Assembly (NCBI GenBank): GCA_020072965.1
Contig: JAIQFY010000013.1
Coordinates: forward strand, 1 to 64,000
Length of the DNA: 64,000 nucleotides
Direction: 5' to 3'
Source: Terriglobia bacterium
GTDB lineage: Bacteria > Acidobacteriota > Terriglobia > JAIQFV01
The translations under genes were made by a program, and so were the position numbers. The notes beneath the pieces are model-generated. The model did not search any database, had not been told where the DNA came from, and worked only from the letters and a program-made list of their open reading frames with translations. This document shows, piece by piece, positions 1 to 64,000 of this stretch; within the stretch, counting starts at the first letter, position 1; the number at the start of each line of letters is the position of its first letter.

Positions 1-68
1 CCCTTGAGGGCTTCCAGGGCCACTTTCACCTTCATCTCGGCACTGTGCTTCCTCCGCTGCTTCGGCAT
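1..68 (-). CDS. IS3-family transposase OrfA, N-terminal fragment
   Basis: The minus-strand ATG at 68-66 opens a frame reading MPKQRRKHSAEMKVKVALEA and then LKG to the window edge. This matches the start of IS3-family OrfA proteins, where a basic stretch leads into the first helix of the HTH that binds the element ends. Only 22-23 codons are visible. In intact IS3 elements OrfA and OrfB are joined by programmed frameshifting, which cannot be checked here. The gene points away from the HEPN-like gene at 254. Confidence 0.75.
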   Translation of the reverse strand, partial: MPKQRRKHSAEMKVKVALEALK

Positions 69-134
69 CGCTTCCTCCTGGCTCCGCAGCAGCTATTTTA
101 CTACCTTAACCCCTGGTCCGAATTTCGGGGTACA
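1..134 (-). mobile_element. IS3-family insertion sequence, one end (truncated by window start)
   Basis: Read on the minus strand, the sequence starting at 134 begins TGTACCCCGAAATTCGGACC. This has the TG start and C-rich character of an IS3-type terminal inverted repeat. The start codon of an IS3 OrfA-like protein follows about 65 bases further in. The rest of the element lies outside the window, so the other end and the target duplication cannot be seen. The family call rests on the 23 visible OrfA residues plus the end sequence. Confidence 0.7.
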
Positions 135-253
135 CTATAATGCACTGTGCAATCAGTCCCCGGATTGTCGAATGTCGCTGCCTCACTCTTCTTGTTGCAG
201 AATCCAATGTTCCCGACTTTCCCCGTTTGCTTTCGAATTTCAGGGAAAATTAA

Positions 254-1471
254 ATGAAGTTACGAAAAGAAGTGGTTGACCGCTTGATGCTCAGTAAGTC
301 ATTGGTCTCAAACATTAGATTTAATCCCATCTCAGAACCCAGTGGTTATGCCGTGGCTGAACATGTGATCGCGTCGCACGATGCTGCCGAACTGGCATTA
401 GGCGCAATCTGTGATCAACTTGGTTGTCGCTCGGAAAAGGACAAAACTTATTTGATGGATTATTTTCCGTTATTGAAAGAGGCAAAACATCCCCTGAATG
501 ATGTGAGTGGAAAAGGATACTTCGATCAACTCAATCGCGTGCGGATAAATATCAAGCATCTTGGCATTCTTCCAAATGCTAAGCAGTGGGCAAGAGTTGG
601 AGAAAAAACATTTGGTTACATTTCTGAGTGGTGTACCACCTACTTGAAAATTTCATATCATGATTTGGATGCCTCAGCACTTCTAAACTCCGGAGAAGTT
701 ACAGAGCGATTCAATAAGGCCAAGGCTGCATTTCAAGGGCGCGACTATAAATCCTCCTTAGAGTTTATCGCAGCTGCCTTGGATGCCCTCCTGAAGGCGA
801 CTGATGTGCCGGCAATTCCATGGATTGAGGTTGGCAATCCGCGTCCGGAGGATGCAATCCGTCTGTCGGGATATGGTGTCCATGCTAATGATTTTTTGGC
901 ATTGCAGGAATTTCTGCCACGCGTGGAGATCGAACCTGAAACCACCCCGATTTTCAAGTGGGAACAAGAGGTGTATGGCCATCCAGGTAATTGGGATGAA
1001 CAGTCGGTCAGTTTTTGTTTGCAGGCGTTTCTTGATGTAGCACTGCAGATTCAAGACGCCAAATGGAGGCCTGCAGCAATATCGTTCCGCACAATCTTTG
1101 AGTATGAATTAACCGCGTTAGATGATCACGTGGAGATTTGGGATGAGGTGGAAAAGCTGCAGGGTCTCGGGGGCCCTTTGAATCAAGACCCCCAACTGAG
1201 AGGAAAAACGAGGATCGTCCGTCAGACCCTTCAAAAGGGAGAGATCGTCCGGTGCTCCATTGTGACATACGGTGATAAAGCATCCTTCCCTGACAGGTTG
1301 TTTAAGAAGAAAGGGGATGTGCCAACTGAAAAGGTACTTCACGTTTTTACCTTATCAGGATTATTCGGACGGGTGGACCCTACAATGGTTAAGGTTACGT
1401 GTGTGCCAAGGAGTACGGATCTCGTCAGCAAGTTTTTCCCGAATTTACCCGAAATATCCTGGGACCCTTAA
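254..1471 (+). CDS. Hypothetical protein with HEPN-like N-terminal half
   Basis: A 405-residue protein with no signal peptide or membrane segment. I recognise no named family. The N-terminal half is helical and contains RVRINIKH at about residues 95-102, which fits the R-x4-6-H signature of HEPN nuclease or nucleotide-binding domains. An acidic, helix-rich stretch (AHDAAELALG-like, residues 40-50) precedes it, as in many HEPN folds. The C-terminal half (about 190-405) is not recognisable. It starts 120 bases beyond the end of an IS3 element, is visibly more AT-rich than the housekeeping genes that follow, and stands alone with no operon partner. These points suggest acquired DNA. A defence or toxin role is a guess from the motif and the setting only. 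Confidence 0.6.
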   Translation: MKLRKEVVDRLMLSKSLVSNIRFNPISEPSGYAVAEHVIASHDAAELALGAICDQLGCRSEKDKTYLMDYFPLLKEAKHPLNDVSGKGYFDQLNRVRINIKHLGILPNAKQWARVGEKTFGYISEWCTTYLKISYHDLDASALLNSGEVTERFNKAKAAFQGRDYKSSLEFIAAALDALLKATDVPAIPWIEVGNPRPEDAIRLSGYGVHANDFLALQEFLPRVEIEPETTPIFKWEQEVYGHPGNWDEQSVSFCLQAFLDVALQIQDAKWRPAAISFRTIFEYELTALDDHVEIWDEVEKLQGLGGPLNQDPQLRGKTRIVRQTLQKGEIVRCSIVTYGDKASFPDRLFKKKGDVPTEKVLHVFTLSGLFGRVDPTMVKVTCVPRSTDLVSKFFPNLPEISWDP

Positions 1472-1683
1472 GGTGTTGGTCTCGCAAGGGGGTTGCCTTG
1501 AGTTTCAGGCTGAATACTTGCAAAAAATGTTGATTGCGTTATATTGAGGAGATGCTCAGCCAATGGGCGAGCATCAGAAAGAGCATTGAAACAAAGGATC
1601 ACCAGGCATAAATTGTTGTACATTTGTTGCTTATAGGTAAATTATAAATAAACAAAGTGTTTAGTTTCTGTAGAGTATCGAGA

Positions 1684-1755
<72 letters not shown>

Positions 1756-1796
1756 CTGGATACTCTCTGAAAGACCCTTTAACCCTCCCCCGTATT

Positions 1797-2312
1797 TAAA
1801 ATCCAAATTCCAAAATCCAAAGTCCAAACAAAGCCCAAATTCCAAAATCCAAACAGAAGCTAACCCCCAAAGAATCGCGGGAGGCTCACCAATGGAGAAC
1901 AATAAACCAAAGGATCTTCAGGAAAGGACATTTCTATTCGCCAAAAACGTCAGGGCCTTCGCCAAGCTTCTGCCCCGGACGATCTGTAATCATGAAGACG
2001 GACGGCAATTGATCCGAAGCTCGGGATCGGTAGCCGCGAATTTCGTTGAAGCCAATGAGTCTCTGAGCAAGAAAGACTTCCTAATGCGAATTAAGATTTG
2101 TCGGAAGGAGGCCAAGGAAAGTCATCTCTGGCTCCGACTGCTCGAAGCGGGGTCCCCAGGCAATTGCGAAAAGGACAGGGAGGCGCTCCTGGGGGAAGCG
2201 AGAGAACTTATCCTGATCCTTTCTTCCATCATCTCCAAGAATGCGTAGAAGGGTTCTATTGGGGTTTGGATTTTGGGTTTTATTTGGAATTTGGATTTTG
2301 GAATTTGGAATT
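1797..2312. mobile_element. Putative cassette: S23/IVP gene between inverted short-period repeats
   Basis: The left arm (about 1797-1854) is a run of AAATCCAAATTCCAAAATCC-type units. The right arm (about 2259-2312) is the reverse complement of this pattern, built from GGATTTTGG and GGAATTTGG units. The arms enclose one gene (1892-2248) and differ sharply in composition from their surroundings. Arms of this style would give the DNA or RNA an imperfect long stem. No transposase is present. Mobility is inferred from architecture, not shown. Confidence 0.5.
1892..2248 (+). CDS. Four-helix-bundle protein, S23/IVP (23S rRNA intervening-sequence) family
   Basis: A 118-residue soluble, helical protein. 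The segment RSSGSVAANFVEANES (about residues 43-58) is the hallmark of the S23/IVP four-helix-bundle family, usually written R-x-S-x-S-I-x-A-N-I-x-E-G. KDFLMRIKICRKEAKESHLW fits helix three. Family members form pentamers with a basic surface and are found both inside 23S rRNA intervening sequences and as free genes; their biochemical role is not settled. ATG at 1892 is chosen because it starts the conserved part. The open frame runs back to 1706, but that would read through the tRNA gene and the repeat arm. The gene lies between inverted repeat arms; see the cassette entry. Confidence 0.85.
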   Translation: MENNKPKDLQERTFLFAKNVRAFAKLLPRTICNHEDGRQLIRSSGSVAANFVEANESLSKKDFLMRIKICRKEAKESHLWLRLLEAGSPGNCEKDREALLGEARELILILSSIISKNA

Positions 2313-2364
2313 TCCCCTCCCCTGGGGGACAATAGCGCGGACTCATCACGAGAGGGGACATCAA

Positions 2365-3900
2365 GTGGCCTACGACGATCTGCGGGAGTTCATAGCGGCG
2401 CTGGAAAAGGCCGGCGAGTTGAAGCGCATTACGGCCGAGGTGGACTGCGAGCTGGAGATCACCGAGATCACCGACCGCATCTCCAAGGCCGGCGGGCCGG
2501 CCCTGCTTTTTGAACACGTGAAGGGATATTCAGCCCCGGTGTTGATCAATGCGCTTGGCTCTGAAAACCGCATGTTGCTCGGCCTGGAAGCGAAATCGTA
2601 TGGCGAGATTGCCGATCGCATTGAGGCCTTTCTCGATTTCAAGACTCCCGAGGGCCTCATCGATAAGATCAAACTCGTGCCCCAGTTGATGGAGATGGGA
2701 TCCTTCTTTCCCAAGAGTGCCGGCAGCGGATCCTCGAAGGAAGTCATTCTGAAATCGGATTTCGATCTCAACCGCTTTCCTATTCTCAAGTGCTGGCCCG
2801 AGGACGCAGGTCGCTTCATCACTTTTCCGTTGGTTTTCACGCATGACCCTGAGACGGGCAGGCGCAATTGCGGGGTTTATCGCCTGCAGGTCTTTGATGG
2901 CCAGACCACGGGCATGCACTGGCAGATTCACAAGCACGGGGCTGAGCATTTTCGCCGTGCCCAGCGGGCCGCCGGGATGGGTCGCGAAGAAGACAAGCAA
3001 GGAACACCGGCCGATTCGGCAGGCAGGGAAGGATTTTCAAGCAGGCGCCTGGAAGTCGCGGTCGCTATCGGTAGTGATCCCGCGACCATGTTTGCGGGAG
3101 TGTTGCCGCTTCCCGAAGGCGTGGACGAGATGCTGATCTCGGGATTTCTCCGGAAGAAGCCGGTCACCCTGGTCCGCGCGGAAACCGTGAACGTGGAAGT
3201 GCCTGCCAATGCGGAAATCGTTTTGGAAGGATATGTGAACGTTGATGAATTGCGGAAGGAAGGCCCGTTTGGTGACCATACCGGCTACTACTCGCTGGAC
3301 GATCTTTATCCCGTCTTCCATTTGACGTGCATCACGCACCGTCGCGATCCCATTTACGCCACGACGATTGTGGGCCGCCCGCCCATGGAAGACTGCCACA
3401 TGGGCTTCGCGATCGAGCGGATCTTCCTTCCGCTGATGCGGAAGCAATTCCCGGAGATTGTCGATTACCACATGCCGTTCGAGGGGATTTTCCATAACCT
3501 GATGATTGTTTCCATCCGAAAATCCTACCCCGGCCACGCCCGCAAGGTGATGAACGGGATCTGGTCGTTGCCTCAAGCCATGTTTACGAAATGCATTGTG
3601 GTGGTCGATGAGGAAGTTGCCGTGCGAGATCCCCGGGAAGTCGTGTGGAAGGCCCTGAATCACATCGACCCCGAACGGGACATCCAATTCATGCTGGGTC
3701 CGGTGGACTCTCTGGATCATTCGTCGCGCCTTCCGAACTTTGGCTCAAAGATGGGCATCGATGCCACCACGAAATGGCCCGCGGAGGGTTTCCTCCGTCC
3801 CTGGCCGGGGGAAATCAAGATGGACGATGAAACCATCCGGCGCGTTGACGAGATGCTTCCCCTTCTGGGACTTTCCCCCTGGTTAAAAAAGAAGCGCTGA
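2365..3900 (+). CDS. ubiD: UbiD-family prenyl-FMN-dependent decarboxylase
   Basis: A 511-residue cytoplasmic protein resembling UbiD over its full length. UbiD removes the carboxylate of 4-hydroxy-3-polyprenylbenzoate in ubiquinone synthesis; relatives act on other aromatic or acrylic acids. It uses prenylated FMN and a divalent metal. Visible features are RNCGVYRLQ (N168 and R173), GMHWQIHKHG (H189/H191), E288 in LEGYVNV and KEGPFGDHTG (E299), which fit the metal- and cofactor-binding set and the catalytic Glu-Arg-Glu network. A short hydrophilic insert sits at about 206-228. The GTG start at 2365 follows a good AGAGGGG ribosome site at 2351. The open frame upstream to 2098 overlaps the S23 gene and is not used. 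No ubiX-like flavin prenyltransferase gene is in the window, so the physiological substrate is open. Confidence 0.9.
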   Translation: MAYDDLREFIAALEKAGELKRITAEVDCELEITEITDRISKAGGPALLFEHVKGYSAPVLINALGSENRMLLGLEAKSYGEIADRIEAFLDFKTPEGLIDKIKLVPQLMEMGSFFPKSAGSGSSKEVILKSDFDLNRFPILKCWPEDAGRFITFPLVFTHDPETGRRNCGVYRLQVFDGQTTGMHWQIHKHGAEHFRRAQRAAGMGREEDKQGTPADSAGREGFSSRRLEVAVAIGSDPATMFAGVLPLPEGVDEMLISGFLRKKPVTLVRAETVNVEVPANAEIVLEGYVNVDELRKEGPFGDHTGYYSLDDLYPVFHLTCITHRRDPIYATTIVGRPPMEDCHMGFAIERIFLPLMRKQFPEIVDYHMPFEGIFHNLMIVSIRKSYPGHARKVMNGIWSLPQAMFTKCIVVVDEEVAVRDPREVVWKALNHIDPERDIQFMLGPVDSLDHSSRLPNFGSKMGIDATTKWPAEGFLRPWPGEIKMDDETIRRVDEMLPLLGLSPWLKKKR

Positions 3901-3924
3901 TCCGGATGGCCCTCTGCGCAGTTA

Positions 3925-3988
3925 CGCCCCGGCGGTCAACCGTGCGAACTCCTAATGATTTTGCAAGTCTCACCGCTGTGCCGGGGCG
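3925..3988 (+). other. Structured element with 12-bp bulged stem downstream of ubiD
   Basis: CGCCCCG (3925-3931) pairs with CGGGGCG (3982-3988), and GCGGT (3932-3936) pairs with ACCGC (3972-3976). This leaves a five-base bulge on the right side and a loop of about 35 bases. It lies 25 bases after the ubiD stop and is followed by A-rich rather than T-rich sequence, so it is not a classic terminator. It could be a processing or stability element, or a structured RNA. No known riboswitch class was recognised. Confidence 0.4.
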
Positions 3989-4035
3989 AAAAGAAACAAA
4001 GAAAAGTTTTAGTTGAATTCGCCTGCTGGATTCTG

Positions 4036-4044
4036 TGTTATGAT
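4036..4044 (+). promoter_or_regulatory. Extended -10 promoter candidate
   Basis: TGTTATGAT fits the extended -10 form TGnTATAAT with one mismatch. A TTGAAT lies about 20 bases upstream, which is too far for a standard -35. A transcript from here would run about 330 nt to the hairpin terminator at 4349 or, by readthrough, into the HTH gene and pilM. Confidence 0.35.
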
Positions 4045-4348
4045 TCGCGCCATGAGTGGCGTCATACTAGGGGGTACGCACTCCGTCCGATGGTTGCAGA
4101 GTCTGGGGAGCCTTCCGTTGGAGCTCTCTCGCGCAAATTTCACTCTCTCACTTGTGACTGCCGTCACAGGATTTCCAAAGAAAATCAAGGTACTCTAATG
4201 GTGGTGATTGAGGACAGGCCCACATCTTCTTGTGCGAAATTTCCAAAAAAGGGGTAAATTAACCTAAGTAACAGGCCCAATCACCGAAGAAAGAACTTGA
4301 CTCCAATAAAAGGGATGTAATAGAACCCGAGGCGCTGAGACCCGTCGA

Positions 4349-4376
4349 CCTTGAATTCATCATTCAAGGGTTTTTT
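4349..4376 (+). terminator. Intrinsic terminator or attenuator before the HTH gene
   Basis: CCTTGAAT (4349-4356) and ATTCAAGG (4362-4369) form a perfect 8-bp stem with a five-base loop, followed by G and six Ts (4371-4376). It sits only 20 bases before the HTH start codon. It therefore either ends a short upstream transcript or controls readthrough into the pil operon. Confidence 0.6.
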
Positions 4377-4395
4377 ACAAGTCAGGAACAACGCC

Positions 4396-4596
4396 ATGAA
4401 CATTCCGAAAGAAGTGATGAACGTTCGCGAGGCCTCTCAATACCTGGGTATCTCACCTGACACACTGTACAAGTACGTGTCCTCGGCACGCATCCCCGCT
4501 TTCAAGCTCGGCAATCGTTGGCGATTCAAGAAGACCATCCTCGATTCATGGATGGAGCGGAAGAGTTCACTACCCGTCCGGGCGCGTCACCGTTAA
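4396..4596 (+). CDS. Small helix-turn-helix protein (HTH_17/excisionase-like)
   Basis: A 66-residue protein. The core MNVREASQYLGISPDTLYKY and the wing KLGNRWRFKKTILDSWM match the MerR-like HTH_17/excisionase domain: helix-turn-helix followed by the R-W-R-F wing. Such proteins bind DNA as small regulators. ATG at 4396 is preferred over 4351, whose codons would lie in the terminator hairpin. It is the first gene of the row leading into pilM (56 bases away), so a role in pilus gene control is plausible but unproven. It is too short for any effector domain. Confidence 0.75.
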   Translation: MNIPKEVMNVREASQYLGISPDTLYKYVSSARIPAFKLGNRWRFKKTILDSWMERKSSLPVRARHR

Positions 4597-4652
4597 GAGG
4601 ACGGGGGGATTTGGATCGAAGGTATGCTTCTCAATCAGGGCGGACAAAAATC

Positions 4653-5699
4653 ATGTTTGGACTGAGAGAAAAATCGGTTGTGGGGCTCGACATTGGCTCG
4701 AGCACGGTCAAGGTGTGCGAACTGAAGAAGAAGGGCCGCGGCATGGCGGTGGTGACCGGGGGGTTTGAGCCCCTGCCGGCCGACACGGTCGTGGACGGCG
4801 CCATCATGGATGCCAACTCCGTCGCTGAAGCCGTGAACCGGCTGTATCAACGCCTGGGGATCAAGAACCAGCGTGTGGCGACGGCGGTTTCGGGGCATTC
4901 CGTGATCTGCAAGAAAATCACGGTGCCTCAGATGACCGAAGAGGACCTGGCAGAGTCAATTCACTGGGAAGCCGAGCAGCACATCCCCTTTGATATTTCC
5001 GACGTCAATCTCGACTACCAGGTCCTGAAGAGCTCCAGTGCCACGGCCCTGGATGTTCTGCTGGTGGCGGTCAAGCGGGACAAGATCTGGAATCATACTC
5101 AGGCGCTGATCCAGGCAGGGAAGAGCCCCGCCGTCGTGGACTTTGATGCGTTCGCGCTTCAGAACGCTTATGAGGTCAATTACGAACCCGCCCCTTCACT
5201 GTGTGTCGGCCTCCTCAACATCGGCGCCAGTGTGATGAACATCAACATTGTGAAGAACGGCGAGTCACTGTTCACCCGCGACGTTTCCATCGGGGGAAAT
5301 CAGTATACCGACGTGTTTCAGAAAGAAATGAACCTGAGCTTCGAGGAGGCAGAGAAGGTGAAGCGTGCCAAGGGGACTCCCCCCGTGGACGAGAAGACGC
5401 GTCGCACGCTGATCCAGTCGGTCTCTGAAGTCATGTTGCTGGAAATTCACAAGACATTTGACTTTTTCCGCGCCTCTCCCACGGGTGAACCTATCCAGCG
5501 AGTGTACGTTTCGGGGGGCACGGTGCGCATTGAAGGCTTGATTGAATACCTCCGGGAGAAGTTGGGGATCCCGGTGGAAGAACTGGACCCTTTTCGCAAG
5601 ATTAGCCTCGATGAATCCAGAGTCGATGCGGCTAAATTGCGAGACATCTCACCGGCCATGGCCGTCGTGGTTGGCCTGGCCCTTCGCAGCTTCGACTAA
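4653..5699 (+). CDS. pilM: Type IV pilus assembly protein PilM
   Basis: A 348-residue actin-like ATPase-fold protein of the cytoplasmic face of the type IV pilus machine. It binds the N-terminal tail of PilN and links the inner-membrane PilNO complex to the cytoplasmic motor. The phosphate-1 motif GLDIGSSTVKV is at about residues 11-21 and YVSGGTVRIEGL near 285 is the adenosine-motif region. Length and order (pilM first, then N, O, P, Q) are standard. ATG at 4653 is chosen because the family begins MFGL-x6-GLDIG; the open frame reaching back to 4518 overlaps the HTH gene. PilN starts six bases after the stop, so they are co-transcribed. Confidence 0.95.
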   Translation: MFGLREKSVVGLDIGSSTVKVCELKKKGRGMAVVTGGFEPLPADTVVDGAIMDANSVAEAVNRLYQRLGIKNQRVATAVSGHSVICKKITVPQMTEEDLAESIHWEAEQHIPFDISDVNLDYQVLKSSSATALDVLLVAVKRDKIWNHTQALIQAGKSPAVVDFDAFALQNAYEVNYEPAPSLCVGLLNIGASVMNINIVKNGESLFTRDVSIGGNQYTDVFQKEMNLSFEEAEKVKRAKGTPPVDEKTRRTLIQSVSEVMLLEIHKTFDFFRASPTGEPIQRVYVSGGTVRIEGLIEYLREKLGIPVEELDPFRKISLDESRVDAAKLRDISPAMAVVVGLALRSFD

Positions 5700-5705
5700 A
5701 AACCT

Positions 5706-6296
5706 ATGATACGCATCAATCTGCTCGGTGAACGCAAGAAATCGTTTGTCACATTAAAGGCGCCGTCGGGACCACCCAAATCGTCCCTCCTGATCCTGAT
5801 GCTCCTGTTGGTATTCGTCGCCGCGGCCGCCTACCTCTATCAGCGCTACCAGATGCTGAACCGTGAACTGACCACCGTTCAGGCTCAGGTCATCGACGCC
5901 CAGGCGCAGAAAGACAAGAAGCAAAAACTGCTGAAAGAGATCGAGGGGTTTGAGAAAAGGAAGTCGCTGCTGGAGGCCCGAATCGCAGTCATCGACGAAT
6001 TGAAGAGGAACCAACTGGGGCCCATCCAGTGGCTCAATGCGCTCAGTGAGGCGGTCGATCAGAGCCAGACCGTGTGGCTGCTCTCGGTCGGTCAGGCGGA
6101 AGATCACATGACGATCGAAGGCCTCTCCACCTCCCTGAACGGAGTGGCGAATTTTGTGGCCACGCTGAAGCGCTCGAGCGCGTTTACCAACGTCTCCATC
6201 AATGAAACGGCCGTGACAAGCATTTCCGGGATGGATGGATATACTTTTTCAGTCACGATGGACACGAAAGTAAGAAATCTTGCAGCTAAATCGTAA
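5706..6296 (+). CDS. pilN: Type IV pilus inner-membrane protein PilN
   Basis: A 196-residue bitopic protein. It begins MIRINLLGERKK, the short cytoplasmic tail that docks into PilM (consensus I-N-L-L). One transmembrane helix follows at about residues 27-48, then a coiled coil (to about 100) and a periplasmic ferredoxin-like domain. With PilO it forms the alignment subcomplex connecting the motor to the PilP/PilQ gate. Tight spacing on both sides supports one operon. Confidence 0.93.
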   Translation: MIRINLLGERKKSFVTLKAPSGPPKSSLLILMLLLVFVAAAAYLYQRYQMLNRELTTVQAQVIDAQAQKDKKQKLLKEIEGFEKRKSLLEARIAVIDELKRNQLGPIQWLNALSEAVDQSQTVWLLSVGQAEDHMTIEGLSTSLNGVANFVATLKRSSAFTNVSINETAVTSISGMDGYTFSVTMDTKVRNLAAKS

Positions 6297-6320
6297 TACG
6301 AAGAAGAAGGTTTTCCGACC

Positions 6321-6968
6321 ATGGCCTTCGAAAAAATAACCAACCTACCTTGGTATCTTCAACTCCTGATTCTTGCCGTTATTGCCGGCCTCCTGGTCGT
6401 TGGCGTCGAGACGGTATATTTTCGCGACATGTCCGCGAAAATCGATGAACAGAAGAGTCAGTTGAACAGCCTCAATCAGGACCTGGACAAGCTGAAGGGT
6501 GTCGAGAAGCGGCACAGCGAATTCAAGGCGAACAATGCGCGCCTCGAGCAGAAGCTGGCAGGGTTACGGTCCGTTCTTCCCAACGATCGAGACACCGACG
6601 TGCTGATCAAGCAGGTCCAGGAGATCGCATCACGGAGCAATGTTCGCTTGTTGCGTATTCTGGCCAAACCGGTGACCAAGCGCGAGACCTCCGGCCCCAA
6701 GGATGCCGCCGGCAAAAAGGGCGAAGCGCAACCCCAGCTTTATAATGAGATCTCCTTCACGCTGGAGTTGTCGGGCAGCTATGCCGGCCTGGGAATGTTC
6801 TTCGACCGCATTGCGCATTTGCCGAGGATTGTGAATGTCGGCGATCTCGAGATCGCCAGCGCCTCCAGTCCCGGGAAAGTGCGCATGAAGACACAACCTC
6901 CGAAAGGGGCGTCGGACACGATTGTCGCCTCCTGCACTGCTACCGCTTACTTTACTGCGGAAGAGTAG
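6321..6968 (+). CDS. pilO: Type IV pilus inner-membrane protein PilO
   Basis: A 215-residue partner of PilN with the same plan. There is a short N-terminal tail, a transmembrane helix (about 13-35, LQLLILAVIAGLLVVGVETV), a coiled coil (about 38-85) and a periplasmic domain. A lysine- and glycine-rich loop at about 115-135 (GPKDAAGKKGEAQ) interrupts that domain. It lies between pilN and pilP, and the length is normal for the family. Confidence 0.93.
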   Translation: MAFEKITNLPWYLQLLILAVIAGLLVVGVETVYFRDMSAKIDEQKSQLNSLNQDLDKLKGVEKRHSEFKANNARLEQKLAGLRSVLPNDRDTDVLIKQVQEIASRSNVRLLRILAKPVTKRETSGPKDAAGKKGEAQPQLYNEISFTLELSGSYAGLGMFFDRIAHLPRIVNVGDLEIASASSPGKVRMKTQPPKGASDTIVASCTATAYFTAEE

Positions 6969-7003
6969 AAGGCTCCGACGAACGATTCCTGGATTTGTGC
7001 CTT

Positions 7004-7546
7004 ATGAAAAAAATGAAACGATTTTGCCTCTCGCTGGGACTTGTCCTCTTCGTTGTGGTACTCCTGGCGTCCTCCGCCATAGCGGCACAGAAGCCCGCGG
7101 CGGCAAGGCGTGAAGGCGCGAAGGACAAAGCGTCCGCTCCCAGGAAGGCGGCGTTTCCGTTGCCATCCGTTACGCCGGTCCATCCCTCCCCGGAGGACAA
7201 GGGGGACATGCGTCTGCCCGAGCGAGACCCGTTTCGGGCCCTGGTGGTCCGCCAGAGTGACGAGCCCCTCTTTCCAGTGGTTCCCGGCAAACGGGGAATC
7301 CGTGTGAGACAGTTACAGCTCAAGGGAATTGTCAAGGCAGATGGGCATTACATTGCAGTCATGGATACGCGGCAATCTTCGGGAACCTTGTTGTTCCGCG
7401 AGAACGACGAGGTGTCTGACGGCCACGTGGTGTCGATTTCCGAGGACACCGTACAGTTTCAGGAGCGGTCCATCGATCCGCTGGGTAAACCCTATTGGAG
7501 GGATGTGGTTAAGAAAATTTCGGGTTCGGGAGGAGTAAACCCATGA
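7004..7546 (+). CDS. pilP: Type IV pilus assembly protein PilP
   Basis: A 180-residue periplasmic protein that joins the PilNO complex to the secretin PilQ. The signal peptide (about residues 1-25, KRFCLSLGLVLFVVVLLASS) is followed by a basic, disordered stretch. The PilP domain with RDPFRALVV and the beta-rich segment LKGIVKADGHYIAVMD comes next. Classical PilP is a lipoprotein, but no lipobox cysteine is visible after the hydrophobic core, so this one is probably cleaved by the ordinary signal peptidase or left anchored. ATG at 7004 is preferred to a TTG three codons earlier. The stop overlaps the pilQ start. Confidence 0.88.
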   Translation: MKKMKRFCLSLGLVLFVVVLLASSAIAAQKPAAARREGAKDKASAPRKAAFPLPSVTPVHPSPEDKGDMRLPERDPFRALVVRQSDEPLFPVVPGKRGIRVRQLQLKGIVKADGHYIAVMDTRQSSGTLLFRENDEVSDGHVVSISEDTVQFQERSIDPLGKPYWRDVVKKISGSGGVNP

Positions 7547-9930
7547 GGGCGCAGCACGGTCATATAAAATTCTTCTTTACTCTGCTGGTGGGGTTAGTGA
7601 TTGGCCTCAATCTGATGACGGCGCCGGCCTGGTCCGGCGAGGTCAATGCGGGCCCACCCTCTGTTACAACATCGAATTCCGCCCGGCCTCTCGTCGTGCA
7701 AGGCGTGAACATTCGCCCCGAGGGCGGAAAACTCATCATCGACGTGCGGACCAACGGCAACCCCACGTACAAGAGCTTTGAGTTGGAGAACCCGCAGCGG
7801 GTCGTGGTCGATGTGGCCAATGCCGTCCTGGAGACGGAACAACATCATTTCCCCGTTGATCAGGCCAACATTCGATCCGTCCGGCTGGCCCAGTTCTCCA
7901 GCACCGCTCCGCAGACCGTTCGCGCGGTCATCACCTTTAGGAGCAAAGTGCCGTACGTCTTTTCGCGCGACGGCAACTCGATCCGCATGGTCGTGGACAA
8001 GGGTGACAAGGCTGCGGAAACGGCACTCAAGACGCCTCCTCCCGCGCCGGCGGCGAAGACCGATAAACCTTCAACTCCTCCGGCTGTAGCCCGCGTGGAA
8101 AAAGCTTCAACACCCCCAGAGCGAAAGTCGGTGCAGATTGCCCCTCCCAAACCTCCGGTTGCGATCAAGACTGAATCAGGCCCGCTGGTCGCCTCGCTAA
8201 AACCCACCGAGGTAGCGCTTCCCAAGGCTTCTGCTCCCGCTAAAGTGACTGACCCGACCGCCGGAAGAATAACGGTGGTGGAGAAGCAGAAAACTGACGT
8301 CAAGCCACTCGCTGCAGCAGGCAGTCCTGGCGACACCAAGCAAGCGGAAGCGGTAGCTGGTACGCCGGCAAAGGAGAAGGTCCAGGCTCCCCCCCCAAGG
8401 GAACCCACAAAAAAACCCGCTGAGAACCCAGCCGGCAACGCGGCACCAGCGGCTGCACTGGTAAAGACGGCCAGCGATAATGCCCCCATAAGCGTTGCCG
8501 CTGTGCAAACGCCATCGCCGGTCCCGCCCGCTCAGAATGTGGCGGCCTCCCAACAGGCTCCGGCACCTCCGCGGCCGACCGCTGCTCCGGTACCCCAAGC
8601 CGCCTCAAACGCTCCCATTGGCAGTGCGGCGGCTACCAGTGACATCATCTCGCTGGATCTTCGTGACGTGGATATCCGGGATTTCTTCCGGTTGATCCAC
8701 GAGGTGAGCGGTTTGAACGTCATCCTGGATCCCAGCGTGCGCGGGACTCTCACGATTGCACTGAAAGACGTTCCGTGGGAGCAAGCCCTTCGAATTGTCC
8801 TCCTGAACAATCAGTTGACCTCGAAATTGGAAGGGAATGTCCTCCGCATTGTGACCCTGAAGGGAGCTGAGGAAGAGAATATCGCCGAACGCAAAATGAA
8901 GGAAGCACAAGTGGCGATGCTGCAGGTTCAGGTGGAGCCCAGGAGGGTGTATACACGGATTCCGAACTACATGAAGGCGGATGATTTGAAGAAGGTGTTC
9001 GAGCAGTTGTTGGGGAAAGGCACCGACCTCGTTTATACCGACAAAGACACCAATACCGTGCTCGTCCGGACAACCCAGACTCGAATGGATGACCTCGATG
9101 CCGTCATGAAGAAGATGGATATCAAGAAGCAGCAGGTGGAAATCGAGGCCAGGGTCGTCACCGCCAACCGCAGTTTCCTGCGCGACCTGGGAGTTCAACT
9201 GGGGGCTCAGATATTTTCTACTGGAGCTAATGGGACACCGAGAAATATTCTTACCGGCTCACCCATTTCGGCTCTGAACAGTCCCAATGTTCGCCAGCCG
9301 CGACCCCCGGTATCATCCTCGCCACCTGCAACTACATTGGGCCAGCCCGTCCTCGGCCCGCTCCCGCTGAATATTAACCTGGGCGCGGCGGCCGCGACCA
9401 GTTCCCTGGGTTACGTGTTCAACGGCGCCAATGCCCTGATTGATGCCTTCATCACGGCCTCCGAATCCAAGGGTCTCGCCAAACTCCTGTCGAAGCCGAA
9501 AATCATTACTCGGAACCATGAAGAAGGGGAAGTGAACCAGGGGACGAAGATACCGATCCAGACGGTCGTGAATAGTACCGTGAGCACCGTCTATATTAAT
9601 GCCGTTCTCGACCTGACCGTGACCCCCCATATCACGGAGGAGGGAACAATTTTTTTGGATGTTAAAGTGACCCGCGACACGCCCGATTTTAACCAGTCGG
9701 TTGGCGGCATTCCCACGATTCAAACCCAATTTCTTCAGACCAAGGTTCTCCTCATCGATGGAGGAACCGTTGTGGTGGGGGGTGTGCTGATCGATGATAA
9801 CGAATACAATATTCGGCAGGTGCCCGGCCTGGGAAGTCTTCCCATCATCGGGAATGCCTTCAGGAATAAGTCGGTGACCCAAAGCACTCAAGAATTGCTT
9901 TTCTTCCTGACGCCGAAGATCATTCAATAG
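7543..9930 (+). CDS. pilQ: Type IV pilus secretin PilQ
   Basis: A 795-residue outer-membrane secretin, the pore for the pilus fibre. Order: signal peptide (1-32); AMIN domain (about 52-150), which in PilQ binds peptidoglycan; a long Ala/Pro/Lys-rich linker (about 160-365); secretin N0/STN domain (368-430, DLRDVDIRDFFRLIHEVSGL); N1 domain (470-535); and the C-terminal secretin barrel (about 545-795), ending VPGLGSLPIIGNAFR-x-ELLFFLTP. The linker is unusually long, and many Gram-negative PilQ proteins instead carry extra AMIN copies there. ATG overlaps the pilP TGA, giving translational coupling. An 11-bp stem follows the stop. Confidence 0.95.
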   Translation: MRAQHGHIKFFFTLLVGLVIGLNLMTAPAWSGEVNAGPPSVTTSNSARPLVVQGVNIRPEGGKLIIDVRTNGNPTYKSFELENPQRVVVDVANAVLETEQHHFPVDQANIRSVRLAQFSSTAPQTVRAVITFRSKVPYVFSRDGNSIRMVVDKGDKAAETALKTPPPAPAAKTDKPSTPPAVARVEKASTPPERKSVQIAPPKPPVAIKTESGPLVASLKPTEVALPKASAPAKVTDPTAGRITVVEKQKTDVKPLAAAGSPGDTKQAEAVAGTPAKEKVQAPPPREPTKKPAENPAGNAAPAAALVKTASDNAPISVAAVQTPSPVPPAQNVAASQQAPAPPRPTAAPVPQAASNAPIGSAAATSDIISLDLRDVDIRDFFRLIHEVSGLNVILDPSVRGTLTIALKDVPWEQALRIVLLNNQLTSKLEGNVLRIVTLKGAEEENIAERKMKEAQVAMLQVQVEPRRVYTRIPNYMKADDLKKVFEQLLGKGTDLVYTDKDTNTVLVRTTQTRMDDLDAVMKKMDIKKQQVEIEARVVTANRSFLRDLGVQLGAQIFSTGANGTPRNILTGSPISALNSPNVRQPRPPVSSSPPATTLGQPVLGPLPLNINLGAAAATSSLGYVFNGANALIDAFITASESKGLAKLLSKPKIITRNHEEGEVNQGTKIPIQTVVNSTVSTVYINAVLDLTVTPHITEEGTIFLDVKVTRDTPDFNQSVGGIPTIQTQFLQTKVLLIDGGTVVVGGVLIDDNEYNIRQVPGLGSLPIIGNAFRNKSVTQSTQELLFFLTPKIIQ

Positions 9931-9942
9931 TCCATCCCCGGG

Positions 9943-9967
9943 GAGGGCGGGCACAATGCCCGCCCTC
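9943..9967 (+). terminator. Stem-loop after pilQ
   Basis: GAGGGCGGGCA (9943-9953) and TGCCCGCCCTC (9957-9967) form a perfect 11-bp stem with a CAA loop, 12 bases after the pilQ stop. No T-run follows, so it may stabilise the message or act with Rho rather than terminate on its own. Confidence 0.5.
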
Positions 9968-10064
9968 GCTGGCGGATTCTGTCCAAAGATTCCAGTGAAT
10001 CTGATTGAAGCCTCCACCCGAGGCTGCAGCGGTTGGGCCTCGACGCCCAAAGGTATTCGAGTCC

Positions 10065-10427
10065 ATGTTGAACCAGACACTTGAGGCCATCAGTCAGAAG
10101 GTCCGGGGAACGGTCGCGGTGATGGTGGTGGGGCTGGACGGCTTCATTATCGAGCAACAAGCCGGCCCCGACATTGACCTCTCGCTGGAAGCCGTGGCCG
10201 CCGAGATAGCTACCTTGCTCCGACAGACCCAAACCACAACGACTGATATGAATGTCGGAGGCCTTGAGGAAATGGATTTAAGAACGGAGCAGTTCTATAT
10301 CCTCGTCCAAAAAATCACCAACGATTATTTTTTGTGCCTCATTCAGAAATTGGATGGATTATTTGGACGGGCCCGGTTTGAGCTCAGAAAAGCAAAATCC
10401 TTGCTGGCAAGCGAGTTCGTCATTTAG
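10065..10427 (+). CDS. Roadblock/LC7-domain protein
   Basis: A 120-residue single-domain protein. The pattern (LNQTLEAISQKVRGTVAVMV, GLDGFIIEQQ, then VAAEIATLLRQ and KITNDYFLCLIQK) fits the Roadblock/LC7 fold, the family of MglB, which regulates small Ras-like GTPases such as MglA. In Myxococcus MglA/MglB set cell polarity for type IV pili, so its place 134 bases after pilQ is suggestive. No GTPase gene is in the window. ATG at 10065 opens the conserved domain; the frame is open further upstream but has no ribosome site there. Confidence 0.8.
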   Translation: MLNQTLEAISQKVRGTVAVMVVGLDGFIIEQQAGPDIDLSLEAVAAEIATLLRQTQTTTTDMNVGGLEEMDLRTEQFYILVQKITNDYFLCLIQKLDGLFGRARFELRKAKSLLASEFVI

Positions 10428-10942
10428 GTATTTGAGGGTCCGGTCAAACCCGGCCGGCGAGCCCTGTGACGAACCCTTCGGACCCCAAGGCCCCACACCT
10501 GTCTCAACCCCTTTTCTCCACAAACTGAAATCTGCCACCCATTCCGCATTGAAACTTGAGAATGTTTTTGAGCGATTCTCCGGTCATGCTCCGGGTGGCC
10601 GGAGAGATTGGGATTGATCGGATCAATCCGCTCAATCGGACTGCTCCCCGAGCCCCGTTTCGATACCTCTATTCGAGCAACCCGGTTTGCAGGATTGGCG
10701 TATCGTCACTTGATCAACAGCAGGACGGTGAAAGCAAAATCATTCTTCACCCCAACAGGGTGCTAATGGTAGAATTGTTTGAAACCTAAGAAGGGTGTCC
10801 CGACAGGTCGCCAAAGGGGACCGGAGCCTAACCTCCCGATCAGAGTGGTCAAGTCAGGCCTGTGCGTGTTTTCGGATTTTATGGCTTCATGAAGTGAAGG
10901 GAATGAGATGTTTGTTCCCTGTCTTCATTTAGCACCTCCACT
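10428..10942. other. Intergenic region, roadblock gene to peptidase gene
   Basis: 515 bases with no convincing gene. The open frame 10556-10789 lacks a ribosome site and familiar sequence. The region contains the palindrome at 10611-10629 (separate entry) and presumably the promoter of the peptidase-accBC-thiE run. No clear -35/-10 pair could be picked. Confidence 0.5.
10611..10629. promoter_or_regulatory. Perfect palindrome, possible operator
   Basis: GGATTGATC (10611-10619), one central G, then GATCAATCC (10621-10629). Nine-base arms with a one-base centre suit a dimeric repressor site or a very short hairpin. It lies about 315 bases before the peptidase gene. Function unknown. Confidence 0.35.
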
Positions 10943-12019
10943 ATGAAACGGTCTAATCCCATCCGACAGCTCCAGAAGAATCTCGAAGAACTGAAGCTCG
11001 ATGCCATCCTAATCAGTCATCGTCCCAATATCTTTTATCTCACCGGGTTTACCGGATCTTCTGCCGCCCTCCTCGTTTTCAGGCATTCAGCCGTGTTTCT
11101 CACGGACGGCCGTTATACTGAACAGGCGGCGCGGGAGGTCAAGGATGTTCGGATCAGATGGGCGCGGGATGGACTGATGCCGGAGGCTGCTTCGGTCGCG
11201 TCAAAGCACGGGGCTCGCCGGGTCGCATTTGAGTCGCGTCACATTACCCATGATATGTACCTTTGGCTGAGACGGGCGCTCCGCTCTAAGAGTCAACTGG
11301 TTCCCTGTATTGACTGGGTGGAGGAACTCCGGGCGGTGAAGACGTCCGAGGAGGTGGCGAAGATCCGCGCCTCGCTGCGGACCGTGATGGCTGCGTTTGA
11401 GGAAACCCTGCCGGTGGTACGCCCCGGGATTCGGGAGAGGGATTTAAGCGCCGAGCTCGAATATCGCATGAAACGGCATGGGGCGCAGAAGGTTTCATTT
11501 GATTTAATTGTGGCCTCAGGCCCGCGCTCCGCATTGCCCCATGGCATTGCCTCCGAGCGAAGAGTTCGCAGAAATGAGTTTCTGGTTTTTGACCTCGGTG
11601 CTATACTGCGCGGATATTCGAGTGACTTCACACGTACAGTTTACGTGGGACGACCTTCGGCAAGGGCTCGTGAGATTTACAAAACCGTAGCGGAAAGCCA
11701 GGCAAGTGCCATTGCAGGAATCGGAGCGGGCGTTCCTGCGGCCCAGATCGACTATCTCGCAAGAAATGTTATCGAGCGAAAGGGTTATGGAAGGAATTTC
11801 GTCCACAGCACGGGCCATGGGATTGGCGTGGAAGTCCATGAAGCTCCATTGATCGGTACCCGCAGCACGGCAATCCTCAGGGCCGGACAAGTCATTACCG
11901 TTGAACCCGGTATTTACATCCCTCACTTTGGTGGTGTGCGCATTGAAGACATCGTGGTAGTGGGAGATCGGGGTTGCCACAATTTGACAGAAACAACCAG
12001 AGAGTTCATCACTCTTTAA
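10943..12019 (+). CDS. Xaa-Pro aminopeptidase/dipeptidase, M24 family
   Basis: A 358-residue cytoplasmic metallopeptidase that releases residues next to proline. The N-terminal creatinase domain (about 1-125, with NIFYLTGFTGSSAALLV) is followed by the pita-bread catalytic domain. The five dinuclear-metal ligands are visible: two Asp in FDLGAILRGYSSDFTRT, the His in HSTGHGIGVEVHE, and two Glu in VEPGIYIPHFGGVRIED. The size fits short PepP/PepQ-type enzymes of Gram-positive style, and M24 peptidases are often found directly before accB, as here (25 bases away). Confidence 0.9.
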   Translation: MKRSNPIRQLQKNLEELKLDAILISHRPNIFYLTGFTGSSAALLVFRHSAVFLTDGRYTEQAAREVKDVRIRWARDGLMPEAASVASKHGARRVAFESRHITHDMYLWLRRALRSKSQLVPCIDWVEELRAVKTSEEVAKIRASLRTVMAAFEETLPVVRPGIRERDLSAELEYRMKRHGAQKVSFDLIVASGPRSALPHGIASERRVRRNEFLVFDLGAILRGYSSDFTRTVYVGRPSARAREIYKTVAESQASAIAGIGAGVPAAQIDYLARNVIERKGYGRNFVHSTGHGIGVEVHEAPLIGTRSTAILRAGQVITVEPGIYIPHFGGVRIEDIVVVGDRGCHNLTETTREFITL

Positions 12020-12044
12020 TCCACCAATCAGGTTAACCTCTCCG

Positions 12045-12572
12045 ATGAAGAAGACAGTAGCCAAACCGAATGAAGTGGCGGCGATGGATATGGATGAAAT
12101 CCGGCGGCTCATTGATTTGGGCGAGAAAAAAGGGCTCTCGGAATTTGAGGTTGAAAAATCCGGGGTGCGGGTGCGCATCAAATACAGCCGGGGGGCCGAG
12201 TTTATTCGGGTGCCGCCGGGCGGTGTGGCGACAAATCCGGGTGTCCCGGTGGAAGGCCTCGTCCAGTCGGCGGAGAACTCCGTGTCCACCGCGCCCCTCC
12301 CTCCCGTCCCCGAGGAATTAGAAGACAAAGAACGTTACGTGGTCAAATCTCCAATCGTGGGGACCTTCTATGCGTCTCCGGACCCCACCGCGCCGTCATT
12401 TGTGAAGGTGGGAGATCGCGTGAAGGCCGGACAGGTGTTGTGCATTGTGGAAGCCATGAAGCTGATGAATGAAATTGAGTCGGAGGTCTCAGGGGAGCTA
12501 ATCAAGGTGTATGTAGAGAATGCCCAGCCCGTTGAGTATGGCGAGCCTCTCTTTGCGATCCGGGTGAGTTAG
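12045..12572 (+). CDS. accB: Acetyl-CoA carboxylase biotin carboxyl carrier protein
   Basis: A 175-residue carrier subunit of acetyl-CoA carboxylase, the first committed step of fatty-acid synthesis. The N-terminal segment (about 14-50) is the helix-plus-strand region typical of AccB. A Pro/Ala-rich flexible linker follows (about 55-95), then the biotinyl domain. The biotin-accepting lysine is K139 in [11 protein letters not shown]. It is followed by accC, and together they give the biotin carboxylase half of the enzyme; accA and accD are not in the window. Confidence 0.95.
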
Positions 12573-12667
12573 TCGGAGCCTGGAAACGGCCCGCGGGATG
12601 TCTCCCCGATGAAAGAGCCTCCAGAGTGGTCCAGTACCTTGGTCGAGTTCCCGGCATTTCAGCCCCT

Positions 12668-14026
12668 ATGTTCAAAAAAATTTTAATCGCCAATCGCGGC
12701 GAAATCGCGTTGCGCGTCATCTGTGCCTGCAAGGAATTGGGGATAAATACTGTTGCCGTCTATTCCGAAGCGGACCGCAACTCGCTTCATGTGCGATTTG
12801 CCGATGAAGCGGTTTGCATTGGTCCTGCGCGGAGCAGTGAGAGCTATCTGAACATCCCCAGTATCATCAGCGCAGCCGAGATCACCAATGTCGACGCCAT
12901 TCATCCCGGCTACGGATATCTTTCCGAGAGCGCCTATTTTGCTGAAGTCTGTCAGTCCTGCCATCTGACTTTCATCGGCCCGACCCCTCCAATGATCCGG
13001 TTGATGGGGGACAAGGCGAAGGCCCGGGCCGCGATGCGTGAGGCGGGTCTTCCGATTCTGCCCGGCAGCGAAGGGATTCTTGAGGACGAGACGGAAGCTG
13101 AAGCGGTCGCCCTGGAGATAGGCTTTCCGGTGATCATTAAAGCCTCCGCGGGCGGAGGGGGACGCGGCATGCGCGTCGTGCGCAGCCTGGAAGAATTGCG
13201 CGCATCGTTTCGAACCGCCCAGATGGAAGCGACCCACGCCTTCGGAATTGAAGATGTCTATATTGAAAAGTACGTTGAGCATCCACGCCATATCGAATTT
13301 CAAGTCCTGGCGGACTCGCACGGCCGCGTCGTTCATCTGGGCGAGAGGGAATGCACGATTCAGCGGCGGCATCAGAAGGTCCTGGAAGAATCTCCTTCAC
13401 CGGCCGTGGACTGCGCGCTGCGCTCCTCCATGGGAAGCCGCGTCGTGAAGGCGCTGGAAGCCGTCGGTTACCTCAACGCCGGGACGATGGAATTTCTCTT
13501 GGATGAGGACAGGAATTTTTACTTCATGGAAATGAACACGCGTATTCAGGTGGAGCATCCGGTGACCGAGTTCGTGACGGGGCTGGACCTGGTGCGGAAG
13601 CAGATCCTGATCGCGGCCGGCGGAGGAATTGACACGATTTGTTCTGAAATGAGGTTGCGCGGCCACGCCATCGAGTGCCGGATCAATGCCGAGGATCCGG
13701 ACACGTTTCAACCGTGTGCCGGCCAGATTACGGCGTGGCATCCGCCCAGCGGCACCGGCGTCCGCGTGGACACGGCCATGTACGCAGAATCCGAAGTCAC
13801 CCCCTATTACGATTCTTTGATTGCAAAGGTTATTGTTCACGCAAAGAACCGGGAGGAGGCGATCCGCCGGATGAATCGTGCCCTGGATATGTTCATCGTG
13901 GAAGGGATCAAGACGAATATCCCGCTGCATCAGCGGATCATCTGCGATCCCGATTTCGTGGCGGGGAATTTCGACACGCGGTTCTTGGAACGGTACGCCG
14001 GAAGAGCCTCTCGTAAGGTAGCCTAG
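12668..14026 (+). CDS. accC: Acetyl-CoA carboxylase biotin carboxylase subunit
   Basis: A 452-residue ATP-grasp enzyme that carboxylates the biotin of AccB with bicarbonate and ATP. It begins [18 protein letters not shown], the invariant N-terminus. The glycine-rich ATP loop [14 protein letters not shown] is at about 158-171, and [14 protein letters not shown] near 287-300 carries catalytic residues. Length is standard. ATG at 12668 is chosen on homology over an in-frame start at 12626. A 95-base gap separates it from accB, and thiE begins five bases after its stop. Confidence 0.96.
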
Positions 14027-14031
14027 CCGGG

Positions 14032-14652
14032 ATGCGACTGGAAAAGCTCTACGCGATTCTCGATCCTTCAATTCGAAGTGATCTCTCCTTGCTCACGATC
14101 GCCGGGCGACTCCTGGAGGGCGGTGCCCGGTGGTTTCAATACCGCAAGAAATCGGCTGCGAGCGGCGAGATGTTAGCGGATGTGACCACGCTCCTGCGGG
14201 CGGCCCGGGCGATGAAGGCCCGGGTGGTGGTCAATGACCGGGCCGATGTGGCATGGTTGGCACAGGCTCATGGGGTGCATGTGGGCCAATCCGACTTGAA
14301 TGTGGAGCAAGTTCGTAAGATCCTGGGCCCCCGGAAAATGGTCGGAATTTCGACGCATGGCCTGGATCAAGCCCTTGCGGCTGCCAACACAAGCGCCACC
14401 TACATTGCCCTTGGTCCTATTTTCCCCACGAATACAAAAAAGGATTCCGAGCCGGTTGTAGGCCTCGAGGGTCTGCGCGAAGTGCGCAAGTACATCACGG
14501 CCCCCATCGTAGCAATCGGGGGAATTACAGCCGACAACGCGGGGGATGTTATCGCGGCGGGAGCAGATTCGGTCGCAGTAATCAGCGATTTGCTCCGCGC
14601 AGAGGACATCGCCGCGCGGACGCGGCTTTTTTTGAAAGTGCTGGGAAAGTGA
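14032..14652 (+). CDS. thiE: Thiamine-phosphate synthase
   Basis: A 206-residue TIM-barrel enzyme that joins HMP-pyrophosphate and the thiazole phosphate to give thiamine phosphate. Recognisable family signatures are WFQYRKKSAASGEML (pyrophosphate-binding region, about 28-42), VVVNDRADVAWLAQAHGVHV with GQSDLNVEQVR (about 65-95), and ALGPIFPTNTKKD and GLREVRKYITAPIVAIGGI (about 125-165). It lies immediately after accC, so it is probably on the same message. No TPP riboswitch is seen before it, and no other thi gene is nearby. Confidence 0.92.
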   Translation: MRLEKLYAILDPSIRSDLSLLTIAGRLLEGGARWFQYRKKSAASGEMLADVTTLLRAARAMKARVVVNDRADVAWLAQAHGVHVGQSDLNVEQVRKILGPRKMVGISTHGLDQALAAANTSATYIALGPIFPTNTKKDSEPVVGLEGLREVRKYITAPIVAIGGITADNAGDVIAAGADSVAVISDLLRAEDIAARTRLFLKVLGK

Positions 14653-14655
14653 TGG

Positions 14656-14858
14656 AGAGCAGTGGGCAGTGAGCAGTGAGCAATGGGCGGGGCGGAATTG
14701 ACAGCGCTGAGTTATCGGGTCTCTGAAACCAGGAAGCAATGGAAGACCAGCTCCATTCCTGCTCGAAGATTTCGAGATTATAAGATCCTTCCAGGGAAAT
14801 TCTGGAGAGTCTGACCCGTATTTTACTGCCCACTGAACACTGAACACTGAGCACTGCC
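14656..14858. repeat. Gene-less element bounded by inverted AGCAGTG-type repeats
   Basis: The left arm (about 14656-14686) is a short-period run of AGCAGTGGGCAGTGAGCAGT type. The right arm (about 14824-14858) is its reverse complement, CACTGAACACTGAACACTGA type. About 135 bases between them encode nothing recognisable. The plan matches the arms around the two S23/IVP genes in this window, with a different unit sequence, so this may be an empty or decayed member of the same class. Confidence 0.5.
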
Positions 14859-14879
14859 AACTTCTTCCAGGAGTATCTG

Positions 14880-16295
14880 ATGTCCCCTGAACCCTCTACT
14901 GGGCGTGCAGAGCTTGTCAAAGGGCTTGGACTGTTCTCATCGACCACCATGGTGATGGGGTCGATGATCGGGTCCGGCATTTTCATCGTCTCCGCTGACA
15001 TGGCGTCTCAAGTCAAATCACCCGGGTTCCTGTTGCTGGCCTGGGTGGTGACCGGAATCGTGACGATCATCGGGGCTCTCTCCTATGGTGAGTTGGCAGC
15101 CGCCATGCCCCGTGCGGGGGGGCAGTATGTTTACTTGCGGGAGGCCTTTGGTCCGATGTGGGGATATTTGTACGGCTGGACGATGTTTTTTGTGATCCAG
15201 ACTGGGACCATTGCGGCCGTGGCCGTAGCGTTTGGCAAGTTTCTCAGCGCTTTCTTTCCGGGTGTCTCCCTGGATCCGCGATGGCACCTCTTCACACTCC
15301 ACAACTGGTCTGTGGGAGTCAGTACCGGACAGCTCGCGGCCATTGCAGCACTGCTCTTTCTCGGCTTCACGAACTGCCTCGGGATTCGATGGGGCGCGGC
15401 AATTCAGAATTTGACGACCGTGTGCAAGACGGCCGGTTTGATGGGTTTGATTCTCCTGGCCATTTTGTACGCCCGGGGCGATTGGTCACACCTTTCTCCG
15501 TTGAAACCTTCCGGGGCGGATCCCTGGTCGCTGGGATATCTTTTTATATTTGGAGGAGCGCTGGTCGGGTCGCTGTTCTCCGCCGATGCATGGAATAATG
15601 TCACCTTCACCGCCAGCGAGGTCAAGAATCCGAAACGCAATCTACCCCTTGCTCTGGCGCTTGGAACGATGATTGTTATCGGACTGTATCTTCTGGCAAA
15701 TTTTGGATACCTTCATGTCATGTCCCTGGACGAGATCATGGCCTTTAACGAATCGAAACGGCCGCAAACCTTGACGTTGGGGGTCCAGGTCGCCAATATC
15801 GTGGGAGGCGCTCTCTGGGGAAGGCTGCTTTTGGCGGCCATCCTGATCTCGGTCTTTGGCACGATGAACGGGATGTCGCTCGCAGGGGCCAGAGTCTATT
15901 ACGCCATGGCTCAGGATGGGGTATTTTTTAATCGGCTTGGCAAGATCCACCCTCGCTATCACACGCCGGCATTCGCCCTGGTGGTTCAAGCGATCTATGC
16001 TTCCGTGCTGACCCTCTCTGGAAAGTATAACGAGTTGTTGGATCTCGTCATGTTTGCGGTCATGATCTTTTACGTCATGACCGTTGCGGGGCTCTTCGTC
16101 TTGAGGCGAAAGCAACCCCGGCTCGAACGGCCCTATCGCGCCATCGGATATCCACTCCTGCCGGGGCTTTACATAGTTCTTGCGGCCCTGATCAGTATTG
16201 CCATCTTGCACGAAAAGCCGTATGCATTGCCCGGATTATTGATCACGCTCTCAGGGATCCCATTTTATTTTCTGTGGAAGAGGACGAAAGCCTGA
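14880..16295 (+). CDS. Amino acid permease, APC superfamily
   Basis: A 471-residue integral membrane protein with about 12 hydrophobic helices. TM1 carries the unwound substrate-binding motif GSMIGSGIF (about residues 22-30), and the region GARVYYAMAQDGVFFNRLGKIHPRYHTPAF (about 340-370, TM8 to loop 8-9) is typical of amino acid/polyamine/organocation exchangers such as the LAT/YfnA-like groups. The substrate cannot be set from sequence. It sits directly after the repeat element and is followed, 236 bases on, by a second APC transporter of a different subgroup. Confidence 0.88.
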   Translation: MSPEPSTGRAELVKGLGLFSSTTMVMGSMIGSGIFIVSADMASQVKSPGFLLLAWVVTGIVTIIGALSYGELAAAMPRAGGQYVYLREAFGPMWGYLYGWTMFFVIQTGTIAAVAVAFGKFLSAFFPGVSLDPRWHLFTLHNWSVGVSTGQLAAIAALLFLGFTNCLGIRWGAAIQNLTTVCKTAGLMGLILLAILYARGDWSHLSPLKPSGADPWSLGYLFIFGGALVGSLFSADAWNNVTFTASEVKNPKRNLPLALALGTMIVIGLYLLANFGYLHVMSLDEIMAFNESKRPQTLTLGVQVANIVGGALWGRLLLAAILISVFGTMNGMSLAGARVYYAMAQDGVFFNRLGKIHPRYHTPAFALVVQAIYASVLTLSGKYNELLDLVMFAVMIFYVMTVAGLFVLRRKQPRLERPYRAIGYPLLPGLYIVLAALISIAILHEKPYALPGLLITLSGIPFYFLWKRTKA

Positions 16296-16531
16296 GGATG
16301 TCCGTCTCGTCCCTTATTTTACCCGCTTGTCTCAAGACTCAATGGAATCATTGGCGTGGTCGGGATGCCTATTTCCCTTGACATCTCCATGACGCTGCTT
16401 AGAATGGCTGGAACTTCGGAGGCGCGCCCGGCGTCTTCAGAAGGAAACCCGCCGGGGGATGAAGTGCCAGTCGCTGTCTTCGGCCAGGCCCGCGAGAACC
16501 ACTCGATAAGTACACTTTAGAGGAGAAGTGC

Positions 16532-18121
16532 ATGGGTAATCCACTGTTTGCCAAGAAGCCAATGAGTTTGTTGACGGAGGAGTCTCGCGAGTCGGGCGAG
16601 CATACCCTGAAGCGCACCTTGGGACCTGTCTCGCTAACCGCCCTGGGAATCGGGGCCATCATCGGGGCAGGAATTTTTGTGCTGTCCGGCCTTGGGACAC
16701 AATATGCGGGACCGGGTTTAATGCTTTCCTTCGTGCTTTCGGGTCTCGGTTGCGCTTTTGCGGGGTTGTGTTATGCCGAGTTTGCCGCCATGATCCCGCT
16801 CGCGGGGAGCGCATACACCTATGCTTATGCCACTCTGGGTGAGTTGTTCGCTTGGATCATCGGCTGGGATCTGACCCTGGAATATGCCATGGGAGCCAGC
16901 ACCGTTTCTTCAGGCTGGTCCAACTACTTCATTAAATTCATGCACGTTTTCAAGGTGGATATCCCCCTGTGGCTTGCTTACGATCATTGGACCGCTTTGC
17001 ATACAGCGGAAAAGGCGGTGGCTCGCGAAATGGCCAGGGTGACTGACCCCACTTTGATTGAAGGTTCACGGGCTTTTGTCGATAAAGTCGATTCGATTGT
17101 GGCGGCGAAATCCCCCGAGCTTCTTCAGAGGGCGCATGACATGATTAACGCCCCCCATATCTTCGGAATCGAGATTGGATTCAATCTGGTGGCCTTTTGC
17201 ATTGCCCTGCTCATTACCGTCATCCTCGTCATCGGGATTAAGGAGAGCGCCCGGTTCAATGCCACGATTGTGGCGATCAAGGTGAGCGTGGTTCTGTTTG
17301 TCATTGTTGTCGGCTTCAAGTATGTCAACACGAGCAACTGGGGTCATGACTGGGCTTCGTTTGCCCCCATGGGTTTCGCTGGAATTTCCGCGGGAGCCGC
17401 GTACATTTTCTTCGCCTACATTGGATTCGATGCCGTCTCGACTACCGCCCAGGAGGCTAACAACCCGCAACGCGACCTCCCCATCGGAATTATCGCGTCG
17501 CTGCTGGTCTGTACGGTCTTCTATATCCTCGTGGCCGCTGTCTTGACGGGCATGGTTCCCTGGAAGGAAGTTAATGTCGAGGCGCCGATCGCGCAAGCAT
17601 TCCTTGACAACGGATTGACGAAATCGTCCTTCCTGATCACGGCCGGGGCACTGGCAGGGTTGACCAGCGTGATGCTGGTCATGCTGCTCGGTCAGACGCG
17701 CGTGCTGTATGCCATGGCTAAAGATGGACTGCTTCCCCCGAAGTTTTTTGCCGCCATTCACCCGAAGTACAGGACTCCTTACAAGAATACGATTCTAGTG
17801 GGGTTCCTGGCGGCCATCGTCGGAAGTCTCACTCCCATTGAAGACATTGGGAAGATGGTGAATATCGGGACTTTGCTCGCATTTGTCATTGTGTCAACTG
17901 CGGTGCTGGTGCTTCGAAAGACCAATCCTGGTCAACCCCGTCCCTTCCGGACGCCCCTGGTTCCTTTGGTGCCGATCCTGGGAATCCTCTTCAATGGGTA
18001 TATGATGTACTACCTCGGAGCGATCAACTGGCTGCGCCTCATTGTCTGGCTGTTGATTGGCCTGGTCATCTACTTCACCTACAGCCGAAAACACAGTCGC
18101 GTCAACAGTCTCAAGCAGTAA
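16532..18121 (+). CDS. Amino acid permease, APC superfamily (CAT-like)
   Basis: A 529-residue membrane transporter. TM1 has GIGAIIGAGIFVLSG, and MIPLAGSAYTYAYATLGELFAWIIGWDLTLEYA matches the cationic-amino-acid-transporter (CAT) branch. The segment GQTRVLYAMAKDGLLPPKFFAAIHPKYRTPYKNT is the usual loop after TM8. Unusual is a long hydrophilic insert at about residues 150-205 between TM helices. About 13-14 helices are predicted by eye. AGGAGAAG at 16521-16528 is a clear ribosome site. Cationic amino acid uptake is likely but unproven. Confidence 0.88.
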   Translation: MGNPLFAKKPMSLLTEESRESGEHTLKRTLGPVSLTALGIGAIIGAGIFVLSGLGTQYAGPGLMLSFVLSGLGCAFAGLCYAEFAAMIPLAGSAYTYAYATLGELFAWIIGWDLTLEYAMGASTVSSGWSNYFIKFMHVFKVDIPLWLAYDHWTALHTAEKAVAREMARVTDPTLIEGSRAFVDKVDSIVAAKSPELLQRAHDMINAPHIFGIEIGFNLVAFCIALLITVILVIGIKESARFNATIVAIKVSVVLFVIVVGFKYVNTSNWGHDWASFAPMGFAGISAGAAYIFFAYIGFDAVSTTAQEANNPQRDLPIGIIASLLVCTVFYILVAAVLTGMVPWKEVNVEAPIAQAFLDNGLTKSSFLITAGALAGLTSVMLVMLLGQTRVLYAMAKDGLLPPKFFAAIHPKYRTPYKNTILVGFLAAIVGSLTPIEDIGKMVNIGTLLAFVIVSTAVLVLRKTNPGQPRPFRTPLVPLVPILGILFNGYMMYYLGAINWLRLIVWLLIGLVIYFTYSRKHSRVNSLKQ

Positions 18122-18468
18122 TAACCACGATGGATCAATTACCGGCCATAAAGTGTTTGCCTGGCGCTCGGACTGATTGCCCGCAGAATTGCAAATCGTA
18201 AAGAGGGCGAACCCGGGCTCCTATAACCTTGATTTTCAGGCGCGATTCAGAAGCCAGCCGCGGGGCTGGCTTCTGTCTTCTGGGTGCGCCCGTGAACGAC
18301 GAAACGGACCTCGCCCGGTGTCATGGCCGTCAAGGACATGCCTGCTTCTTTCGAGTTAACCTTTGAAAAATCCGCTCAGATGGAATTTGCATTTTTTTGC
18401 AACCCCGTGAGTTAAAATGAGCGGGATCTTGAATGTTGCTTCTAATCCATGAGATCTAATAGAGAGTC
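18122..18468. other. Intergenic region after the second permease
   Basis: 347 bases. It contains the hairpin at 18249-18274 and then AT-richer sequence before the phosphatase gene, with a possible -10 TAAAAT near 18412. No gene is supported here. Confidence 0.5.
18249..18274 (+). terminator. Stem-loop, probable terminator of the permease gene
   Basis: AGAAGCCAGCC (18249-18259) and GGCTGGCTTCT (18264-18274) form a perfect 11-bp stem with a GCGG loop. Only a mixed T/C tail follows (GTCTTCTGG), so it is weaker than the canonical terminators at 38819 and 42476. Its symmetry could also serve the opposite strand. Confidence 0.55.
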
Positions 18469-20592
18469 ATGAGACCCCTTTCCGAACTTCTAAGAAGGAT
18501 GAGACCGGTTTCCGGATTTGCAAAGTTTTCGGCGGGGGTGATCAGTGTTTATCTCCTGCTCCGGGTCATCGGACTCTTCTTGAAACCTCCCCAGTTCTTG
18601 ATGTCGGCCGCCAACCTCGCCCTCTTCGTGGTCGTCGTCCGTTACCTCTTCAAATTGATGCGATGGACAAGCCGAAGACTTCTGTGGCGATTGCGTCGCC
18701 GCCTGGTCGTCACTTACCTTTTGGTCGGGGTGGTGCCAGTCATTCTCCTCTTCTTTATTATGGTGATCGTGGTCTATGTGTTCTTCAGTCAGCTGAGCAG
18801 CTACTATGAATTGACTGAAATCAACCATCTGATGGCCAAGCTGGAAACGGCGAATCGGGCCATCTCTGGAACCCTGCTTGAATCCCTTGCAAGTAACGGT
18901 TCTGACACGACCTCCTGGAGCAAGCAGCTCTCTCCATTGCTGTCGGATCTGGGGACGAATTTTTCACGTGTTCTGATTGACGTGGAGAGTGGGACGAGGC
19001 ATGCGGCACTGGAATTGGAGGGCGGAAAACTCGCTGAACGCCGGGATGGGGCTGTCAAACCCTTCTGGCTGACCGGCAGCGCAGTTGGTCTTTTCGAGGA
19101 TCAATCCCGTGTGTATTTCACTTCGCTGGTTACGGGAGGAAACGCGCAGTCGCAAGGTTATGTTCTGTTGCGCGCTCCGCTGGATTCGGTCCTGTTGAAA
19201 CGGTTTTCCGAACGTTTTCAGATTTCAATCAGCATCATGACACTGGTCCCGGCCAGCGAGGATCCTGGAAATAATTCTTTTAAGTTCTCCTTCGGAGACA
19301 AGATCTATGCGCAGCGGGAAATCCATCAGGTGGATCCGGGCGTGGCCTCCGAATACACCCGTCGGCAGGCGTGGTACGATTTTGGGACCCACTTTCTCTT
19401 CTTCCCTCCGAACGTGCGGGTTTGGAACACCGGGAACCCCTTGAAGTCAATTCTCTGGATGCACCTATTGGATTCAACCTGGATGCGGTTGGCCCGCCCT
19501 TTTTTCACTCGGGATTTTGCGGAGGGAGAGAACATTATTCTGGTGTTGCTGGTCGGGGCCTCGGTATTCTTCCTGATTATTGAGTTTATGGCGCTTCTGT
19601 CTTCGCTCGTCATGACCCGCACCATCACCGGCGCTGTTCACAATCTTGACCAGGGCGCCAAACACATCATGCGCGGGGATTTTTCTCACCGGATCCGGGT
19701 GAAGTCGCGGGACCAACTCAGCTCGCTGGGAGAGACATTCAACTCCATGACGGCTTCCATCGAGCGATTGTTGAAGGAACAGGTTGAGAAGCAACGGCTC
19801 GAGAGTGAATTGGCCATTGCCCTTGAAGTTCAAAAGCAGCTTTTCCCCCGCGAATCACCTCGACTCCAAACCCTGGAAGTGGTGGGGGCGTGCCATCCCG
19901 CCCGGATCGTCAGTGGGGATTATTATGACTATATCTTAATTCCTCCCGCGTCAGTTGGACTGGCATTGGGTGATGTCAGCGGGAAAGGGGTGTCAGCCGC
20001 TCTCCTGATGGCTTCACTGCAAGCTGCTTTGAGGAGTCATTCGAGCATTTTGGGGAATCGCTCTCTGGCGTTGGCAAGCAGTGGAGCGGTGCCCTCCTCC
20101 AAGGACGTTGCGATGCCCCTCGTTTCGGACTCTGTCGCCGACATCGTGTCGTCGCTTAGCCAGCAGTTGTATCAGAATTCTCCCAGTGAAAAATATGTGA
20201 CTTTTTTCTACGGGATCTATGATGAGTGGCGGCGGCAACTCACCTACACCAACGCAGGTCATCTTCCCCCTCTGGTATTCAGTCGCGAGGGAGTCCGACG
20301 TCTGGAAACGGGAGGGACTGTTTTGGGATTGATCAATGAATCCAAGTATCAGCAGGGGGAGGTAAAATTTTCTCCCAAGGATGTATTCATAGCGTATACT
20401 GATGGGATTAGCGAAGCGGAGAATTCCTTCGAGGAGCAATTTGGAGAGAGTCGCCTGATTCAAGTGGTTGAAAAATCAATCGAGAAACCTCCGGATGAAA
20501 TTCTGGATGGCATCCTGGAGGCTGTGCGGGACTGGGTGGGGTCAGGTGAGCCTCAGGATGACATGACTTTGATCGTGGCAAAGGCGCTTTGA
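18469..20592 (+). CDS. Membrane HAMP-PP2C (RsbU/SpoIIE-like) serine phosphatase
   Basis: A 707-residue membrane protein. Hydrophobic helices lie near 20-65 and 85-112. An extracytoplasmic sensor region (about 113-350) follows, then another helix at about 352-385, a HAMP domain (about 388-440, GAKHIMRGDFSHRIRVKSRD), a short coiled coil and a C-terminal PP2C/SpoIIE domain (about 465-707). Metal-binding signatures are visible: SGDYYDYI, LGDVSGKGVSAALLMAS, YTDGISEAEN and GEPQDDMTLIVA. Such proteins dephosphorylate anti-sigma-factor antagonists or similar STAS partners in partner-switching pathways. No STAS or anti-sigma kinase gene is nearby, so the target is unknown. Confidence 0.88.
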   Translation: MRPLSELLRRMRPVSGFAKFSAGVISVYLLLRVIGLFLKPPQFLMSAANLALFVVVVRYLFKLMRWTSRRLLWRLRRRLVVTYLLVGVVPVILLFFIMVIVVYVFFSQLSSYYELTEINHLMAKLETANRAISGTLLESLASNGSDTTSWSKQLSPLLSDLGTNFSRVLIDVESGTRHAALELEGGKLAERRDGAVKPFWLTGSAVGLFEDQSRVYFTSLVTGGNAQSQGYVLLRAPLDSVLLKRFSERFQISISIMTLVPASEDPGNNSFKFSFGDKIYAQREIHQVDPGVASEYTRRQAWYDFGTHFLFFPPNVRVWNTGNPLKSILWMHLLDSTWMRLARPFFTRDFAEGENIILVLLVGASVFFLIIEFMALLSSLVMTRTITGAVHNLDQGAKHIMRGDFSHRIRVKSRDQLSSLGETFNSMTASIERLLKEQVEKQRLESELAIALEVQKQLFPRESPRLQTLEVVGACHPARIVSGDYYDYILIPPASVGLALGDVSGKGVSAALLMASLQAALRSHSSILGNRSLALASSGAVPSSKDVAMPLVSDSVADIVSSLSQQLYQNSPSEKYVTFFYGIYDEWRRQLTYTNAGHLPPLVFSREGVRRLETGGTVLGLINESKYQQGEVKFSPKDVFIAYTDGISEAENSFEEQFGESRLIQVVEKSIEKPPDEILDGILEAVRDWVGSGEPQDDMTLIVAKAL

Positions 20593-20670
20593 AGGAAGAC
20601 GTCGTCACAATGATGTAAACATTGGCGGTTATGATAGGGCTGGCGTCTAATATACTGTTCGAGTGAAAAC

Positions 20671-21261
20671 ATGGCCAAAGAACCAAATCCATCCGAAGAT
20701 TACGCGCGGGAAATCGCTGAGCGTGAAAATCAGATTGATCAACTGCTCAAAATCATTCGCGAAATGGCGCTCAAAGATGCCCTGACCGGTGTCTTCAACC
20801 ACGCCAACTTTCATGAACGCCTCCAGAGCGAGATCTCTCGTGCCCAGCGGTTCTCTTCCCAGGTCTCTCTCGTCCTGATCGACATCGATGACTTTCGTGT
20901 GTTCAATGAACAGCACGGGCATATTGTCGGGGACCAGGCACTGGTGGTTTTGGGTCAGATTATCCGGACTTATTTGCGTCGTTATGACGTTCCGGCGCGG
21001 TATGGGGGAGAGGAATTCGCCATGATCCTCCCGGATACCTCCGCTGAGGACGCCATCAAGGTGGCCGAGCGGATTCGCACCAACGTCATGCAGCGCGATA
21101 TTGCCGCTGGACACACGACGACCCATTTTACAGTGAGCATGGGGATCGCCAATTTTCCTGTCCAGGCCGACAGTGGTTTGGTGTTAGTGGCGTGTGCTGA
21201 AGCAGCGTTGCAGCGCGCCAAGGAACTCGGAAAGAATCGATCTGAGATTTTCATTCCCTAA
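20671..21261 (+). CDS. GGDEF-domain diguanylate cyclase
   Basis: A 196-residue cytoplasmic protein: a short N-terminal coiled coil (about 1-33, rich in Glu and Arg) followed directly by a GGDEF domain. The active-site motif is GGEEF (112-116), preceded by an intact inhibitory I-site RRYD (103-106) five residues upstream. It should therefore make cyclic di-GMP and be product-inhibited. No sensor domain is present; activity may depend on dimerisation through the coiled coil or on a partner. The preceding membrane phosphatase, 78 bases away on the same strand, is the obvious candidate neighbour in signalling. Confidence 0.93.
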   Translation: MAKEPNPSEDYAREIAERENQIDQLLKIIREMALKDALTGVFNHANFHERLQSEISRAQRFSSQVSLVLIDIDDFRVFNEQHGHIVGDQALVVLGQIIRTYLRRYDVPARYGGEEFAMILPDTSAEDAIKVAERIRTNVMQRDIAAGHTTTHFTVSMGIANFPVQADSGLVLVACAEAALQRAKELGKNRSEIFIP

Positions 21262-21338
21262 TTTCCCCGAAGTCGTTTACACTACCCCGCACCCTTAAAC
21301 TCCAGGGGAGTTTATTTTTTGGGATATCCATATTGCCC

Positions 21339-22232
21339 ATGAAGATTGATCTCGCCGGTGTATTCCCGCCGCTTACGACACCATTCGATCGATCGGGCCG
21401 ACTCGATCTGGTGGCTTTTCGAAGAAATCTCAGGGCTTACCGCCCCTACTCCCTGCGCGGCTACCTGGTCCTCGGCTCAAGCGGGGAGGCTGGCAGCGTC
21501 GATTTCGACGAGCGAGTCAAGCTCATCGAAACTGCCCGCAAGGAGATCCCGGAAGAGAAAGTATTGCTCGTGGGGACAGGGGCGCCGTCCTTGAAGGAAA
21601 CCTTGGAGCTGACGCAGATTGCTGCTTCAAACGGGGTCGACGCGGCGCTCGTGCTGCCGCCCTTTTATTACAAGCCGGCAATGACAACCGCTGTCTTGGT
21701 GCAGTACTTCTCAACCCTGGCTCGTGCCGCGAAGATCCCCCTCATGATTTATTCCATTCCCCAGTTTACGGGCATCCAGGTGGAGGTGCGCGCCGTCGCC
21801 GAACTGTCGAGGAAGCCGAACATCATTGGACTCAAGGAAAGTTCGGGCAACCTGGCGTACCTGGCGGAGATCATCGAATCCACTCCCAAGAGATTCCAGA
21901 ATGTGACGGGTTCGGCATTGACGTTTTTGCCTTCTCTCATGGCAGGAGCCGTGGGAGGGATTCTTGCCATCGCAAATGTTGCGCCCGGCGAGTGTGTAGA
22001 AATCTTCGAGGATTTCAGGGGAGGGCGGCTGTCCCTTGCCGCCAGGAAACAGCGGGCCATCGTGAAACTCGCACGTGCGTTAACCGCGCGATTCGGGATT
22101 GCCGGGCTGAAGGCGGGCGTGAGCGCGGCGGGGTTCCATGGAGGTTATCCCCGGTCACCTCTTCAGCCTCTTTCGCGTTCGGATCAAAAGGTGGTGTCGG
22201 AACTGTATAAGGAGATGAGGGCGAATTGGTGA
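21339..22232 (+). CDS. Dihydrodipicolinate synthase (DapA) family aldolase
   Basis: A 297-residue TIM-barrel class I aldolase. The Schiff-base lysine is K166 in IIGLKESSGN and the catalytic tyrosine Y138 is in MIYSIPQFTG. GSSGE (about 46-50) replaces the usual GTTGE. The family includes 4-hydroxy-tetrahydrodipicolinate synthase and pyruvate-aldol relatives (KDG, HOGA and N-acetylneuraminate lyases). Its placement with bshC, away from other lysine genes, leaves the true substrate uncertain. ATG at 21339 is preferred to an in-frame TTG at 21333. The TGA overlaps the GTG start of bshC. Confidence 0.88.
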   Translation: MKIDLAGVFPPLTTPFDRSGRLDLVAFRRNLRAYRPYSLRGYLVLGSSGEAGSVDFDERVKLIETARKEIPEEKVLLVGTGAPSLKETLELTQIAASNGVDAALVLPPFYYKPAMTTAVLVQYFSTLARAAKIPLMIYSIPQFTGIQVEVRAVAELSRKPNIIGLKESSGNLAYLAEIIESTPKRFQNVTGSALTFLPSLMAGAVGGILAIANVAPGECVEIFEDFRGGRLSLAARKQRAIVKLARALTARFGIAGLKAGVSAAGFHGGYPRSPLQPLSRSDQKVVSELYKEMRANW

Positions 22233-23899
22233 GGCTTGAGCACAAAATCCCATTCCGCTTGATCCCCAAAACTCCTCCCTTATTTGTCGATTACATCGAG
22301 CAAGGGTTGGCCTCCAAGAGGTTTTTCCCCCGTCATTTCCTTGATCCCGACTCATTCCACCAGGTCTCCAGGGAATTGCGGTTTGACGATTCTCACCGGA
22401 AAGTCCTTGTCCAGGCGCTGATTCGGCAGAATGAGCGTTGGGGAATAAGCGAGAAAACGCGCCAAAATCTGGAGGCCCTCTCCAGGCCCGGGTGCTATGC
22501 CGTCGTCACGGGCCAGCAGGTGGGACTGCTGACTGGGCCGTGCTTTAACATGTATAAGGCATTCACGACCATCCGGCTCGCCCACCACCTGACGGGGCAG
22601 GGAATAACCAGCGTTCCAATTTTCTGGATGGAGACGACGGATCATGATCTTGAAGAAGTGGATCATGTCGTTCTTCTCGATGGCACGGCCCAATCCCTGA
22701 GTCAGATCAAACTGAGCTTTGGTCCTCAGAGTGATGGGAGGCCTGTCGGGAATCTCGTCCTTGGACCGGATCTGTCGGAGTTTCGGAACGCGCTGCGAGC
22801 TCAATTCCCAGCCAATTCGGGGTTTGCGGATCTGGTCCTGAACTTGGTGGATCAGTGCTATCATGAAGGGAAGACCCTCAGCGAGGCCTTTGCTTCCATG
22901 ATGGCGCAGTTGCTGGGGGAATACGGCCTGATCCTGATCGATCCTATGGATGCAGCCATCTCGGGACTTTCGCGGCCAGTCTTCAAATGGGCTTTTCAGC
23001 ACAGCAGTGTGCTTCAGGATCACATGGCGCAGAGGAGCGAGGAGATCATCCAGTCGGGCTTTGAGCCGCAAATCAAGCTTGATCCGCAGTCGACATTCGT
23101 TTTTCTAACGGGAGAGGGGGCTCGCCGGCTGCTGCTGCAAAACGGCAATGAGGTGTGGGCGAAAGGGAGCGATCAACGGATGACCGTTGACCAAGCCCGT
23201 GCGCTCGCCGAATCGGAACCGGAGAAATTTACGGCTTCCGTGGCGCTTCGACCGCTGCTTCAAGACCATCTGCTTCCCACCGTCGGGTATGTCGGGGGAC
23301 CTTCGGAAACGTCATACTGGGCCCAGCTGGGGGGGTTCTATCAGGCCTGGGGAAGGCCGATGCCCGTCCTGGTTCCACGAGCCAGTTTTACAGTGTCCAC
23401 GGAAAAGTCTCAAAAGATCCTGGCCAAGTACGGGCTGGAGTTTTCATCGGTTTTCAAAGGGGTCGAGAGGCTGACGGCCGAAGTCCTCGAGCGCTCTGTG
23501 TCCTCAGATGTCTCAAAGCAATTTGATCTGTTGCTGACCCGCGTGAACGAAGGGCTTTCCGGGTTGAAGCCGGGACTTGAAGCGACCGAGACCACACTCG
23601 CCGGCGCCATGGAGACTGCCCGCCAAAAGATCGAGTATCAGATCAATAATCTGAAAGCGAAGTACTTGCGCGCGGAGGAACGCCGCAACGAAAAGGTTGT
23701 GAAACACATTGTCGCGCTGGAGAATTTGTTGTGGCCCCGGAAGAACCTGCAGGAGCGCGAACTGAATGTCAGCTTTTTTCTGGCCCGGTACGGACGCGGG
23801 TTTCTGAAGACCATTTTTGAAGCGACGGAGCCCCTGCCTGACTCACATATGCTGATTCAAGTGGAATCCGACGGAGCCCGAGAGGAGGCGGAGGATTAA
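22229..23899 (+). CDS. bshC: Bacillithiol biosynthesis cysteine-adding enzyme BshC
   Basis: A 556-residue protein matching BshC, which is thought to add cysteine to GlcN-malate in the last step of bacillithiol synthesis. Signatures: a class-I-synthetase-like nucleotide region with VVTGQQVGLLTGP and YKAFTTIRLA (about 92-118), the TDHDLEEVDHV region, GYVGGPSETSYWAQL (about 352-366), and a C-terminal coiled coil (about 430-500). The start is GTG at 22229 overlapping the previous stop, with AAGGAGATGAGG upstream; a TTG one codon earlier is equally possible. The other bsh genes are 1.2 kb further on, past a convergent methyltransferase gene. Confidence 0.93.
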   Translation: MRLEHKIPFRLIPKTPPLFVDYIEQGLASKRFFPRHFLDPDSFHQVSRELRFDDSHRKVLVQALIRQNERWGISEKTRQNLEALSRPGCYAVVTGQQVGLLTGPCFNMYKAFTTIRLAHHLTGQGITSVPIFWMETTDHDLEEVDHVVLLDGTAQSLSQIKLSFGPQSDGRPVGNLVLGPDLSEFRNALRAQFPANSGFADLVLNLVDQCYHEGKTLSEAFASMMAQLLGEYGLILIDPMDAAISGLSRPVFKWAFQHSSVLQDHMAQRSEEIIQSGFEPQIKLDPQSTFVFLTGEGARRLLLQNGNEVWAKGSDQRMTVDQARALAESEPEKFTASVALRPLLQDHLLPTVGYVGGPSETSYWAQLGGFYQAWGRPMPVLVPRASFTVSTEKSQKILAKYGLEFSSVFKGVERLTAEVLERSVSSDVSKQFDLLLTRVNEGLSGLKPGLEATETTLAGAMETARQKIEYQINNLKAKYLRAEERRNEKVVKHIVALENLLWPRKNLQERELNVSFFLARYGRGFLKTIFEATEPLPDSHMLIQVESDGAREEAED

Positions 23900-23904
23900 T
23901 CGCC

Positions 23905-24084
23905 TATCAACAGAATTTTGCCGGCAAGGGCAGGAAAAATTTATCATTAGGAGGCCAGGAATACAGGAAGTTAGAAACCTTCAATGGGAAGAGAGCCTGA
24001 CGATCCCGCTGCGGCGGGCTGTCCATTGATGACCGGTCTCCCGGTTACCTGGTTTCCTAATAAGATCTGGTTTGTGTTCCGGCT
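23905..24084. repeat. Palindromic repeat, copy A, at a convergent gene junction
   Basis: The left arm (23905-23962) includes TTTATCATTAGGAGGCCAGG. The right arm (24041-24083) is its imperfect reverse complement, including CCTGGTTTCCTAATAAGATC. About 78 unrelated bases separate them. A second copy lies at 27417-27543. Both copies sit between the 3' ends of convergent genes (here bshC and the methyltransferase), which suits a bidirectional terminator-like or REP-like role. Confidence 0.6.
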
Positions 24085-24145
24085 CGTCCGGATTAGGTGA
24101 GAGTCCTGGGCTGAGGCGCCAAGTCGGCAGAGGCGAACGGCGTCC

Positions 24146-24865
24146 TTATTTGAGGGCCGTATTCCGCCGGCGCCCATTCTTGGCAAACTCCAGGAAATAC
24201 TGGGAGGGGAGCATCTCGTGATGGCGCACCAAACGGAATCCGGTTTGTTCCGCCATCTTGATGACCCGCTCTTCGGAGAGTCGTTCGTCCCGGGGTGGAC
24301 CGGGCGGACCGTTCTTCCCGGCATTCCAGTCAATGATGGTGAGGCGACCGCGATCTTTCAAGGCCGTCATCACATTGGCCAGCATGGTTTCCTTATCCTT
24401 AACGACGCTGAACGTGTTCAAGAGGAAGGCAAGATCCAGAGATTGCGGGGGAAGTTTCAAATCCGATTCAGTGCACAGCACAGGTTTGATGTTTTTAATC
24501 GGATAGTACCCGATTTTCTCATTCAGCAGTCGGATAGCTTCCTCGCTGATGTCGGCTGCATACACCTGTCCCTGCGGACCAACGGCCTGTGAAAGCCAGC
24601 CGGTAAAGTATCCGGCGCCCGCGCCGATGTCGGCCACCGTATCTCCGGGCTTAAGGTCCAACGCTTCGATGATCTCGACGGGTTTCTGCCATTCATCTCG
24701 AGGCGTGTGCTCCGGAAAGATCTGACGGGCGCGCGGCGGAGCCCCGGTCTGCCCCGTGGTTACGAGGCCGAGAGTCAGCCAGATGATCAATATGAGAACA
24801 ATTTTTGTATCCACGGCTGCTAGAATGGCTGTGCGCCAAATCTCACGACTCTGACGGCTTGTCAT
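24146..24865 (-). CDS. SAM-dependent methyltransferase with N-terminal membrane/signal segment
   Basis: A 239-residue protein. A hydrophobic segment at about residues 16-38 (IVLILIIWLTLGLVTTG) precedes a class I methyltransferase domain. Motif I is VADIGAGAGYFTGWLS, with VYAADISEEAIRLL as the acidic strand-2 motif and LAFLLNTFSVVKDKE and LTIIDWNAG further on. It resembles UbiE-like methyltransferases found with a leader peptide in diverse bacteria; the substrate is unknown. ATG at 24865 is preferred to a GTG at 24874, with GGGGA just upstream. It is transcribed away from bshB1 and towards bshC. Involvement in thiol methylation is only a positional guess. Confidence 0.78.
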   Translation of the reverse strand: MTSRQSREIWRTAILAAVDTKIVLILIIWLTLGLVTTGQTGAPPRARQIFPEHTPRDEWQKPVEIIEALDLKPGDTVADIGAGAGYFTGWLSQAVGPQGQVYAADISEEAIRLLNEKIGYYPIKNIKPVLCTESDLKLPPQSLDLAFLLNTFSVVKDKETMLANVMTALKDRGRLTIIDWNAGKNGPPGPPRDERLSEERVIKMAEQTGFRLVRHHEMLPSQYFLEFAKNGRRRNTALK

Positions 24866-25050
24866 GACGATCACTCCCCGGAGGTCTGCCTTTTCGCGTG
24901 GTTGGCTCGCTCAACTCGAACGCGCTCCTCCATTAAGAAGGACGTAAAGAATCGTTCCCGCGCCACTCGGTTTTAGAAAGATTCTTAACCCAAGTTGCAT
25001 TTTTTTACAAACGAAATAACGCCCTGATCGTAATATGAGGCCCGGTGACC

Positions 25051-25791
25051 ATGACACTGAACCTTGACCTTCTCGCCTTTGGGGCTCATCCCGACGATGT
25101 TGAACTGGTGGCTGGGGGGACGCTGTTGAAGATGGCCCAGCGGGGGTACAAGACGGGCATTGTTGACATGACCCGGGGGGAGCGAGGGACCCGCGGCTCC
25201 CCGGAGATTCGGGCTCGTGAGGCCAGAGCTTCCGCAAGAATCCTCAAGCTGCGCGTGCGCGAAAATCTTTCGATGGAGGACGCCCATGTGGCGGTGGGCC
25301 AGAGCTCCCGTCTCAAAGTCATTGATGCCCTGCGACGATTTCGGCCCCGGATTGTCATCACCCATTACTGGGAAGATCCCCATCCCGATCATCGCGCCAC
25401 CAGCGAGATCGTAACGGACGCCTGTTTCCTGGCCGGATTGATGAGAATCGATACCGGGCAGCCACGGTTCCGGCCTCAGAAGATCTTGTATTTCATGCTG
25501 CCCTCTCATGTGCTGCCCACCCTGGTGGTAGATGTCACGGACCAGTTCGAAGCACGAATGCGTGCCTGTCGGGCCTACCGCTCCCAAATGTACAACCCGC
25601 GGTCGAATGAACTTGAAACCCGCCTCTCGACCCCCGACTTCCTCGACCGCATCGAAGCGGATCATCGTTATTTCGGAAACCTGATTCATACGAAGTATGG
25701 AGAGGCGTTTTACTCCAGGGAAATTCTGCGGATCGACAATCCAGTCGCATTTTTTGAAGGTCCAGTGAAGCAGAAAGGCAGGCAGGGATGA
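25051..25791 (+). CDS. bshB1: Bacillithiol biosynthesis deacetylase BshB1
   Basis: A 246-residue LmbE/PIG-L-type zinc deacetylase that removes the acetyl group of GlcNAc-malate. The zinc motif AHPDDVE lies at residues 12-18 (H13, D16), the second motif is HYWEDPHPDHRATSEI (about 107-122), and TRGERGTRGSPEIRAREA follows strand two as in BshB1. The start is ATG at 25051; a GTG two codons upstream is possible. It overlaps bshA by four bases, so the two are translationally coupled. The divergent methyltransferase gene shares its upstream region. Confidence 0.94.
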   Translation: MTLNLDLLAFGAHPDDVELVAGGTLLKMAQRGYKTGIVDMTRGERGTRGSPEIRAREARASARILKLRVRENLSMEDAHVAVGQSSRLKVIDALRRFRPRIVITHYWEDPHPDHRATSEIVTDACFLAGLMRIDTGQPRFRPQKILYFMLPSHVLPTLVVDVTDQFEARMRACRAYRSQMYNPRSNELETRLSTPDFLDRIEADHRYFGNLIHTKYGEAFYSREILRIDNPVAFFEGPVKQKGRQG

Positions 25792-26915
25792 AAATCGGAA
25801 TTACCTGTTATCCCACCTATGGCGGCAGCGGGGTGGTGGCGACAGAACTGGGAAAAGAGCTGGCGTACCGGGGTCATGAAGTCCATTTCATCAGTTATTC
25901 GTTGCCGTTTCGCCTGAATCTTTCCAGCCCCAGAATTTTCTTTCATGAAGTGGAGGTTTCCGCCTATCCCCTGTTTGAATACCGCCCGTATACCCTGGCG
26001 CTGGCGAGCCAGATGCTGCAAGTGACCTTGGACGAAAATCTCGATCTCCTGCACGTCCACTATGCGATTCCGCACAGCGTGAGCGCTTACCTCGCCAAGC
26101 AGATGATCGCCCCACGGAAATTGCCCGTGATCACCACTCTGCATGGAACGGACATTTCGCTGGTGGGGCTTGACCGTTCTTATCTGGCGATCACCCGCTT
26201 TTCTATAGAACAGAGTGACGGGGTCACCTCGATTTCGGAACACCTGCGGGAACGGACCTATAAGGAATTCGGAGTCGAGCACGCCATCGAGATGATTCCC
26301 AATTTTGTGAATTGTTCTGAGTTTACCAAGAAATGCGTCTGCGAACTGCGGAGAAGGTTTGCGCCGGATGATGAGAAACTTCTCATTCATATTTCCAACT
26401 TCCGTCCGGTCAAGCGAATCATGGATGTTGTGGAAATCTTCGATCGCGTTCAGAAGGAGATCCCTGCACACCTTCTGATGGTGGGGGACGGGCCGGAACG
26501 AGCGGAAGCGGAATATCTGGCGGGAGTGAAGAAATTGCGAGACCGGGTGCACTTTGTGGGCAAGCAGGAGGCGATCAACGAATACATGGGGATTGCCGAT
26601 CTGTTGTTGCTGCCGAGCGACAACGAAAGTTTCGGGCTGGTGGCGCTGGAGGCCATGGCGTGTGAAGTCCCGGTAATTGCGTCCAGGGTGGGAGGCCTGC
26701 TGGAAGTGGTACGGGACGGCGTCGACGGGTATCTGATCCCGCCCCGGGAGGTCGATTTGATGGCCCGGCGCGCCGTGGAAATTCTCTCTGATGCCGCCTT
26801 GGCCGTGCGCCTTGGCAAGCAGGGCCGGGAGCGCGCCGAGAGCAATTTTTGTACGAGCAAGGTGATCCCCGAATATGTGGCATATTATGAGCGGGTGATC
26901 GCTGAGGTAAAATAA
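25788..26915 (+). CDS. bshA: N-acetyl-alpha-D-glucosaminyl L-malate synthase BshA
   Basis: A 375-residue retaining GT4 glycosyltransferase that couples UDP-GlcNAc to L-malate, the first step of bacillithiol synthesis. MKIGITCYPTYGGSGVVATE is the characteristic BshA start. HVHYAIPHSVSAYLAKQM and TLHGTDISLVG follow in the N-terminal domain. The C-terminal domain has the EX7E motif ESFGLVALEAM with VPVIASRVGGLLEVV. With bshB1 upstream and bshC nearby, the three core bacillithiol genes are all present. Confidence 0.96.
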   Translation: MKIGITCYPTYGGSGVVATELGKELAYRGHEVHFISYSLPFRLNLSSPRIFFHEVEVSAYPLFEYRPYTLALASQMLQVTLDENLDLLHVHYAIPHSVSAYLAKQMIAPRKLPVITTLHGTDISLVGLDRSYLAITRFSIEQSDGVTSISEHLRERTYKEFGVEHAIEMIPNFVNCSEFTKKCVCELRRRFAPDDEKLLIHISNFRPVKRIMDVVEIFDRVQKEIPAHLLMVGDGPERAEAEYLAGVKKLRDRVHFVGKQEAINEYMGIADLLLLPSDNESFGLVALEAMACEVPVIASRVGGLLEVVRDGVDGYLIPPREVDLMARRAVEILSDAALAVRLGKQGRERAESNFCTSKVIPEYVAYYERVIAEVK

Positions 26916-26925
26916 AGTTTTCATC

Positions 26926-27411
26926 ATGCCATATTTGGTCGACGGATACAATTTGGCAAGGAGATCAGGTCAGTTTAAGGGGGAATCGTCTCGGGAAGCA
27001 GACGCCGTCGTGCGCTATCTCAACCGGTTTGCCCGATTGAAGAGGACCAAGGTGACGGTAGTGTTCGACGGGTTTCCACATGACTGGGATCGGTCTCGCC
27101 CCCTGTCCTCCACATTCGATACCGTTAAAATTATTTATGCCGGCGCGGAATCGGACGCGGACGCCAGGATCCGCACGCTGATCGCGTCATTGAAAAACAG
27201 GGCAGGGTGGATTGTGGTGTCGAGCGATCACGCCGTTTACGGTTATGCCCGCGCCAGCGGAGTGCGGGCCATTCGCTCAGAGGAGTTCCTCCGATCAGCC
27301 AACGAGATCCTCGCGCAGCAGGGGAAGGAGGAAATTAAATCCACGAATGGAGAAGTTGAATATTGGATGAAGGCTTTTGGAGAAGTAGTGAAGAAAGGCC
27401 CGTCCTCTTAG
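26926..27411 (+). CDS. NYN-domain protein, YacP-like
   Basis: A 161-residue PIN-like nuclease-fold protein. It begins MPYLVDGYNLA, with conserved acidic residues in VVFDGFP, GAESDADARIRTLI and VVSSDHAVYGYAR, fitting the YacP/NYN family. Bacillus YacP (Rae1) is an endoribonuclease acting on ribosome-associated mRNA. It starts ten bases after bshA, so it is probably on the same message. The RNA target is unknown. Confidence 0.85.
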   Translation: MPYLVDGYNLARRSGQFKGESSREADAVVRYLNRFARLKRTKVTVVFDGFPHDWDRSRPLSSTFDTVKIIYAGAESDADARIRTLIASLKNRAGWIVVSSDHAVYGYARASGVRAIRSEEFLRSANEILAQQGKEEIKSTNGEVEYWMKAFGEVVKKGPSS

Positions 27412-27416
27412 GTGTT

Positions 27417-27543
27417 TATCAATAGAATCTGTACCGGCAAGGGCAAGAAAATTTATCATTAGGAGGCCAGGAATTTAGATTTTCAAAAACCTTGACCTTC
27501 CGGGTTCCTGGTTTCCTAATAAAATCGGGTTTGGTCCCGGCCG
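27417..27543. repeat. Palindromic repeat, copy B, at a convergent gene junction
   Basis: Left arm 27417-27474 and right arm 27502-27543 match copy A at 23905-24084. The blocks CCGGCAAGGGCA, TTTATCATTAGGAGGCCAGG and CCTGGTTTCCTAATAA are shared; the centre is shorter and unrelated. It fills the space between the NYN gene (+) and the ATL gene (-), again a convergent junction. Confidence 0.6.
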
Positions 27544-27548
27544 TCTAC

Positions 27549-27902
27549 TTAGGCGTTTGCCTTTTTGGAACAGCGTCGGGAGGCTTTGCGGAGTCCTCGC
27601 TCCCATTGGAATTGACTCATGATGACGCGGTCCCCACGAAATTCAACTCCTTCCTGCCGCAGTAATCCTTTTTGGATTTGAAAGTACTGAACCGCCTTGG
27701 AGATCACCAGACGGCCGCCGGCACCCACGACACGATGCCATGGCACCGGTCGAGCCGGCGATGAAGCACTCATGGCCCAACCCACCATGCGGGCCGCGTG
27801 CGGCCTTCCCACAAGCCGCGCGACCTGTCCATAGGTGGCCACTTTACCGCGTGGGATGGTTCGAACGACCCGATACACCTTTTCAAAAAAACTCTCCATC
27901 AA
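27549..27902 (-). CDS. Alkyltransferase-like protein (ATL)
   Basis: A 117-residue protein with the DNA-binding fold of O6-alkylguanine-DNA alkyltransferase: IPRGKVATYGQVARLVGRP followed by RMVGWAMS. The active-site cysteine of the PCHRVV motif is replaced by Trp (W55 in VPWHRVVG). Proteins of this type do not transfer alkyl groups; they bind O6-alkylguanine and flag it for nucleotide excision repair. The W form is the usual ATL signature, so this is a true family feature rather than a decayed enzyme. It is followed, 40 bases upstream on the same strand, by trmL. Confidence 0.9.
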   Translation of the reverse strand: MMESFFEKVYRVVRTIPRGKVATYGQVARLVGRPHAARMVGWAMSASSPARPVPWHRVVGAGGRLVISKAVQYFQIQKGLLRQEGVEFRGDRVIMSQFQWERGLRKASRRCSKKANA

Positions 27903-27942
27903 CCCCCTCTGTGTTCGTCCCGGGACCTTCCGGCGCCGTCCA

Positions 27943-28392
27943 TCAAAACCCTTTCACCTGACGTAGTGCCTCGTAGAGGATAATCGCCACGGCATTGGAC
28001 AAATTTAGACTTCGAGTGTTGTTCCACATGGGAATGGTGAGTCCCATCTGGGGGTGTGAGAAGATAAAGGGTTCCGGCAACCCGCGCGTTTCATTTCCAA
28101 AAATCAAGTAGTCTCCCTCTTGAAAGCGGGCTTCCGTATAAAGGGTCTTGGCCTTGGTGCTTGCATACCAGCATCGCTCCCCGTGATGGTCCTTCCAGAA
28201 TGATTCAAATGAATCATGGAATACATGTCTCACTTTGTCCCAGTAGTCCATGCCGGCGCGCCTTAAATAGTAATTGGTGGTCTCAAAGCCCAGGGGCTTG
28301 ACCAGGTGAAGTTCACTCTCAGTGATCACGCACAAACGGGCGATGTTTCCCGTGTTCTGGGGAATCTGTGGCTCGACGAGAACAATGTGCAT
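27943..28392 (-). CDS. trmL: tRNA (cytidine(34)-2'-O)-methyltransferase TrmL
   Basis: A 149-residue SPOUT-class methyltransferase that methylates the wobble base ribose of tRNA-Leu. Signatures: HIVLVEPQIPQNTGNIARLC at the N-terminus, LVKPLGFETTNYYLRRAGMDYW, FGNETRGLP and IPMWNNTRSLNLSNAVAIILYEA, which make the knotted SAM site. Length is standard. It is the first gene of a minus-strand pair with the ATL gene. Confidence 0.95.
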   Translation of the reverse strand: MHIVLVEPQIPQNTGNIARLCVITESELHLVKPLGFETTNYYLRRAGMDYWDKVRHVFHDSFESFWKDHHGERCWYASTKAKTLYTEARFQEGDYLIFGNETRGLPEPFIFSHPQMGLTIPMWNNTRSLNLSNAVAIILYEALRQVKGF

Positions 28393-29090
28393 CCGTGAAT
28401 TCTATGGGAAGGTTTCCAGTTGTTCAAGGAATTGTGACAATTCTGTAACAAATCCACGGTAGCCTCGTCCCTTGTATTGGATTGATACGGCCCTGTTTTG
28501 ATTCGGACACCCACCATGAGTCCAATAGACAAGATGATACACAACCTTGAACCGGGTCGATTTCAGAGTAGATACGGCCACAGATCATGAGTCTGAGTTG
28601 TCATACACAAGAAAACCGTGGCAAAACGAAGATCAGCATCAATCGAGGGGGCTCTGAATTTAGCGGTTTTCTTCCGTCTCACGTCAGGAAGAGTATTGAT
28701 GAATAGTGGCTCAGAATGAATAAAGTGTTGTCAAGTGGTTTTTCTGCCACTTCTGCGGGACTGGGGGAATGTTTCAAAACATTACAAATAGAGCTTGCTC
28801 TCTGCGATGGAATGAATGTATGCTATTTCACAAGCTGGGCTGGAGGCTCTGCTCCATAGCAGCTTTTCTCTCCGTTTGCTAGGCTTTATGAGGCTAATCA
28901 CCCGGGAGAGAACCCAATCCATGCCGATCAGGTTGCAGACCAAACAAAGGCTCATAGGGATACACACTGAAGTTGTCGTCAATTCGCTGAATTGACCTCC
29001 GACGAACTCGCTCTTAGATCCGTTGTATACTTCGGGCTCAATCCGAATACTGCAATTCGATAAAAAGAGGGTTCGACATGGAGGGTAGCC
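28393..29090. other. Divergent intergenic region, trmL to the histidine kinase
   Basis: 698 bases between divergent genes. A small hairpin (AAGTGG/CCACTT) lies near 28734-28753. No sigma-54 -24/-12 pair and no convincing gene was found. Small open frames (28782-28982 minus, 28979-29173 minus) lack ribosome sites. It must hold the promoters of trmL and of the kinase operon, but I could not place them. Confidence 0.5.
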
Positions 29091-31952
29091 ATGAAGAAAC
29101 AGACCCTTAACCTCAAGCTTATCCTCACGTTCACCGTCCTGACCATTATCCTCACGTGGCTAGTTATTCTCACTTGGGAGCAATGGCTGCGTCAACCCTT
29201 TTACACGTGGGTTGAAGCCCACTATATCGGCACGGATCGGCAATATCGAATTGAGCAGCGCACCGAGCATTTCTTTATATCAACCGCGGTCGATGTCATT
29301 GTGGTCACCCTCTTGCTTCGCCTGGTCAGCCGCCAGCAGCGCAAGCTGCAGGCCAGTGAGGTCCGTTACCGGACATTATTTGAGCACGCCAATGATGGCA
29401 TCGGGGTGGTGACGGCGAATGATCACCGGCTCGTCGAAGTCAACAATCGGTTTGGTGAAATCCTGGGATACCAGCCTCAGGCCCTGCTGGGTAAGGATAT
29501 TCGTGACCTGGTGCGAGGGAACGGGGACCGGACTGCCTCCGATGCGTTTATTGCGCTGCTCGACCGAATCGATTCGGGAGAGGGTGAGCTCACGATGCAA
29601 AAAGCGGCGGGAGAGACCCTGCCGGTCATGGTGTCGTTCAGCAAGCCGTCGATGGAAGAAGAGAAGCTCGTGGTTCTCATCATCCGGGATTTATCCGAGC
29701 GCAAGCGGGCCGAAGCGAAATTTTCCGGGCTGCTGGAGTCTTCTCCGGACGGGATCGTGATTTCCCGGAATGACGGGAAGATTGTTCTCATCAATGCGCA
29801 AACCGAAAAGCTGTTCGGGTATCGAAAAGATGAGTTGCTCGAGCAGCCCATTGAGATGCTCATGCCGGACCACTTGCGCAACGTTCACACCGGGCACCGC
29901 ACCGGTTACATCTCGGCGCCCCGGATTCGTCCCATGGGCTCGGGGCTGAACCTGATTGGCCGGCGGAAAGACGGTGTCGAGTTTCCGGTGGAAATCAACC
30001 TCACGCCCATGTTCACAGAGGACGGACTTCTCGTCATTAGCGACATCCAGGACATCTCGGAGACGAAGCGCGCGAAGGAGGCGCTCAGCAAACTTTCGAG
30101 TGCCGTTGAACAGACTGCAGACACCGTCGCCATTACCGACAGGGAAGGGATCATCGAGTACATCAATCCGGCCTTTGAAAAGCTCGCTGGGTACAGCCTG
30201 GATGAGGTTGTCGGCAAGACCTTCCGGATTCTCAAGTCAGGCAAGCATGATCAGGAATTTTACAGGAACCTTTGGAGAACCATCCTCTCCGGCCAACCCT
30301 TTCGGGGCGTCTTGATCAACAAGAAGAAGAACGGGGAATTGTACTACGAGGAAAAAACGGTTACGCCGTTGAAGGATGGCAAGGGGAACACGACACACTT
30401 TGTCTCCACAGGAAAAGACATTACGGACCGGAAGCAGGCGGAGGAGTCGCTGCGGGACTCCGAGAAGCGCTACCGGCTGATGTTCAAAAGCAACCCCCTT
30501 CCCATGTGGGTGTATGACCAAGAGACCTATGCCCTCCTGGATGTGAATGAGGCGGCGGTCCGCCACTATGGATACTCGCGCGAAGAATTTCTTAACATGA
30601 CCATCAAGGACATGCTCCCCTCTGACGGGGCTCCCGTGGTTCTGCATGCGGGATCCACTCTCCGGGAGGGAAGTGATGCTGCGCCCGTCTGGCGGCACCA
30701 AATGAAGGAGGGAACTGTCATTTACGTTGAAATCAGTTCGCACACGTTGACCTTTGCCGGCAGGCCAGCGGAGATAGTGCTTGCCAACGATGTCACCGAG
30801 CGACTGAAAGCGGAAGATGCCTTGCGGGAGAGTGAAGAGCGCTATCGCATGCTGTTCACCAGCGCCAACGACGGGGTCTTTGTCAATACCCTGACCCCGG
30901 GGGGCAGGGTGGACCAGTTCATCGAGGTCAACGATGTCGCCTGCCAGAGCCTGGGCTACAGCCGGGAAGAGCTTTTGAAACTGACGCCGACCGACATCAA
31001 TCCCCATGAGTTTCGGGACGAGGTCCAGTCTCTGATGCGGAGAATCCTCTCCGAGAAGCATCTCCTCTTTGAGAGCGTGCAGGTAGCCAAGGACGGCCGG
31101 AGGTTCCCCGTCGAAATCAACCTCCATCTGTTTGATTACCGCGGCCAGCCCCTGATTCTCTCCATCGTGCGCGATATCACGGAACGGAAACAGCTCGAAG
31201 CTGAAAAAGAAGAGATGCAGCGTCAGTTGTTCCAATCTTCCAAACTTGCTTCCATCGGGGAACTCTCCGCAGGCGTAGCTCATGAGATCGGTAATCCCCT
31301 GAATTCCATCATTAACTTCGGCCAGTTGCTGAAGGACGCCGGCATCGCCCGGAGCGAGATTGAGCGGCAGGTCATCGATGGGATTATTGACGAGGGAGGC
31401 CGCATCGCCAAGATTGTCCGTGACCTCCTGGCTTTTGCGCGCCGCGATTCGCAGGAGCTGGCCCGGGTCAATATCGGGGAGACCATCAACAACTCGATGT
31501 CGCTGTTTGGGCGTCAGCTGGATACCGATGGCATTTCCGTGGAAATCAATGTGGGGGAGGATATTCCCCCGGTCATGGCCAGCGGATCTTTACTCCGGCA
31601 GGTGATTGTCAACATGATCACCAATGCCCGCCATGCCTTAAGGGCAAAATCCACTGATAGCAAAGTATTCCGCATTACCGTCCGGGCGGTCGGGCGGGGA
31701 GAAGGCACGATCGTCCGCATCGAGTTCTTTGACAACGGAGTCGGAATCCCCCGCCAGAACCTCGACAAGGTTTTCGATCCCTTCTTCACCACGCGGCGCG
31801 ATAGCGGTGGGACCGGACTGGGGCTGAGTCTGAGTTTCGGTATCGTCCGTACCTATGGCGGGACGGTCACCGTGGAAAGCGAAGAAGGGGCATTTACGCG
31901 GTTCCGGGTTGAGCTTCCTGCCGCCCCGGCTGGGGAGGAGGAATATGCCTAA
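29091..31952 (+). CDS. Membrane-bound multi-PAS sensor histidine kinase
   Basis: A 953-residue kinase. Two transmembrane helices (about 9-27 and 62-80) flank a short extracytoplasmic loop. About five PAS domains follow (near 90-205, 210-330, 335-455, 460-580 and 585-705), several ending in the usual DITDRKQAE-like connector. The dimerisation/phosphoacceptor domain has the H-box ELSAGVAHEIGNPLNSIINF (about 724-743), and the HATPase domain (about 820-950) has DNGVGIP and GGTGLGLSLSFGI. The H-box form AHEIGNPL resembles the NtrB/AtoS-type group that partners NtrC regulators. The stop overlaps the next gene by eight bases. Confidence 0.93.
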   Translation: MKKQTLNLKLILTFTVLTIILTWLVILTWEQWLRQPFYTWVEAHYIGTDRQYRIEQRTEHFFISTAVDVIVVTLLLRLVSRQQRKLQASEVRYRTLFEHANDGIGVVTANDHRLVEVNNRFGEILGYQPQALLGKDIRDLVRGNGDRTASDAFIALLDRIDSGEGELTMQKAAGETLPVMVSFSKPSMEEEKLVVLIIRDLSERKRAEAKFSGLLESSPDGIVISRNDGKIVLINAQTEKLFGYRKDELLEQPIEMLMPDHLRNVHTGHRTGYISAPRIRPMGSGLNLIGRRKDGVEFPVEINLTPMFTEDGLLVISDIQDISETKRAKEALSKLSSAVEQTADTVAITDREGIIEYINPAFEKLAGYSLDEVVGKTFRILKSGKHDQEFYRNLWRTILSGQPFRGVLINKKKNGELYYEEKTVTPLKDGKGNTTHFVSTGKDITDRKQAEESLRDSEKRYRLMFKSNPLPMWVYDQETYALLDVNEAAVRHYGYSREEFLNMTIKDMLPSDGAPVVLHAGSTLREGSDAAPVWRHQMKEGTVIYVEISSHTLTFAGRPAEIVLANDVTERLKAEDALRESEERYRMLFTSANDGVFVNTLTPGGRVDQFIEVNDVACQSLGYSREELLKLTPTDINPHEFRDEVQSLMRRILSEKHLLFESVQVAKDGRRFPVEINLHLFDYRGQPLILSIVRDITERKQLEAEKEEMQRQLFQSSKLASIGELSAGVAHEIGNPLNSIINFGQLLKDAGIARSEIERQVIDGIIDEGGRIAKIVRDLLAFARRDSQELARVNIGETINNSMSLFGRQLDTDGISVEINVGEDIPPVMASGSLLRQVIVNMITNARHALRAKSTDSKVFRITVRAVGRGEGTIVRIEFFDNGVGIPRQNLDKVFDPFFTTRRDSGGTGLGLSLSFGIVRTYGGTVTVESEEGAFTRFRVELPAAPAGEEEYA

Positions 31953-33486
31953 AGTCTTGCTGGTGGACGATGAGCCCAACGTGCGGTGGACAATGGCGGA
32001 ATTCCTGACCCGAGCCGGCTATGAGGTTGTCATCGCGTCGGACTTCGACAGCGGCGTGGCCCAACTGGAAGCGGCTGGCACCCTCGATGTCGCGGTCTTT
32101 GACATCATCCTCCCGCGCAAGAGCGGGGTTGAACTGCTGAAAGAGGCCCACCGCCGGGATCCGGATCTTCCCGTCATCATGATTACTGCAGATCCCGATT
32201 TGTCGAGAGTTCCCGAAATTGTCCGGGAGGGCGCCTACGATTTCATGGCCAAGCCGGTTGTGAAGAATGCGCTGATCAACGCGGTGTCGAGAGCCTTCGA
32301 AAAGAAGCGGCTGATCAACGAAAAGCGCCGGCTCGAGGAAGAGATCAGACGTCATGCCGAACATCTCGAAGTCCTGGTCACCGAGCGAACGCGCGAGCTG
32401 GCGGAAGCGCATAATTTTCTGAATACGGTGCTGGAGAGCTCCACCGAATATGCCATCATCGCCATCGACACCGGCGACCGCTTCACTCTTTTCAACCGGG
32501 GGGCGGAACTGATGTTCGGATACGTCGCCGAGCAGGCTTTGGGGAAAGAGGTCAGAGAAATCGTGGCGGACCCGAAGTTCGGCCCGGAAGACAAGCCTTT
32601 GTTGAAGTGCGGGGAAGAGGCCGAGGCCACGGGGCGCCACGAGGTGGAAATCCAGTTGGCTCGGGCCGACGGCAGCCGCTTTGTTGCCTCCGCGGCGATG
32701 ACGCCTCTCCGGAAAGCCGACGGGCCCCTGCTGGGATACCTGGGAATCATCAAGGACTTGACCGTGGAACGGGAGAAGGAAGAGGAGCTGCGACTGATGC
32801 AGGCCCGTCTTGCACACAACGAAAAAATTGCCGCGCTCGGCCGGGTGGCCGCGCAAGTCGCACACGAAGTCAAGAATCCCCTGGCGGGCCTGAAACTGTA
32901 CTCGCTCCATCTGAAGAATAAGGTGGCCGGGCAACTGGGTCCGGCCGAGATGGAGTTGGTGGAGAAGATCCTTCTCAGTATTGACCACCTCTCGGACACG
33001 GTGGAGAAGGTTCTGGACTTTGCACGACCGGTAAAGCTAGTCCGCCAACCGGTGGATCTCAATGGAGTCGTCAACGAAGCCGTTCACATGCTCGAGCCCC
33101 AAATGAATGCGAACCGGATTGAGAAACAGCTGGATCTTGCCGGCCCCGATGCCGGCGGCATGCTCGACGAAACCTCGATCCGGTCCGCCGTGGTGAATCT
33201 TATGGTCAACGCCATTCAAGCGATGCCGGAGGGCGGCAGGCTCCGTGTGACGACAGCGAGATCGAGAAGACAACTGACTTTGACCATTTCGGATACGGGA
33301 TGCGGGATGACTGAAGAGCAAGCGAAAAACGTTTTTGAGCCATTTTACACGACCAAGAACAAGGGTCTCGGTCTGGGGATGCCCTACGCCAAGAAGGTGA
33401 TTGAAGAACACGGGGGGACGATCCAACTCAATAGCCGACCGGGACAGGGTACCCAAACGGAGATTACATTGCCAGTTGAGGAGTAA
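31945..33486 (+). CDS. Hybrid REC-PAS-histidine kinase (NtrB-like)
   Basis: A 513-residue cytoplasmic protein with an unusual order. An N-terminal receiver domain comes first (1-120; phospho-acceptor D53 in VAVFDIILPRKSG), then a short coiled coil, a PAS domain (about 155-275), HisKA with AAQVAHEVKNPLAGLKLYSL (about 300-320) and HATPase (about 400-513, DTGCGM and KGLGLGMPYAKKV). It can receive phosphate from the upstream kinase and also phosphorylate a further regulator, most simply the NtrC protein encoded two bases later. ATG at 31945, preceded by GGGGAGGAGGAAT, is chosen over the longer frame to 31855. It is translationally coupled on both sides. Confidence 0.92.
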   Translation: MPKVLLVDDEPNVRWTMAEFLTRAGYEVVIASDFDSGVAQLEAAGTLDVAVFDIILPRKSGVELLKEAHRRDPDLPVIMITADPDLSRVPEIVREGAYDFMAKPVVKNALINAVSRAFEKKRLINEKRRLEEEIRRHAEHLEVLVTERTRELAEAHNFLNTVLESSTEYAIIAIDTGDRFTLFNRGAELMFGYVAEQALGKEVREIVADPKFGPEDKPLLKCGEEAEATGRHEVEIQLARADGSRFVASAAMTPLRKADGPLLGYLGIIKDLTVEREKEEELRLMQARLAHNEKIAALGRVAAQVAHEVKNPLAGLKLYSLHLKNKVAGQLGPAEMELVEKILLSIDHLSDTVEKVLDFARPVKLVRQPVDLNGVVNEAVHMLEPQMNANRIEKQLDLAGPDAGGMLDETSIRSAVVNLMVNAIQAMPEGGRLRVTTARSRRQLTLTISDTGCGMTEEQAKNVFEPFYTTKNKGLGLGMPYAKKVIEEHGGTIQLNSRPGQGTQTEITLPVEE

Positions 33487-33487
33487 T

Positions 33488-34867
33488 ATGCAAATGCGAC
33501 CCAGTGAGAGGATTCTCGTAGTCGATGATGAAAGCAGTATCAGCGGGGCGATGAAAGTCATTCTGGGGGAACAGGGATACGAGGTCAAAACGGCTGAGAG
33601 CGTGGGCCAGGCCACAACCATCCTCAACGGTCGCCCGTTCGATCTGGTGTTCACGGATCTCAAACTCCCGGATGCCTCCGGGATTGATCTGCTCGGGCAA
33701 ATCAAGAGCGATACTCCGGACACGGAAGTCATCCTGATGACGGCCCACGGCTCCCTCGACGTCACTATCGAAGCCATCAAGAGGGGCGCCTATTACTACA
33801 TTGAGAAGCCTTTTGTCCCCGACCAGGTGGTCATGCTGGCCCAGCGGGCGCTGGAGGCGGCCGCCTTTCGCCGCGAAAATCAGACTCTAAAACGAGTGCT
33901 TTCGAGCGAGGACGAGGCCTTTGGGATCATCGGGCGCAGTCCCAAGATGCGCCAGATCTATGACACGATTCGGGCGACCGCTGCCGCGGATGCCTCCGTT
34001 TTGATCGAGGGGGAGAGCGGGACGGGGAAGGAACTCATCGCCCGGGCCTTTCATCTTCAGGGAACCCGTGCCGACCGGCCCTTCGTATGCATTAACTGCG
34101 CCGCCATCCCGCGCGATTTAATCGAGTCGGAGTTGTTCGGGTACAAGAAGGGAGCGTTCACCGGCGCCGACCGAGATAAGCGTGGATTGATGGAAACCGC
34201 CTCTGGCGGGACCCTGCTGTTGGACGAGATTGGTGAAATGCCGGTTCATCTTCAGACCAAACTGCTTCGTGTTCTACAACAGAGAAAACTCCGGCGCGTC
34301 GGCGATGAACAGGAGTTGGATGTGGATTTCAAACTGATTTCCGCCACCAACCGCGACACCTTGCAGGCGATTCAACAGGGGGAGTTGAGGGAGGATCTTT
34401 ATTACCGCATCAGTACGATCAAGATCAAGGTCCCACCCCTGCGGGAACGGCTCGATGACCTGGTTCTTCTGGCCGAGCGTTTCCTGGAACGTTACAGTAA
34501 GAAGTATAACAAACACATCGTCGGGATCGCACAGCCCACTTTCGCGCTCCTGACACGGTACCCTTGGCCCGGCAACGTCCGGGAACTGGAGAGTGTCGTG
34601 GAGCATGCCGTCCTCTTTTGTCAGGGTGAACAACTTGAGCCGCAGAACCTTCCCGAGCATATCCAAGCCGCCCGGAGCAGTCGATTCAGATGTGACGTCC
34701 TCCCTTATATGACGCTGGAAGAGATCGAGCGCGACGTGATCGAACAAACCCTCGAAAGGACAGGGGGCAATGTGAAAAAGACGGCTGAAATATTGAGTCT
34801 CCATCGCCCCACCCTGTATCGCAAGCTCCGTAGCTACGGGATTAAAGGAAAACGCGCTGTTTCATAA
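33488..34867 (+). CDS. NtrC-family sigma-54-dependent response regulator
   Basis: A 459-residue transcription activator. Receiver domain (about 7-125, D57 in VFTDLKLPDASG); central AAA+ domain (about 148-385) with Walker A GESGTGKE (175-182), the sigma-54-contacting loop GAFTGAD (222-228) and GGTLLLDEIGEMP; C-terminal Fis-type HTH (about 415-455, GNVKKTAEILSLHRPTLYRKL). All elements for activating sigma-54 RNA polymerase are intact. It ends the kinase operon. The next intergenic region holds a consensus sigma-54 promoter, with two more further on, which makes them its likely targets. Confidence 0.95.
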   Translation: MQMRPSERILVVDDESSISGAMKVILGEQGYEVKTAESVGQATTILNGRPFDLVFTDLKLPDASGIDLLGQIKSDTPDTEVILMTAHGSLDVTIEAIKRGAYYYIEKPFVPDQVVMLAQRALEAAAFRRENQTLKRVLSSEDEAFGIIGRSPKMRQIYDTIRATAAADASVLIEGESGTGKELIARAFHLQGTRADRPFVCINCAAIPRDLIESELFGYKKGAFTGADRDKRGLMETASGGTLLLDEIGEMPVHLQTKLLRVLQQRKLRRVGDEQELDVDFKLISATNRDTLQAIQQGELREDLYYRISTIKIKVPPLRERLDDLVLLAERFLERYSKKYNKHIVGIAQPTFALLTRYPWPGNVRELESVVEHAVLFCQGEQLEPQNLPEHIQAARSSRFRCDVLPYMTLEEIERDVIEQTLERTGGNVKKTAEILSLHRPTLYRKLRSYGIKGKRAVS

Positions 34868-35090
34868 TAGAACATATTTATGTATTTGATTTATAATTAA
34901 ACACTCTGTCTGAATTTATTCGGTCGTATTCCATCTCTGATCCCCCTGATTACGCCCGGCCTTTGGAGAATAATCTGGACTGGGTTCCAGCCGACTCGGC
35001 TTGTATACACAATGAGTTGAACGATTTTTGGTTCTAGCTCATCCTCACTTAGCTAAAATCCGAACCACCAACACACCCTCATCACTCGAT

Positions 35091-35106
35091 TGGCACATGA
35101 GTTGCT
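35091..35106 (+). promoter_or_regulatory. Consensus sigma-54 promoter (-24/-12)
   Basis: TGGCAC (35091-35096), five bases, TTGCT (35102-35106). This matches the TGGCAC-N5-TTGCW consensus at every position. Transcription would start near 35117. It reads towards the hairpin-rich leader and the REC-only gene. The NtrC-type activator is encoded immediately upstream. Confidence 0.85.
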
Positions 35107-35116
35107 AACTAACTTT

Positions 35117-35235
35117 CCTCAGGGAGGACTTTTTTCTCTACCGCCGGGTCCTCCTGAGATCTCCCCGCGATGCGCGGGGGACAGGACAACCGCACGTAGG
35201 ATTTTTATGATCTGAGAGTGTTGTCCGGTTTTAGA
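35117..35235 (+). ncRNA. Candidate sigma-54-dependent small RNA or structured leader
   Basis: Three consecutive stems begin one or two bases after the predicted start. First, CTCAGGGAGGAC/GTCCTCCTGAG (35118-35129 with 35148-35158, one bulge). Second, CCCCGCG/CGCGGGG with an ATG loop (35163-35179). Third, GGACAAC/GTTGTCC (35184-35190 with 35220-35226), followed by GGTTTTA. It has no open frame and ends about 135 bases before the REC gene, so it may be a free RNA or a 5' leader. No known RNA family was recognised. Confidence 0.45.
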
Positions 35236-35371
35236 TGGCATTACTTTCGACTGCGAAGTGGGGCTGGTTCCGGTCATACCGTGAAGCAATTTGCAGTCGT
35301 TGGCTTACCTTTCTCGCCACCCATGAACCGGGTTCTGTAGGACTTTAAGTTAAAAGGAGATGGACTAATCC

Positions 35372-35743
35372 GTGGCTGAGAAAATCAAGATTCTTGTGAT
35401 CGACGATGAGCCAAGTGTCGTGGATGCCGTCAGGTTGATTTTGAATGACAACGGCTATGATGCGGTGGGCGTCATGACAGGCCGCGATGGGATTGAAGAG
35501 GGTAAGCGCGCACGATTTGACGTCACGATCACCGATCTTCGTCTGCCGGATATGTCCGGCCTTGATGTTCTCCGCTGGATTCGCAGTGAGGATCCTCAAA
35601 GCCGCGTCATCATTATTACGTCACACAGCACCCCCGAAGTCCTCATGAAGGCAAGAAACGCGGGCGCGGTGGACGTCCTCCCGAAACCATTCTCTCCGAG
35701 CGAACTCATTCAAATGGTCAACCACGCGCTGACAATTCATTGA
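35372..35743 (+). CDS. Single-domain response regulator (REC only)
   Basis: A 123-residue CheY-like receiver with no output domain. The acidic pocket is VIDDEP (about 9-14), the phospho-acceptor is D55 in TITDLRLPD, the switch Thr/Ser is in IIITSHS (about 84-90) and the conserved Lys is in LPKPFSP. The start is GTG at 35372 behind AAAAGGAGATGG. It could be a phosphate sink or relay for the two kinases upstream, or act by protein contact. It lies under the consensus sigma-54 promoter at 35091. Confidence 0.92.
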   Translation: MAEKIKILVIDDEPSVVDAVRLILNDNGYDAVGVMTGRDGIEEGKRARFDVTITDLRLPDMSGLDVLRWIRSEDPQSRVIIITSHSTPEVLMKARNAGAVDVLPKPFSPSELIQMVNHALTIH

Positions 35744-36288
35744 GTCGTCCCATCTGTTTTTGCGCGTACCCCCAGGTTTTTACCTTCCTCTAGTTCGCCC
35801 TCCTTTCTTCCTTCAAGCCTATTGATTGCAAGGCTGCCGCCTCGGGTCACGGGTGCAGCTCAAATCGCCGAAGAGCAAATAGGGGCGTTTCAAGTCGTTA
35901 TCCTTTGGTTTGTTTAGCATTATCGATACATAGTTTCAAAGTGATACACAGCCACGAAATAGTGATTCATTTATTATATGTGAGCGGAGGCAAGATACAG
36001 GCAGTTATTGTTGTAAACAATTGTATTTATTAGGATTGTACTAATAAGTTACGTTGGCATCACATTTGCTTATAAATGGCTGCTTGCAACCCGCATTGTG
36101 TTCGGTCGAGCGGGAAATAAGGGTGATACGGACTTTTGCAAGAGATCGATGTTAATAGAGCGCTATAGCACGTTTACTTAAAACTAGGGGGGTGCGTGCA
36201 AAGACGGGATACCTGGAATTCTTTAACTAAAAACAAAAAACAACAAAAACTAATGACGCTCTGTAGCATCGGCGCCAAGGAGAACAAT
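35744..36288 (+). other. Intergenic region upstream of secreted protein A
   Basis: 545 bases, becoming AT-rich after about 35920. It contains an ATTGTT-GTA-AACAAT inverted repeat near 36007-36021 and the sigma-54-like promoter at 36055-36070. A leader of about 205 bases includes the motif ATGACGCTCTG (36252-36262), also present before the twin gene at 39882. No gene is supported. Confidence 0.55.
36055..36070 (+). promoter_or_regulatory. Sigma-54-like promoter of secreted protein A
   Basis: TGGCAT (36055-36060), five bases, TTGCT (36066-36070). This has one mismatch to consensus (T for C at the sixth base), with the GG and GC dinucleotides at the required spacing. It lies about 220 bases before the start codon, and the sequence around it is AT-rich, as expected. 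Confidence 0.7.
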
Positions 36289-38802
36289 ATGAACAGGAGA
36301 AAGACAGTGGCTTTAACCAACCGGATCAATCACAGGGGGCAACTGGCATCCTTCGCAGTTGCGTTCCTTTTGCTTGCCGTGTTGGCCTGGACCGGGACCA
36401 TCGTGGCCCAGGGTCCAATCTCCCCGACTCAATTCGACATCACGGGCTTCCTCCAGGAGGCTACGGTGACCACTCCCGGTGACGCCCACTCTGGTGGTAC
36501 GTTGAAGGTCAACGGCCACAGCGTGATCGTGCCGAGGGAAACCATCGTGATCCTCCCGGCCAATTCCCTCACATGGGAAGAACTCTTCGCTCAGGCTCCC
36601 TCCCCGTACACGGGCGTAGCGACGGGCATGGCGATGGCCGACATTCCGACACCCCTTACCACGTATGAATTCGAGGTGGTGGGTAACCGCGTCGGCGACA
36701 CTTACATCGCCGGGCTCATCTACATTTCTCAGCAGGGCCTCAACTCGGGTGCGGGGTTCATTAACTTCATCGATTACACCCTGGGCGAGATGCGAGTGGG
36801 TGGGATTATCAACGACCCGAACTGCGCGCAGGGGGGCACCGCTGTGTCGAACCCCCTCTGTTCCGGCGCACGGGTGCGAATCAATGACCCGACGGGAAAG
36901 TTCGGTCGGGCAAATACACCGGATCAACGGTTCACGCTTGACCCCGATAACCCGACGATCATGAGCGGAACTGGTTACCCCGCTTGCTTGCCACGCACCG
37001 ACCCGGCCGGGGCGGCACCCGATGCTCTGTGCCCCGAGGGCCAGCGCCCGAAGGATCTGACCGGCGCGTATGTTGGCAAGTTCTTCACCAATGCTCCAGT
37101 GGCCGCCCCTGGGGTGACTCCAATGCCGGATCCGAACCTTCAGGCGCCGTTCGAAGTGGGTGACTACGTCACCTTCGCTGGAACGCTTGTTACCGACGCC
37201 GCCACTCCTACTACGGGACCGTGGCCGGCGAACGGAGCGGCGGGCACCTACATTTCTGCTCACACCATTACCAGCAACGTCGCCGTCTTCACCGCCGCGG
37301 GAACCAATCCTGCGTATGTGATGACCGACGTGTTTATTCTCGGGACTGGCGGTCTGACGGTCCTTGGCGCTGGCGAAGCGGTGATTCGAACCCGGTTCGA
37401 GGGGATGACCACCGACTTCAGCCGGACCATCCATCTTTATGGAATCGATGTGAACGCAGGCGATGGAAGCACAAGTGATCGCGACTGGGGTACCATCGGC
37501 GTCGATCCGGGCCCGCCCGCGGGCGCAGTTCTAGGCCGGTGGCGCTTCCGTCCGCCATGTGCTCCTTTTGGGACCGTTCCGACCAAACCTGACAAGCAGT
37601 GCGTCATGAACGCGCTAGGCGTCTTCTTGCCGGCCACACGAGAGATGCGTGCCGTGATCGAAGGCGCATGGGTCCCAGGGCAGACCACCACCTATGCAAA
37701 TGGGCTCATTGCTGGGCAGTACCATGCCCCCATCCTGGAACTCATCTTCCCGGAGAACGTCCCTGGAAGCCCTATCGTTCCGAACAACTTTGAGAGCATC
37801 CCCTTCCTGGCCTGTGGTGGTTATACCTCGTCCGCAGGGACCCTCGCAGGGCAGCTCAATCCCTGGCCCGGTGCTGCAGTTCCGTCACTGGCAGGTTGTG
37901 CGGGTGCAATCTCGCCGCCTGTCGCCAACGCCGGCCTCGCCCAGACAGTGCCTTCGGGCGCGCTGGTAACTCTGAACGGCAGTGCCTCCACGGGGACGGC
38001 CCCCTTGACCTTTGCTTGGGTCCAGGCCGCCACGGATGCCAATCAGGTGCTCCTGACGGGTGCGAATACTGCTAACCCGACCTTCACGGCTCCGCTTCTG
38101 GCAGCACCGGCCGTGCTGAACTTCACCCTGACGGTGACTAATAGCGCCGGTTCCTCCTCAGCCTCCGTGACGGTTACGGTCAACGCAGCAGCGGCTCCGA
38201 CCGCTAGCGCTCCGGCACCTCTATCCGTGATTTCCGGAACGCCGGTGACTTTGACGGCCACTTGCACTGATCCCGCTGGCCTGCTGCCTTGCACCTTTAG
38301 CTGGCTCCAGACGTCAGGCGCACCGATCGTGCTCAACCCGAATCCCTTCAGCGGCGCGACAATCAGCTTCACTCTCACGCTGCCGGTGGGTACCATCAAC
38401 AGCACCGTCCTCCAGTTCCAGGTGACGGCGACGAACTCAGCAGGTGTCAGCTCTTCACCGGCGTCGACCTCGGTGACGGTGAACCCGGCTCCGGACGCTG
38501 TCATTATCACCTCGGCGGTTTACCGGATCTCGAAGCAGCGGCTGGACCTCACCGCTTCATCGTCAGTGATCAGCCCGAACATCATCCTGACCTTGCAGCC
38601 TTACGTCACGACCTCAGGAGCCACCTTCGATCCCAGAAGCCTGGGGAGCACGGCGAACATCCTTACCAACAATGGCGGTGGTCTCTACATCATGACTTTG
38701 GTGGGTGCACCTGAGCCCGCTGTGCCACCGGCCACGCCTCTGACAGTGACCTCCAACATCGGAGGAAGAGGTACCTCAGGGTTGACCCTGATCCGGCAGT
38801 GA
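36289..38802 (+). CDS. Secreted protein A of unknown function with Ig/PKD-like domains
   Basis: An 837-residue exported protein. The signal peptide (about 1-41) has the hydrophobic core FAVAFLLLAVLAWTGTIV. A large domain follows (about 42-535, starting SPTQFDITGFLQEAT and containing VGNRVGDTYIAGLIYISQQG) that I cannot assign to a known function. Two Ig/PKD-like beta domains come next (about 541-638, PPVANAG...LNGSASTGTAPLTFAWVQ; and 639-735). The C-terminal domain (about 736-837) begins VYRISKQRLDLTAS. ATG at 36289 with AAGGAGAACAAT fixes the start; the frame is open from 36196. A near-duplicate is at 39919. A sigma-54-like promoter and a strong terminator bound it. Surface or matrix localisation is inferred from the leader and Ig-like folds. 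Confidence 0.85.
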   Translation: MNRRKTVALTNRINHRGQLASFAVAFLLLAVLAWTGTIVAQGPISPTQFDITGFLQEATVTTPGDAHSGGTLKVNGHSVIVPRETIVILPANSLTWEELFAQAPSPYTGVATGMAMADIPTPLTTYEFEVVGNRVGDTYIAGLIYISQQGLNSGAGFINFIDYTLGEMRVGGIINDPNCAQGGTAVSNPLCSGARVRINDPTGKFGRANTPDQRFTLDPDNPTIMSGTGYPACLPRTDPAGAAPDALCPEGQRPKDLTGAYVGKFFTNAPVAAPGVTPMPDPNLQAPFEVGDYVTFAGTLVTDAATPTTGPWPANGAAGTYISAHTITSNVAVFTAAGTNPAYVMTDVFILGTGGLTVLGAGEAVIRTRFEGMTTDFSRTIHLYGIDVNAGDGSTSDRDWGTIGVDPGPPAGAVLGRWRFRPPCAPFGTVPTKPDKQCVMNALGVFLPATREMRAVIEGAWVPGQTTTYANGLIAGQYHAPILELIFPENVPGSPIVPNNFESIPFLACGGYTSSAGTLAGQLNPWPGAAVPSLAGCAGAISPPVANAGLAQTVPSGALVTLNGSASTGTAPLTFAWVQAATDANQVLLTGANTANPTFTAPLLAAPAVLNFTLTVTNSAGSSSASVTVTVNAAAAPTASAPAPLSVISGTPVTLTATCTDPAGLLPCTFSWLQTSGAPIVLNPNPFSGATISFTLTLPVGTINSTVLQFQVTATNSAGVSSSPASTSVTVNPAPDAVIITSAVYRISKQRLDLTASSSVISPNIILTLQPYVTTSGATFDPRSLGSTANILTNNGGGLYIMTLVGAPEPAVPPATPLTVTSNIGGRGTSGLTLIRQ

Positions 38803-38815
38803 GTTAGTCAGTTCC

Positions 38816-39007
38816 TCACCGGTCGAAGAGCAAATGTTCTGCTCTTCGACCGGTTTTTTTTGAAGCTGCAGCCTTCGCACCTTTCAGGATCGAAAGAGAG
38901 CGTGGGGAATGGAAATCCGCAATGAGCTGAACGGGAAAGCTATACTCTGCGCCTGAGAATACATAAGTCTTCTCTTTGTCCGTGCCGCCAGAAAGATTTA
39001 CCCACAC
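38816..39007 (-). CDS. Possible small protein (63 residues), low support
   Basis: The minus-strand GTG at 39007 is preceded by AAAGGAGGAATC, a perfect ribosome-binding sequence four bases before the start. It reads MWVNLSGGTDKEKTYVFSGA and continues with mixed composition. The frame ends inside the terminator hairpin of secreted protein A, so its last ten codons are terminator sequence read backwards, and the counterpart position after the twin gene has no similar protein. It may be real, or a remnant. No family was recognised. Confidence 0.25.
   Translation of the reverse strand: MWVNLSGGTDKEKTYVFSGAEYSFPVQLIADFHSPRSLSILKGAKAAASKKTGRRAEHLLFDR
38819..38861 (+). terminator. Strong intrinsic terminator of secreted protein A
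   Basis: CCGGTCGAAGAGCA (38819-38832) and TGCTCTTCGACCGG (38840-38853) form a perfect 14-bp stem with a 7-base loop, followed by eight Ts (38854-38861). The same stem, with a different loop, follows the twin gene at 42476. Confidence 0.95.
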
Positions 39008-39454
39008 GATTCCTCCTTTCGACGACGCCCCCTTCTCTGTCCGCCTTCAGCCGCTGCTGAAAGATCAGTTGGCCCGCACCGATTGTCGCTCCTCATAGTA
39101 CAACGCTCCGAAATGTTCCATCGGTTCGATGCCGTTCAAGTACTCAACAAATAACTCCTTCTTAGCCTCCTATAATTTACGGGCCCGCACCCACAGAAGA
39201 GCAAAACCGCTCTCTCAACGGACCCCGGATCGCGCTGCCGGATCCTTTGAAGGCAAATTACGGATTTAACGCAGAATCGGCAATCGCTTGTTTGATTCAA
39301 TGACAGTTCAAACCACCACTTCCCGTCCTTATGATGAGTCTGTGTTAACCCAGCTCAAAGGGCACATTTCCATTTATTTACATTGAGTGTCACTGTGTAT
39401 CTAGACAGACCAAATTTTGTGCTTACCACAATAAATAAATTGATAATATTGTAT

Positions 39455-39477
39455 AAATGTTCTAAAAGAGAACATTT
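39455..39477. promoter_or_regulatory. Perfect palindrome, possible activator-binding site
   Basis: AAATGTTCT (39455-39463), five-base spacer AAAAG, AGAACATTT (39469-39477). Nine-base arms in AT-rich DNA, centred about 115 bases upstream of the -24 element of the sigma-54-like promoter at 39582. This is the usual distance for an NtrC-type enhancer site. A ten-base partial match (ATGTTCTAAA) occurs at 42814-42823, before the next secreted protein gene. Confidence 0.5.
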
Positions 39478-39581
39478 TATAGTAGTAATGGATCATTATG
39501 ATATATAATTATAGTAACATAATTAGTCATTAATTTTTTAGTATACTGTGTTTTTAATACATATGTAATGTAATAGTACAT

Positions 39582-39597
39582 TGGTATTTTATTTGCT
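39582..39597 (+). promoter_or_regulatory. Sigma-54-like promoter of secreted protein B
   Basis: TGGTAT (39582-39587), five bases, TTGCT (39593-39597). GG and GC are at exact sigma-54 spacing, with two mismatches to the -24 consensus. It lies about 320 bases before the start codon, and the position relative to the gene parallels that of the twin at 36055. Confidence 0.6.
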
Positions 39598-39918
39598 TGG
39601 AGCGTTATGCCCCCAGTAAGCAGGATTCTGTAGGAAATTCGAATTCGCACTGGAGATTGAATCATTGACGCGGGAGTATAGATGGAAAGATCGAGCCATT
39701 TGCAATTTGAGGCGAGGCAGTTTCGGCAGTCAATCAACTCCCCGTATGCAGTTCTTGCCTTAGAAAAGGCTGCTGCAAACCCTGGAGGGCTTACAAGCAG
39801 GGTCCATTTAGACCAGGCGGGTACACGTCAGGGCATAAACGATGGAACTTTCGGGTCACGCCAATCAACCCAACAGGCCCTTATGACGCTCTGCAATAAA
39901 AATAACAAGGAGACAATA

Positions 39919-42459
39919 ATGAAAGAAAAAATGAGAGTAGTTCCAGGGACTCAGACCCGCCACCGAGCGCACTGGGCGTCATTCGCAGTGGCGTTCCTGT
40001 TGCTTGCCGTGTTGACGTGGACTGGGACCATCGTGGCGCAGGGCCCGATTTCACCGACCCAATTCGACATCACGGGCTTTCTCCAAGAGGCCACATTGGG
40101 TGGACCTGGCACCGGTCCTGGTGTCGGCGCACACTCCGGGGGCACGTTGAAGGTGAACGGCCACTCGGTGATCGTGCCTTCAGAAACCATCGTCATCCTT
40201 CCCGCCAATGCGCTCACATGGCAGGAACTCTTTGCGCAGGCTCCCGCCCCTTACACGGGCGTAGCAACGGGCATGGCTATGGCCGACATTCCAACACCCC
40301 TTACCACGTATGAAATCCAGGTGGTGGGTAACCGCGTAGGCGACACCTACATCGCCGGGCTCATCTACATCTCTCAGCAGGGCCTCAACGCAGGTGCGGG
40401 GTTTATTAATTTCATTGATTACACCCTGGGCGAGATGCGAGTGGGTGGAATCATCAACGACCCGAACTGCGCGCAGGGTGGTACCGCCCTGTCGAACCCC
40501 CTCTGTTCAGGCGCGCGCGTACGCATCAACGACCCGACGGGAAAGTTCGGCAGAGCGATGACCCCGGATCAACGATTCACGCTCGACCCGGATAACCCGA
40601 CGATTAAGAGCGGCAGCGGTTTCCCCGCCTGCTTCCCACGCACCGACCCGGCTGGGGCGGCTCCCGATGCACTTTGCCCCGAGGGCCAGCGCCCGAAAGA
40701 CCTGACCGGCGCCTATGTGGGCAGTTTTTTCACCAATGCTCCCGTGGCTGCGCCCGGAGTGACACCGCTTCCGGATCCTAACATCCAGGCGCCCTTCGAA
40801 GTGGGTGACTACGTCATGTTCGCGGGAACGCTCGTTACCGACAATGCGGCGGCTCCCACAGCGGGACCGTGGCCGGCGAACGGGGCGGCGGGCACCTACA
40901 TTTCTGCTCACACCATCACCAGCAACATCGCGATCTTCACGCAGCCAGGGACCAATCCCGCTTACGTGGAGACCGACGTGTTCATTCTTGGGACTGGCGG
41001 ATTGACGGTCCTTGGCGCCGGCGAGGCGGTGATCAGAACCCGGTTCGAGGGGATGACCACCGACACGGCCCGGGGCATCCATCTCTATGGAATCGATGTG
41101 AACGCGGCAGACGGGAGCACATCAGACCGCGACTGGGGCACCATTGGCGTGGATCAAGGTCCGCCCACTGGCGCCGTGATGGGCCGTTGGCGTTTCCGAC
41201 CCCCGTGTGCAGTTTTTGGGACCGTTCCGGCAAAACCTGACAAGCAGTGCGTCATGAATGCGTTGGGAGTCTTCCTGCCGGCTCCGCGAGAGATGCGGGC
41301 TGTGATCGAAGGGCTACAAGGGCAGAACCCCGCCAGCCCCACCGCGGTCACCTCGGCTAACGGGCTCTATTACGGGCAGTACCACGCCCCCATCCTGGAG
41401 TTCATCTTCCCGGAGAACATCCCTGGAAGCCCGATCGTGCCGAACAACTTTGAGAGCATCCCCTTCCTGGCTTGTGGCGGTTATACCTCGTCCGCAGGGA
41501 CCCTTGCAGCGCAGCTCAACCCATGGCCCGGTGCGGCAGCTCCCTCGCTTTCGAATTGCCCCGGAGCCATCCTGCCCCCGGTCGCCAATGCCGGCGCAGC
41601 CCAAACGGTGCCTTCTGGTGTGCTCGTGACACTCAACGGCAGCGCCTCCACGGGGACGGCCCCCTTGACGTTCTCTTGGGTCCAGGCCGCCACGGATCTG
41701 AACCAGGTGCTTCTCACAGGTGCGAATACCGCGAACCCGACCTTTACAGCACCTATCGTGGGAGCGCCGGTCGCGCTGAACTTCACTCTGACAGTGACCA
41801 ATAGCGCCGGCTCCTCTTCAGCCTCCGTGACCGTCACGGTCGACGCGGCAGCTGCTCCGACCGCCAGCGCCCCTGCCCCTCTGACAGTGATTTCCGGAAC
41901 GCCGGTGACGATGACGGCCACGTGCACCGATCCGCTTGGACTGGCTTGCACCTTCAGCTGGCTCCAGACCTCAGGCGCACCGGTCGTGCTCAACCCGAAT
42001 CCCTTCAGCGGCGCGACAATCAGCTTCACCGTCACGCTGCCGGTGGGAACGACCACCAGCACGGTCTTGCAGTTCCAAGTGACGGCGACGAACTCTGCAG
42101 GTGTCAGCTCCGCACCCGCATCGACCTCGGTGACTGTGAACCCGGCTCCGGATGGTGTCCTCATCACCTCGGCGGTGTACCGGATCTCGAAGCAGCGGCT
42201 GGATCTTACCGCTTCATCGTCCGTGATCAGCCCGAACATCATCCTGACCTTGCAGCCTTACGTGACGACCTCAGGAGCCACCTTCGATCCCAGAAGCCTG
42301 GGGAGCACGGCCAACGTGATGACCAACAATGGTGGTGGTCTCTACGTTATGACCTTGGTGGGCGCACCTGAGCCCGCTGTGCCACCGGCCACGCCTCTGA
42401 TAGTGACCTCCAACATCGGAGGAAGAGGCACCTCGGGGCTGACCCTGATCCGGCAGTGA
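39919..42459 (+). CDS. Secreted protein B, near-duplicate of protein A
   Basis: An 846-residue exported protein of the same layout as protein A: signal peptide (about 1-41, ASFAVAFLLLAVLTWTGTIV), large unassigned domain with VGNRVGDTYIAGLIYISQQG, two Ig/PKD-like domains and the same C-terminal domain starting VYRISKQRLDLTAS. Long stretches are identical to A. Differences include an extra GTGPGVG-rich segment near residue 60 and a rewritten loop (GLQGQNPASPTAVTSANG) near residue 470. ATG at 39919 follows AACAAGGAGACAATA; the frame open from 39682 upstream is not used. A tandem duplication with retained promoter, leader motif and terminator is the simplest origin. Confidence 0.85.
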   Translation: MKEKMRVVPGTQTRHRAHWASFAVAFLLLAVLTWTGTIVAQGPISPTQFDITGFLQEATLGGPGTGPGVGAHSGGTLKVNGHSVIVPSETIVILPANALTWQELFAQAPAPYTGVATGMAMADIPTPLTTYEIQVVGNRVGDTYIAGLIYISQQGLNAGAGFINFIDYTLGEMRVGGIINDPNCAQGGTALSNPLCSGARVRINDPTGKFGRAMTPDQRFTLDPDNPTIKSGSGFPACFPRTDPAGAAPDALCPEGQRPKDLTGAYVGSFFTNAPVAAPGVTPLPDPNIQAPFEVGDYVMFAGTLVTDNAAAPTAGPWPANGAAGTYISAHTITSNIAIFTQPGTNPAYVETDVFILGTGGLTVLGAGEAVIRTRFEGMTTDTARGIHLYGIDVNAADGSTSDRDWGTIGVDQGPPTGAVMGRWRFRPPCAVFGTVPAKPDKQCVMNALGVFLPAPREMRAVIEGLQGQNPASPTAVTSANGLYYGQYHAPILEFIFPENIPGSPIVPNNFESIPFLACGGYTSSAGTLAAQLNPWPGAAAPSLSNCPGAILPPVANAGAAQTVPSGVLVTLNGSASTGTAPLTFSWVQAATDLNQVLLTGANTANPTFTAPIVGAPVALNFTLTVTNSAGSSSASVTVTVDAAAAPTASAPAPLTVISGTPVTMTATCTDPLGLACTFSWLQTSGAPVVLNPNPFSGATISFTVTLPVGTTTSTVLQFQVTATNSAGVSSAPASTSVTVNPAPDGVLITSAVYRISKQRLDLTASSSVISPNIILTLQPYVTTSGATFDPRSLGSTANVMTNNGGGLYVMTLVGAPEPAVPPATPLIVTSNIGGRGTSGLTLIRQ

Positions 42460-42475
42460 GTAAGTAAGTTCCTCA

Positions 42476-42518
42476 CCGGTCGAAGAGCATTGAACATGCT
42501 CTTCGACCGGTTCCTTTT
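42476..42518 (+). terminator. Strong intrinsic terminator of secreted protein B
   Basis: CCGGTCGAAGAGCAT (42476-42490) and ATGCTCTTCGACCGG (42496-42510) form a perfect 15-bp stem with a TGAAC loop, followed by TTCCTTTT. The stem is the same as after the twin gene; the loop differs. Confidence 0.9.
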
Positions 42519-42952
42519 CCGAGTTCACCAGGACCACTCCTCATGTCTGATAGATCATGGAAGAGAGCAAAGCCGCAATGAAAGAGACGCGGATTTTCCA
42601 CGTCATGAACTGCTCCATTTGATATGCATCCATGAGAACCAACACCCCCGGGATTTCTTGTTTCTCGATGTCTACACAATAAGACTTGGCTGTTGTCTTA
42701 AGAGAAACTAGATTCTCCATCGATTGCTGATAGCACAGAGTTTAGACCGAAAATTTTTCAAGGAAGGTATATCAATGTTCACATTTTGACACCCTATATA
42801 CAGGAACAGCACAGATGTTCTAAATCAATTCATCGGTAGATTGAGTTGATATGCCGGGTTAGATCGGGAAGATTCGCTGCATGGAGGTTAGGTGAAAGGC
42901 CACTGCAGCGCCGCAGAAAAGTAAATATTTTAGATTTCAAGGGGAGATAAGG
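42519..42952 (+). other. Intergenic region upstream of the 94-residue-repeat protein
   Basis: 434 bases without a supported gene. It contains ATGTTCTAAA (42814-42823), shared with the palindrome at 39455, and a weak sigma-54-like pair, GGGAAG-N5-CTGCA (42866-42881), with GG and GC correctly spaced but several mismatches. The ribosome site of the next gene is AAGGGGAGATAAGG at 42939-42952. Confidence 0.4.
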
Positions 42953-44512
42953 ATGAAATGGATTCTTCGAAGTATTGGCATGCTGTTGGTTCTCTATTTG
43001 GTTGCGCCATTAATGGTCCAGGCTCAATGCCCCGTGGCCCAATTGACCAGCCCAGCGCCCGGGTCCACACTGATTCCGAATCCAGCAACAGGTGCGATTG
43101 ACTTCACGTGGTGCAATGCCAGCGCCGACTACTTTGTGACCATAGAAAGCGTGCCTGGCGCACATGATATTTACTTTGCCTTCACGGGAGGGGCAGGCGG
43201 CGGGGCGGGCCAGAATTTTCTAAACCTTGGTCCCGCATGCAACATACCCACTGCAACGAGCCCTCAGACGGGGTGTATCCCCGCGTTAGGCGAGACCATC
43301 TACTTCACGTTGGATACGGTGAAAAATAAACAGATATTGGGTTCTTTCCAGTACACCTTTACGGCCCCCGGCACGCCAGCAAACCCGGGCGCTGTAATGG
43401 CGGCCCCCACGCCGGGGTCGACACTGACCTCCTCTGAGGTGATCTTTAGTTGGTCGGAGAACCGGGCGACTGAAACCTATCTGCAAGTGGGTTCGACGCT
43501 GGGCGGACAGGAGTTTTATAGTGCGGGGCAAGGGGCCAACGTCTCGACCCAGGTCGTCGGACTGCCGACTGACGGCAGCCCGGTGTTCGCACGGTTGTGG
43601 TCGAGTGTTGGAGGTTCTTGGTCGTCCAACGACTACAACTTTGTGGCCTGCACTGGGTGTACTCCCTCGAAGGCCTTGATGACCACTCCCGCCACCGGCT
43701 CGACCTTGACGACCTCCGAGGTGACCTTCTCGTGGAGCCCCAGCCTGGCCACGCAGTATTATCTCCAGGCGGGGACGGCTCCGGGCGGGCAAGACATCTT
43801 CAGCGCCGGGCTGGGACCTAACCTGTCGGCTCTGGTATCGGGCCTTCCAGTTGGCGGCCAGCCGGTCTATGTGCGCTTGTGGTCAAATGTAAATGGAGCC
43901 TGGCTCTACAACGATTACAGCTATCTGGCTTGCACCGGATGCACCCCCACGACGGCGACCATGTCGAGCCCCGGTCCGGGCACGACGCTGACCTCCACGA
44001 TAGAGACCTTCAACTGGGGCAGCAGCCTGGCATCAGAGCATTACCTGCAGGTAGGGACTACGCCCGGAGGCCAGGAGGTAGCGAGCAAAGGTGAAGGGGC
44101 GAATCTCTCAGATCAAGTGATGGTATTGCCGAACGACGGCAGCAAGGTGTTTGTGCGTTTGTGGTCGAGAGTCGGCAGCGCCTGGCTGTTCAATGATTAT
44201 TCTTACACCGCCTGCGCGGGATGTACCGCTACGACGGCGGCTATGACGAGTCCAGCCCTTGGGACGACCCTGACCTCGACCTCACCGACCTTTACTTGGA
44301 AGACTAGCCTGGCGTCACAGACCTATCTCCAGGTGGGCAGGACACAGGGCGGCCAGGATATTTACAGCGCGGGACAAGGCTTGGGCCTTTCGACCGTGGT
44401 AAACGGAGTTCCGAAGGACGGAAGCGCCATCTTCGTCCGGCTATGGACCAATGTCGGTGGGGCTTGGTTGTTCAATGACTATAACTACAAGGCCTGCACC
44501 GGGTGCCAATAG
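42953..44512 (+). CDS. Secreted protein with four 94-residue repeats ending in Cys-x-Gly-Cys
   Basis: A 519-residue exported protein with a signal peptide (about 1-25, MLLVLYLVAPLMVQAQ). A degenerate first unit (about 25-145) is followed by four tandem repeats of about 94 residues. Each repeat runs from a P-G-S/T-T-L-T-S start through FSWS, YLQVG, GGQ(E/D)-x-(Y/F)SAGQG, VxVRLWSxVGGxWLFNDYxY to an ACTGC end (once ACAGC). The repeated Trp and paired Cys suggest a string of small beta domains stabilised by disulfides. I recognise no named family or enzymatic motif. A surface or matrix role is inferred. It has its own promoter region and a terminator at 44591. Confidence 0.8.
   Translation: MKWILRSIGMLLVLYLVAPLMVQAQCPVAQLTSPAPGSTLIPNPATGAIDFTWCNASADYFVTIESVPGAHDIYFAFTGGAGGGAGQNFLNLGPACNIPTATSPQTGCIPALGETIYFTLDTVKNKQILGSFQYTFTAPGTPANPGAVMAAPTPGSTLTSSEVIFSWSENRATETYLQVGSTLGGQEFYSAGQGANVSTQVVGLPTDGSPVFARLWSSVGGSWSSNDYNFVACTGCTPSKALMTTPATGSTLTTSEVTFSWSPSLATQYYLQAGTAPGGQDIFSAGLGPNLSALVSGLPVGGQPVYVRLWSNVNGAWLYNDYSYLACTGCTPTTATMSSPGPGTTLTSTIETFNWGSSLASEHYLQVGTTPGGQEVASKGEGANLSDQVMVLPNDGSKVFVRLWSRVGSAWLFNDYSYTACAGCTATTAAMTSPALGTTLTSTSPTFTWKTSLASQTYLQVGRTQGGQDIYSAGQGLGLSTVVNGVPKDGSAIFVRLWTNVGGAWLFNDYNYKACTGCQ
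43396..44512 (+). repeat. Four in-frame tandem repeats of about 282 bases
   Basis: Unit starts are marked by the recurring G-S/T-T-L-T-S codons near 43411, 43693, 43973 and 44258, giving a period of about 282 bases (94 codons). Copies differ at many synonymous and some coding positions, so the duplication is not recent. Confidence 0.8.
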
Positions 44513-45310
44513 AGACACTCGGGTCGATTGATCTCGTCAAATCGATCCATCAGTAGTAAACCCTGAGCAGCAATCTCTGGGCACCGAAATAGCCCCGGGA
44601 CTTCGGAAGTAGATTCCGAAATCCCGGGGCTCTCTTGTTTTATCAACCTAATCGAGTTGGTCGGTTCAATCATTTGATTGAGCCAATCTGTATCTGCTGT
44701 CTCGTTTGACGTCTCCTGGCGGTATATCTGACCTTCGTGGTTCACCACTTTATTCTTTCAAGCGTGATTAACCTGTATACCGAATTGGAAGATCCAGAAA
44801 AATGATCCGAAGGATTGCAGGAAAGATCGAAAGAGATCGCTTCTCTCTCCCCCCGAGACGGGACCAATCCCTTGCGTCCGTCGATTGCGGGAATTGGTCC
44901 AGGGTGGGGCCTTGTGCGTCGCTCCAAATTCGGAAACTGTGATTGAGGTATGCAGGGGAATGGCAAACGCGGAGGCCACGATCTGGGATGACTGCAACAG
45001 AGTCTCTCGAACGCTGAAAGCGGACAGACCGGCGATGGGCCACGGCAGCATAGCGAAATATCAGTCGTATGCGATCACTTGGAACCAGCATGTTTCAGTT
45101 CTATCAGGGATCAGGGATCCTCAGTCGAACGGGGTGCGGGAGAGTCGGCTGACGTCTTCTGGGCGAAGGATTGTAGTGTGGCGACTCGTCTCGATTAAGC
45201 TTGACGTCAGCAGTAACACATAGAAAATTCAGTGTTTGAAAACACAGTCTTGGGGTGTAGTATTCATATGTGGTTGCATCTAAGAAAATCTATCCCTTCC
45301 AATCAAAAAT
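44513..45310. other. Intergenic region after the repeat protein
   Basis: 798 bases. It contains the terminator at 44591-44641, a second small hairpin (GGTTCAATCA/GATTGAGCC, about 44664-44685) and then about 600 bases in which I see no supported gene. The frame 44885-45223 has no ribosome site or recognisable sequence. Confidence 0.5.
44591..44641 (+). terminator. Intrinsic terminator of the repeat protein gene
   Basis: AGCCCCGGGA (44591-44600) pairs with TCCCGGGGCT (44622-44631), and the inner stem TTCGGAA/TTCCGAA (44602-44608 with 44614-44620) extends it. The T-rich tail TCTCTTGTTTT follows. Confidence 0.85.
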
Positions 45311-48256
45311 ATGAACCTGTCAAATCAAAAGCGTTTCGGTATCAATACGTCTTTCGGTCGGATTGCGCTGGGAATTCTCCTTCTTTTATCTCCAATGGGG
45401 GCCCGGCTGCTGACCGCGGCGAACAGAAGTAGCCATGTGAACACCTTGACGGCATCTCCTTATCGTACCGTCTCAAGTCTGAATTCGGTTCCAGCCGCTG
45501 AATTCGATAGGGAAGGCAAGTTCAATGGGACTGTTGCCAACTCCGCCTCCGACCATCCTTCAATCCTTCAGAGCGGTGGTACCCGCACCTCTCAGTATGC
45601 AGTGAAATTCGCAGCAGGATTGATTGCGGGCCCTGTTGCGGCGGCCGGCTTTATTGGCAAAGGCGAAGCTCTCCTTCCTGCCACAAACCCTTCGGGCCCC
45701 AATAGCGCGCTCTCGCTGGATGAATTCTCTGCTTGCCCAACAATCATAATACAGCCAGCCACACTGCCGAACGCCCTGGTGGGTGTGCCTTTCAGCCAGA
45801 CGCTCATTGCCAGTGGTGGAGCATCTCCATACAGTTTTGCAGCCGCTCCCGGGGCCCTTCCCACTTGGTTGAGCCTTTCTTCCAACGGTACGCTTTCAGG
45901 GTCGCCTACCGCGACGGGCCTTTTTTCTTTTACGGTAACCGCAACAGACGCAAATAACTGCACGGGAACCATGCAGTACACAATGTCGATTAACTGTCCG
46001 GCAATCTCGCTGTCACCGGACACACTTCCAAATGGTGTCGTGGGAGCGGCCTATAGCCAGTCGATTTCAATCAGTGGTTCAACCTCCTTCACTTTTTCTG
46101 TCCCGCCGGGAGGGATGCCGCCCGGATTGACGCTCTCGCCCACTGGTACCGTTTCGGGCACACCGACTGCAGCGGGTACTTTTCCTTTTACGGTCACGGC
46201 TACTGGCCCGAACAATTGCGGCGGCAGTAAGATTTACACCCTGATTGTGACCACTGCGGTGTGTTCCCCGGTGACCCTGTCGCCCGGAACATTGCCAGGA
46301 GGTGTGGTGGGGACAGCATACAACCAGGCGATTACCGCAAGCGGGTCTTCAACGTATACCTTTTCCATCACTGTGGGCAGTGTGCCGCAGGGACTGGCGC
46401 TCACGCCCTTCGGTGCCCTTATAGGGACGCCGACGAAACCCGGCGCATCCTCTTTCACGGTGACAGCGACGGCCGCGAATGGCTGCACCGGCACCAACGC
46501 GTACACGATCAATGTGAACCCGTCCGGGTGTCCAGCCGTTACTTTCTTGCCGACTGCGCTCCCTGCAGGCACCGTCGACACGCCCTACAACCAAAACATC
46601 TCGGCCAGCGGAGATCCCTTACCCTCTACCTATTCGGTGACAGCCGGGGCCTTGCCTTCAGGTTTGACACTCTTCCCGGTCGGTGCTCTTACTGGAATCC
46701 CAACGACAGCCGGGACATTTTCATTCACTGTCACGCTGACGGATATAAATGGGTGTGCAGCGAGCCAGAACTATTCACTCACCATTTCAGGGTCCACGAA
46801 CTCACACTTTCAACTGGATCTTTTTCTGCCCCAGGGAGGGGCTGCCACTACTTCAACGATCGGAAGCTCCGGGATTGTTCAGGCAGGGTACGCAACGGTC
46901 ACCATGAATTCGGGGGTTTCAACCGACGGTACAGCCGTTTTCAGCTCCAGCTCCAATGGTCTCGTTGTCACCGAGGCTGGCGTACCCGCTTCGCCGCCGA
47001 CCACGCATGCCAAAATATTCATCGACTTTCGCAGCGGCGTTCCCGCCAAAGCCGCGCGGCTCAATACAGGCACCATTAACATCAACACCGGCTTTGCCCT
47101 CGTGAACCGAGGCGCGGGTCCGGCGCATGTTACTTACACCTTGAGGGATTCCACCGGCGCCACACTTATTGCCACCGGAAGCAGTACCCTGGTTAAAGAC
47201 GCTCACGATGCCCGCTTCATCGACCAAATCCAGCAAATTGCGCCGAGCTTTGCGGTGCCCGGGAATTTCAGCACCACCACTCAGTTCGGCTCGCTTGAAA
47301 TTCAAAGCGATCAGCCTCTATCAATTCTGGCGCTGCGGTTGACCGGTAATCAACGTGGCGACACCCTGCTGACCACCACTCCCATCGCCGATCTTGCAAA
47401 ACCGCTTTCCAGTAATGCGCTCTACTTCCCCCAGGTGGTCGACGGGGGAGGCTATCAGACGACCTTTATTCTGCTGAATACCTCGGTGGGGACCGAGACA
47501 GGGGCCTTGAGCCTGTTCAACGACTCGGGCTTACCCCTTAGCGTCAAGCAGGTCGGTGGAGCGTCCACCTCATCGTTCCGCTACAGCATTCCGCCTGGCG
47601 GGGTATTCCTCCTGGAGACCGATGGCTCTCCGGTGAATGTCGGCGCCGGCTCGGTACAGGTAATACCCGATCAAGGTACCTCATCACCCGTGGGTGCCGG
47701 GGTGTTCCGGTTCACCCAGAATGGCATTGTCGTCACCGAGTCGGGCATTCCGGCAGCCAACCCCACGACTCATGCCCGCATTTATGTCGACAAGTCAGGC
47801 GGCCACGACACGGGACTTGCGCTCGCTGCTCCCAACAGCGATCCCGTCAGTGTTGTTGTGAGTGCTTTTCAATCCGATGGTAAGACGGCTTTGGGGACAA
47901 GTGCGGGTCCCGTCCCGCTGAGCGGCAAGGGACACACCGCCAAATTCGTGGGGGAGATGGTTTCTGGCTTACCCAGCGGGTTCACCGGGGTTTTAGATAT
48001 CACCTCGGCCTCTCCATTTGTCGCGCTGACTCTGCGTTTGCTCGACAACAGACGCGATACCCTGTTAACGACCTTCCCCATTGCTGATTACAGCCAACCG
48101 GCAGTTGCGCCGCTTGTCTTTCCGCACATCGTGGACGGGGGAGGATATCTCACGCAGTTTATCCTCTTGGATACAGGAGTTGCAGCCAATACAACGCTGA
48201 GCTTCTTTGGCGATAGCGGTTCACCCTTGGCAGTAGGAAAGTCAGTAAGAAGATAA
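45311..48256 (+). CDS. Large secreted protein with four He_PIG-type Ig domains and a duplicated C-terminal module
   Basis: A 981-residue exported protein. The signal peptide (about 1-38, RIALGILLLLSPMGARLLTA) is followed by a low-complexity region (to about 138). Four putative-Ig (He_PIG) domains come next (about 140-495), each with the pattern LPNGVVGxxYSQ, PPGLTLSPTGTVSGTPT and AGTFPFTVTAT. The C-terminal half holds two related modules starting near 535 and 790. Both contain V-V-T-E-x-G-(V/I)-P-A and TTHA(K/R)I(F/Y)(I/V)D followed by DTLLTT-(T/F)-PIAD. This module type is one I associate with acidobacterial surface proteins. The protein ends soon after the second module without a sorting signal. 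Adhesive or matrix function is inferred. Confidence 0.82.
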   Translation: MNLSNQKRFGINTSFGRIALGILLLLSPMGARLLTAANRSSHVNTLTASPYRTVSSLNSVPAAEFDREGKFNGTVANSASDHPSILQSGGTRTSQYAVKFAAGLIAGPVAAAGFIGKGEALLPATNPSGPNSALSLDEFSACPTIIIQPATLPNALVGVPFSQTLIASGGASPYSFAAAPGALPTWLSLSSNGTLSGSPTATGLFSFTVTATDANNCTGTMQYTMSINCPAISLSPDTLPNGVVGAAYSQSISISGSTSFTFSVPPGGMPPGLTLSPTGTVSGTPTAAGTFPFTVTATGPNNCGGSKIYTLIVTTAVCSPVTLSPGTLPGGVVGTAYNQAITASGSSTYTFSITVGSVPQGLALTPFGALIGTPTKPGASSFTVTATAANGCTGTNAYTINVNPSGCPAVTFLPTALPAGTVDTPYNQNISASGDPLPSTYSVTAGALPSGLTLFPVGALTGIPTTAGTFSFTVTLTDINGCAASQNYSLTISGSTNSHFQLDLFLPQGGAATTSTIGSSGIVQAGYATVTMNSGVSTDGTAVFSSSSNGLVVTEAGVPASPPTTHAKIFIDFRSGVPAKAARLNTGTININTGFALVNRGAGPAHVTYTLRDSTGATLIATGSSTLVKDAHDARFIDQIQQIAPSFAVPGNFSTTTQFGSLEIQSDQPLSILALRLTGNQRGDTLLTTTPIADLAKPLSSNALYFPQVVDGGGYQTTFILLNTSVGTETGALSLFNDSGLPLSVKQVGGASTSSFRYSIPPGGVFLLETDGSPVNVGAGSVQVIPDQGTSSPVGAGVFRFTQNGIVVTESGIPAANPTTHARIYVDKSGGHDTGLALAAPNSDPVSVVVSAFQSDGKTALGTSAGPVPLSGKGHTAKFVGEMVSGLPSGFTGVLDITSASPFVALTLRLLDNRRDTLLTTFPIADYSQPAVAPLVFPHIVDGGGYLTQFILLDTGVAANTTLSFFGDSGSPLAVGKSVRR

Positions 48257-48676
48257 TCAGAACATTAAAGCAGCATTCCATGGAGCATCTAAAATGTGCG
48301 ATCGGTCTCTTTTGGCCCCGAAAATGAAGGAGGGTGAAAAAGTTCCTTCCCAGTTTGAGGAACTATTGGTGCTGTTTTCCGGGCTGAGGAGAAGAAAGCC
48401 TAAAGACGTTCCTCCCTCTTCGGGGATTTCAAATACCGACTTCTCCGAGAAGGGCAAGAGGACTGATGGATCGCATTGACTCAGTACCTTCCTCCAACAA
48501 GACAACACGGCCGACATTAGAATGACACAATTTTCGGCTATTAGTCATGCGGGGGATTTGATACGTTCACTTTTGGAGAGAGAGCACTTTCCCCCGCCTC
48601 TTGCGGCGCTTGATTTTCGGCTGTCCTTCGTTTAGGACCTGCAGGGTCGAGCCAACCATTGAGGGTCGGCGATCAC
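48257..48676. other. Intergenic region before the antiterminator gene
   Basis: 420 bases. A 61-codon frame at 48294-48479 (MCDRSLLAPKMKEGEKVPSQ) has no ribosome site and no recognisable relatives; I do not call it. No terminator for the preceding gene and no ops/JUMPstart-like sequence was found. Confidence 0.4.
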
Positions 48677-49183
48677 ATGAATGAATCCAATCACCCTGCC
48701 TGGTATGCCGTTTGGACCGCAAGCCGCCACGAAAAGGTGGTGAACCTCGAGTTGTCAAAGAAGAAACTGGAGACTTTCCTGCCGCTCATGAAAGTCCTCA
48801 GCCAATGGAAGGACCGACGCAAGTTTATCGAAAAGCCGCTTTTCCCTGGCTATCTATTCGTGCACGCCACCATGGAGCATCGTCTCGCCATCCTGAAGAC
48901 GGCCGGGGTGGTTCAAATCGTGGGAATCAAGAACGTCCCTGAGCCAATTCCAGATCAGCAGATTGAAAACATCCAGATTCTTTTGCGGTCGGACTTGAAA
49001 TATGACCCGCATCCCTCTCTAACCGTCGGTCAACATGTGCGTGTAAGAACAGGAGCCTTGCAGGGTTGTGAAGGGATCCTCATGCGAAAGAAGAATCTCT
49101 CGACGCTGGTGCTCTCGATTGAGTTATTACAACAGGCCGTAGCGGTGGAGGTGGATGCCTTAAACGTTGAGCCGCTTCACTAA
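48677..49183 (+). CDS. NusG-paralogue transcription antiterminator (UpxY/RfaH/LoaP-like)
   Basis: A 168-residue protein of NusG plan. NGN domain (about 7-105, AWYAVWTASRHEKVVNLELS, then EKPLFPGYLFVHATMEHRLA) and a C-terminal KOW domain (about 115-165, VGQHVRVRTGALQGCEGILM). Paralogues of this kind bind elongating RNA polymerase and allow full transcription of long polysaccharide operons. Being the first gene of the exopolysaccharide cluster fits. ATG at 48677 starts the conserved part; a TTG at 48659 is possible. The recruitment signal it reads is unknown. Confidence 0.88.
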   Translation: MNESNHPAWYAVWTASRHEKVVNLELSKKKLETFLPLMKVLSQWKDRRKFIEKPLFPGYLFVHATMEHRLAILKTAGVVQIVGIKNVPEPIPDQQIENIQILLRSDLKYDPHPSLTVGQHVRVRTGALQGCEGILMRKKNLSTLVLSIELLQQAVAVEVDALNVEPLH

Positions 49184-50297
49184 CGGCCCAAACAATTGCA
49201 TTTCGACCGGATAAGGCTGTGCCGGGAGCGATGAATATACACTCTCCTTTCAGGCCATTTGTTGCGCCAGACCTTTTGCGTCAGCTCCTCTATATGAAGA
49301 GGCTCTGCCTTATTGAAAATGACGGACGAAAGGGGATATGCAAGAAATACCGTTTGTGTCTAAATTGGGAAAAGCGTACAATTTTAAGCAGTCGGCCCGT
49401 TTTATGCACTAAGCATGAAGACTCCATTTTGTTGGGTTAGAAGGGCCGGAAGTGGTTGCTGTTGTTCGCTTTGCAAGGCGATACTTGTTGTTGAATTTGT
49501 ATGACCCTTTAGGCCCGGAGCACTCGAACCTGCCGGACAGGTTGGCTGGACACCATCATTTAGGGGGGGATCCCTTTAAAGCATCTGGCTATTCACCGAG
49601 TGCGCTGGTCTATAATCTCAAAATAACGTGTCGTTTCATGGGTTGTTCAATTGATCCTTCTCCCCTTTGAACTGACACGGGACGGACCTTTGAGGCAAGT
49701 GGGTTGGACGGACGCTCCAACGGGGTAAGGCCTCATCGATCTCGAAGATGGGGCTCAGCGAATGTCTGAAGTGAGATGAAAGCGTTTTATTTCGACGCGT
49801 GCGCTATCGGGACTTGCAATCGCATTAGGTTCTGTGATCGATCATGTAGGTTGATGCCTTCATCCGTTTCGAATACCTGCAGGGAAGAAGAGAAAGCTCA
49901 TAATCGCTGGTAATGAAAAGGCAGTTTTTGGGTGACTCGGCTTGATGGGTGATCAGTTGTGCATGTCTCAATCGAGTGGCGAAAGGCCTGGGATTTATTG
50001 GTTTTACAGAATCAGGCATTATCATAATAGAGGCGAATTCCTCAGCCCTTTATTGGGCGTCTTTCCCTTTCGTTTTTGCCACGGTCCTGCTTCAGTCAAG
50101 GTCACGGTTGAGCATTTGCACGTCCTCCGATAGTTCCATCATCCGAATTAAACCTGCGTTTATCACTTTCAAGGGCGAGTGTATGTCCGCGATTCGAGGA
50201 AATTGGGCGAGCGGCGGGACAGATGGGTTCAATCCCGTTCCCGTTTTGGTGTGCTGGTAGCTCTCGAAAGGTAGGTTTCCCGGACCTTAGGTTTGGG

Positions 50298-50338
50298 GGT
50301 CGGAGGGTTCTGGGGTTTAGCGGTCGGAGGGTTCTGGG
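50298..50338 (+). repeat. Two 17-base direct repeats, 24-base period
   Basis: GGTCGGAGGGTTCTGGG occurs exactly at 50298-50314 and 50322-50338, separated by GTTTAGC. Flanking sequence (GGACCTTAGGTTTGGG) is loosely related. The style resembles the repeat arms around the S23/IVP genes, but no inverted partner arm was found. Confidence 0.6.
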
Positions 50339-50625
50339 TTTTCTGGCACGAGGACCGATGCGCGAAATGTTGCCGCCAAGGTTGGTCCCGAAGCTCTCGT
50401 CGAGACCCATTGCAGGCGCTCCGTCTTCGGCTCGAGTGAGGAGCCTTGTTACCGGTCGTTTGTGACTGAGGGGGCGAAGCTATGAAAGGGGAGTCTGTGG
50501 GGTCGCTCGATTTATCTCGACTCGGCTGTTCTTGTCTTATAGGAAGAGATAAACCAAGCAGGCGAAGGAACGGAATAATCGAACAGACGATGGAAGAATC
50601 AGTTTGAATGGAACCGTGTTTTCCC

Positions 50626-50655
50626 TTGACTTTATGTATTCGCAGAGATTAGCAT
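50626..50655 (+). promoter_or_regulatory. Sigma-70-type promoter candidate for the FecR-domain gene
   Basis: TTGACT (50626-50631), an 18-base spacer, TAGCAT (50650-50655), in locally AT-rich DNA 40 bases before the start codon. GGAGGAGG at 50682-50689 is a strong ribosome site. Confidence 0.45.
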
Positions 50656-50695
50656 AAATTAAGTATTGGAGCCGTTTGCTTGGAGGAGGCGCTGC

Positions 50696-51451
50696 ATGAA
50701 CCCCCATGTAACTAAAAAGCATTGGTTCGCGAAAATGACCATCGTCCTGCTCGTTTTCTCAATCAACTGTTTTTATGTTCCGACGACACCCCTGTATGCT
50801 GCGGCGACACCCATTGGACAAATGGTTGTCAGCGGGACTGCTTCCCCGACAAAAGCGGAGTCCACCGTTTTCAATGGAGATGTCGTCAGTACGAGTCCGG
50901 GTCAAGCCGTTGCCATCACGCTGAAGAACGCGGGACTGCTCAATGTCGCGGGCTCTTCTCAGGTTCGCCTGGAACAGGACAGCGGTAATTACAAGGTGGA
51001 GTTGACCCGCGGTGAAGTTTTGTTTTCTTCACCAAAGCTGAGTCATGAGGGTCTGAAGATTCGGGTTTCTGGTGTGGAGATATCCATCCCAGCAGCGAGC
51101 GCGGCCAGAGGAAAGGTATTGAGCACGCCCGAGTATATCCTGGTGAGTTCGCTTTCTGGCGACGTCCAGGTGGCCAGCAATGGTCGGTCCTATGCAGTGA
51201 GCGAGGGGGATTCCAGCATGATTCCAATCGCTGCGGTTTCGAATGGTGGTTCAACGGACCAGAAGCCGGACAACGTGACGTCGAAAAACAAGAAAAATGC
51301 CGGGACGGGGACAGGCGCCCCTGCCGGAAGCAATGGATTCTTTGGATTGGGTGCGGCTGCGACTGCTGCCATCGTCGTGGGGATCGGGGTCGGCGCAGGA
51401 GTCATCATTTGGCAGGCCACGAAGAGCGAAAGCAGCCCGTCCCGCCCATAG
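50696..51451 (+). CDS. FecR-domain secreted protein
   Basis: A 251-residue protein with an N-terminal signal/anchor (about 10-38, MTIVLLVFSINCFYVPTTPL), a FecR-like beta domain (about 55-165: DVVSTSPGQAVAITLKNAGL and YKVELTRGEVLFSSPK), a Ser/Gly/Asn-rich linker, and a C-terminal glycine-rich transmembrane helix (about 210-236, AAATAAIVVGIGVGAGVIIW). FecR-domain proteins are common at the head of exopolysaccharide and exosortase clusters. It probably sits in the periplasm, tethered at the inner membrane. ATG at 50696 is fixed by GGAGGAGG. Confidence 0.8.
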   Translation: MNPHVTKKHWFAKMTIVLLVFSINCFYVPTTPLYAAATPIGQMVVSGTASPTKAESTVFNGDVVSTSPGQAVAITLKNAGLLNVAGSSQVRLEQDSGNYKVELTRGEVLFSSPKLSHEGLKIRVSGVEISIPAASAARGKVLSTPEYILVSSLSGDVQVASNGRSYAVSEGDSSMIPIAAVSNGGSTDQKPDNVTSKNKKNAGTGTGAPAGSNGFFGLGAAATAAIVVGIGVGAGVIIWQATKSESSPSRP

Positions 51452-51896
51452 CCAATTATGTTGCAGGTGCGTCATTCGGCAATGAGGAGTCTGCGACGCA
51501 GAATCACGTAATTTCGAATCGGGCTATTCGGCCGAAGGTCCGTCGGCTTTATGGCAGATTGGTTGAGTCTAGTCGGTTACGGTGGTCGTAATTCCGTATT
51601 CCCCTTCCAAAATTTAGCAGCATCTGCTACTCCTTCAAACGTCCCCCGATTAGAATGAATCAATCTCTGGCGGTGTCCCTGGTCTCCGCGGTTATTTCGT
51701 TTGATCGCTCTATCACCATGTTTTTGAAGATTCCTCTTCTCAGCTATTCTGTCGCGGTTGACCAAAAAGCCCCTGCCGACTGAACCGATCGGCTATAAAG
51801 CCGGCGGACCTTCGGCCGAATCCGCCACAAACCCGGCGGACGCAAGCGCAGATCGAACAGAATGAACAGACTGACTTACCCGGAAAGTTGAAACCT
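51452..51896. other. Intergenic repeat-bounded element before the export gene
   Basis: 445 bases. A copy of TTCGGCCGAAGGTCCGTCGG (from 51527) and an inverted copy, CCGGCGGACCTTCGGCCGAA (51801-51820), bound about 250 bases in which no gene is seen. The flanks of both copies also match in inverted orientation (CTATAAAGCC and its complement). This looks like another gene-less repeat element of the family around the second S23/IVP gene. Confidence 0.5.
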
Positions 51897-53132
51897 ATGA
51901 ATCACCCCAAATCCTCAATGATCATAACCGCCCTCCTCGCATTACTCTCGACCGGATCATTCTCTCAGACCCGGGTAACCACTCCCCCGAGGACCGAGCC
52001 CGCCTCGACTCAGACACCACCGGGTCAAGCGGGCAGCGACGAAATTAACAACCTGAACCAGGCCCTTGCGAAACGCGCCGCCGTCCGCAAAGATGCGAGT
52101 AGCGCCAACTCCGACTATGTCATCGGCGCTAACGACTTGGTGGAGATTTCGGTTTTCGACATCAAGGACCTCGATCGCGTCGTCCGCGTCAGCAATCAGG
52201 GAAGGATTTCGCTTCCGTTGATTGGTTCCTTGCAGGCCTCGGGTCTGACCGCGCACGACCTCGAAATCGTGATTGCCGAATTGCTACGGCAAAAATACGT
52301 CAAAAACCCGCAGGTCAGCGTGTTTATTAAGGAATTTCAAAGTCGGCCGGTCGCTATTTACGGTGCCGTTAAGAAACCCGGAATTGTGCAGCTTCAGTCT
52401 CCCCGGACCCTGATTGAATTGCTGGCGATGGCCGAGGGTTTCACTGAAGATGTCGGGGATTTCATTACGGTGCGGAGGCACGCGGCCTCGCCTATCAATG
52501 CTCAGGTTGCATCTGACAGAGCGTCGGAAGAGAGGGGGGCCGCTACCGGCAGCGGGAGCGCCCCTGAAACGGAGAGCAGCAGTAAATCGCCCCAACCAAT
52601 TGTTGATCCAATGGCTCAAAGCACCGGCACAGGTTCCCCTGACATCGCCAACGCATCCGAGCCGCCATCGGCATCCCCTGTCTCCAAAGATCAGGTCGAC
52701 ATCATCAAAATCAAGATTTTTGACCTCATCAACTCCGGCGACCCCAAGTATAACCTCATGATCGAACCCGGCGATGCCATCAACGTTGCGAAAGCGGGCA
52801 TTGTCTATGTGGCGGGCGATGTGGGACGCCCGGGAGGATTTGTGCTCAAGGAGCGGGAATCGCTCACGGTGTTACAGGCGGTATCGTTGGCCGAGGGGGT
52901 GCACTCGACCGCAGCGAAAAGCGCGACTCGTATCATCCGCAAGCACTCCGATGGAAAGAAAGAAGAGATCCCCATCGACCTGGGCAAGATCTTTGAAGGA
53001 AAGGCCCCGGATCTGGCTTTGCAAAACAACGACGTCCTTTTTATACCCGCCAGCGCCGGCAAGACCGCATTTAAACGAAGTGCGGAAGCCGCCCTGCAAA
53101 TCGCGACGGGAGTTATAATTTATAGAAGATAG
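51897..53132 (+). CDS. Wza-type polysaccharide export protein (SLBB domains)
   Basis: A 411-residue protein of the outer-membrane polysaccharide export family. The leader is about 1-22 (MIITALLALLSTGSFSQ) and lacks a lipobox cysteine. The Poly_export domain is at about 65-145 (DYVIGANDLVEISVFDIKDL, then RISLPLIGSLQASGLT). A first SLBB domain (about 148-195, AIYGAVKKPGIVQL) is followed by a 60-residue Ser/Pro-rich insert (about 200-260) and a second SLBB domain (about 300-385, VYVAGDVGRPGGFVL). It ends with a basic IIYRR tail. ATG at 51897 is used rather than TTG at 51888. It lies between two copies of the GC-rich repeat motif. Confidence 0.88.
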   Translation: MNHPKSSMIITALLALLSTGSFSQTRVTTPPRTEPASTQTPPGQAGSDEINNLNQALAKRAAVRKDASSANSDYVIGANDLVEISVFDIKDLDRVVRVSNQGRISLPLIGSLQASGLTAHDLEIVIAELLRQKYVKNPQVSVFIKEFQSRPVAIYGAVKKPGIVQLQSPRTLIELLAMAEGFTEDVGDFITVRRHAASPINAQVASDRASEERGAATGSGSAPETESSSKSPQPIVDPMAQSTGTGSPDIANASEPPSASPVSKDQVDIIKIKIFDLINSGDPKYNLMIEPGDAINVAKAGIVYVAGDVGRPGGFVLKERESLTVLQAVSLAEGVHSTAAKSATRIIRKHSDGKKEEIPIDLGKIFEGKAPDLALQNNDVLFIPASAGKTAFKRSAEAALQIATGVIIYRR

Positions 53133-53150
53133 GTGATTCGGGCTGTTCGG

Positions 53151-53183
53151 TCTCTTCGGCCGGCGGACCTCCGGCCGAAGAGA
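53151..53183 (+). repeat. Hairpin-forming copy of the GC-rich motif between export and kinase genes
   Basis: TCTCTTCGGCC (53151-53161) and GGCCGAAGAGA (53173-53183) form a perfect 11-bp stem around an 11-base loop, GGCGGACCTCC. The core GGCGGACC-TTCGGCCG-like sequence recurs upstream of 51897 and 56129. The stem ends 16 bases before the kinase start codon and replaces any clear ribosome site. Confidence 0.65.
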
Positions 53184-53199
53184 TCTCTTGGAAAATCCT

Positions 53200-55524
53200 A
53201 TGGATGAAACAACCGAAGACAAGCTCGTGCCTCGCCATCGCGAGCCAATAGCGCTGGCTCGGCGGTCGAATGTTGAACCCTTGATGACACCCTGGGAGGA
53301 GGACCCCGGCCCCAGGATGCGCGACTACTTCCGTGTCATTAAGAAACGCCGGTGGGTCGTTCTCACCGTGCTCGCGACCATTGTCACGGTCGTCACGATT
53401 TATTCCTTCAAAGCAACACCGGTTTATCAGGCCAAGGCGTTGGTGCAGATCGATCGGGAATCCCCCAATGTCGTCAGCTATAAGGATTTTGTGACCGAGA
53501 ATGCGGACAGCGAGCAGGTGGCGGTGCCGACCCAGGCAAGAGTACTGCAAAGCCGGATCCTGGCCCACCGCGTAATTGATCAGCTCGATCTCCGGCGCCA
53601 CCCGCTGTTCGATCCTGACCGCTCCCAGTCACCTTTTGACACCCTTAGATCCACCGATAAGAAAATCACCCCGCCCACAGTGAACACGGCCAACGATGAA
53701 GAAGAGGCAAAAAAGGAGTCGTTGGTGGTGGATCAGTTTTTAAAACAGCTTGAAGTGCGACCTATGCGGAGCAGCCGTGTGATTGAGGTGGCCTTCAGCT
53801 CGCCGGACCCGGAACTTTCGGCGCGGATCACTAATGCACTGATCAACGGGTTTATCGACCTCAACCTCGAATCAAAGTACGAGGCTACCCTGAAAGCCTC
53901 CGAGTGGCTGCTGAAGCAGTCCGTGGATTTGAAATCGAAGGTGGAAAAAAGTGAAGAAGCGCTGGTGAATTACGCGCGCACCAATCAGATCATATCCGTC
54001 GACGAGAAACAAAACATCGTGACTCAGAAACTCTCCAACCTGAATGAAGAGCTAACCAAGGCGCAGTCGGATCGCATCACAAAGGAATCGCTCTACCGTG
54101 AGATTCATTCTGCCGCAGGGGGAGACGTAAACTTGATTCGCGAGAATTCCTTGATCAAGACCCTTAACGAGCGACAGTCTGACCTGGAACGTCAATATGC
54201 AGATCTGGCGGCCAAGTTTCAACCGGGCTGGCCGGCGGCACAGCAGATCAAATCTCAGCTCGAGGAAGTGAAGAAACAAATCGCTTCCGAGACCCATCGA
54301 ATTCTAAAGGGGATCGACGCCGATTATTTTACCGCGGTCAAACGGGAACAACTGCTGCAGAACGCCTTGGATCAGCAAAAGTCAGAAGCCAACGCGCTGA
54401 ACGAGAAATCGATTCAATACAACATTCTCAAACGCGAAGTCGACACAAACAAGCAGCTCTACGAAGGGCTCCTGCAGCGACTCAAGGAAGCGGGGATTTC
54501 GGCCGGGCTGAAATCCAGCAACATCCGGATCGTCGACCTGGCGGAAGTGCCCAAGGACGCCCTGAGGCCGAAGAAGGCGATGAACATCCTCCTGGGTTTG
54601 CTTGTTGGCCTGGTGTTTGGCGTAGGAATGGCGTTCCTCCTGGAGTTCATGGATACCAGCCTCAAAACGCCCGATGAGGTGGAGCAGCTTCTCCGTCTGC
54701 CTTCGCTGGCGCTGGTGCCGGCGCTTGTCCCTTCGGCCTCACAGAGAATGCTGGTGGGCCGACAGAGCCTGGCTGGCAGGAATGGAAATCCACACGAGAG
54801 GCACCATGCCATTGATCTCATCTCCCAGACGGAGGCTAAATCGATCGTGTCCGAGGCCTTTCGCACCCTGCGCACCTCGGTGCTTCTCTCCACCAATGGC
54901 CATCCGCCGAGGAGCATTCTGATCACGAGCGCCGGTCCGGGTGAAGGGAAGACGAGCACCGCCATCAACCTCGGTATTACGCTGGCGCATCTGGGAAGCC
55001 GGGTGCTGATCATCGACTGCGATATGCGTCGCCCCCGTCTCCACCGGGTCTTCGAGATGCCGCCGGGGAATTCAGGCTTCAGCTCTTTTCTCTCGGGGAA
55101 TGCAAAGCTGGTGCCCTTGATTGTGGAAACCGAGATTCCGAACCTCTATGTCATTCCCGCCGGCATCACTCCCCCCAACCCTTCGGAGTTGATCGGCTCG
55201 GAGATCATGAGGCAGTCGTTGGAAATGCTGTCGGGTCACTTCGATCACGTCATCCTGGACTCCCCGCCGGTCATGTCGGTGACTGACACCACGATCCTCT
55301 CGACCCTGGTCGATGGCGTTGTCCTTGTGGTCCAGGGGGGAACCACGAACCGCGATGCGGCGGCACGCGCAGCCCAGCGACTGCGCGATGTCGGCGCCCG
55401 GGTTTTTGGCACTGTGTTGAATAACGTCGATGTCAGTTCGGCGGACTATGATTATTACTATCACCAGTATTACTACTACTCCTATTATTCGGAAGAAAAA
55501 GAAAAAGACGGAAAGGTGAATTAG
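53200..55524 (+). CDS. Wzc-type polysaccharide co-polymerase and BY-tyrosine kinase
   Basis: A 774-residue inner-membrane protein. TM1 (about 50-70) opens a Wzz domain; a long periplasmic coiled coil follows (about 215-440). The GNVR-like segment and TM2 (about 450-480, NILLGLLVGLVFGVGMAFLL) lead to the cytoplasmic kinase domain (about 545-774). Walker A is SAGPGEGKTSTAINLG (near 578-593), Walker A' is VLIIDCDMRRPR, and Walker B is VILDSPPV. The C-terminus is a tyrosine cluster (YDYYYHQYYYYSYYSEE), the autophosphorylation tail that controls chain length. ATG at 53200 is preferred to TTG at 53188. It partners the export protein upstream. Confidence 0.92.
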   Translation: MDETTEDKLVPRHREPIALARRSNVEPLMTPWEEDPGPRMRDYFRVIKKRRWVVLTVLATIVTVVTIYSFKATPVYQAKALVQIDRESPNVVSYKDFVTENADSEQVAVPTQARVLQSRILAHRVIDQLDLRRHPLFDPDRSQSPFDTLRSTDKKITPPTVNTANDEEEAKKESLVVDQFLKQLEVRPMRSSRVIEVAFSSPDPELSARITNALINGFIDLNLESKYEATLKASEWLLKQSVDLKSKVEKSEEALVNYARTNQIISVDEKQNIVTQKLSNLNEELTKAQSDRITKESLYREIHSAAGGDVNLIRENSLIKTLNERQSDLERQYADLAAKFQPGWPAAQQIKSQLEEVKKQIASETHRILKGIDADYFTAVKREQLLQNALDQQKSEANALNEKSIQYNILKREVDTNKQLYEGLLQRLKEAGISAGLKSSNIRIVDLAEVPKDALRPKKAMNILLGLLVGLVFGVGMAFLLEFMDTSLKTPDEVEQLLRLPSLALVPALVPSASQRMLVGRQSLAGRNGNPHERHHAIDLISQTEAKSIVSEAFRTLRTSVLLSTNGHPPRSILITSAGPGEGKTSTAINLGITLAHLGSRVLIIDCDMRRPRLHRVFEMPPGNSGFSSFLSGNAKLVPLIVETEIPNLYVIPAGITPPNPSELIGSEIMRQSLEMLSGHFDHVILDSPPVMSVTDTTILSTLVDGVVLVVQGGTTNRDAAARAAQRLRDVGARVFGTVLNNVDVSSADYDYYYHQYYYYSYYSEEKEKDGKVN

Positions 55525-55529
55525 ACGAA

Positions 55530-56115
55530 TGGGTCTGCCCGGTCGATTCAGTCTATTCGGTCTGTTCAGTCGGTTCGGTCGAGGGGTTTTGGATGGCTTC
55601 GCAAATACTTGATCAGGGCGGAGATCATCTTCCCAGTTTTTCCAGAACATTGATAAGCATTGCTAAATTGCTCTTCTGCGATGTATCCCTGATCCAGGGC
55701 CACATAGAGGTGGCTCTCGATTTCAGACGCTGAAGCCATCGCAACCTGGAGGAACTGGACGAACTCCCGGTCGGCCCGGCGTTGGAATCCTTCAGCAATA
55801 TTGGCCATGATGGAGACCGACGCGCGGCGCATTTGATCACGCAATCCAAAGTCGCGATGAATTCCACCGCTCTTTGTCAAACCGTAAATGAGTTTTGTTA
55901 ACTCTCTTGCTTCCTGCCAGCATTTTAGATCTTCAAACCTGTGGACAGTCATGTCAATTATCCAGGGGGAGTGTTCTTGAAACGCTGGGGGACTCATAAA
56001 AGATTACAGCTCGCCGGCTCCTTTTTCAATGCAATAAAGCCTGCCCCCTCCCTGACCGAACAGACCAAATGGACTGAACCAATCCGCCAAAAACCCGGCG
56101 GACCTTCGGCCGGAT
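55530..56115. mobile_element. Putative cassette: S23/IVP gene between inverted decamer-type repeats
   Basis: The left arm (about 55530-55585) is built of ten-base units such as GGTCTGTTCA and GGTTCGGTCG. The right arm (about 56052-56115) holds the complements (GACCGAACAGACC, GGACTGAACC) plus the GC-rich CCGGCGGACCTTCGGCC motif. One S23/IVP gene lies between them on the minus strand, against the direction of the surrounding operon. No transposase is present. The architecture repeats that of 1797-2312 with unrelated unit sequences. Confidence 0.5.
55566..55952 (-). CDS. Four-helix-bundle protein, S23/IVP family (second copy type)
   Basis: A 128-residue soluble protein with the full family signature: VHRFEDLKCWQEARELTKLI at the start, then LRDQMRRASVSIMANIAEGF (about 39-58) and REFVQFLQVAMASASEIESH (about 64-83). 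It is only distantly similar to the copy at 1892. It is the only minus-strand gene in the exopolysaccharide cluster and interrupts the spacing between the kinase and TPR genes. ATG at 55952 is chosen because the conserved region begins there; the frame extends to 55997. Function of the family is unsettled. Confidence 0.9.
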   Translation of the reverse strand: MTVHRFEDLKCWQEARELTKLIYGLTKSGGIHRDFGLRDQMRRASVSIMANIAEGFQRRADREFVQFLQVAMASASEIESHLYVALDQGYIAEEQFSNAYQCSGKTGKMISALIKYLRSHPKPLDRTD

Positions 56116-56128
56116 AGACCGATTCCCC

Positions 56129-57613
56129 TTGTCTCTCCCCCTCAAAAGCCTGGTCTTCGCAACCGTCTTGATTTTCTGCCTGACCCTCGCCTATTTCACG
56201 GTTCGAAATTACACTATAGAAACGCTCCTCGATAGGGCTCCCACCAAGAGTAACCTCTTGGATCTGGATCGAATCGCACCCAACAACCCGTTTGTCAGTG
56301 CAGCCCTCGGCCGACTGTATCAATATTCCGCCGAGGATTACGACTTGCAGCAGGCCATCGCGCACTACCAGCGCGCCTCTGCGGCCAACCCCTACGACTC
56401 CGGGACATGGCAAAATCTTGCCAAGGCATATGAAGCTTCGGGTCTGGTTGGGGAAGCTGCCCGTGCGCTTCAAAACGCCACAGCGGCAGCGCCATCCTCA
56501 ACCGCGGTTCATTGGTCGATGGCCAACTTTCTGGTGAGAAACGCTTCCGATCCCACGCTCTTAACCGCAGGCCTTATGTCTTCCGATGCACCCATCGACA
56601 ATGCGCCAACGACCAACCGAGTCGACCGGAGCAAGGAAACGATGGAGGGTTCCACAAAGTTTGAGATTCCAGCGCGACTCAATGGAATCCTCCTCGAAGA
56701 ACTTAGGCGCACGATCGACCTCGATTCCAATTCCCTGACAGGGGCTTTATCCCTGGCCTCCCACGCGGGGATCGACCCACGAATCACCTATCGGACCGTT
56801 GTTCCCGCCAACGCTCCAGAACAATTTGCCGCCATCAACTGGTTCGCTGCCATGAAGGAGTGGGATACTGCGACTTTAGGATGGGACAGCCTCTCGAATT
56901 CAGGCAACCCCTTCGACATTCAGCAGACCCTCCCTTACATCGATGCCCTCATCTCCAATGATCGCATTTTTGAGGCGAATGCGACTTGGTCGCGGGCACT
57001 CTCACTCACCCACTACCTGGAAGCGACACTTTACAGAACCGCTCTCGATCCGATTGGTTCCGGGAGCTATAGCCGGAGCACTGGCAATACTCCCGATCTT
57101 TCTCATTCAACCCAGAATCTCATTTTTAATCCCACCTTCTCCCGCGAGCCGCTCAACGGGGGCTTTGATTGGCGGATCTTCGATACCCGCGAGGCCCCGG
57201 TTCGTATCGACAAGCAGACCTTTCTCAAGAATCGCCGATCCCTCCGCATCGAGTTCACGGGCAGCTCCAATCTGGATTTTGCACACGTGTATCAGTATGT
57301 TCCGGTAAGACCGTCAACCCCTTATGATTTTTCCGTCTGGCTCAAAACCCAGGGAATTAATACCGATCACGGCCTCTATTTTGAAATCATTGATATTCAT
57401 CTTGCCAGCCGCACTCCGCAATCCGCGGCGGTTCTCTTTCAAACGACACAACTCTTGGGTGACAACGAGTGGACAGAACTGAATCAGCAATTTACGACGG
57501 GACCTTCGACCCACCTTCTGGTGGTTCGCCTACGTCGATCCCCGTCACCTAAATTCGATAACCTCATTAAGGGGCGGGTATGGATCGGAAATGTGATGCT
57601 TGTGGAAAGATGA
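56129..57613 (+). CDS. TPR-containing exopolysaccharide-cluster protein with C-terminal CBM-like domain
   Basis: A 494-residue protein. An N-terminal signal anchor (about 4-26, LKSLVFATVLIFCLTLAYF) is followed by TPR-like repeats (about 40-130, NPFVSAALGRLYQYSAEDYD and YDSGTWQNLAKAYEASG) and a helical middle. The C-terminal beta domain (about 330-494) contains NLIFNPTFSREPLNGGFDWR and SLRIEFTGSSN and resembles carbohydrate-binding or F5/8-like jelly-roll modules. The only upstream in-frame start is TTG at 56129, with no ribosome site, directly after a repeat copy, so the repeat may have replaced the original 5' end. A scaffold role in polymer assembly is inferred. Confidence 0.72.
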   Translation: MSLPLKSLVFATVLIFCLTLAYFTVRNYTIETLLDRAPTKSNLLDLDRIAPNNPFVSAALGRLYQYSAEDYDLQQAIAHYQRASAANPYDSGTWQNLAKAYEASGLVGEAARALQNATAAAPSSTAVHWSMANFLVRNASDPTLLTAGLMSSDAPIDNAPTTNRVDRSKETMEGSTKFEIPARLNGILLEELRRTIDLDSNSLTGALSLASHAGIDPRITYRTVVPANAPEQFAAINWFAAMKEWDTATLGWDSLSNSGNPFDIQQTLPYIDALISNDRIFEANATWSRALSLTHYLEATLYRTALDPIGSGSYSRSTGNTPDLSHSTQNLIFNPTFSREPLNGGFDWRIFDTREAPVRIDKQTFLKNRRSLRIEFTGSSNLDFAHVYQYVPVRPSTPYDFSVWLKTQGINTDHGLYFEIIDIHLASRTPQSAAVLFQTTQLLGDNEWTELNQQFTTGPSTHLLVVRLRRSPSPKFDNLIKGRVWIGNVMLVER

Positions 57614-57628
57614 ATAGACCAATCTCCC

Positions 57629-59215
57629 ATGCATAAATCTGTCCAATATGGAATTCTGGCCGTAATTGTTGCCTCTCCCCTGGCATTCGGCTCCGTCGAG
57701 CCCTGGGCCTATTCCCTGATCGACCTGTTCGGCTTCCTGCTCCTGCTTGTTTGGACATTCAATCGGCTCTTTATGCCATCCCCCGAGGGATCTGCTGATC
57801 CGAAGGGCATGAACGGCCGGCCGGGCGAACCAATAGAACCGGCTGGGTGGCTGCGCGGCCGAGAGAGATCCGCCCGGCAGAACCGCATGACTCTTTACCT
57901 GTTGTCCGCCTTCATTGGCTTGGTGGTTCTTCAGCTTGTACCGCTTCCGGTCCCCGTTGTCCGCCTGCTTTCTCCCGCCCGGATCAATTTTATTGAAAAG
58001 CTTCATCTGGGCGCCCCGAGTGCCGTGACATTGTCGGCAAACCCCTATTTGACTTCCATCGCCTTACTGAACTTTATGGGTCTCCTGGTTTATTTCTTCC
58101 TCATTACACGTTTGCTCGCTTCTCCGACCAAACAAGCGAATAAGCCGGACAGGCCCAACGGTAAAACCGATCAAACGACCGCGCTGAATGAACGGCCGGG
58201 CATGTTCCAAAGTCTAGCGAATAGTGCTTCCTCCGGTTTCCGCCGCGTGGCCGTGAGGAATTTGTTTTTGAAGAAACTCACACTGACCCTGATCGCCACA
58301 GGTTTTCTTGTGGCGCTATTTGGAATTATTCAAAAACTTTCCGGCGCCCAGGAGATTTACTGGATCCGAAAACTCACCCACGGCGGCTCCCTCATGGGTC
58401 CCTTTGTGAACCGGGATCATTTTGCCGGGTATATTGAGATGACCTTTGGCGTGACGCTGGGGCTCCTGCTTTTTCTCAAACGACAGGCAGGGTATCGCTG
58501 GCTCCTGGGGTTGGCAGCTGTGTTGATGGGCGCGGCGATGCTTTACTCCGGCTCTCGCGGGGGCATCGTATGTTTTCTCTTCGAACTGGTCTGTGCAGGA
58601 ATACTCCTCTTCGCGTTTCGGCCCGAAGGGTCAATCCGACTCAAGAAACCCGAAAATCCGTTGACCTCGGGGCTCGTCATCCCAATCCTGCTCCTTGCGG
58701 TGATTGCCGCGATTTCATGGATTGGCCCTGAAGCGGTCCTGGGCCGGTTGAACGAAGACGCCTCGCAAAACGATCGTCTTCCCGTCTGGCGCGACACGTG
58801 GGCAATCGTCAAGAGCTTCCCCATCTTCGGCTCGGGCCTGGGAACGTTCCGCAGTGTCTTTCCACACTATCAATCGAAGGATTTCCCGGTCCAGTTCCTG
58901 CAGGCCCACAACGACTATATGCAATTGCTCTCTGAGACCGGAATCCTGGGGGCAGGCATGATCCTGATCGCCCTTGCAACACTCGGATACCGTCCGTTTC
59001 GCGAACGAAGATCTTCCTCCCGGCAGATCCTGTGGCCGGAAAACCGGGAGAGGCGAGGCTCTCTCAAGGAAGGGCATCATTTCAGCCGCGCCGCTCGGCT
59101 TGGGGCGCTGATTGGAATCTGTGGGATGCTCCTCCATAGCTGTTTTGATTTCAATTTACAGATCCCATCAAATGCCTTGCTCTTCACAACCCTCTGCGCC
59201 GTGGTGTCGGGTTGA
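57629..59215 (+). CDS. O-antigen ligase/polymerase-family (Wzy_C) membrane protein, first copy
   Basis: A 528-residue protein with about 10-12 transmembrane helices. The Wzy_C region is at about 285-440: VNRDHFAGYIEM, GAAMLYSGSRGG and then PVWRDTWAIVKSFPIFGSGLGTF with HNDYMQLLSETG. The periplasmic RDHFAG and HNDY motifs are typical of the O-antigen ligase/polymerase superfamily. Two hydrophilic inserts (about 50-90 and 167-195) separate early helices, and the second is encoded by sequence resembling the cluster's decamer repeats. Whether it polymerises or ligates cannot be told; a second relative is at 60830. Confidence 0.82.
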   Translation: MHKSVQYGILAVIVASPLAFGSVEPWAYSLIDLFGFLLLLVWTFNRLFMPSPEGSADPKGMNGRPGEPIEPAGWLRGRERSARQNRMTLYLLSAFIGLVVLQLVPLPVPVVRLLSPARINFIEKLHLGAPSAVTLSANPYLTSIALLNFMGLLVYFFLITRLLASPTKQANKPDRPNGKTDQTTALNERPGMFQSLANSASSGFRRVAVRNLFLKKLTLTLIATGFLVALFGIIQKLSGAQEIYWIRKLTHGGSLMGPFVNRDHFAGYIEMTFGVTLGLLLFLKRQAGYRWLLGLAAVLMGAAMLYSGSRGGIVCFLFELVCAGILLFAFRPEGSIRLKKPENPLTSGLVIPILLLAVIAAISWIGPEAVLGRLNEDASQNDRLPVWRDTWAIVKSFPIFGSGLGTFRSVFPHYQSKDFPVQFLQAHNDYMQLLSETGILGAGMILIALATLGYRPFRERRSSSRQILWPENRERRGSLKEGHHFSRAARLGALIGICGMLLHSCFDFNLQIPSNALLFTTLCAVVSG

Positions 59216-59332
59216 TAGCGGCCACCGAACTGACTCACGAACGGATGAAAAGCACTGGTCTGACCAAGTAACCGTTCATCTCACGATGGGAAGCACGCAG
59301 ATCGTTCGACTTCTCAAGTCAGGTCGCCTCTT

Positions 59333-60673
59333 TTGACTTATTGGAAACAATTGATAGGAATCGAGGGCGGCGATTCGCCAGCCTCGCTGGGCTTGCGCTT
59401 GAGGGCCGGCATCGCGTGGAACTTCATAGCGGTATTTTTCAATCAGGGCAGCACCCTCGCCATTAACATCGTGGTCGCCCGTTTACTGGGACGCGAAACC
59501 TTTGGCGAGTACGCCATGCTCTACAGCACCCTGGTAGTCATCTCGACCATTGCGCAGCTCTCCACCGGATACACTTCCACGAAATATGTCGCGGAGTTCC
59601 GAACCGTGGACAAAGAAAAGGCAGGGCGCCTTCTCACGCTGTGCTTTCTGGTTTCCGCCGTGTCCGCAGCCATTGGAGCCTTTGCATTGTTGGGTACTTC
59701 CTCGTGGCTTGCGGGGGTGGTGTTGCGGGCTCCTCACTTGGTAGTGGGGCTGAAAGTCGGGTCCGCTTTTTTATTTTTCTCGACCATCAACGGATATCAA
59801 ATGGGGGCATTGGCGGGCCTGGAAGGATATCGAGGGTTGGCCAAGGCCGGTGTCGCCAGTGGACTGGCCGCTCTCCTGGGCGTCTCACTCGGAGCCTACG
59901 GTTATGGTTTGAATGGGGCGATGATCGGGCTCGCCCTGACCGCCCTTCTCCGTTGTCTTCTTCACAACGTGTGGCTGCGCCGGGAGCTGGCCCGGCAGGG
60001 ATTCGGCCTGCGGTTTGAAGGGCTGGCGAACGAGGGTTCCATCCTTTACCGGTTTGCGCTGCCCGTGGCCCTCATGACTTATGTGTCGTTCCTGACGGTA
60101 TGGGTCGCAAATCTGCTGCTGGTGCGTCGGCCAAGCGGGTATGCCCAGTTGGCACTCTATAGCGCCGCGACAAGCATCCGCCTGCTGGTGCTTTTCCTTC
60201 CCAATGTGATCAACAACGTCGGATTGTCGGTCCTGAATAATGAAAGGGGAAAGGGTGACCTGCGCCGCTACCGGGAGGTCTTTCGTGTCAATGTCACCAT
60301 GATATTTCTGGCGGTGCTCATTCCGGGAATGGTGCTGGCGATTGGGGGGAACGCTGCCCTGGGTGTCTTTGGCCGGAGTTTTCATGAGGGCTATCCGGTT
60401 CTTGTCCTGTTGCTCCTGTCCACGATTCCGGAGGGCCTTAGCATGGGTTTATATCAGCTCATCCAGTCCCAGGAAAAAATGTGGCTCTCTTTTGCTTTCA
60501 TCGTCGTTCCGAAGGAGATCGTGTTTCTGACGTTGGCTTACATGTTGACGAGACAATACGGGGCGTTTGGTTTGGCGGGCGCCTATCTGATTGCCGCCAC
60601 GGTCGGCCTCGTGAGCCACTCCGCGATAGTTTTACAACTCACTAAGAGAAAAAGCATCGCCGCATTCGCATAG
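59333..60673 (+). CDS. Polysaccharide flippase, Wzx/MOP family
   Basis: A 446-residue membrane protein with about 12 helices. AGIAWNFIAVFFNQGSTLAI and VARLLGRETFGEYAMLYST near the N-terminus match the polysaccharide_synt/Wzx family, which flips lipid-linked repeat units across the inner membrane. The TTG start at 59333 is the first in frame and is weakly supported; no clear ribosome site is visible and no better start lies close. It lies 117 bases after the first ligase-like gene and 156 before the second. Confidence 0.87.
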   Translation: MTYWKQLIGIEGGDSPASLGLRLRAGIAWNFIAVFFNQGSTLAINIVVARLLGRETFGEYAMLYSTLVVISTIAQLSTGYTSTKYVAEFRTVDKEKAGRLLTLCFLVSAVSAAIGAFALLGTSSWLAGVVLRAPHLVVGLKVGSAFLFFSTINGYQMGALAGLEGYRGLAKAGVASGLAALLGVSLGAYGYGLNGAMIGLALTALLRCLLHNVWLRRELARQGFGLRFEGLANEGSILYRFALPVALMTYVSFLTVWVANLLLVRRPSGYAQLALYSAATSIRLLVLFLPNVINNVGLSVLNNERGKGDLRRYREVFRVNVTMIFLAVLIPGMVLAIGGNAALGVFGRSFHEGYPVLVLLLLSTIPEGLSMGLYQLIQSQEKMWLSFAFIVVPKEIVFLTLAYMLTRQYGAFGLAGAYLIAATVGLVSHSAIVLQLTKRKSIAAFA

Positions 60674-60829
60674 GGGAGGTTTGTCGCCTGCAATGGGATG
60701 AGGGATGGAGGTCAGTTGTGGGATCCGGATCTGGTCTGGCACGTCGGATTTTGTTGTTGTAGGCTTGCATCTTTAGTCTATCGAGAAGACACGCCGCCCA
60801 TGAGTGGGTTGGCCCTTGAAAGGAGATAA

Positions 60830-62254
60830 GTGAATTTCGCCCGCACCATGCCCGGCCGGGAAGCCGTATTTGTTTTTTTAACGCTTGTCTTTCTGTCCGT
60901 GGGCAGCTTGTATTACCTGAGCCGGGTGGATACCCCCTTCTCCTTTTGGCTTTTGGTATTGATTCCGGCGGTCCCGCTTTTCATGCTGGTGATGCACAAA
61001 CCACAAATCGGTTTCTATTTGAGTGTTCTGTCGTTCATGTTTGACAGTCAGACAATTCCTGGCCCGATGAACCTGTCGGTCTCGAACGTGTTGCTCGTGG
61101 TGACACTCGTCGCGGTGGGCATCAAACACGTGCTGGTCCGGCGGGACCCTCACCACCCTTATTTTGGTCGTGTGGATAGACTTTCTCTCCTGTTGGGCGG
61201 CTGCCTTCTGGTGGCGGCCCTTCTGTCGCTATTTGTGGCACAGTTCCCGGAGATTGTGCTGCGCATGATGGTGACCATTGTGGGCGGGTTGACCGTTCTT
61301 TACCTGACCCAGGTGCTCTCGCCTGACTTTTCAAAAGTCGTGAGGATTGTCAAGTTCTATGTCTGGGGGGCGGTGGTTTGCGCCGGCCTGGGAATCTTGC
61401 AGTCCCTGGGGGCAGAGTTCGGGGTCCTCTCCTGGGGGATCAATTATTCTGAAATCGGAATGTTTTCCTTGCCCCTCCCCCGAGTGGCATCCACTTGGCT
61501 TGATCCAAATATATTCGGGCTCTTCTTATTGCCAGCCGTGTTCTATGCTTTTGCCGTCTTGTCGAGCAGAATCACCCGATACCTCGTCATTACGGTCTTG
61601 CTTTCGGGCGTGGCCTTAAGTTACTCAAGGACCGCCTGGACAAGCGCAGTCATCGGAGTGTTGGTGTATTGGGGGGTAAGTCGTTTGAGCCGCAGGTCAA
61701 GCCGACCTGGGGATGTTGCACGCACGGCCTTGCGAGGGTACCTTGCTGTTTTGGTTCCCCTGGGCATTGGACTCATCGTCTGGCAAGCCGGAATTTGGGA
61801 ATGGCTGATTGACTTGAACCGGGAGTCAGTGGACTTGCGAGTTAATCTGAATCTCGTTGCGTGGAGGTATTTTCTGTCCTCACCTGTCTTTGGAATCGGG
61901 CCGGGCAATTTCTGGGAGATGCTCAATACGTTATCACACAATTCATTCCTGGCGGTATTAGTTGAATATGGGCTGGTCGGCGGTCTGGCTTGGTCTTTGA
62001 TTCTTGGTTTGACCGCTTGGAGGGGGATGCAGATCGTATTGGGTCGTGTGAATCCGGAAATGCAACGTCTGATGCTCTGTTCTATCTGCTGCTTTATGGG
62101 CCTGCTGGCAGGCGGGCTTGCCATCGAGATTCAGAATGTGAAGTTTGTGTGGTTCACGGTCGCGATAATCACCACCCTCTCTTTACTGGCTCCAAGGAGT
62201 CCTTTCGCAGAGGCCCTTGGGGACCGGCGAATTCGTCCCAATGCGAAAAATTAA
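60830..62254 (+). CDS. O-antigen ligase/polymerase-family (Wzy_C) membrane protein, second copy
   Basis: A 474-residue protein with about 11-12 helices. Helices fill residues 10-235. The Wzy_C signature is at about 255-385: ALSYSRTAWTSAVIG, ending in PVFGIGPGNFWEMLNTLSHNSFLAVLVEYG. GTG at 60830 is firmly placed by AAAGGAGATAA. It is only remotely similar to the copy at 57629, so one may be the Wzy polymerase and the other a ligase or accessory polymerase. Its stop lies 14 bases inside the next gene. Confidence 0.85.
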   Translation: MNFARTMPGREAVFVFLTLVFLSVGSLYYLSRVDTPFSFWLLVLIPAVPLFMLVMHKPQIGFYLSVLSFMFDSQTIPGPMNLSVSNVLLVVTLVAVGIKHVLVRRDPHHPYFGRVDRLSLLLGGCLLVAALLSLFVAQFPEIVLRMMVTIVGGLTVLYLTQVLSPDFSKVVRIVKFYVWGAVVCAGLGILQSLGAEFGVLSWGINYSEIGMFSLPLPRVASTWLDPNIFGLFLLPAVFYAFAVLSSRITRYLVITVLLSGVALSYSRTAWTSAVIGVLVYWGVSRLSRRSSRPGDVARTALRGYLAVLVPLGIGLIVWQAGIWEWLIDLNRESVDLRVNLNLVAWRYFLSSPVFGIGPGNFWEMLNTLSHNSFLAVLVEYGLVGGLAWSLILGLTAWRGMQIVLGRVNPEMQRLMLCSICCFMGLLAGGLAIEIQNVKFVWFTVAIITTLSLLAPRSPFAEALGDRRIRPNAKN

Positions 62255-63401
62255 GGTCGTTTGGCTTTGCATGCCCTTTGTGTGGCCCGGAGGTGGAACC
62301 CTCCGGCATTTGACCAATTGGACGAAGTTCCTGGATTGGGACCGTTTTGAGGGGACCCTGATTTTGGGTGGCCCGTTTCCGGAAGATGTTGCGACTGCGA
62401 AAAGGCACCTTGAAGCCATCGGCCCATTGCATGTTTTTTTTCTTGAGGGATTGACACCAAGCAAGCTGTTTAGAGGCGGTTTGAGCCGGTTGCGGGAGTG
62501 TTTGGAGTCCCTGGCTCCTGATATTTTGCACACAATCTTCATACAGAGTGATATTGCCGGCGGGCTCGCCCGGCGAAAGGCCGGGGTCCCCTGGCATGTT
62601 TCTTCACTCGAAGGGGCACTTGTCCCGGCGGATGCCCCTCTCATCAAGCGAGAGATTTACAAGTCAGGCTACGCCCTGGTTCGGTCGCATCTGGATGCCA
62701 TCATAGCCATTTGCCATGCCACGGGCGATGAGGCGGCCCGTGATTTCGGCGCGCCTTTGGACCGAATAAGGGTCATTCATAGCGGGATCGATTTGGATGA
62801 ATTTCAGCTTAAGCACGGCTGGCCATACTCTTCTGTCGACTCCGTCCGGTCCGTGGGGATGATCGCGCGGTTTACAAACGAGAAGAGATATGACCTTTTT
62901 GTTTCTGCGGCGCCACTGGTGCTCCGGCGTTGTCCTCAGGTGCGCTTTGTAGTGTCTGGCACAGGGCCGGGGGAAGATCAGGTGAAGTCCCTGGTGCGGG
63001 CTATGAATGTGAGCGACCATTTTGAATTTTCGGGTTGGTCCAGTCACGTTGCCCGAAGTCTGGAAAAATTGGATGTGTTTGTATTCGCGTCAGACTTCGA
63101 GGGTCTTCCGTGGATCGTTTTGGAGGCTCAGTCGGTGGGGGTCCCCACAGTCGCCTCGGGGGTTGGGGGTGTCCCTGAAATTATCAGCGATGGTCAAAAC
63201 GGGCTGTTGCTGCGAGAGAACAACCCGGAAGAACTCGCCGGGAAAATCGTCTGGATGCTGGAGAACAGTGAGCAGGCCGCGGAAATGAGCAGAGCAGGAC
63301 GTCGTCGAGTGGAGGCGCACTTCGATATCAGGAGAGAAGTCGACGAAATTCAGACTCTGTATGTCAAGTGTTATTCCGATTCTGACCATTGTGCAAATTA
63401 G
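62241..63401 (+). CDS. GT4-family glycosyltransferase
   Basis: A 386-residue cytoplasmic retaining glycosyltransferase of the GT-B fold. The N-terminal domain starts KVVWLCMPFVWPGGGTLRHL. The C-terminal Glycos_transf_1 domain has IHSGIDLDEF, GMIARFTNEKRYDLF, VSGTGPGEDQVK and the EX7E motif in DFEGLPWIVLEAQSVGVPTV. It would add one sugar to the lipid-linked repeat unit; donor and linkage are not predictable. ATG at 62241 overlaps the preceding gene by 14 bases, giving translational coupling. Confidence 0.92.
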   Translation: MRKIKVVWLCMPFVWPGGGTLRHLTNWTKFLDWDRFEGTLILGGPFPEDVATAKRHLEAIGPLHVFFLEGLTPSKLFRGGLSRLRECLESLAPDILHTIFIQSDIAGGLARRKAGVPWHVSSLEGALVPADAPLIKREIYKSGYALVRSHLDAIIAICHATGDEAARDFGAPLDRIRVIHSGIDLDEFQLKHGWPYSSVDSVRSVGMIARFTNEKRYDLFVSAAPLVLRRCPQVRFVVSGTGPGEDQVKSLVRAMNVSDHFEFSGWSSHVARSLEKLDVFVFASDFEGLPWIVLEAQSVGVPTVASGVGGVPEIISDGQNGLLLRENNPEELAGKIVWMLENSEQAAEMSRAGRRRVEAHFDIRREVDEIQTLYVKCYSDSDHCAN

Positions 63402-63696
63402 GGGGACTTTAATGTTCTGCTGATGCAATTGTTTTATCGCTCTTGCAGGCCTCTGAAAAGGCCGATCAAGTGAGCCCTCTTTCTTTCAAACAATCTTCGC
63501 GCTAGAGTGAAACAATATTGTTTAGGAAGTTAAAATTTCCACCCTGATGTCGCATAATTAATCTACGCCCTTAATTAGCCCATAAGCTGATGCGTACCCG
63601 AGGTGAGACTTGGAACCACCAAGGGCTCAGGATCAATGTGCCAACATCAAATAAGTTTCCCCAGTATCTATCGTCGAAGAAACGACCAATCCCGTT
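63402..63696 (+). other. Intergenic region before the last partial gene
   Basis: 295 bases. It includes a perfect 14-base palindrome AAACAATATTGTTT (63510-63523) in AT-rich DNA, perhaps an operator or promoter element, and a small GGCC-stem hairpin near 63449-63464. No gene is supported. Confidence 0.45.
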
Positions 63697-64000
63697 ATGG
63701 GCTGGAAATCTCAGATCTATAATAAACTGAATCGCCCAGGGACACGCTTTTTAGTGGCCATAGCTGCTTCCGGCTATGCCTGTCTGAGGAGCAGGTCATT
63801 CTGCAGGGTGTATTACGATGGAGCTTGGATTCACAAGTATCCACAAGGGATCCTCGTCGAACCTGAGATTAGGGTTTACACACTTTCAGATACTCTAAGA
63901 CTGATTGTTCAGCCTTGCATGCTTCAATACACCCCCAAAATAGGGGATATCGTTGTCGATGTTGGTGCCGGAACAGGGGAGATCACTCTCTTCTTTTCAC
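63697..64000 (+). CDS. FkbM-like SAM methyltransferase, N-terminal part (cut by window end)
   Basis: ATG at 63697 opens a frame that stays open to the window end (101 codons visible). It begins MGWKSQIYNKLNRPG, and residues near 86-100 read VVDVGAGTGEITLFFS, a class I methyltransferase motif I. The wording and the preceding stretch (RLIVQPCMLQYTPKIGD) resemble FkbM-family enzymes, which O-methylate sugars or polyketides. Location in the exopolysaccharide cluster fits sugar methylation. The rest of the domain is not in the window, so the family is provisional. Confidence 0.7.
   Translation, partial: MGWKSQIYNKLNRPGTRFLVAIAASGYACLRSRSFCRVYYDGAWIHKYPQGILVEPEIRVYTLSDTLRLIVQPCMLQYTPKIGDIVVDVGAGTGEITLFFS

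Follow-up and report, generated by a model that had tools for sequence, protein, structure and literature searches.

The stretch at positions 35117-35371 of the window (that is, of the whole 64 kb of DNA that was analysed, which lies on contig C5 of G000, a genome of 5.9 Mb) is probably the sigma-54-driven 5' leader of the mRNA of a REC-domain gene, and not a new small RNA. By computation, the promoter is conserved in the single orthologous locus, that of a second genome of the same genus (hereafter G001), the three-stem fold that follows the promoter is not conserved, there are no terminators, and a helix over the REC start codon is possible in both species. The initial annotation had proposed a sigma-54-dependent structured RNA with three stems; the comparison leaves that RNA without support, and an ordinary sigma-54-driven leader is indicated instead. 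If any part of this leader is regulatory, it is most likely the 3'-terminal part that covers the start codon, rather than the three stems.

The locus and its sigma-54 promoters

Genes for a PAS-rich histidine kinase (29091-31952) and a REC-PAS-histidine kinase (31855-33486) lead up to the gene for an NtrC-type sigma-54 activator, recognized by domain matches to REC, AAA+ and Fis HTH (33401-34867, + strand). Then come the leader, the gene for a stand-alone REC domain protein of 123 aa with a GTG start (35372-35743, + strand; PF00072, E 1.9e-30), a large PKD-domain protein (36196-38802) and a PKD-domain paralogue (39682-42459). The order NtrC-leader-REC-PKD is common to G000 and G001, with full synteny, and the two REC proteins are 87% identical. 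G001 holds the only orthologue found when the class, order, family, genome contigs and viral contigs were searched, the collection containing three genomes of the order. The PKD gene is a tandem duplicate in the window (38803-42459) and apparently single at the corresponding place on C5 of G001, and both genomes also carry PKD paralogues on several further contigs.

The -24/-12 promoter described in the initial annotation, TTGGCAC-N5-TTGCT (TTGGCACATGAGTTGCT; 35090-35106, + strand, spacer ATGAG), held up. The strict pattern TTGGCAY-N5-TTGCW, for which about one chance match per genome is expected, occurs eight times in G000 and nine times in the congener, as opposed to once in each for the reversed control, and both genomes encode sigma-54 (rpoN). 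At the same place G001 has TGGTGC-N5-TTGC, again with the spacer ATGAG and with GG-N10-GC kept. Judging from motif, enrichment and conservation, we take the promoter upstream of REC to be real, with an expected +1 near 35117 (counted 12 bases past the C of the -12 element). Its adjacency suggests that the NtrC-type activator probably controls it; a short-dyad search for shared upstream activator sites returned nothing convincing. A sigma-54 circuit at this locus is the more credible because two further promoters of this kind precede the genes for the PKD-domain surface proteins, namely TTGGCAT-N5-TTGCT at 36054-36070 (+ strand), identical to G001 in 17 of 17 bases, and a third one ahead of the PKD paralogue at 39581-39597.

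Several related sites were seen along the way. The AT-rich stretch upstream of the 36054 promoter (35925-36053) is conserved and may hold activator sites. In G001, a second -24/-12-like site (TGGCGGGTTCTTTGCT; L027, 4821-4836) lies 73 bases upstream of the conserved promoter and is absent in the window. Elsewhere, the promoter pair L094 (G000:C52:34302-34318, minus strand) and L096 (G001:C41:3049) is followed by about 150 conserved bases with no evident gene and a TCTCC-N5-GGAGA hairpin, past which similarity falls sharply; this pair may be a better candidate for a sigma-54 small RNA than the REC leader. The promoters of L055 (G000:C1:343000-347791, at about 1316) and L053 (G001:C18, at about 4646) share a GGTGGATAGATTGACA stretch, the first codons of the next gene are near-identical, and further PKD paralogues lie nearby, a side observation that we read as pointing to a wider sigma-54 regulon.

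The three-stem fold and its comparison with the congener

In the window sequence, three stems can indeed be drawn on the + strand. Stem 1 (35118-35158) begins about 1 base past the expected +1 and pairs 35118-35122 and 35124-35129 with 35148-35158, at a probability of about 1; stem 2 (35163-35179; CCCCGCG-ATG-CGCGGGG) pairs 35163-35169 with 35173-35179; and stem 3 (35184-35226) pairs GGACAAC (35184-35190) with GUUGUCC (35220-35226), enclosing an inner hairpin (35199-35203 with 35209-35213). The minimum free energy is -48.6 kcal/mol, with z scores in separate runs of -2.65 (5 of 200 shuffles as good), -3.18 and -2.89 (3 of 500). Against a background of 500 pieces of 119 nt, taken from both strands of the intergenic DNA in the window, a z of -2.65 or lower was reached by 5.2%, and the other sigma-54 leaders tested were mostly unstructured, the next lowest z being -1.97. 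The fold of the window sequence is moderately above chance.

The absence of coding potential noted initially was borne out, as there is no conserved frame and 1-nt indels separate G000 from G001; a small ORF in the leader is ruled out on the same ground. A repeat or mobile palindrome is ruled out by the sequence being single copy in the genome, and a CsrA-titrating RNA (RsmY/CsrB type) by the lack of CsrA in G000-G002, in a search that does detect CsrA in control genomes. Rfam gave no match for the stretch up to an E value of 5 and, at gathering score, tRNA alone across the window.

The intergenic stretch is 62% identical between G000 and G001 overall and 73% across 100 bases from 35092, a peak that is unexceptional, since those of the window's remaining intergenic stretches lie at 0.72-0.97. 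Identity in 40-nt windows is 0.62-0.75 over the first 150 transcribed bases vs. mostly 0.42-0.65 just upstream. The orthologue folds like its shuffles (z of -0.47, -0.52 and -0.38 in three runs). Even in a hand alignment that favors the stems, 19-20 of the 37-38 pairs are unchanged, two carry one-sided and two carry two-sided changes, and 12-14 are broken (that is, 12-14 of about 17 changed pairs); an automatic alignment gave the same picture. The outer pairs of stem 1 are broken in G001; stem 2 keeps its four outer pairs unchanged and loses its three inner ones; and the outer helix of stem 3 is partly broken. In the inner hairpin of stem 3, a U-A pair is replaced by G-C in G001, and pairing is retained. 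In pairing probability, this hairpin reaches about 0.3 in G001 and the counterpart of stem 2 about 0.06, and the counterparts of stems 1 and 3 are at about 0. Hence, of the stems put forward initially, the drawing itself stands, at a z of about -2.7 to -3.2, and the pairing is lost in the sole orthologue.

The three stems are missing from the consensus fold of the two sequences; the structure conservation index of that fold is no higher than in shuffled alignments, 59 of 300 of which scored as high. Local hairpins show compensatory changes at chance level, co-located hairpins with double changes being equally common in shuffled alignments. The covariance search that had been suggested, with a model built from the G000 and G001 sequences, found only these two loci among 399 genomes of the class; a further hit, in G049, is at chance level (per-genome E of 0.02, with 399 genomes searched), and no -24/-12 motif was found upstream of it. 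Most of what the initial annotation had named as evidence against the RNA was found, though two sequences are few for this purpose. Taken together, the comparison indicates that the three-stem fold is local to the sequence of one species and not a conserved RNA element; since there are only two sequences to compare, a rapidly changing small RNA could still be accommodated.

From the promoter to the REC start codon

In the leader reading, the NtrC-type activator encoded just upstream would switch on the sigma-54 promoter, transcription would start near 35117, and RNA polymerase would read through the three-stem part into REC. The promoter lies upstream of REC on the same strand with no terminator between, as expected of a sigma-54-dependent mRNA leader. 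The short T-rich end described initially was not borne out; it is only GGTTTTAGA, in which two bases separate the stem from the T run, and the terminator scan reported no terminator-like site after stem 3. Neither genome has anything resembling a 3' end suited to an RNA of about 120 nt, and a run of four T is absent from the whole G001 leader. With no terminator after stem 3 and no such T run in G001, transcription should run on into REC. A possible attenuator at 35113-35135 (CCTC/GAGG followed by TTTTTT) was rejected as too near the start, and its T run is absent in G001. The REC start (GTG at 35372) is well placed, as an in-frame stop lies directly upstream of it in both species, and a Shine-Dalgarno region (AAAAGGAGATGG) is found at 35352-35363 (+ strand). 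The predicted leader (35117-35371, + strand) is about 255 nt long in both genomes, and this conservation supports an unusually long leader ahead of REC, a leader of REC being one of the two options in the initial annotation. Between those options, the leader fares better and a discrete three-stem small RNA is unsupported.

It is nevertheless unlikely rather than inconceivable that processing, or termination near 35230, releases a discrete small RNA that depends on sigma-54, has three stem-loops in about 110-120 nt, acts in trans and works like the Pxr RNA of Myxococcus xanthus, which is made beside its own NtrC-type activator. By its NtrC-type gene, interval of about 250 nt, sigma-54 promoter and three stems, the locus closely parallels that of Pxr (PMC5568312, PMC5684412), hfq is present in the genome, and the fold (z about -2.9) stands out among the sigma-54 leaders tested, the others being unstructured, but the fold is lost in G001, no terminator follows it, it is far weaker than that of Pxr (z -6.5), and neither sequence similarity to Pxr nor an Rfam match was detected. 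Quite unlikely, too, is a cis element of this species alone, gained or lost after the two species diverged, e.g., a 5' hairpin that slows mRNA decay. Such an element would fit the strong stem 1 about 1 base past the expected +1 and the small 5'-terminal hairpin (CCUU-GUUG-AAGG) that G001 has in its turn, but shuffled alignments yield small co-located hairpins with double changes just as often. That the promoter-like site is inactive or a chance match, and the stems a chance feature of a GC-rich spacer, we consider improbable: the strict pattern is expected to match about once per genome by chance and about 5% of intergenic windows fold equally well, but the G001 site sits at the conserved position with GG and GC kept, and the same locus has two more sigma-54 sites.

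Within the leader reading, a leader arm near the 3' end (UUUCUCGCCAC; 35310-35320, + strand), complementary to the REC start codon region, pairs in both species with GUGGC (35372-35376) and GAGAAA (35378-35383), leaving one bulged wobble base. By covering the GTG and the codons after it (35372-35383), this arm would keep translation low until the helix is opened. In the alignment, 21 of 22 cells of the helix are paired (95.5%) vs. 41-55% for slid versions. When the whole leader plus first codons was folded for both species, the probability that the start codon is unpaired was 0.026 in the window and 0.000 in G001, values as closed being seen in 5% and 0.5% of shuffled leaders, respectively, and of 36 starts in the window just one is more closed than that of REC. 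Against shuffles, joint closure in both species has a p value of 0.02 and the alignment-fold energy one of 0.05; these p values, of just 0.02-0.05, belong to a helix noticed post hoc. When the start region was scored against the leader as a simple duplex, the result was not significant (13-18% of shuffles). No compensatory change in the helix separates G000 from G001, and its 3' arm belongs to the coding sequence, whose conservation has other causes. The persistence of the predicted helix in both species is suggestive of translational control of REC, and we regard a function for it as possible but doubtful. If the helix is real, translational control of the small REC protein would come on top of its transcriptional control by sigma-54 and NtrC.

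Comparison with known systems

Long 5' leaders with helices that sequester the start codon are a known kind of control. The REC leader resembles them in having an arm complementary to the start codon that is predicted to be closed in both species; it differs in that no ligand pocket, temperature motif or known regulator was identified here and no Rfam riboswitch or leader matched. The Qrr RNAs are Hfq-bound small RNAs with four stem-loops and a strong terminator. In Vibrio, the NtrC-family activator LuxO switches on their sigma-54 promoter (TGGCA-N7-TGC; PMC10162802), and the combination of sigma-54 promoter and NtrC-family activator is the likeness to the present locus, whereas no Rfam family matches the stretch here.

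By layout, the nearest known system is Pxr. The pxrK-pxrR-pxr locus of M. xanthus has an NtrC-type gene, a spacer of about 260 nt with a predicted sigma-54 promoter, and a triple stem-loop RNA (PMC5568312, PMC5684412, PMC10217877). Both stretches lie downstream of an NtrC-type response regulator gene with a sigma-54 promoter of their own, their spacers are of similar length (about 260 nt there vs. 250 nt here), an RNA of about 108 nt with three predicted stem-loops can be drawn in both, and histidine kinase genes adjoin both loci. However, SL3 of Pxr is a long helix ending in CUUCUUUU, whereas stem 3 here has 7 bp and no proper T run; the stems here are lost in a congener, so that the fold is not a conserved one; and an NADH dehydrogenase gene follows pxr where REC follows here. 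Local alignment with pxr scored no better than shuffles, i.e., we found no sequence similarity. In the same shuffle test, a Pxr sequence that we joined from the primer and probe sequences in PMC5568312 (the join of the two pieces being uncertain) had a z of -6.5, as opposed to about -2.9 for the window and -0.4 for the orthologue.

The present evidence thus speaks against filing this locus as Pxr, although by analogy the leader may work like it. It is also conceivable, if highly speculative, that a second Pxr-like arrangement arose independently outside the myxobacteria, in which an NtrC-type activator would fire a promoter just downstream of its own gene to make a fast-evolving three-stem RNA that doubles as a leader locking the REC start codon. 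The parallel with Pxr provides a concrete model for testing this locus.
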